Shown: piece after piece, positions 1 through 20,075 of the stretch
Position numbering within the stretch: position 1 is the stretch's first letter
How the letters are laid out: every line of letters starts with the position of its first letter
IMG/VR virus record: IMGVR_UViG_3300030329_002961
Span: 1-20,075 of that record
DNA length: 20,075 bases
From: a virus
Strand: one strand, 5' to 3'
The notes under the pieces: model-generated
Database searches by the model: none
What the model saw: the letters and a program-made list of their open reading frames with translations, nothing else
Told to the model about the DNA's origin: nothing
Translations under genes and position numbers: made by a program

Positions 1-46
1 ATTCGGATACGGTATGAATCTTGACCTGTTTATGTTTATTTTCCAT
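1..46 (-). CDS. Partial leftward gene, N-terminus only
   Basis: Only the first 15 codons lie in the window; they read MENKHKQVKIHTVSE and continue past the left edge. The start is chosen because the ATG sits directly behind the AAGGAAAC leader shared by all the leftward genes (here with CCAA rather than CTAAA before the ATG, and one base shorter than the others). It is separated from the upstream cysteine-rich gene by a hairpin module. The fragment is charged and hydrophilic; no function can be assigned. Confidence 0.7.
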   Translation of the reverse strand, partial: MENKHKQVKIHTVSE

Positions 47-72
47 TTGGTTTCCTTGGTTTGGTTTGGTTC
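47..72 (-). promoter_or_regulatory. Start-associated leader, copy 1
   Basis: Read on the minus strand, this is two ACCAA units followed by CCAAGGAAACCAA and the ATG. AAGGA is the probable Shine-Dalgarno core. It is one of seven near-identical leaders in the leftward operon, and one of two preceded by a hairpin module and a CCCTT..AAGGG mini-palindrome. Confidence 0.8.
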
Positions 73-83
73 CCTTAAAAGGG

Positions 84-115
84 CCTCAGCCCCTTGCGAA
101 AGCAAGAGGATAAGG
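84..115 (-). ncRNA. Hairpin module A in leftward mRNA
   Basis: On the minus strand, CCTTA pairs with TGAGG and, after one T/C mismatch, CCTCTTGC pairs with GCAAGGGG around a TTTC loop. Two of the pairs are G-U wobbles in minus-strand RNA and would be C/A mismatches in plus-strand RNA, so the element folds best when transcribed leftward. It is flanked by CGCTTGAA (120-127) and CCCTTTTAAGGG (71-82 region), both also present around module B. It could be a weak terminator, a processing site or a translational element; no long U-run follows directly. Confidence 0.5.
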
Positions 116-128
116 GCCGTTCAAGCGG

Positions 129-941
129 TTAGTTATGAGACTTGAAAACAACGATAAGCGATTCGCCTTGAGGATGTTTCGAGACTCTTTCAAGGTCGGA
201 ATCCGAAACATGACCCATGGCATTAAGACGCTTCAATTGTTTAACAGGCGACCACTGGCGAACACACAAGCCGCATTGATTGCAATTAACAGCGCCTTCT
301 GTGGTTTGAGCCAAGCAACCCATGGCGATATTCTTGTCCTCGGTCTCGAAGACTTCACCTTGATAATCGGCTGGTAAAATCGAAACCGGACGCCATCCTT
401 TCCGGATAGCTTTATCGGCCATCTTGAGCGTATAGGTTGAAGCAAGAGCATAGTCTTTCCACTGACTAGCCATGCGATAGCCGGCAACGTAGCACAAAAG
501 ACCCATTCCTCGATTCTTGACGGTTTTAGCTATTCGGTCCGCTTCGGCTTTTGGAATCACTCCGACGTTCCCAATTGCAGAAAGCCGAACCACCCGAGCA
601 GAGCGCCTACTGTTATCCAGAGCGTTATTCAAATGGTACTTAGTGTGCCTTCCTTCACCTTCATCCTTCAGACGCTTGTAAGCCTTCTGAATAGAGCGAA
701 GCGCTTGCCCTACTCGCCCCCGATATGCATAGCATGATTTAAGATTCAAGCGTCCGACCTTGCCGCCTTTTCCGCCATCGCTTTTTGGAATCAGAGGACA
801 TCCGGAAGCTTTACATGAATCCTTGCATTCCTTTTGGGTTTCACCAATCCAGCCCGTCGGGATATTGCCGGTCTTCGTGTTCTGGCTTTCGCTGGTCCAT
901 AAGATTCGGATTGGTGATGGTTTGAATTCCTTGGTTGTCAT
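129..941 (-). CDS. Cysteine-rich phage protein, gp88/DUF7227-like
   Basis: A 270-residue soluble protein. The N-terminal part carries TKTGNIPTG (residues 22-30), then Cys39, Cys43, Cys48 and a SCYAYRG motif with Cys70; Cys150 and Cys209 follow, and the C-terminal third has Cys220, Cys223 and Cys226 (C-x2-C-x2-C). The 'KTGNIPTG ... C ... CPL ... CYA' layout recalls a widespread family of phage proteins annotated as gp88-like or DUF7227, whose function is unknown. The clustered cysteines suggest an iron-sulfur cluster or zinc binding; that is inference. Start codon ATG at 941 follows the shared AAGGAAAC leader. It is the largest gene of the leftward operon, with hairpin modules on both sides. 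The family assignment is from memory of motif layout, not a search. Confidence 0.65.
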   Translation of the reverse strand: MTTKEFKPSPIRILWTSESQNTKTGNIPTGWIGETQKECKDSCKASGCPLIPKSDGGKGGKVGRLNLKSCYAYRGRVGQALRSIQKAYKRLKDEGEGRHTKYHLNNALDNSRRSARVVRLSAIGNVGVIPKAEADRIAKTVKNRGMGLLCYVAGYRMASQWKDYALASTYTLKMADKAIRKGWRPVSILPADYQGEVFETEDKNIAMGCLAQTTEGAVNCNQCGLCVRQWSPVKQLKRLNAMGHVSDSDLERVSKHPQGESLIVVFKSHN

Positions 942-998
942 TACAGTTTCCTTGGTTGGTTTGGTTTGGGTTGGTTTGGTTGGTTTGGTTTGGTTTGT
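942..998 (-). promoter_or_regulatory. Start-associated leader, copy 2 (longest A/C tract)
   Basis: The longest of the seven leaders. On the minus strand, positions 998 down to 952 contain only A and C, as irregular ACCAAACC and ACCAACC units, followed by CCAAGGAAACTGTA and the ATG of the cysteine-rich gene. An A/C-only RNA cannot form internal pairs, so the ribosome site would be kept open. This copy differs from the consensus (CTGTA instead of CTAAA). Confidence 0.8.
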
Positions 999-1014
999 CC
1001 CTTGAAGGGGTCTT

Positions 1015-1040
1015 AAGCCCTCGACCGAAGCCGAGAGCCT
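1015..1040 (-). ncRNA. Hairpin module B in leftward mRNA
   Basis: On the minus strand, AGG-CTCTCGGC pairs with GTCGAGGG-CTT around a UUCG tetraloop closed by C-G, an exceptionally stable loop in RNA. As in module A, several pairs are G-U wobbles in minus-strand RNA and become mismatches in the opposite strand. The flanks CGCTTGAA (1049-1056, containing the TGA stop of the upstream gene) and CCCCTTCAAGGG (999-1010) match those of module A although the stems differ. No U-run follows, which argues against a simple terminator. Confidence 0.55.
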
Positions 1041-1049
1041 CGGAGCCTT

Positions 1050-1358
1050 TCAAGCGATATACTTCTCGTATTGCTTCGCGCAGCTAATCAATTCGGTGAT
1101 AACCTCGCCAGCCGTCGGCCTTGGACAATGCCAGCAACGATTTCCGCGCTTGATGTTAATCATGTCGCAGAACTTATACGAGTAGACGGTAATCACAGGC
1201 TTTTCAGCACCGATAAAAGTATAAGCTTCCAAGGCTGTCATGTCGTCCCATTGGACAAGCTTAAGAGTAAATCCGCGCATCTTAAGGAATTTGGCCTCAC
1301 CTCTAAAGGGCATGTCTCGAGGAAAAGGCGCGTGGATAAACTTTTCGGTGTATTTCAT
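1050..1358 (-). CDS. Hypothetical protein, 102 aa
   Basis: A 102-residue protein of the leftward operon, not recognised. The ATG at 1358 lies directly behind the shared leader (CCAAGGAAACTAAA), which fixes the start. It contains a short CWHCPRP segment near residues 75-81 (two cysteines with a histidine between them) plus two further cysteines; too little to call a metal site. Its TGA stop lies inside the CGCTTGAA flank of hairpin module B, so the end of this gene and the structured element overlap. Confidence 0.75.
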   Translation of the reverse strand: MKYTEKFIHAPFPRDMPFRGEAKFLKMRGFTLKLVQWDDMTALEAYTFIGAEKPVITVYSYKFCDMINIKRGNRCWHCPRPTAGEVITELISCAKQYEKYIA

Positions 1359-1387
1359 TTTAGTTTCCTTGGTTTGGGTTGGTTTGT
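1359..1387 (-). promoter_or_regulatory. Start-associated leader, copy 3
   Basis: On the minus strand: ACAAACCAACCCAAA followed by CCAAGGAAACTAAA and the ATG at 1358. AAGGA is 7 bases from the ATG. Identical in its last 14 bases to copies 4, 5 and 6. Confidence 0.85.
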
Positions 1388-1393
1388 AGTTCT

Positions 1394-1576
1394 TTAATAT
1401 CCAAGCGACCTTAAAAAAAGAATCGACTTGAAAAGTCCCCCTTCAAAATAGACACCATCTACATAAAGGTTTTTAACCTGATAGGTCCGCAAGGAAAGCC
1501 GCAACAAGTAAAAGCCATCCTTTCCCGCGCGGGTTCTAGTGTTTTCTTTTGGTTTGCTCACATAAACTTTTTTCAT
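1394..1576 (-). CDS. Hypothetical small basic protein, 60 aa
   Basis: A 60-residue basic protein beginning MKKVYVSKPKEN and ending RSLGY; not recognised. The frame is open upstream to 1681, but that extension would read through the shared leader and into the neighbouring gene; the leader ATG at 1576 (CCAAGGAAACTAAA then ATG) is the credible start. It follows the 72-residue gene with only the leader between them. Confidence 0.7.
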   Translation of the reverse strand: MKKVYVSKPKENTRTRAGKDGFYLLRLSLRTYQVKNLYVDGVYFEGGLFKSILFLRSLGY

Positions 1577-1601
1577 TTTAGTTTCCTTGGTTTGGGTTGG
1601 T
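1577..1601 (-). promoter_or_regulatory. Start-associated leader, copy 4
   Basis: On the minus strand the stop codon TAA of the upstream gene is fused to the leader: TAA, then ACCAACCCAAA, then CCAAGGAAACTAAA and ATG. It fills the whole space between the two genes. Confidence 0.85.
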
Positions 1602-1820
1602 TTAAAGGCTTTCGATAAGTGAAGTGATAGAAGAGGGAGTCTGAAGAATGGCGATTTGAGTTTCGATAACCTTGTTAGCAAAATGGATAGCGCTATGAAG
1701 GTTCCCGCTTTCAGTGTTGTCCTTAATCAATTGGATAAGGATGTGGCGGTCAGGGTAGTCCTTTCCGAGCTCGGAGATGATAGTTAAAAGTCTTGATAGT
1801 TCTTGGTGCTGCTGGGTCAT
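1602..1820 (-). CDS. Hypothetical helical protein, 72 aa
   Basis: A 72-residue protein (begins MTQQHQELSRLLTIIS, ends SLIESL). Its composition suggests it is mostly alpha-helical with heptad-like spacing of Leu and Ile; no cysteine, no membrane segment. The ATG at 1820 directly follows the shared leader. Function not recognised; position in the leftward operon of small proteins suggests an accessory or early role (inference). Confidence 0.72.
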   Translation of the reverse strand: MTQQHQELSRLLTIISELGKDYPDRHILIQLIKDNTESGNLHSAIHFANKVIETQIAILQTPSSITSLIESL

Positions 1821-1844
1821 TTTAGTTTCCTTGGTTGGTTTGGT
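1821..1844 (-). promoter_or_regulatory. Start-associated leader, copy 5
   Basis: On the minus strand: the TAA of the upstream 31-codon gene, then ACCAAACCAA, then CCAAGGAAACTAAA and ATG at 1820. The whole intergenic space is the leader. Confidence 0.85.
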
Positions 1845-1940
1845 TTAGAAGCAGAAGACGATAGCGATAACGGGAAGAAGGGGAACGAGAGAAAGAGAAA
1901 AGATTGCTATTGCGATTTCAAATCTTGATTGGAAGGTCAT
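1845..1940 (-). CDS. 31-residue hydrophobic membrane peptide
   Basis: A very short gene: ATG at 1938-1940 through TAA at 1845-1847, 31 residues beginning MTFQSRFEIAIAIF and ending AIVFCF. After a short polar N-terminus (residues 1-8) the rest is an uninterrupted hydrophobic stretch rich in Ile, Leu, Val and Phe, long enough for one membrane span. Evidence that it is real: it has the same leader directly before its ATG as its neighbours, and its stop codon is fused to the next leader. It could be a small holin-like, lysis-modulating or superinfection-exclusion peptide; nothing in the sequence distinguishes these. Confidence 0.72.
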   Translation of the reverse strand: MTFQSRFEIAIAIFSLSLVPLLPVIAIVFCF

Positions 1941-1960
1941 TTTAGTTTCCTTGGGTTGGT
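1941..1960 (-). promoter_or_regulatory. Start-associated leader, copy 6 (minimal form)
   Basis: The shortest leader. Between the TAA of the 93-residue gene and the ATG of the small membrane gene there are exactly 20 bases, ACCAACCCAAGGAAACTAAA on the minus strand. This defines the minimal repeated unit. Confidence 0.85.
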
Positions 1961-2242
1961 TTAGTATTCAAGGGTTTGAATCGAAAGCTTGATAGCCATT
2001 AGTTCTTTTTCCGTAAGGACAGAATACGTGTCCAGGTATTCATCGATAAGATAAAACTTAGCTTCGTTGCCGTACTCGTCACCGTGTTCCGTTAGGGTCC
2101 TGTTAAGCTTGACTTGTTCGTGTGCTATGGTCCACAACTTGACGTACAGGGCCCTGGCCTCGTCCTTGGAAAGATAAGGAGATGTATCGACGCATTCGGC
2201 TATCTCGTCCGCTTGCCAGTATTTTAAAAAATCAATGTTCAT
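1961..2242 (-). CDS. Hypothetical acidic protein, 93 aa (first gene of leftward operon)
   Basis: A 93-residue acidic protein beginning MNIDFLKYWQADEIAE and ending SIQTLEY; predicted helical by composition; not recognised. The frame stays open upstream to 2344, but the ATG at 2242 sits behind the shared AAGGAAAC leader and downstream of the predicted promoter start site near 2286, so the longer form would begin upstream of the transcript. It is the first gene read from the leftward promoter and so would be among the earliest products if that promoter is early (inference). Confidence 0.75.
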   Translation of the reverse strand: MNIDFLKYWQADEIAECVDTSPYLSKDEARALYVKLWTIAHEQVKLNRTLTEHGDEYGNEAKFYLIDEYLDTYSVLTEKELMAIKLSIQTLEY

Positions 2243-2286
2243 TTTGGTTTCCTTGGTTAGTTTGGTTTGGTTTGGGCGTTGGCCCC
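2243..2286 (-). promoter_or_regulatory. Leader copy 7 / 5' UTR of leftward operon
   Basis: Predicted 5' UTR from the start site near 2286. It starts with a small hairpin (GGGC, loop CAAC, GCCC; 2274-2285), continues with A/C repeats (CCCAAACCAAACCAAAC, then TAA) and ends CCAAGGAAACCAAA before the ATG. A hairpin at the very 5' end followed by an unpaired A/C tract would favour a stable and well-translated mRNA (inference). Confidence 0.65.
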
Positions 2287-2292
2287 CAACAC

Positions 2293-2321
2293 ATAGTAGC
2301 ACAGTAATGTATACATTGCAA
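2293..2321 (-). promoter_or_regulatory. Leftward promoter (sigma70-like, extended -10)
   Basis: On the minus strand: -35 TTGCAA (2321-2316), a 17-base spacer, and -10 TACTAT (2298-2293) preceded by TGC, an extended -10. Predicted start near 2286-2287, 44 bases before the first leftward ATG. Four of six consensus matches in each box plus ideal spacing and TGn make it credible. Confidence 0.65.
2306..2317. promoter_or_regulatory. Palindromic operator candidate AATGTATACATT
   Basis: A perfect 12-base inverted repeat without spacer, lying in the promoter spacer and touching the -35 box. A dimeric repressor bound here would block RNA polymerase. No repressor gene is visible in the window, so the protein that reads it is unknown (host or elsewhere in the phage). 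Confidence 0.5.
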
Positions 2322-2482
2322 GTGAAGAAGATATTTATTTGCACGAATCAGCGATATTATTTGAGAGCCAAGCGATAAAGGAAGGTGGCGCAAGTAGAAC
2401 GAATGGATATTGCTGGGTCTGCAGGAAGGGAAGGGAGAGTAGGGGGTTGAATTTGGAAAATCGGAGAAGGGGAAAAGGCTAA

Positions 2483-2521
2483 CCGTTCCTGATACCTCAA
2501 TATTTGGGGCCCATGGAACGG
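2483..2521 (+). ncRNA. Two-tier stem-loop in control region
   Basis: CCGTTCC (2483-2489) pairs perfectly with GGAACGG (2515-2521). Nested inside, CCTCAA (2495-2500) pairs with TTGGGG (2504-2509) around a TAT loop, with a symmetrical 5/5 internal loop between the two stems. The inner stem has a G-U pair only in plus-strand RNA. No promoter was identified for it and it has no U-run. Confidence 0.35.
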
Positions 2522-2547
2522 GAAGGATTTGGTGAAAGGATGAGATT

Positions 2548-2582
2548 GGAGAGAAAGAAGAGAGAAGAGGAGGAGGGAGGGG
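2548..2582 (+). repeat. 35-base homopurine tract
   Basis: All 35 bases on the plus strand are A or G, and the purine bias extends upstream to about 2520. It sits upstream of the rightward late operon. Such tracts can form triplex or otherwise unusual DNA; here it also explains the long artefactual pyrimidine-coded open frames on the minus strand. Confidence 0.7.
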
Positions 2583-2657
2583 CCCCCAAACTGCACCTCG
2601 GCATTCCTTAAAGGACCCCAAAAAATATGCGACCTATTTTTCTTAGGCCGGGTAACC

Positions 2658-2666
2658 TGCTATACT
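2658..2666 (+). promoter_or_regulatory. Rightward extended -10 promoter for terL
   Basis: TGC followed by TATACT (2661-2666, five of six matches to TATAAT). No good -35 lies 16-18 bases upstream (T-rich TTTTCT only), which the extended -10 could offset. The usual start point 7 bases past the -10 is 2673, the A of the terL ATG, so the mRNA could be leaderless; no Shine-Dalgarno sequence precedes that ATG. Confidence 0.5.
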
Positions 2667-2672
2667 CACCTC

Positions 2673-4190
2673 ATGTTACCTCCAGACATCAGGGCTCAGT
2701 TGGACGAGATATTGTCTGATCCGTTGAGTTTCATACGGTTGTTGCACATCTCTGACAAGGCGAGTGGAAAGCGTATTCGGTTTGAGCCCAATGGCGAGCA
2801 GAAGCGTCTTATACGTGAGGTTCAGAAGTCCAAGAGGGTGATCGTACTGAAGCCTCGTCAGATCGGGATATCGACTGTTTTACGGGCGTATGCTTTATGG
2901 CGTACATATACCACGAAGGATCCTTTAAGGTTTGGTGTCATTTCGTTTCATGACCGGAGTGCTAAACATTTGAGGCGTATGGATTCCCGATTGTTGTCGA
3001 GTCTGCCGAAGTTGTTGTCGCGGAAGTTGAGTGTTGATAATGCGACGAGTCTGGAGTTCGAGGATACTGAGGCGGCGATGTCCAGTTACACTGCTGGTTC
3101 CAAGGGTGGTACGAGGAGTTTTACGTTGTCTGCCGCTCATTTGTCGGAGTTTGCGTTTTACGAGAATCCGGAAGAGTTGCTGGCGCAGGTTGTAGCGACG
3201 GTTGGAGATGGGGCTATTTTTATTGAGAGTACTCCTAATGTGCCGGGGGACGCGTTTCACAGGCTTGTAATGGGAGCTCCGGAGAATGGATGGAAGTTGA
3301 TCACGTTTTGGTGGCATCAGCATTTGAAGTATCGTCAGGATGCCCCGAAGAAGTTTGTGCGAACCGAGGAAGAGGAGAAGCTGTCTATTCGATTTGCGTT
3401 GGATGACGATCAGTTGTATTGGCGGCGACAGCAGGTTGCTACGCTTGGTCTGGACAAGTTTCGCAGGGAGTATCCGGGTTGTATGGAGGATGCGTTTTAT
3501 CATGCATCTACGACGTATTTTCAGAGCGAGGATCTGGAGTACATACAGGAGATTTTCTTCGATGGGAAGGAGAGGAAGTATAGTGATCCAGATCCCACGG
3601 ATATTTATGCCATTGGTGTCGATGTCGCTGCAGGAGTTGGTTCTGACTATTCGACGATTACCGTGGTTTCTATGGCGACGTACCAGCCGGTGTATCATTT
3701 TCGGAGCAACGAGATTACGCCTACCGCGTTTTCGGACAAGGTGTTGACGATTGCGCAGAGGTACAATGATGCGAAGGTTTTATGTGAAAGCAATAATCAT
3801 GGTCATGTGGTGTTGTATCGTTTGAGGCACAGCGGGTATCGGAATTTGTGGTGTGGCCGGAAGGGTGTCGACTGGGTGACGTCGGTGAAGAGCAAGCTTG
3901 ATGCCTATGAGACGTTGAGGGAGTATGTGGGGAACAACATGATTGTTCGTCTTGATGCCCAGGTGTTGTCGGAGTTGAGGGCATTGACGGTCGAAAGGGT
4001 TACTCCGGAGGCGCCGAAGGGAATGCATGATGACTTGGCGATGTCGATGGCTTTGGCGTATCGATGCTTGCGTGACATTCCACGGCGCAAGTTGCAGATG
4101 GCGAAGAGAAATCTTATGGATACCTTGATCTCGAAGGTTAGATGTGGCAAGATCAAAGAGAGCAATTTACCGTGGAAGGTGAACGAATGA
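2673..4190 (+). CDS. terL: Terminase large subunit (ATPase/nuclease)
   Basis: A 505-residue DNA-packaging motor. The N-terminal ATPase has a terminase-type Walker A, KPRQIGIST at residues 60-68, and a hydrophobic strand ending in an acidic residue, SAAHLSEF, with Glu159 as the likely Walker B acid. The C-terminal nuclease shows the RNase H-like pattern: GVDVAAG with Asp317, CESNNHG with Glu372, and MHDDLAMS with Asp453/Asp454. Length and motif order are typical of complete large terminases. It would dock on the portal, hydrolyse ATP and cut concatemeric DNA. No small terminase is recognisable beside it. The ATG at 2673 has no Shine-Dalgarno site and lies just behind an extended -10. The 3' end overlaps the portal ATG by four bases (ATGA). 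Leu codons are mostly TTG in the part counted. Confidence 0.95.
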   Translation: MLPPDIRAQLDEILSDPLSFIRLLHISDKASGKRIRFEPNGEQKRLIREVQKSKRVIVLKPRQIGISTVLRAYALWRTYTTKDPLRFGVISFHDRSAKHLRRMDSRLLSSLPKLLSRKLSVDNATSLEFEDTEAAMSSYTAGSKGGTRSFTLSAAHLSEFAFYENPEELLAQVVATVGDGAIFIESTPNVPGDAFHRLVMGAPENGWKLITFWWHQHLKYRQDAPKKFVRTEEEEKLSIRFALDDDQLYWRRQQVATLGLDKFRREYPGCMEDAFYHASTTYFQSEDLEYIQEIFFDGKERKYSDPDPTDIYAIGVDVAAGVGSDYSTITVVSMATYQPVYHFRSNEITPTAFSDKVLTIAQRYNDAKVLCESNNHGHVVLYRLRHSGYRNLWCGRKGVDWVTSVKSKLDAYETLREYVGNNMIVRLDAQVLSELRALTVERVTPEAPKGMHDDLAMSMALAYRCLRDIPRRKLQMAKRNLMDTLISKVRCGKIKESNLPWKVNE

Positions 4191-5878
4191 AGCCGAAGGA
4201 AGTAAGAGAGATATATGCGGCGCACAATCGATATTGGGATGAACATCGTCCTGAGCTGCGGAGATTGAGAAGTGCCTATATGTGTCGGTATTGGGCGAAG
4301 CAGGAAAGCCCTGACCAGATTCTGATTGAAACGAGTCGGGCATACGAGTATGTCGAGGGATATGTTTCTTCTTTGTTTGCCCGTAGCCCGGCTGTGATTG
4401 TCCAGGGTGACTTGCGTGGCGATGGTGATCCGGAGGTTGTTCAGGCATTGGCCAACAACTACATGACGACGATTAGGACGCAGTTGGAGGATTGCACGCG
4501 CTTGGCGTTGATCTATCCTTGTGCGTTCATGAAGATGATACCGAATGAACACAAGGATCCTTTCAAGAGGGTGGATGTCGAGGCGGTCAGTCCGTGGGAT
4601 GTCATCGTTGATACGGATGCCGGATCTTGGAGGACGCAGCGATATGTGGCCCATCGGTATTACATAACGCTGCATGAGGCGAAGCAGAAGTATGGTTCGA
4701 AGAAGTTTGCGGCTCATGCTTTGATGCGGTTTCTGGAAGATGCCCGTGGAACGGAGGAGCATGGTCTGAAGCCGGAGGCGGCGACAGAGGAGCATGGACC
4801 GAAGTTCGAGTATGTGCAGATTGTTGAGTTTTATGATTTGGAGAATGACAAGCTTCACATCTGGAGTCCAGATTATTCCAACGGTGACAAGTTTGTCGAG
4901 AGCGGCGTTGATGTGAAGGAGGGTGTCGGAGAGGAGCTGGAGACGGTCCATTACGACGAGATTCCGTTCAAGGATAGCAGCGGGACGCCGATAGTCCCGA
5001 TAGTGCCGTTGTTCTATTCTCGTCAGCCTGACTTGCCGATGCGTGGGTATTCGCCTTTGCGCCGGGTCTACGATCAGGTTCAGGAAAGCAATATTATAAG
5101 GACTTATCAGGCGTCGATGGTCAGAAGGGCGGCGAGACAGTGGGTTGTGGAAAAGGGCGTATATGACGCGGAAGCCATGGCGAAGCTTGCCCAGGGGGTG
5201 GATGGTGAGTTCATCGAGGTGGAGATTTCGCAGGGTCAGGAGATTGCGGGTTCGATTCTCGCTGTTCCGCACACTCCTGTACCGCCGGAATTGGAATCGT
5301 ACATCCAGCAGGTGCAGGAAGACTTCGAACGCGGGAGCATTCTGGCTCCGTTTACTCGAGGTGAATCGACGAGAGCGACGGCGACGGAGATTACTGCGTT
5401 GGCGGCGTATTCTTCTTCGGAGGTAGGCAGGCTTGCGCGGGAAAGGGACAACGTCATCGAGGGGATAGCGAGGCTCTATATTGCGATGATGAGGCTGTAT
5501 ATCGATGATATCGGTGAAACGATCGTCGTGTCTGGTGAGCCTCAGACTGTTCTCGGGTCACATCTCGATGGAGAGTTCAAGTTCTTCGCGCAGGATTCGG
5601 GTGCGACGCCGGTTTCGGAGGCGGTGAAGAAGCAGGAGTTCTTCCAAGTTCTGCCTATTCTTGGACAGCTCGGTGTACCGCCGCAGCAGATATTGGCGGA
5701 ATTGGTCCGGATGCTGGATCTTCCGCAGAGCTTTGTCGAGGCTGTTGGTGCCATGCCGACGCCGCAAGGGCCCGGTGTCCCGCAGAATCCCGCCGAAGGG
5801 GCGAGGACTCAATCGACATCATTGGCTGGACAGGGTCTTCCGTCTCCATCCGATATCTCCCAGATGTTGCCGTCATGA
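4187..5878 (+). CDS. Portal protein
   Basis: A 563-residue protein forming the dodecameric DNA portal at one capsid vertex. Assignment rests on position directly after terL, length, and portal-like content: an N-terminal helical part (residues 1-60), a mixed alpha/beta wing with 'VDVEAVSPWDVIVDT', 'PIVPLFYSRQPDLPMRGYSPL' before a helical stem region, and a Gln/Pro-rich disordered C-terminus. The open frame begins at 4142, but the ATG at 4187 overlaps the terL stop as ATGA and has a strong GGAAGG site six to ten bases upstream, so 4187 is preferred. The gene ends in ATGA with the next gene. Confidence 0.88.
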   Translation: MKPKEVREIYAAHNRYWDEHRPELRRLRSAYMCRYWAKQESPDQILIETSRAYEYVEGYVSSLFARSPAVIVQGDLRGDGDPEVVQALANNYMTTIRTQLEDCTRLALIYPCAFMKMIPNEHKDPFKRVDVEAVSPWDVIVDTDAGSWRTQRYVAHRYYITLHEAKQKYGSKKFAAHALMRFLEDARGTEEHGLKPEAATEEHGPKFEYVQIVEFYDLENDKLHIWSPDYSNGDKFVESGVDVKEGVGEELETVHYDEIPFKDSSGTPIVPIVPLFYSRQPDLPMRGYSPLRRVYDQVQESNIIRTYQASMVRRAARQWVVEKGVYDAEAMAKLAQGVDGEFIEVEISQGQEIAGSILAVPHTPVPPELESYIQQVQEDFERGSILAPFTRGESTRATATEITALAAYSSSEVGRLARERDNVIEGIARLYIAMMRLYIDDIGETIVVSGEPQTVLGSHLDGEFKFFAQDSGATPVSEAVKKQEFFQVLPILGQLGVPPQQILAELVRMLDLPQSFVEAVGAMPTPQGPGVPQNPAEGARTQSTSLAGQGLPSPSDISQMLPS

Positions 5879-6147
5879 GTTATTCGATCGACTACGATTT
5901 CAATCGTGCGGCTTATTTGCTGGAAAATTTCAATGGGCTTTCGCACGACTGGCAAATTTATATTCAAAAACGGATAGATAAGCCAGAACAAAGGGTTTCT
6001 GGTGGATCCAAGCCGATGACGGAATCGGAGTCTGCCAGTGCAACCTTGCAGGCGATAGAGTCGATAAACAAAAAGTACGGGCCAATAAAAAACCAAGATT
6101 CGTTGGTTGAAAGGCTTTTTGAAAGGATCGAGCCGGATGATTCCTAA
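5875..6147 (+). CDS. Hypothetical protein, 90 aa
   Basis: A 90-residue hydrophilic protein beginning MSYSIDYDFNRAAYLLENF and ending ERIEPDDS; not recognised. It starts in the ATGA overlap with the portal stop and has no Shine-Dalgarno sequence of its own, so it would depend on translational coupling. Its 3' end overlaps the next gene by 11 bases. The tight packing between portal and lysin-like genes suggests a head-assembly or accessory role (inference only). Confidence 0.7.
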   Translation: MSYSIDYDFNRAAYLLENFNGLSHDWQIYIQKRIDKPEQRVSGGSKPMTESESASATLQAIESINKKYGPIKNQDSLVERLFERIEPDDS

Positions 6148-6712
6148 GATTTTAGAAGTGGTGAAAGCCAAGGGTTATGAGATTTTTACTGAAGGTGATT
6201 ACAATCTGAACATCATCGCCATGCGTAAAAAGGATGGAAAGCCCGATTATTTCGATGACTGGATTTGCGTGGCCTATAAGGACCGTGGCTTGTGGCAGGT
6301 GGAAAGATGGCCGGTGACGACGGATCCCGGAGTGTATTATCTGAATCATCCGAGCCGAAGGTCCGGCACGGCGATCGTATGCCCCGGCCAATACAAGGGA
6401 TATGAAATCGGATTCCATAAGGGGCGCTATGAGGCTTTGGTGCAACGGGGCCCGATAAGGGTGTTCCGGGATGCGAATCGGGACTCTGTTCATGACATGG
6501 ACCCCGATACGGTCGAGGAAGGTTTCTTCGGTTGTAACATCCATCGCAGCCATCCGACTGGAGCCTCGGGAAGGGTCTCGAAATGGTCGGCGGGTTGTAC
6601 TGTCTTTTCGCATTTCCGAGATTTTCAGAGGTTCATGGATATTTGCAAGAAGCAGATCGAGCATCATCCGAGATGGACCAAGTTCACATACACGCTTCTC
6701 GAGGAAGAATGA
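6137..6712 (+). CDS. Probable cell-wall enzyme, L,D-transpeptidase-like His/Cys motif
   Basis: A 191-residue protein. Residues 133-154 contain CNIHRSHP followed by SKWSAGC: a histidine (His136) and a cysteine in an S-x-G-C context (Cys154), the spacing and order seen in the YkuD/L,D-transpeptidase catalytic motif (H...S-x-G-C) and in related phage proteins with 'NIHR...SAGC'. It may act on peptidoglycan as an endolysin or virion-associated lysin. No signal peptide or membrane segment. The ATG at 6137 has an AAGGA site nine bases upstream; the frame also has an ATG at 6107, judged too far inside the previous gene. It lies between portal and scaffold, an unusual place for a lysis gene, which favours a structural or entry role (inference). 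Family membership not confirmed by search. Confidence 0.6.
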   Translation: MIPKILEVVKAKGYEIFTEGDYNLNIIAMRKKDGKPDYFDDWICVAYKDRGLWQVERWPVTTDPGVYYLNHPSRRSGTAIVCPGQYKGYEIGFHKGRYEALVQRGPIRVFRDANRDSVHDMDPDTVEEGFFGCNIHRSHPTGASGRVSKWSAGCTVFSHFRDFQRFMDICKKQIEHHPRWTKFTYTLLEEE

Positions 6713-7110
6713 TGCCGTTGTATGACTTCAAATGCAATAAATGTAATCGGATAACCGAAGTATTTCAGGGGTTTAACGATGAAGCCCCTTATTGTTGTAA
6801 AAAAAAGATGATGCAATGCGTCACGTTGTGGGCGCATACTCCTGCGCGATGGGGTGATTCGCATGAGTATTTCGACATTGGGCTTGGCAAGACCATAAGA
6901 AATGCATCACACAAGGACAAAGTAATGAAGGAGATGGGCGTAAGGCCCGTCTCGGACAATGAGATTGCAGACGAACAGCAATCGATTTACAGTGAAAAGA
7001 TCCAGCACGAAAAAGATGTTTCGGTATTTACCGATACGCTGAAAAAAACGAATGACGTTACGGCGGCTATCGCCACGGCGTTCCCACACAAAGAAATGGC
7101 ACAGGAGTAG
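6712..7110 (+). CDS. FmdB-like zinc-ribbon protein, 132 aa
   Basis: A 132-residue protein whose first 40 residues look like an FmdB-type regulatory zinc ribbon: MPLYDFKCNKC (Cys8, Cys11), then Cys28/Cys29 and Cys36 as the second half. The spacing of the second pair is irregular (CC, then K-rich, then C), so metal binding is likely but not certain. The remainder is polar and helical (residues 60-132). Two consecutive ATGs (6709 and 6712) are available; 6712 gives the canonical MP-x-Y start and a better distance from GAGG. It overlaps the previous stop as TGATG. Small zinc ribbons occur in many phage structural clusters, with unknown role. Confidence 0.65.
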   Translation: MPLYDFKCNKCNRITEVFQGFNDEAPYCCKKKMMQCVTLWAHTPARWGDSHEYFDIGLGKTIRNASHKDKVMKEMGVRPVSDNEIADEQQSIYSEKIQHEKDVSVFTDTLKKTNDVTAAIATAFPHKEMAQE

Positions 7111-7113
7111 AAG

Positions 7114-7605
7114 ATGTCGATACCACAAGATATTATGGCTGAAGGAGCCGCAATTGGAGCTGAACAGGACCTTTTGGATGCACAGCAACTGGCGCAGGCG
7201 GCTCCGATGGGGCAATTTTCCGCTGATGCCGTTGGAAGATTCGTCGAAGCGTTGAACGGAGTGCTTTCATTGTTTGGGGCCGAACCATTGGTCGCGCCGG
7301 GAGGGGATCTCCAACAGCTTCCACCAGAGATTTTACAGGCTTTGATGATGATCGCGGACGCTGTGGAGCTCGCTGGTGTCGACATTCCGATCGATCTTGA
7401 TCAAGTGATTTCGGACCAGGACCTTATGATGCTTGCCGGAATGCTTGTTGATTTGGCAGCAAACGAACAATTCGCGGCATTTCTTCAGGCGCCGATCGAA
7501 CCGGAAGGTGAAATGGTCCAAGAAGATGTCACGGTCGAGGCTCCAATGCCCGGTGGCGGCGAAGCTGTGATGACGGACGATGAACTTTTTATGCAACGAC
7601 TTTAA
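7114..7605 (+). CDS. Hypothetical acidic structural-cluster protein, 163 aa
   Basis: A 163-residue, strongly acidic, Ala/Leu-rich protein beginning MSIPQDIMAEGAAIGAEQ; helical in the first 120 residues, then a Pro/Gly/Glu-rich linker and a short C-terminal tail TDDELFMQRL. The ATG at 7114 has GGAG six bases upstream. It is three bases past the zinc-ribbon gene and upstream of the scaffold. Function not recognised; a conserved-looking C-terminal tail after a flexible linker suggests a peptide that binds another head component (inference). Confidence 0.7.
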   Translation: MSIPQDIMAEGAAIGAEQDLLDAQQLAQAAPMGQFSADAVGRFVEALNGVLSLFGAEPLVAPGGDLQQLPPEILQALMMIADAVELAGVDIPIDLDQVISDQDLMMLAGMLVDLAANEQFAAFLQAPIEPEGEMVQEDVTVEAPMPGGGEAVMTDDELFMQRL

Positions 7606-7652
7606 CACAAACCGGTCCGTAGCAGGGAGAAGAAGAGGATCAAAGAGGAAAG

Positions 7653-8504
7653 ATGGAAAATACGGATAACGCTGAAACGACGGAAGCAGTTGGAACGGAA
7701 GAGACGCCTGATATCAATGAATCCATGGAGGCCGATAATCAATCTGAAGAACAGACTGAAGCATCGGGTGACAAGTATGAAGATGCGATAGAGAGGCTTT
7801 TATCCAAGGCCGAGGCCGAGGACCAGGGCATCGAAGTTGAGCCCGAAACTTTGCGGAAGGGTGAAAGCTGGGACGATATTTATAGTTCTCAGACCCCGGA
7901 GGCGCAGCGTGCGCTTCAGTCTCTTCGGAAAGATTATACGAAGAAGACGCAAGCCATCGCAGAACAAAGAAAGGAGCTTGAGGCTGAACGGGAAAAGCTC
8001 ATGCTCTTGCAGCAGAACCTTACTTCCAGCGAGGGGTATAAGGCCGTAAAGGAGATGGCGGAAGCGGATGCGGGGGAATTCGATCCTTATGATCCTGAGT
8101 CTTTTGGCAAATATGTCGAAAAGTTGGTCGCGCAACGCATTCAAGACGTAATGAAGCCCATGTATGAGGAGCAGGTCCGGACCGAAACAAGGGTCAAGTT
8201 GGACAAGTTCAAGGCTGAAAACCCCGATTTGATGAATGATGAATCGATACGGAACGAGGTCAAGACGCTGCTGATGAACAACAAGGACATGCGTCTGGAA
8301 ACGGCATATTGGGTGGTCAAAGGCCGGAATGCGCGGCAGAGCGAAAAGACAAGAGAGCAGAACAGCGTAAAGCAAAGGCGTGCTGCCAAGGCTGCGGGGC
8401 TGCGTTTAGGCCGTGGGAAAAAAGCCGGAATGACGACGCCGCCAAATGCGAACGAGTTAAGAGCGACCGAAATCTACGATTATTTGCTTGCACAAAAGAA
8501 ATAA
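7653..8504 (+). CDS. Capsid scaffolding protein
   Basis: A 283-residue protein with the typical build of a phage scaffold: a very acidic, disordered N-terminus (residues 1-45), a long coiled coil (about 83-123, KKTQAIAEQRKELEAEREK), an acidic middle region, and a basic C-terminus (about 228-262, rich in Arg and Lys) of the kind that binds capsid protein. It sits directly upstream of the major capsid gene. It would guide procapsid assembly and then leave the head. The ATG has GAGGAAAG immediately before it. The call rests on architecture and position, not on a sequence motif. Confidence 0.8.
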   Translation: MENTDNAETTEAVGTEETPDINESMEADNQSEEQTEASGDKYEDAIERLLSKAEAEDQGIEVEPETLRKGESWDDIYSSQTPEAQRALQSLRKDYTKKTQAIAEQRKELEAEREKLMLLQQNLTSSEGYKAVKEMAEADAGEFDPYDPESFGKYVEKLVAQRIQDVMKPMYEEQVRTETRVKLDKFKAENPDLMNDESIRNEVKTLLMNNKDMRLETAYWVVKGRNARQSEKTREQNSVKQRRAAKAAGLRLGRGKKAGMTTPPNANELRATEIYDYLLAQKK

Positions 8505-8616
8505 CCCATGCTATAACAAAAATGACCAAAGGACTCCTATTGGAATACGCCTAACGTCGGGAACCCATACGGGCACGCTCTAACAGACTGGAATTTATAA
8601 TCTTTTAGAGGCAGAC
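8505..8616 (+). promoter_or_regulatory. Capsid-gene leader region with possible -10
   Basis: A 112-base gap before the major capsid gene, the second longest plus-strand gap in a tightly packed operon. It contains a hairpin (CCAAAGG, loop ACT, CCT-A-TTGG; 8526-8543), a perfect TATAAT (8596-8601) without a recognisable -35, and the capsid ribosome site AGAGG six bases before the ATG. It could be a separate promoter or a 5' stabilising leader. Confidence 0.35.
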
Positions 8617-9636
8617 ATGGCTATTCAATACGACATATTAGCGTCGACCCTGCGCCTCCTCGTTGATCGGGAAGTTGACAATACTTTCCGTACCGTGCCA
8701 ATGCTCGAAGCAGCACAAAGAGCCGGCAACGTGGAGAAAATCGACGGCGGGCAGAAAGTAGATCACCCCGTTATTCTCGCAGAACACTCAAGCATTACTC
8801 AACTTTCAACCGGTTACGAAGCCGTGAATCTCGCGGTCAAAGATCCGCTGAGAACCGCTTCCTTCGATTGGTGCGATTTTGTCGCTCCTGTCGTCATTAC
8901 CAAGAAAGAAGAACTTTCAAACAAGGGCCCCAGGGCCATTATCCGGATCGCTGAAGCCAGACTCAAGTCTGTCATGGGCATGTTGCAACGCGAATGGTGC
9001 AAGCAGGTTGTCCGTGGAAACTCGACGATTCTTACCGAGCTCAACACCTTGAATGGTGATGATTCGGCAACTGGTTTCTTGGAAACACTTGATTTCGGAG
9101 CCCAGAACAACGTGATTGGAAGCATCAATAAGGCTTCTTTCACTTCATCGTGGCAGAATCAAAGCGTCGATATTTCCGATGGTGGTACGGTGCTTTTTAA
9201 AGATAATGGCCTGAAATCGATGTCGAAAGCGATGATTCAATCACAGACTTATGCGCCACAAGGCGATGTCGATATCATTCTGGCATCACCAACCTCATTC
9301 GAGCTTTATCGCCACGAGCTTCAACAGCAAGAACGATACACTTCAATCGAGCAAATGAGAGGTCTTTCCGGAAAACTGGGACTTCTTTACAACGGCGCGA
9401 TGATGTACGTCGAGCCGAATCTTGGGTTTACCTCTTCAGCAGGTAAAAAATATTCAATGTATTTCCTTAACTCGGATCTTTTCACGGTCTATTTTGATCG
9501 TGATGCATACTTCGAGCTGGGCGACATGGAACGCATCAGTGGTTATGCTGCTGCTTCGACCAACATCCTGTGCCGTACTCAGCTTGCAATTTCACATCTC
9601 GCTTCACAAAGCGTGCTTTACGACGGAGAGGCGTAA
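8617..9636 (+). CDS. Major capsid protein (HK97-fold expected)
   Basis: A 339-residue protein that would form the icosahedral shell. Evidence is position (scaffold before, decoration protein after), length, and capsid-like features: N-terminal helix region with 'FRTVPMLEAAQRAG', a central 'FDWCDFVAPVVITKKEEL' strand-helix, 'DIILASPTSFELYR' and a C-terminal 'GDMERISGYAAASTNILCRTQLAISH' beta-rich part with small residues. No protease gene or obvious pro-domain is seen, so cleavage during maturation is not suggested. It has a good ribosome site (AGAGG) and C/T-ending Leu codons, unlike terL, consistent with selection for high expression. The downstream terminator fits a strongly transcribed unit. 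Confidence 0.85.
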   Translation: MAIQYDILASTLRLLVDREVDNTFRTVPMLEAAQRAGNVEKIDGGQKVDHPVILAEHSSITQLSTGYEAVNLAVKDPLRTASFDWCDFVAPVVITKKEELSNKGPRAIIRIAEARLKSVMGMLQREWCKQVVRGNSTILTELNTLNGDDSATGFLETLDFGAQNNVIGSINKASFTSSWQNQSVDISDGGTVLFKDNGLKSMSKAMIQSQTYAPQGDVDIILASPTSFELYRHELQQQERYTSIEQMRGLSGKLGLLYNGAMMYVEPNLGFTSSAGKKYSMYFLNSDLFTVYFDRDAYFELGDMERISGYAAASTNILCRTQLAISHLASQSVLYDGEA

Positions 9637-9637
9637 A

Positions 9638-10141
9638 ATGGCTACAGCTACTACATTACAACTTTTGGATTCTGTTGCCGGTGATGGTACTACCTCCTTG
9701 GGGATCACTCCATCCAATCGTCGGCAGATTGAAACGTACCTTGCTGGTGAAACTGTTGCTATTGGCGACGTTGTTGCGTTTGACTATTCCAATGCAGATG
9801 ATGGCAAAAAGACGCTTTATGTTAAAAAAGCAAGTAAGGCTGCTGCTAAAAGAAATGCTATCGGCGTTGTGTTGGCTGCGGCATCCAGTGAAGGGTCTTT
9901 GACAATTCATTCCCCTATTCGGGTGGTTATCGGTGGAGTCATTTCGGCAAAAGTCGAAGGTAAAGATCACGCTGGTAATTCGGCTATTGCGGTTGGAGAT
10001 ATTCTTTGCGCCGGAAATGTCGATGGTGTTTTTATGAACAAGGTCCAAGCAACCGAATTGCCTTCGGCTATTGCACTTGAAACTGTTCTCAGCGGTGCTG
10101 GCGCGGCTTTGAAAAAGGTTCTTGTTTTGCGAAACGCATAA
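9638..10141 (+). CDS. Head decoration / capsid-stabilising protein
   Basis: A 167-residue beta-rich protein starting one base after the capsid stop, with GGAGAGG as ribosome site. The frame is open upstream within the capsid gene, but the ATG at 9638 is the sensible start. The layout 'AGETVAIGDVVAFD ... KASKAAAKRNAIGVVLAAASSEG ... VVIGGVISAKVEG ... AIAVGDILCAG' matches small decoration proteins of the DUF2190 type, which cement the capsid surface. Repeated G-D-V and G-V-V turns support a beta-barrel. The function is inferred from this pattern and its place directly after the capsid gene. Confidence 0.75.
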   Translation: MATATTLQLLDSVAGDGTTSLGITPSNRRQIETYLAGETVAIGDVVAFDYSNADDGKKTLYVKKASKAAAKRNAIGVVLAAASSEGSLTIHSPIRVVIGGVISAKVEGKDHAGNSAIAVGDILCAGNVDGVFMNKVQATELPSAIALETVLSGAGAALKKVLVLRNA

Positions 10142-10183
10142 TTATCAGGGGGGCAGAAATCCTTCCAAGGACTTCCACAGTCC

Positions 10184-10225
10184 GATCCCCCCATCTGCAA
10201 CACGCGGGTGGGGGGATTCTGTTTT
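10184..10225 (+). terminator. Strong intrinsic terminator after capsid-decoration genes
   Basis: Positions 10185-10198 (ATCCCCCCATCTGC) pair with 10204-10217 (GCGGGTGGGGGGAT) over 14 continuous base pairs, two of them G-U, around an AACAC loop, followed by TCTGTTTT. A smaller perfect hairpin (GGACT, loop TCCAC, AGTCC; 10169-10183) lies just before it. A second run of six G (10148-10153) could compete for the same six C, giving an alternative fold. The adaptor start follows eleven bases past the T-run. Confidence 0.75.
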
Positions 10226-10236
10226 AGGGGGCAATC

Positions 10237-11520
10237 GTGAAGCTGATTGAAATCAGGAACTACATAAACAATATCGTTGATTATGCGCCAGACGTGGAAT
10301 CATACGATGAGCAGTTGAATTCGATCATTAACGATTGCTATGGACGGTTGTTTGCTGAAAAACCGTTCACGTTCGCTTCGAAAGAGGTCGTGATAAAGGC
10401 CAGAGCGGATGTAAGCATCACGAAGCTGGTGGCTACAAATGGAAGCACAGCAATCACTACGGTGGACAATCTGTTCAACGATACCATGGCTGGGCAAATT
10501 ATAGCCATACATGATGTGGAATATACGATCGCCTATGTGGCGACAGCGGGATCTGCCATTATTACGGAGCCATATATTGCAGCTACATCGACTTCGACGG
10601 CAACGGTACGGTATAGATATCTGGATTGCCCCGCCGATACGATTTCGATTTTGCAAGTTATCAAAAGAACAATGCAGCTCACCCCGCAAGAGCCCGGTCG
10701 AATGATTCCATTGACGCGGATGGAGGATGAATATTACAACTTGCCGTTGAATGAGGTGAATCTTCCAAATTATTGGGTTCCATACGATGACTTTACGGTC
10801 AATCCACCGCGTTATCCGATAGCTGCGCCAGTTGCTTCTGCGGCTGGACAAGGTGAACGTACAGTAGATGTGGCAATGACTTACGTTTATGCTGGCCGTG
10901 AAAGCGCATTAAGCAAAAGCGTAACTTTAGAGTTAGCAGACAACCAGCAATGCCAAGTCACCTTTGCAGATATAACATTCATGTCAGGTATGCGTAGACG
11001 CATTTATGCCCGAAATAAAATAGCTGGCTGGGATGCTTTCCGATTAATGAAAACTGTAGTAGGTTCAAAAACTGAAATAGACCCAGCGCCAGCAGTTACA
11101 GAAACTTACGCAATGAATGATTTTGATGCAAGTTTTGAATTCCAATCTGTTAGACACGATTCAAGCGATGGCCTGACACAAAGGTTTCGATTGTATCCCC
11201 GGCAATCGGAAGACACGGATATAACCGTCAGATATATGTACAATCCGCCGGCATTGATTGAGGATAACGACACACCGGAGTTTCCAGCGGCGCATCACGC
11301 AATATTGGCTTACATGGCATTGCACGAAATTTACATTAAGCTGGACAACATCCCGCAAGCAAACATCTACCAGCGAAAAGCAGCTCAAGAGATGCTGAAA
11401 ATGGAGCAGAGATATCTGACTCAAGTCCCAAGGCGATGGATCAAGAGGGGGATGCGGGATGGAACTGAAGATCCGCTGCCCATTTATTCGCCACTAATGA
11501 ACACGAACCAATACCCATGA
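10237..11520 (+). CDS. Podovirus adaptor (head-to-tail connector) with inserted beta domain
   Basis: A 427-residue protein, more than twice the length of T7 gp11-type adaptors. The N-terminus (residues 1-50, RNYINNIVDYAPD ... INDCYGRLFAEKPFTFA) and the C-terminal helices (about 345-405, HHAILAYMALHEIYIK) are the expected helical connector core that rings the portal. Residues 55-130 form one beta-rich insertion. Residues 205-315 look like a fibronectin/Ig-like domain (TYVYAGRESALS ... RRRIYAR) and are encoded with unlike codons. The start is GTG at 10237, with AGGGGG directly upstream. It overlaps the next gene as ATGA. Confidence 0.7.
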   Translation: MKLIEIRNYINNIVDYAPDVESYDEQLNSIINDCYGRLFAEKPFTFASKEVVIKARADVSITKLVATNGSTAITTVDNLFNDTMAGQIIAIHDVEYTIAYVATAGSAIITEPYIAATSTSTATVRYRYLDCPADTISILQVIKRTMQLTPQEPGRMIPLTRMEDEYYNLPLNEVNLPNYWVPYDDFTVNPPRYPIAAPVASAAGQGERTVDVAMTYVYAGRESALSKSVTLELADNQQCQVTFADITFMSGMRRRIYARNKIAGWDAFRLMKTVVGSKTEIDPAPAVTETYAMNDFDASFEFQSVRHDSSDGLTQRFRLYPRQSEDTDITVRYMYNPPALIEDNDTPEFPAAHHAILAYMALHEIYIKLDNIPQANIYQRKAAQEMLKMEQRYLTQVPRRWIKRGMRDGTEDPLPIYSPLMNTNQYP

Positions 11521-13631
11521 AAAACGCGAAACTTCCAATTGCTCGGGTAGGTGGGCTTCATGAACGCCAGCCTCAACCACCGGATTCGGCCAGTGTCCTA
11601 ACGAATTGGACGGTCGACCCATACACCGGAGGGTGGTCCAATCACATCGGGTATGAGCGATATTTGGTTAATCCGGAAACGGACTTTTATCCTTTTGATC
11701 AAACGGAGAGAATAGAGTCTCTCTTTATCTTGAAAAAAAGGGGAGGAGCCCAAGATACGGTTATTTGTGAAGTTTCGGGCAAAATGTTTTTGTTGCATGA
11801 TTTCGGAGTGACCCATCCGTTAAACACAAATGATTCATTAAAGCCTATCAGAGACAGAACGATGCCCACGGCGACGGAACCATGCACCCAATATACGGTG
11901 ATGGGTCGGTTCATGATTGCGACGAATGGCTATGATCAGCCTCTGAAATATCTTGGCTGGCCGGTTCCGGATATTTCGCTTGCATGGAGCACCGCGTATT
12001 CTCCAGTCGTTTTTCCTCTTGGGTGGGAAGGCAAGCCTGACACGCCGACTGCATTTGAAATCGAAACAGATCCAACCGTTGAAAATGCAAATGGCCGCGT
12101 CTGTTGCGTGCAATCAAAAAGTATCGGCTTGGGAATTGCGACAAACAACAAGGTGAGCTCATATCGCTGGAAGGTATCCTATATCAACAATGCAGGCGCG
12201 GAAAGCCCGTTAAGCGATGCCTCGAACACGGTGACATGGACAACGACAGCAAGTTTATGGCTGTATGCGGCTTACATCGAAATACCGACCGGACCGGAGG
12301 GGACTGTTGCGCGACGCCTTTATCGGACGATGAACTTTTCAGATGATGGAGCAAATGACGGCGGACTGTTCTATTTTGTCAAGGACATCAATAACAACAC
12401 CGATACGGCAACATGGGACACGATGAAAGACATCGAATTGGCATCTGCCGCCCCATTGCCTACCGCGAGCACGGTAAACCCGTCACCAAATGCACGATAT
12501 TGTGCGACTTTTGGCGATTGCTTGTTTATCGATGGTGGAGCTGAAGACGACACGGTCCTGTATTATTCGGACCCAGGAAGGCCGGATCAATTCAACAATG
12601 CTTCGTTTTTAATGGTTGGTAACCGGCAGACGGGGGGAATAACGGGTCTGTACCCGTACTTTAACTTTTTATTGGTGCTAAGGGAGCAAGGCATTGATGT
12701 GATAACCGGTTCATACCCGGCTTTCAGTGCAATACCGATCAGCACCAATGTGGGGACAAGGGCGATCAACACGGTCACCCAGATCCCCGGAATCGGATTG
12801 ATATTTCTGGCATCAGACGGCGTGTATGTCGTGAACGCAAACCTCCAATATTCCGATTCTCCGGGGGTCACTCTCGTATCTGCGGCAATCACCAAGACGA
12901 TTGAGAGAATGACGCAGGAATGCCTCTCAAGGGCGGTTGCGACATATTCCCACAAGTGGAAGGAATGGCACTGCTATTTTGCGGCAGATGGGGCCACAAT
13001 ACCAAATTTGGGCATCGTATATCATGTTGAAAAAAATGCATGGTCCGTTCGTGAGGGTTTTAATGCATGTGCCGTGCAGACGGATTTCCGGGGCAACATA
13101 GTTTTTGGGATAAAGGGGCCAGGGCCCAAGTTTGCACCAGCGGGACTTTTTGTCGTGTCTAACCGGAGAGCGTTGGGGCAAGTTTATGACTCGAATTTGG
13201 TTCCACCAAGGGTCAAGGACAATCCACCGCCTGTTTCTAAGTTTGCATCGCCATGGCAGGATTTTGGAGATGAAAACGAAAAAAAGCGGGTTCATTACGT
13301 TTATTTGTATGTATTGACCGGAGGCGATCAAACGATAACGCTGAAATATCGGAAGGATTTCGATTGGAATGCGGAGGTCTCCAGCCCGGCAATGAAGCTT
13401 CAGAGAGCTGATCATATCGATCAGAGCGTTTTCGGGACGGCAAAGGTGACGACGACATCCAAAAAGCCTTGGGAGGAGCCGTTTGTGACGCCGATAAGGT
13501 TTCCGATTAAGCAAGGTTCTTGCACGCATTTCCAGTTTGAGTTCGAGACAACGGACGACATGATCTTTATTGGCTATTCAATTCAGTTTACGATGTCGGG
13601 GATACAGATGATCACGGGGAAGAGACTATGA
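11517..13631 (+). CDS. Tail nozzle protein (T7 gp12-like)
   Basis: A 704-residue beta-rich protein that probably forms the nozzle below the adaptor. It starts KLPIARVGGLHERQPQPPDSA and contains repeated propeller-like segments such as 'ARYCATFGDCLFIDGG ... LYYSDPGRPDQF' (about 326-360) and 'GIGLIFLASDGVYVV', as in podovirus tail tubular B proteins. Residues 214-305 carry an Ig/fibronectin-like segment (SYINNAGAESPLSDAS ... RRLYRT) that resembles the insert in the adaptor. The ATG lies in an ATGA overlap and has no Shine-Dalgarno sequence, so translation is likely coupled to the adaptor. No membrane segment. Confidence 0.72.
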   Translation: MKNAKLPIARVGGLHERQPQPPDSASVLTNWTVDPYTGGWSNHIGYERYLVNPETDFYPFDQTERIESLFILKKRGGAQDTVICEVSGKMFLLHDFGVTHPLNTNDSLKPIRDRTMPTATEPCTQYTVMGRFMIATNGYDQPLKYLGWPVPDISLAWSTAYSPVVFPLGWEGKPDTPTAFEIETDPTVENANGRVCCVQSKSIGLGIATNNKVSSYRWKVSYINNAGAESPLSDASNTVTWTTTASLWLYAAYIEIPTGPEGTVARRLYRTMNFSDDGANDGGLFYFVKDINNNTDTATWDTMKDIELASAAPLPTASTVNPSPNARYCATFGDCLFIDGGAEDDTVLYYSDPGRPDQFNNASFLMVGNRQTGGITGLYPYFNFLLVLREQGIDVITGSYPAFSAIPISTNVGTRAINTVTQIPGIGLIFLASDGVYVVNANLQYSDSPGVTLVSAAITKTIERMTQECLSRAVATYSHKWKEWHCYFAADGATIPNLGIVYHVEKNAWSVREGFNACAVQTDFRGNIVFGIKGPGPKFAPAGLFVVSNRRALGQVYDSNLVPPRVKDNPPPVSKFASPWQDFGDENEKKRVHYVYLYVLTGGDQTITLKYRKDFDWNAEVSSPAMKLQRADHIDQSVFGTAKVTTTSKKPWEEPFVTPIRFPIKQGSCTHFQFEFETTDDMIFIGYSIQFTMSGIQMITGKRL

Positions 13632-14248
13632 AAAAATGGACTCAAGCCCAAATGCGTGATCCTTCGATTGTTGATTATGAACAATTCAACAAAGAATATA
13701 ATGGTCAAAAGGGCGCCATAAATACGGGCTTGTCGCGGACGGAGCTACCCGGCGATTTTGTCACACGGCCAAAGCTTGCGAACAAGTCGATGCATGAAGC
13801 CTATGTTGTGAATGAGGCCGAATTTGCATATTTGAGTGATACCGGATCTGGCGACAAAAAAGAATTCCGAGGGTTGACCTTTAAAACGTACAACTCGGGT
13901 TGGATTCCTTTGTTTGAAGAGACTTATTCTGATTTGAAATCGGGGATGGTCCATGTGGAGTTTCGGACACATCTGATGATAACAAACGAATTTGATACCA
14001 GCTCTGCGGCAAATGAGCACGGCGTGAGGTTTAGAATAAAATGGGACGGCAATGTGATCGCTCAAACCGGAAACTATTTAAGGCATGTGCAGACCATAAA
14101 AGTTTTTGGAGACACCTATTCCACAAGCGGTGACAAGCGTTTGGTTGTGGAGGTTGCAGCAATGCCTCGAAGCACTGTTGATTGGTTGACCAAGGTGGTG
14201 TTCCATTGTTGGGGCACGTCGCATTTGGTAATCGCGAGGTATCGATGA
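13628..14248 (+). CDS. Tail appendage / fibre-associated protein, 206 aa
   Basis: A 206-residue protein in ATGA overlap with the nozzle, preceded by GGGGAAGAG. The N-terminus (YEQFNKEYNGQKGAINTGLSRTELPGDF, residues 17-44) is a short helical segment ending in PGDF, comparable with the start of the next two proteins; the rest is beta-rich (FEETYSDLKSGMVHVEFRTHL, GVRFRIKWDGNVIAQTG), like a fibre head or collar domain. It likely attaches to the nozzle or forms part of the fibres. No enzymatic motif seen. Confidence 0.55.
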   Translation: MKKWTQAQMRDPSIVDYEQFNKEYNGQKGAINTGLSRTELPGDFVTRPKLANKSMHEAYVVNEAEFAYLSDTGSGDKKEFRGLTFKTYNSGWIPLFEETYSDLKSGMVHVEFRTHLMITNEFDTSSAANEHGVRFRIKWDGNVIAQTGNYLRHVQTIKVFGDTYSTSGDKRLVVEVAAMPRSTVDWLTKVVFHCWGTSHLVIARYR

Positions 14249-15138
14249 GTTTGATTGACAACAATAATTTCACCAGGGCGACCAAGCTTACAGAAACTGA
14301 TTTGAACCAAAAGTTTCAAGACGTTGAAACAGCTACAGGGCAATTGACTGAGGCGAATGTGCGAGATCAGGGTGTTGATCTTCCGCAGTTTGGAACGACG
14401 ACAAGCGGACAATCTGGCATAATTTTAAAGAAACTTGTGACGTCAAACGTATTGAGTGTAGCGGCAACGATAACCAGCAATGACAACGCGACGCCGCCTC
14501 AAAATGAAACTGTTCTGGGAAACGTATTGGCAGTCAATCAGGCGTTCGTTTCTGGCGATATTTTACGGGTTTATTGGTCGGCAAAGGTCAAAACCGAGTT
14601 TGGTTATGCCGGTGCGTTCGCGGGTGCGGCTAAAGATTTCAGGTACCAATTTTGGGCATTATGGCCGCAGTGGAACATAGGTGGAACCGGATACACTGAG
14701 GTGACTGGACAGTCGAATTTTAAAGCTAATTTAGGATACACGGCCTATGACGGAGTTAATGATGCCTATGGGAACACGATGGCGCAAAACTATGCTTCTA
14801 CGTTTATACCGCATCGAGAACCGATGGATGACGGAACGACACCAGTAAACACGACAGCCGACCCCACAGGTGCCGGCGTGGTCAGGTTGTCGGGAGGTGC
14901 CGCCGCTTCTGGAAAAAGTGGTGCGATAACTACGGTTTATGGTAGTTATTATTTTAAATTCACCACAAACAATACGCTTACCGGATTGCGTTTGGTTGGA
15001 AATGGATTGATGTCTGCCGCGCATGATGGTGGCAACAATTATGTTGTTATCAACAATGGGGCGTATAACGCAGCGACAGATCCCAAGTTGGTGGTTAACG
15101 GCATCAACATGACATGTATGATCATGAGAGGCGAATAA
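14245..15138 (+). CDS. Tail fibre / appendage protein, 297 aa
   Basis: A 297-residue protein beginning MSLIDNNNFTRATKLTETDLNQKFQDVETATGQLTE. The N-terminal 'T-x-x-DLN-x-K/A' helix is common at the anchor end of podovirus fibre proteins. The body is Gly/Thr/Asn-rich and beta-like, as in receptor-binding domains. The ATG at 14245 (ATGA with the previous gene, GAGG five bases upstream) is chosen over the longer frame from 14182, which would sit inside the previous gene. Receptor specificity cannot be deduced. Confidence 0.6.
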   Translation: MSLIDNNNFTRATKLTETDLNQKFQDVETATGQLTEANVRDQGVDLPQFGTTTSGQSGIILKKLVTSNVLSVAATITSNDNATPPQNETVLGNVLAVNQAFVSGDILRVYWSAKVKTEFGYAGAFAGAAKDFRYQFWALWPQWNIGGTGYTEVTGQSNFKANLGYTAYDGVNDAYGNTMAQNYASTFIPHREPMDDGTTPVNTTADPTGAGVVRLSGGAAASGKSGAITTVYGSYYFKFTTNNTLTGLRLVGNGLMSAAHDGGNNYVVINNGAYNAATDPKLVVNGINMTCMIMRGE

Positions 15139-15839
15139 TGGCGTACTCGAGAACAAAGACATGGGCGAACGGCGACACGTTAACAGGTTCTGATTTGCAG
15201 GCTAACCTCGATGGCATGAAGGAATATGTGCATTCCGAGGTCGTGGCTGGTGATTTCCCTTCAGTCTCGTTTGACACAGAACACATAATGAAGGGGGTCA
15301 TTGACGCAAAAACAAATAGGGTACACAACGTTTCTGGTGTTTTTGGTGGTTTGAACCATGGCAATTCAAGCGATAATGACAACACGTTCATGACTCGATG
15401 GATATCAACTGAAGACTCAGCAAAAGCCACGGGGCAAATGAAAATGCTGCCGGGAACGCAATTCACACTGGATTTGCGTCGGCCAGCAACGGTATTTTAT
15501 CAATGGTGGGCGACTACGGTAAGCCGTTGGGATGGCAGGGGAGCTTTGCCAGGAGGCAAATTAACAAACTTGCAATTGTTCCAAGATGACACGATGTTTG
15601 GTGCAACGGCATATTTGTTTGACATTTTTTCAGGCGAATCGACAATGTTCAATCCAACGGCGGGAACATATCATGACGGAAACATTTTTTCGTCAGGGTC
15701 GACGCACACTTCGGGGACGGGATTTTTTGAAGCTACGACTGGAAAGGTTGCTTATAATTTAGGGATAAAGGCTCACTCTCAAGCGGGTGCATACCATTGG
15801 GTTTCGTGGGGCATTTCAATCGAAGCATTTTACATGTAG
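15138..15839 (+). CDS. Tail fibre / appendage protein, 233 aa
   Basis: A 233-residue protein starting MAYSRTKTWANGDTLTGSDLQANLDGMKEYV. The W-x-N-G-D-T-L-T-x-x-DL-x-A-N motif is the typical N-terminal anchor of many phage fibre proteins. The remainder is Gly/Ser/Thr/aromatic-rich (WWATTVSRWDGRG, GTYHDGNIFSSGSTHTSGTG) and probably beta-structured. The start overlaps the previous stop as TAATG with GAGAGG upstream. It may be a paralogue, in its anchor at least, of the gene before it. Confidence 0.6.
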   Translation: MAYSRTKTWANGDTLTGSDLQANLDGMKEYVHSEVVAGDFPSVSFDTEHIMKGVIDAKTNRVHNVSGVFGGLNHGNSSDNDNTFMTRWISTEDSAKATGQMKMLPGTQFTLDLRRPATVFYQWWATTVSRWDGRGALPGGKLTNLQLFQDDTMFGATAYLFDIFSGESTMFNPTAGTYHDGNIFSSGSTHTSGTGFFEATTGKVAYNLGIKAHSQAGAYHWVSWGISIEAFYM

Positions 15840-15847
15840 GGGAAATC

Positions 15848-16564
15848 ATGGCAGATCCAATGGCAATGTCTTTTTTAGCGCAAACGGCTGGTAAGATAGG
15901 TGGAGCGACCGGCAGAGGGGTTTCGGCTTATCAGCAGTTAAGGAATCAATTTTCAGAAGATGACGAAGAACGGCTGAAGGAGTTGCGCCGTAGAGAAGAA
16001 ATTGGTGCTCTTGGGTTGACGGATGCCGAAAGGCAAAGGGTTCAATCTCAATCATTACAACCGTTGGCGGCGACCGAGCGGGAAATATACCAACGTCAGG
16101 CTCAAGGCATGGGAGTCGGCGATGTTGGGTCCGGCCAGATGGCAAGGCAGCAGGCGCAAGTGGCGGGTGTTCTTGGTGAGACCAAGGCGAAAGCAGCACA
16201 GCAAACGGCGCAATTCCTTCAGCAACAAGACGAAGTCCGCCGGCAGATGGAAGAGGAGGAGATCAAGAATCTGGAGAAGAGAAAAGAGGCAAAGGAGAAT
16301 GCAGCAAAGACAGCCGTGTTGGCTGCGCTTGGTGCGGAGTCTGAAAATCTAATGTCAACCGTAGAAGATGCGTATGCTTACAAAGCGTTAAAAGACCAGC
16401 AAGCAGAACAAACAAAAATGATGGAAGCTGCTTTTGAAAGCTATGCCGGTGGACAAGGAATGAGCGCACAGGATTTAGGAGTGCTTTTGCCTTTGTTGAT
16501 GGGGGGGCAGAACCAGCAAAGTCAAGCTCAGATACTAAGTGCATTATTGAAAAAAGGTGGGTGA
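15848..16564 (+). CDS. Probable internal virion protein, 238 aa
   Basis: A 238-residue protein starting MADPMAMSFLAQTAGKIGGATGRG, then long Gln/Glu/Arg/Ala-rich helices (about 35-185, including QQQDEVRRQMEEEEIKNLEKRKEAKE) with strong coiled-coil character, and a Gln-rich C-terminus ending LSALLKKGG. Gly/Ala-rich N-terminus plus helical body and the position before two larger proteins recall the small ejection protein of T7-like phages (gp14 class). No sequence motif proves it. The start at 15848 has AGGGGA upstream; the frame is open earlier but inside the previous gene. Confidence 0.5.
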   Translation: MADPMAMSFLAQTAGKIGGATGRGVSAYQQLRNQFSEDDEERLKELRRREEIGALGLTDAERQRVQSQSLQPLAATEREIYQRQAQGMGVGDVGSGQMARQQAQVAGVLGETKAKAAQQTAQFLQQQDEVRRQMEEEEIKNLEKRKEAKENAAKTAVLAALGAESENLMSTVEDAYAYKALKDQQAEQTKMMEAAFESYAGGQGMSAQDLGVLLPLLMGGQNQQSQAQILSALLKKGG

Positions 16565-16567
16565 GAA

Positions 16568-18304
16568 ATGAGCAATTTCGCAAACAGGCTACGCGAAAGA
16601 TGGCTGGCCGGAAATCAAAGACGAATTGATTTGGCACTGAAAATGGCGTGGACGGAATTAAACGCTGCCCGAGCAGAGGAAAAGCTTAAGCGTGACTACA
16701 TGTTTGGCATTGTGCAGGCTGAAAGGAAGGCAAAAGACAAACAGGCATCATCTCGGGTGTCTGTTTCTGGTAAAGGTACGCCCAGAGAAAAATACCTAAA
16801 AAACAAAAAACTATTAGATGATAAGCTAAGGACTTCAGCAGACAGAGAACGCGCAGCAATTAAGGGTTGGGATGATGCAAGGAATAAAAAGATAGGAGAG
16901 TTTCGGAAATCCGCTGACGATCAATTAAAGTTAAAAAATCAAAACACAATAGCCAGCGTGGCGCAGGCGGCTGGAGATAAAAGACTAAAAAATAAAAATG
17001 CAACGCAAATAGTTTCGTTTTTACGCAAAAAAGAAGGTGGCTATTTAGGTAACTCATTGCAGAATACCGTAAAAACTTCATTGGAGAATGTGTCTCCAAC
17101 ATTAAGAGAAGCAAAGGCACATGTATTGGCTGAAGCAATACATCGGGATTTGGCTGAACAGTTTAAAATGGAAACGGTTGGAAAGGGAAAACCCGTGGCG
17201 AAATTGTCACATGAGCAGGCTAACAGAAAGGCGTTGAAAGTCCTAAATCTTTTGGTTCCTGAACTTAATGGAAAAGTCCAATTAACTGATACTGGTCGCG
17301 TAAATACTCAAACGTATGGCGCAGCAAAAAGAGAAGCTTCAATTAAGCGATACATAAAGTCCCAAAGTAGAATCCAAATTGGAGCAGAAGGGAGTGCATT
17401 AGAGCGGCCAAGAAGATTGAAAGTTTACACAATTGATGAATGGAATAAAGCGGGTCAACCGCACAAAGGTTCGATCATACCCGTGAAAGATGCGTCTGGT
17501 AAAACCATAAAATTGATTGACCGTGGAACAGTCCTAAGTAAAGAAGAGGCTGTTTCGTATGCTGATACTGTTGCGGATTTAGAAATTTTAAGAGCAGAAG
17601 GAATGCCTAAGCGAAGAGAGGCAAGCGGGTATTCGGGCGCAAGAGGCAAAAGAGGAAAGGATGGTAAATTAATAACCCCTGAATTTTACACTGTAGCCCC
17701 CGTCAGAGCTGAAGCTGCCTATGCTCGGGCCTATGAGTTGATGAATATGGGAGCCAAACCTCCAAAAAAAGGGTTGATTAAGCGTTTGATGTCATTGGAT
17801 TTCAAACCAACTCCAACGACAGTACCTGAAATAATCGAGAGGCCAGATGCGCTGACGGTAGCGCAGCGTGAATTAGCCAGAGATCAATTGATAGGAAAGA
17901 TGCGGAACTTGCCGCCATATGCCCAGGAGTCGATTAAGATTTGGCCGGAAGCGAGTCGAATAGCCTATGGTCATGATGGTGTAATCGGAGACAGAAATTT
18001 TGAGGGGTATGACCAGCAAGCCGTTAACTTTTCTAAGGCTTTGGTAAAAAACTTTCAAGACAAAAAAGACAATATTGATGTCATTATGCAAAAGCTGGCA
18101 ACTAACAAATTTGCAGATTCAGAAGAGAAGAATCAACAATTGAAAAAACAGGCATCTACTTATTTCTGGGCGCAGACTTTGGTGGACCAAAGAGGGGCAG
18201 GCAATCAGGATTTTATTAATTCATTGAAAAAAGCACCAGATAATCAAGAAACAATGGTGGGGACCGGTTTGGTGCCATTTTATCAGCCAATAGCAGAGGA
18301 ATAG
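16568..18304 (+). CDS. Probable internal virion protein, 578 aa
   Basis: A 578-residue, very Lys/Arg-rich, mostly helical protein (begins MSNFANRLRERWLAGNQRR). Parts such as 35-110 and 205-245 look like long charged helices; a middle section (about 280-330) is more beta-like, with VYTIDEWNKAGQPHKGSIIPVKD. No catalytic motif recognised. Position and size fit a middle ejection protein (gp15 class in T7-like phages), which is inference from order. Codon use is AT-richer (AAA, TTA, ATA) than in terL to capsid, as if from a different source. GGTGGGTGAG lies before the ATG. Confidence 0.5.
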   Translation: MSNFANRLRERWLAGNQRRIDLALKMAWTELNAARAEEKLKRDYMFGIVQAERKAKDKQASSRVSVSGKGTPREKYLKNKKLLDDKLRTSADRERAAIKGWDDARNKKIGEFRKSADDQLKLKNQNTIASVAQAAGDKRLKNKNATQIVSFLRKKEGGYLGNSLQNTVKTSLENVSPTLREAKAHVLAEAIHRDLAEQFKMETVGKGKPVAKLSHEQANRKALKVLNLLVPELNGKVQLTDTGRVNTQTYGAAKREASIKRYIKSQSRIQIGAEGSALERPRRLKVYTIDEWNKAGQPHKGSIIPVKDASGKTIKLIDRGTVLSKEEAVSYADTVADLEILRAEGMPKRREASGYSGARGKRGKDGKLITPEFYTVAPVRAEAAYARAYELMNMGAKPPKKGLIKRLMSLDFKPTPTTVPEIIERPDALTVAQRELARDQLIGKMRNLPPYAQESIKIWPEASRIAYGHDGVIGDRNFEGYDQQAVNFSKALVKNFQDKKDNIDVIMQKLATNKFADSEEKNQQLKKQASTYFWAQTLVDQRGAGNQDFINSLKKAPDNQETMVGTGLVPFYQPIAEE

Positions 18305-18308
18305 TTAG

Positions 18309-20075
18309 ATGGCCGCTCCGGATTATCTTATTGAGGGACTTGATCCTGATGCGCGAAGATTGATTGAATCATTGTTTCAAGATGTTCAATCACAGTCCAA
18401 GGTTTTGCGTAGCCCTCCGGACGTTCAAAATATCGAAAATTTGGAATTCCGTTTAATGGAAGGTTTTGAAAAGGGTCAGATATCAAACAAGGAATATGAA
18501 AATGCGATATCGCAATTAAATGACATTAGATCACAAGTGGAATCTTTTGATCCAGACAAGGATAATCTTGACAACATTAGCGAATACTATCGGGTTTTTG
18601 GCGACACTGATCTGGATACGATCAGAGATGAATATTTGCAGGCGAATATCGCTAAAAATATGGAGATCAAGACAAAGCTAAAAAAATACAAAAGCGAATC
18701 AGGACGAAAAAAAGCTGCATTTGAAGCAAAGAAAAAGGCATTAGAGGACTACAGAAAAATGGTGGAATCATCGTTAGCCACTACTGAGTTCGTAGACAAG
18801 CCATCAATGTTTGTATCCACTGTCGCTGATGTAAAAAAGGGCGAATACATCGACCCTGACTCTCGCCGTAAAATGAAGTATGGGTTTTTGTCTCGGTTGA
18901 ATGAAGCGGTAAAACGCCAGCCAGTCTATCGGGCGCAAGCGCATCAACGACAAGACCTTTTAAGAAGGGCGTCTCGAGGTGCTGATGTTGCGCGGCGCGA
19001 AATAGCGATTCTGGAAGCGGCAAGAAGAAAGAAAAAAGCGGGAGAGTCCGAAGAAGCCGTTCAAGATTGGATGGAAAAAAAGCTGCACGCATACGCTGAT
19101 CCATCATTTTGGTCTGCGGGTTGGTGGGAAAACGCCAAGGATTGGATGTCGACGGACTTACCTGCGAAATTTGTTACACCCATGTCTATGATTGAAGAGG
19201 GTGGGCAGCAAACGGTAATGGTTGAAACCCCATCGGCAGCGGCAATCCGGGTCTTGTTTGGAAGTGTGCCGGCCTTGATGACGACAACGGTAAGCCAAGT
19301 CGGCCCCGGACGAAGGGTCAACATACCGGGCGATCCATACCAGTACGCCGAATCAGATTCGTTTGCAGATCAGTTGATTGTCGACATTTCCAAAGGGCAA
19401 TGGATGTACGATTATCTGAAGACCAATCAGTTTTCAAAAGATGCGCCTGATTGGCTATTGTTTGGCACAAGTATAGCCAGCGATTTTTTACTATCTGCTA
19501 CCCCCATTGGCGTAGGTCAAGGAGCCCTGAAGGGGACCGGCGCAGGGCTTAGGCGTGCGGGTGAGGCAATAACGCCCAAAATGCCCGGTTTAGGGGGTGC
19601 TTTGGAGACAGGAGGGGTATCAATCATAAAAGCGGCCAGCCCCCTTCAGACCATCCGTGTTGGCTACGTAATGAACAAAGCCGACCAGATCCTCGATAGC
19701 ATGGGGATCAGAAAGGAAAGAATCATTCAGATTGGTGCGAAAGCGGACGACATGCCAATGGGCTCCGCCGAAGGTAGATCGGTTGACGACTTTTGGGAAC
19801 AGATGCCCGAAGATGATCGAAAGATGTTCAGGCAGCAAAGAAAGAAATACAACGAGCTGAAACGGGTTTATCCGGACCTTCGGCAAATGAACGATCAGGT
19901 GGGCCGGCTTGTCGGAGACAAGATATCGGATCTGTACACCATGAAAATATTTTTACATGAAACTGATGACATCATGAGCTGGGACGATGTGTTGCCACAG
20001 GCGCAGATCGATACCATGAAGGCAATGGGCGGAGGGAAAAATCTTGAAATAGAGGTATTTTTAAACAACATCAAA
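18309..20075 (+). CDS. Large internal virion protein, 3' end beyond window
   Basis: An open frame of 589 codons from the ATG at 18309 with no stop before the right edge; it continues outside the window. GAGGAA lies upstream. Residues 1-250 are charged and helical (IAKNMEIKTKLKKYKSESG, KKAAFEAKKKALEDYRKM). A hydrophobic stretch at about residues 382-405 (WLLFGTSIASDFLLSATPIG) is followed by a Gly-rich segment and could cross a membrane. A helical region resumes after 450. As last and largest gene of the structural block it resembles the large ejection protein (gp16 class) that helps move DNA through the host envelope. No transglycosylase motif is visible in the portion present. Confidence 0.6.
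   Translation, partial: MAAPDYLIEGLDPDARRLIESLFQDVQSQSKVLRSPPDVQNIENLEFRLMEGFEKGQISNKEYENAISQLNDIRSQVESFDPDKDNLDNISEYYRVFGDTDLDTIRDEYLQANIAKNMEIKTKLKKYKSESGRKKAAFEAKKKALEDYRKMVESSLATTEFVDKPSMFVSTVADVKKGEYIDPDSRRKMKYGFLSRLNEAVKRQPVYRAQAHQRQDLLRRASRGADVARREIAILEAARRKKKAGESEEAVQDWMEKKLHAYADPSFWSAGWWENAKDWMSTDLPAKFVTPMSMIEEGGQQTVMVETPSAAAIRVLFGSVPALMTTTVSQVGPGRRVNIPGDPYQYAESDSFADQLIVDISKGQWMYDYLKTNQFSKDAPDWLLFGTSIASDFLLSATPIGVGQGALKGTGAGLRRAGEAITPKMPGLGGALETGGVSIIKAASPLQTIRVGYVMNKADQILDSMGIRKERIIQIGAKADDMPMGSAEGRSVDDFWEQMPEDDRKMFRQQRKKYNELKRVYPDLRQMNDQVGRLVGDKISDLYTMKIFLHETDDIMSWDDVLPQAQIDTMKAMGGGKNLEIEVFLNNIK

Follow-up and report, generated by a model that had tools for sequence, protein, structure and literature searches.

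The window analyzed here, the whole 20,075-base stretch of viral DNA, contains a leftward operon (positions 1–2276, minus strand) and a rightward structural module with terminase, portal and major head protein genes. All seven leftward genes, whose ATGs lie at 2242, 1940, 1820, 1576, 1358, 941 and 46, are preceded by a leader in which an A/C tract is followed by CCAAGGAAACTAAA or a near copy adjoining the ATG. The features of the operon are as follows.

2243..2276, minus strand: leader of gene 1, CCCAAACCAAACCAAACTAACC followed by AAGGAAACCAAA
1961..2242, minus strand: gene 1, 93 aa, without a family match and without an ortholog in the nearest relative, L031
1941..1962, minus strand: gene 2 leader, an exact copy continuous with the gene 1 TAA
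1845..1940, minus strand: gene 2, hydrophobic peptide of 31 aa; L031 ortholog of 36 aa (55% identity)
1821..1846, minus strand: gene 3 leader, an exact copy continuous with the gene 2 TAA
1602..1820, minus strand: gene 3, 72 aa; L031 ortholog (54%)
1577..1603, minus strand: gene 4 leader, an exact copy continuous with the gene 3 TAA
1394..1576, minus strand: gene 4, 60 aa, without an L031 ortholog
1359..1387, minus strand: leader of gene 5, exact copy
1050..1358, minus strand: gene 5, 102 aa; L031 ortholog (91%)
999..1040, minus strand: two stem-loops after gene 5, adjoining the A/C tract of gene 6; L031 equivalent at 8416–8511
942..998, minus strand: leader of gene 6, 47-nt A/C tract followed by AAGGAAACTGTA
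129..941, minus strand: gene 6, 270 aa, DUF7227 / phrog_2554; L031 ortholog (94%)
72..128, minus strand: stem-loops after gene 6, z -3.06; L031 equivalent at 9693–9783, z -3.16
47..71, minus strand: gene 7 leader, with a spacer shorter by one base
1..46, minus strand: gene 7, first 15 codons only, continuing past the record end

Each leader carries an AAGGA Shine-Dalgarno (SD) core, separated from the ATG by an A-rich spacer of almost constant length (7 nt). The last 12 nt before the ATG are AAGGAAACTAAA at 1940, 1820, 1576 and 1358, AAGGAAACCAAA at gene 1 and AAGGAAACTGTA at gene 6, and gene 7 is preceded by AAGGAAACCAA, which is one base shorter. A sequence-only reading of this DNA had described seven identical leaders; their presence at all seven genes was borne out, but four are exact copies and three are near copies, with one or two base changes or a spacing altered by one base. 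The A/C-only tracts measure 6, 12, 16, 17, 19, 47 and 16 nt, the shortest being a longer tract interrupted by one T, and agree with the reported range of 6 to about 47 bases. The TAA of the preceding gene runs into the tract at exactly three junctions (genes 1/2, 2/3 and 3/4), as that reading had stated. A 14-mer search gave eight near matches, a number reached by none of 100 shuffles, and the operon contains six A/C runs of at least 15 nt, compared with a shuffle mean of 0.26 and a maximum of 3. The leader was absent from all plus-strand (late) gene starts examined, in agreement with the earlier claim, and the combined pattern of A/C run, SD sequence, start codon and open reading frame (ORF) occurred seven times on the minus strand of the window and never on the plus strand. 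No Rfam match at the gathering score was obtained in the window or in the contigs L031, L114 and L115, and a tRNA search found none.

The arrangement recurs in the wider family. We surveyed 26 family contigs, comprising 20 longer relatives (terminase 52–70% identical) and six shorter ones, for an A/C run of at least 10 nt followed by an SD sequence, a start codon and an ORF of at least 30 codons, with dinucleotide shuffles as the control. The early strand, opposite the terminase, held 65 such patterns and the late (terminase) strand 2, and the shuffles yielded 0–0.8 patterns each (Wilcoxon p = 1.8e-4). Since A/C leaders also turn up in unrelated IMG/VR contigs (six in 223 kb), the strand contrast within the family is the better control. 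The repeat unit is ACCAAACC in the window lineage, ACACAAC in G005/G006/L043 and AACAACTAACC in G015/G016/L058, and in G012/G013 it is ATCTACA preceded by a small hairpin. The family constants are composition (A/C, no G), lack of structure and position, but not sequence. In some members of the family, notably those near 60% G+C, such leaders are few or missing. When IMG/VR was scanned for an exact 17-mer, 24 contigs were hit, and these matches resemble chance occurrences because each contig has a single copy, mostly without an A/C tract. A scan with CCAAMCCAAGGAAANNNNATG hit 51 contigs with one match each, of which L031 alone was a known relative of the window. A phage collection contained no nucleotide match to the window, the best terminase match being about 27% identical, and a terminase search of genome contigs for a host returned one 3,972-base MAG contig (49% identity), which is untrustworthy for host assignment.

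L031/L032 (11,838 bases), the nearest relative, with a terminase 98% identical, shares the window's layout. Absence of the leader from the same genes in related phages had been named as a refuting result; the L031 orthologs of genes 2, 3, 5 and 6 all keep one, so the claim withstood this check. Most genes private to L031 also bear the leader. It is missing from some genes farther along that contig (9972, 10060, 10750). All four main internal copies in the window have AAACTAAA (the leaders reading AAGGAAACTAAA), whereas all five in L031 have AAACTACA (reading AAGGAAACTACA). Because this split covers orthologs as well as genes present in only one of the two phages, the variant goes with the genome and not with the gene. 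By our own arithmetic, nine copies would divide this cleanly by chance once in 126, though the copies counted were chosen after they had been seen. Looser copies precede gene 6 and the first gene of either phage, as well as the L031 genes at 8510, 9781 and beyond. The private consensus, five of five against four of four, indicates that copies are homogenized within each phage, a claim based on this one phage pair; in G005/G006/L043 the copies are less uniform. Such a consensus resembles the outcome of concerted evolution acting on translation signals, and hints at a way in which small genes could be swapped between phages yet expressed at once.

DNA similarity between the window and L031 falls into four blocks (window positions 1962–1848, 1846–1570, 1386–956 and 972–56), whose ends lie in leaders or within a few bases of them. 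The last two blocks join inside one window leader, and in L031 they are separated by an inserted leader and 113-aa gene (GTG at 8510). Between genes 3 and 5 there is one gene in the window versus three in L031, all with a leader. Tract length also differs at orthologs, 47 versus 22 nt at gene 6 and 19 versus 31 nt at gene 5. The stem-loops after genes 5 and 6 are found at matching positions in L031, where both arms of the stems have changed; each stem-loop stays with the gene it follows, and each leader with the gene it precedes. These leader-to-leader blocks and the inserted unit lend weight to the gene shuffling by recombination that had been suggested for the repeats. Mosaic joints in phages often coincide with gene ends, so the leader-bounded blocks support, but do not prove, recombination through the leaders.

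Folded alone, the leaders were predicted to have almost no structure. The predicted energy for opening the start region averaged 3.7 kcal/mol, whereas the window's late starts gave 8.7, and it rose to 6.1 when random genomic sequence was swapped in upstream of the SD; in all 15 genes tested it was below the gene's own random-upstream mean, although low predicted structure is partly a consequence of composition alone. C/A-rich elements upstream of SD sequences are proven, position-tolerant enhancers in Salmonella (PMC3879156), and in E. coli an A-rich stretch ahead of the start codon promotes initiation (PMC7043885). Because of the low opening energy, these known enhancers and the A-rich upstream effect, a landing strip joined to an SD sequence is favored. 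The unstructured ribosome-landing role put forward earlier thus gains support from prediction and from the conserved G-free A/C composition. We consider it probable that the leader is a standardized, structure-insulated translation-initiation module that is homogenized by recombination and marks cassette junctions. The module would be part of the polycistronic transcript of the leftward operon, which is non-structural and presumably early. Its A/C-only unstructured tract would prevent the start site from pairing with upstream sequence and could give the 30S subunit a place to bind, possibly via protein S1; with the start kept unpaired and a landing place provided, the gene behind the leader would therefore initiate well. 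Recombination or copying between copies may maintain their likeness within a phage, and the repeats may serve as junctions at which leader-plus-gene cassettes are gained, lost or replaced.

The leader could instead be a sequence-specific site at which a phage or host translational regulator (RegA-, CsrA- or Hfq-like, or a small RNA) switches the whole operon. Its copies are more alike than a ribosome-binding site (RBS) requires, spacer included, and lineage-specific units could co-evolve with a regulator; homogenization, however, accounts for the likeness of the copies without one. CsrA sites have a CARGGA core, which CCAAGGA fits, but this core is not conserved in sister clades, where AAAGGA is common, and the GGA in the leaders is not in a hairpin. 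A reading of the tract as an Hfq (ARN) site was rejected because AAN triplets are not in register in the window unit. No regulator gene was identified, and the sequence-only reading's proposal of a phage regulator found no positive evidence. The family-wide view distinguishes retained features (absence of G, absence of structure, SD position) from the drifting repeat unit, and since composition stays constant while the unit turns over between lineages, a landing strip is favored over one fixed binding site; a regulator site is accordingly rather unlikely. It is doubtful, if conceivable, that the leaders form a wider cassette system in which leader-plus-gene units enter the early operon at A/C leaders kept alike by recombination, so that new arrivals acquire the translation signal of the resident phage, which a lineage-specific, co-evolving phage factor may read.

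The leader-bounded blocks and the inserted unit, the variable tract length at orthologs and the boundary sequences proposed in other phages would also suit a leader that is mainly a recombination device, a linker moving small genes between phages with the RBS carried along. Recombination does not call for a strict position at the start codon, a lack of G or low structure, and sister lineages that keep composition but not sequence would break the homology between lineages, making this unlikely. That the tracts are Rho-loading sites imposing polarity on untranslated genes is very improbable: C-rich, G-free, unstructured RNA does precede each gene, but the tracts are short (6–47 nt) and lower in C in the sister lineages, they would lie under ribosomes initiating a few bases further on, and Rho loading gives no reason for a fixed ATG spacing. 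A role as DNA, such as a G-quadruplex or protein site, is scarcely credible, since the longest tract reads (GGTTTGG)n on the plus strand but sister clades show GTTGTGTTGTG there, without GG runs, and the spacing is fixed relative to the ATG.

Start-associated sequences (SAS) have been reported in scattered phages, with no agreed function. The literature searched gave SAS papers only, and no earlier report of leaders such as these was found in it, subscription journals being mostly outside its coverage. Cluster K mycobacteriophages, which the sequence-only reading had named as the nearest parallel, carry a 13-bp SAS, GGGATAGGAGCCC, and an ESAS whose consensus varies by subcluster (PMC3203893). 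The analogy is a fair one, as both are SD-holding repeats a few bases from the start codon, in one orientation and at non-structural genes; in the window the leader stands before all seven leftward genes and at none on the structural strand. The window leaders nevertheless read CCAAGGAAACTAAA and not the 13-bp consensus. In cluster K, 17-bp imperfect inverted repeats lie just upstream of about half of the copies, whereas the window has no paired inverted repeats, the stem-loops before two leaders belonging to the upstream genes 5 and 6; and cluster K copies are mostly at gaps of more than 50 bp, whereas three of the seven window leaders follow the upstream stop codon without any gap. The known system nearest in layout is the 26-bp start-associated repeat CCAACAATCCTAAACTGGAGAATCTA of the Citrobacter phage Mordin (Felix O1-like, Ounavirinae; PMC4611695), which likewise has a C/A-rich 5' part, an SD sequence and an A-rich spacer before the ATGs of many small genes on one strand. 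Mordin's repeat stands in front of hypothetical genes, with several copies preceded by a GC-rich stem, and is a unique sequence of fixed length that contains T and the SD GGAG, whereas the window has a low-complexity A/C tract of variable length and AAGGA; its leaders do not match the Mordin consensus and show no sequence kinship with it. Microbacterium cluster EF phages have ten copies of a conserved motif at the RBS position (PMC7302621), and this SAS, GGGAAAGGACCCC, differs from the window leader in sequence and length.

Since the window leader matches none of the cluster K, EF and Mordin sequences, it is regarded as a separate variant. The kind of element is known, and the window leader is a distinct low-complexity, variable-length and G-free form of it, with a consensus private to each of two close phages. 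The ACA enhancers of yifK and dppA are also C/A-rich, upstream of the SD and position-tolerant, but they act at single chromosomal genes that are small RNA targets, and the window unit is nearly without ACA, its tracts containing one ACA each at 1358 and 941 only; the tracts of sister lineages contain many. Lambdoid boundary (linker) sequences are likewise short conserved junction sequences proposed as recombination points; the window differs from them in having one repeated sequence at every junction of the operon, which doubles as the RBS.

The 31-codon gene 2 of the leftward operon is a real gene, since L031, the closest relative of the window, carries a 36-codon ortholog with its own leader. 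The leader also seems to be retained in L031 even where it has a coding role as well, because one copy, AAACCAAACCAAGGAGAAAACG (L031 10500-10522), lies within the coding sequence of a RusA-like resolvase, where it precedes an overlapping gene at 10523. The features considered in the operon are as follows.

Window 1845-1940, minus strand: gene 2, hydrophobic peptide of 31 codons
Window 999-1040, minus strand: stem-loops 3' of gene 5
Window 129-941, minus strand: gene 6, 270-aa protein
Window 72-128, minus strand: stem-loops 3' of gene 6

L031 has the stem-loops after genes 5 and 6 at equivalent sites, and the changes in them are paired. As these stem-loops are not followed by a T-run, they are not plain terminators; they are possibly sites of 3'-end protection or processing. 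The gene 6 protein contains several Cys motifs, weakly matches DUF7227 and phrog_2554, and is 94% identical to its L031 counterpart.

Leaders built differently were observed in the clade of G012 and G013 (L050, L055), two more distant terminase-family relatives.

G013 749-2501 (oriented coordinates), early strand: example of the G012 and G013 leaders

In these leaders a GC stem resembling a terminator is followed by CTTTTAA and then by a small stem (e.g. AACTC-TATTT-GAGT or GTTC-TATTT-CGAAC), after which ATCTACAATCTACA and AAAGGATAAAACT precede the ATG; both sides of the small stem vary between copies.

A group of phages not known to be related to the window has a repeated block of its own.

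L163 3161-4960, minus strand: block copies
L160 4370-5860, plus strand: block copies
L154 3740-4090, plus strand: block copies

This block looks like another start-associated system: four or five genes in a row have AAACAGCGCGTT(A/C)(C/A)T... upstream, and an A/C-rich linker and an SD lie between it and the ATG.
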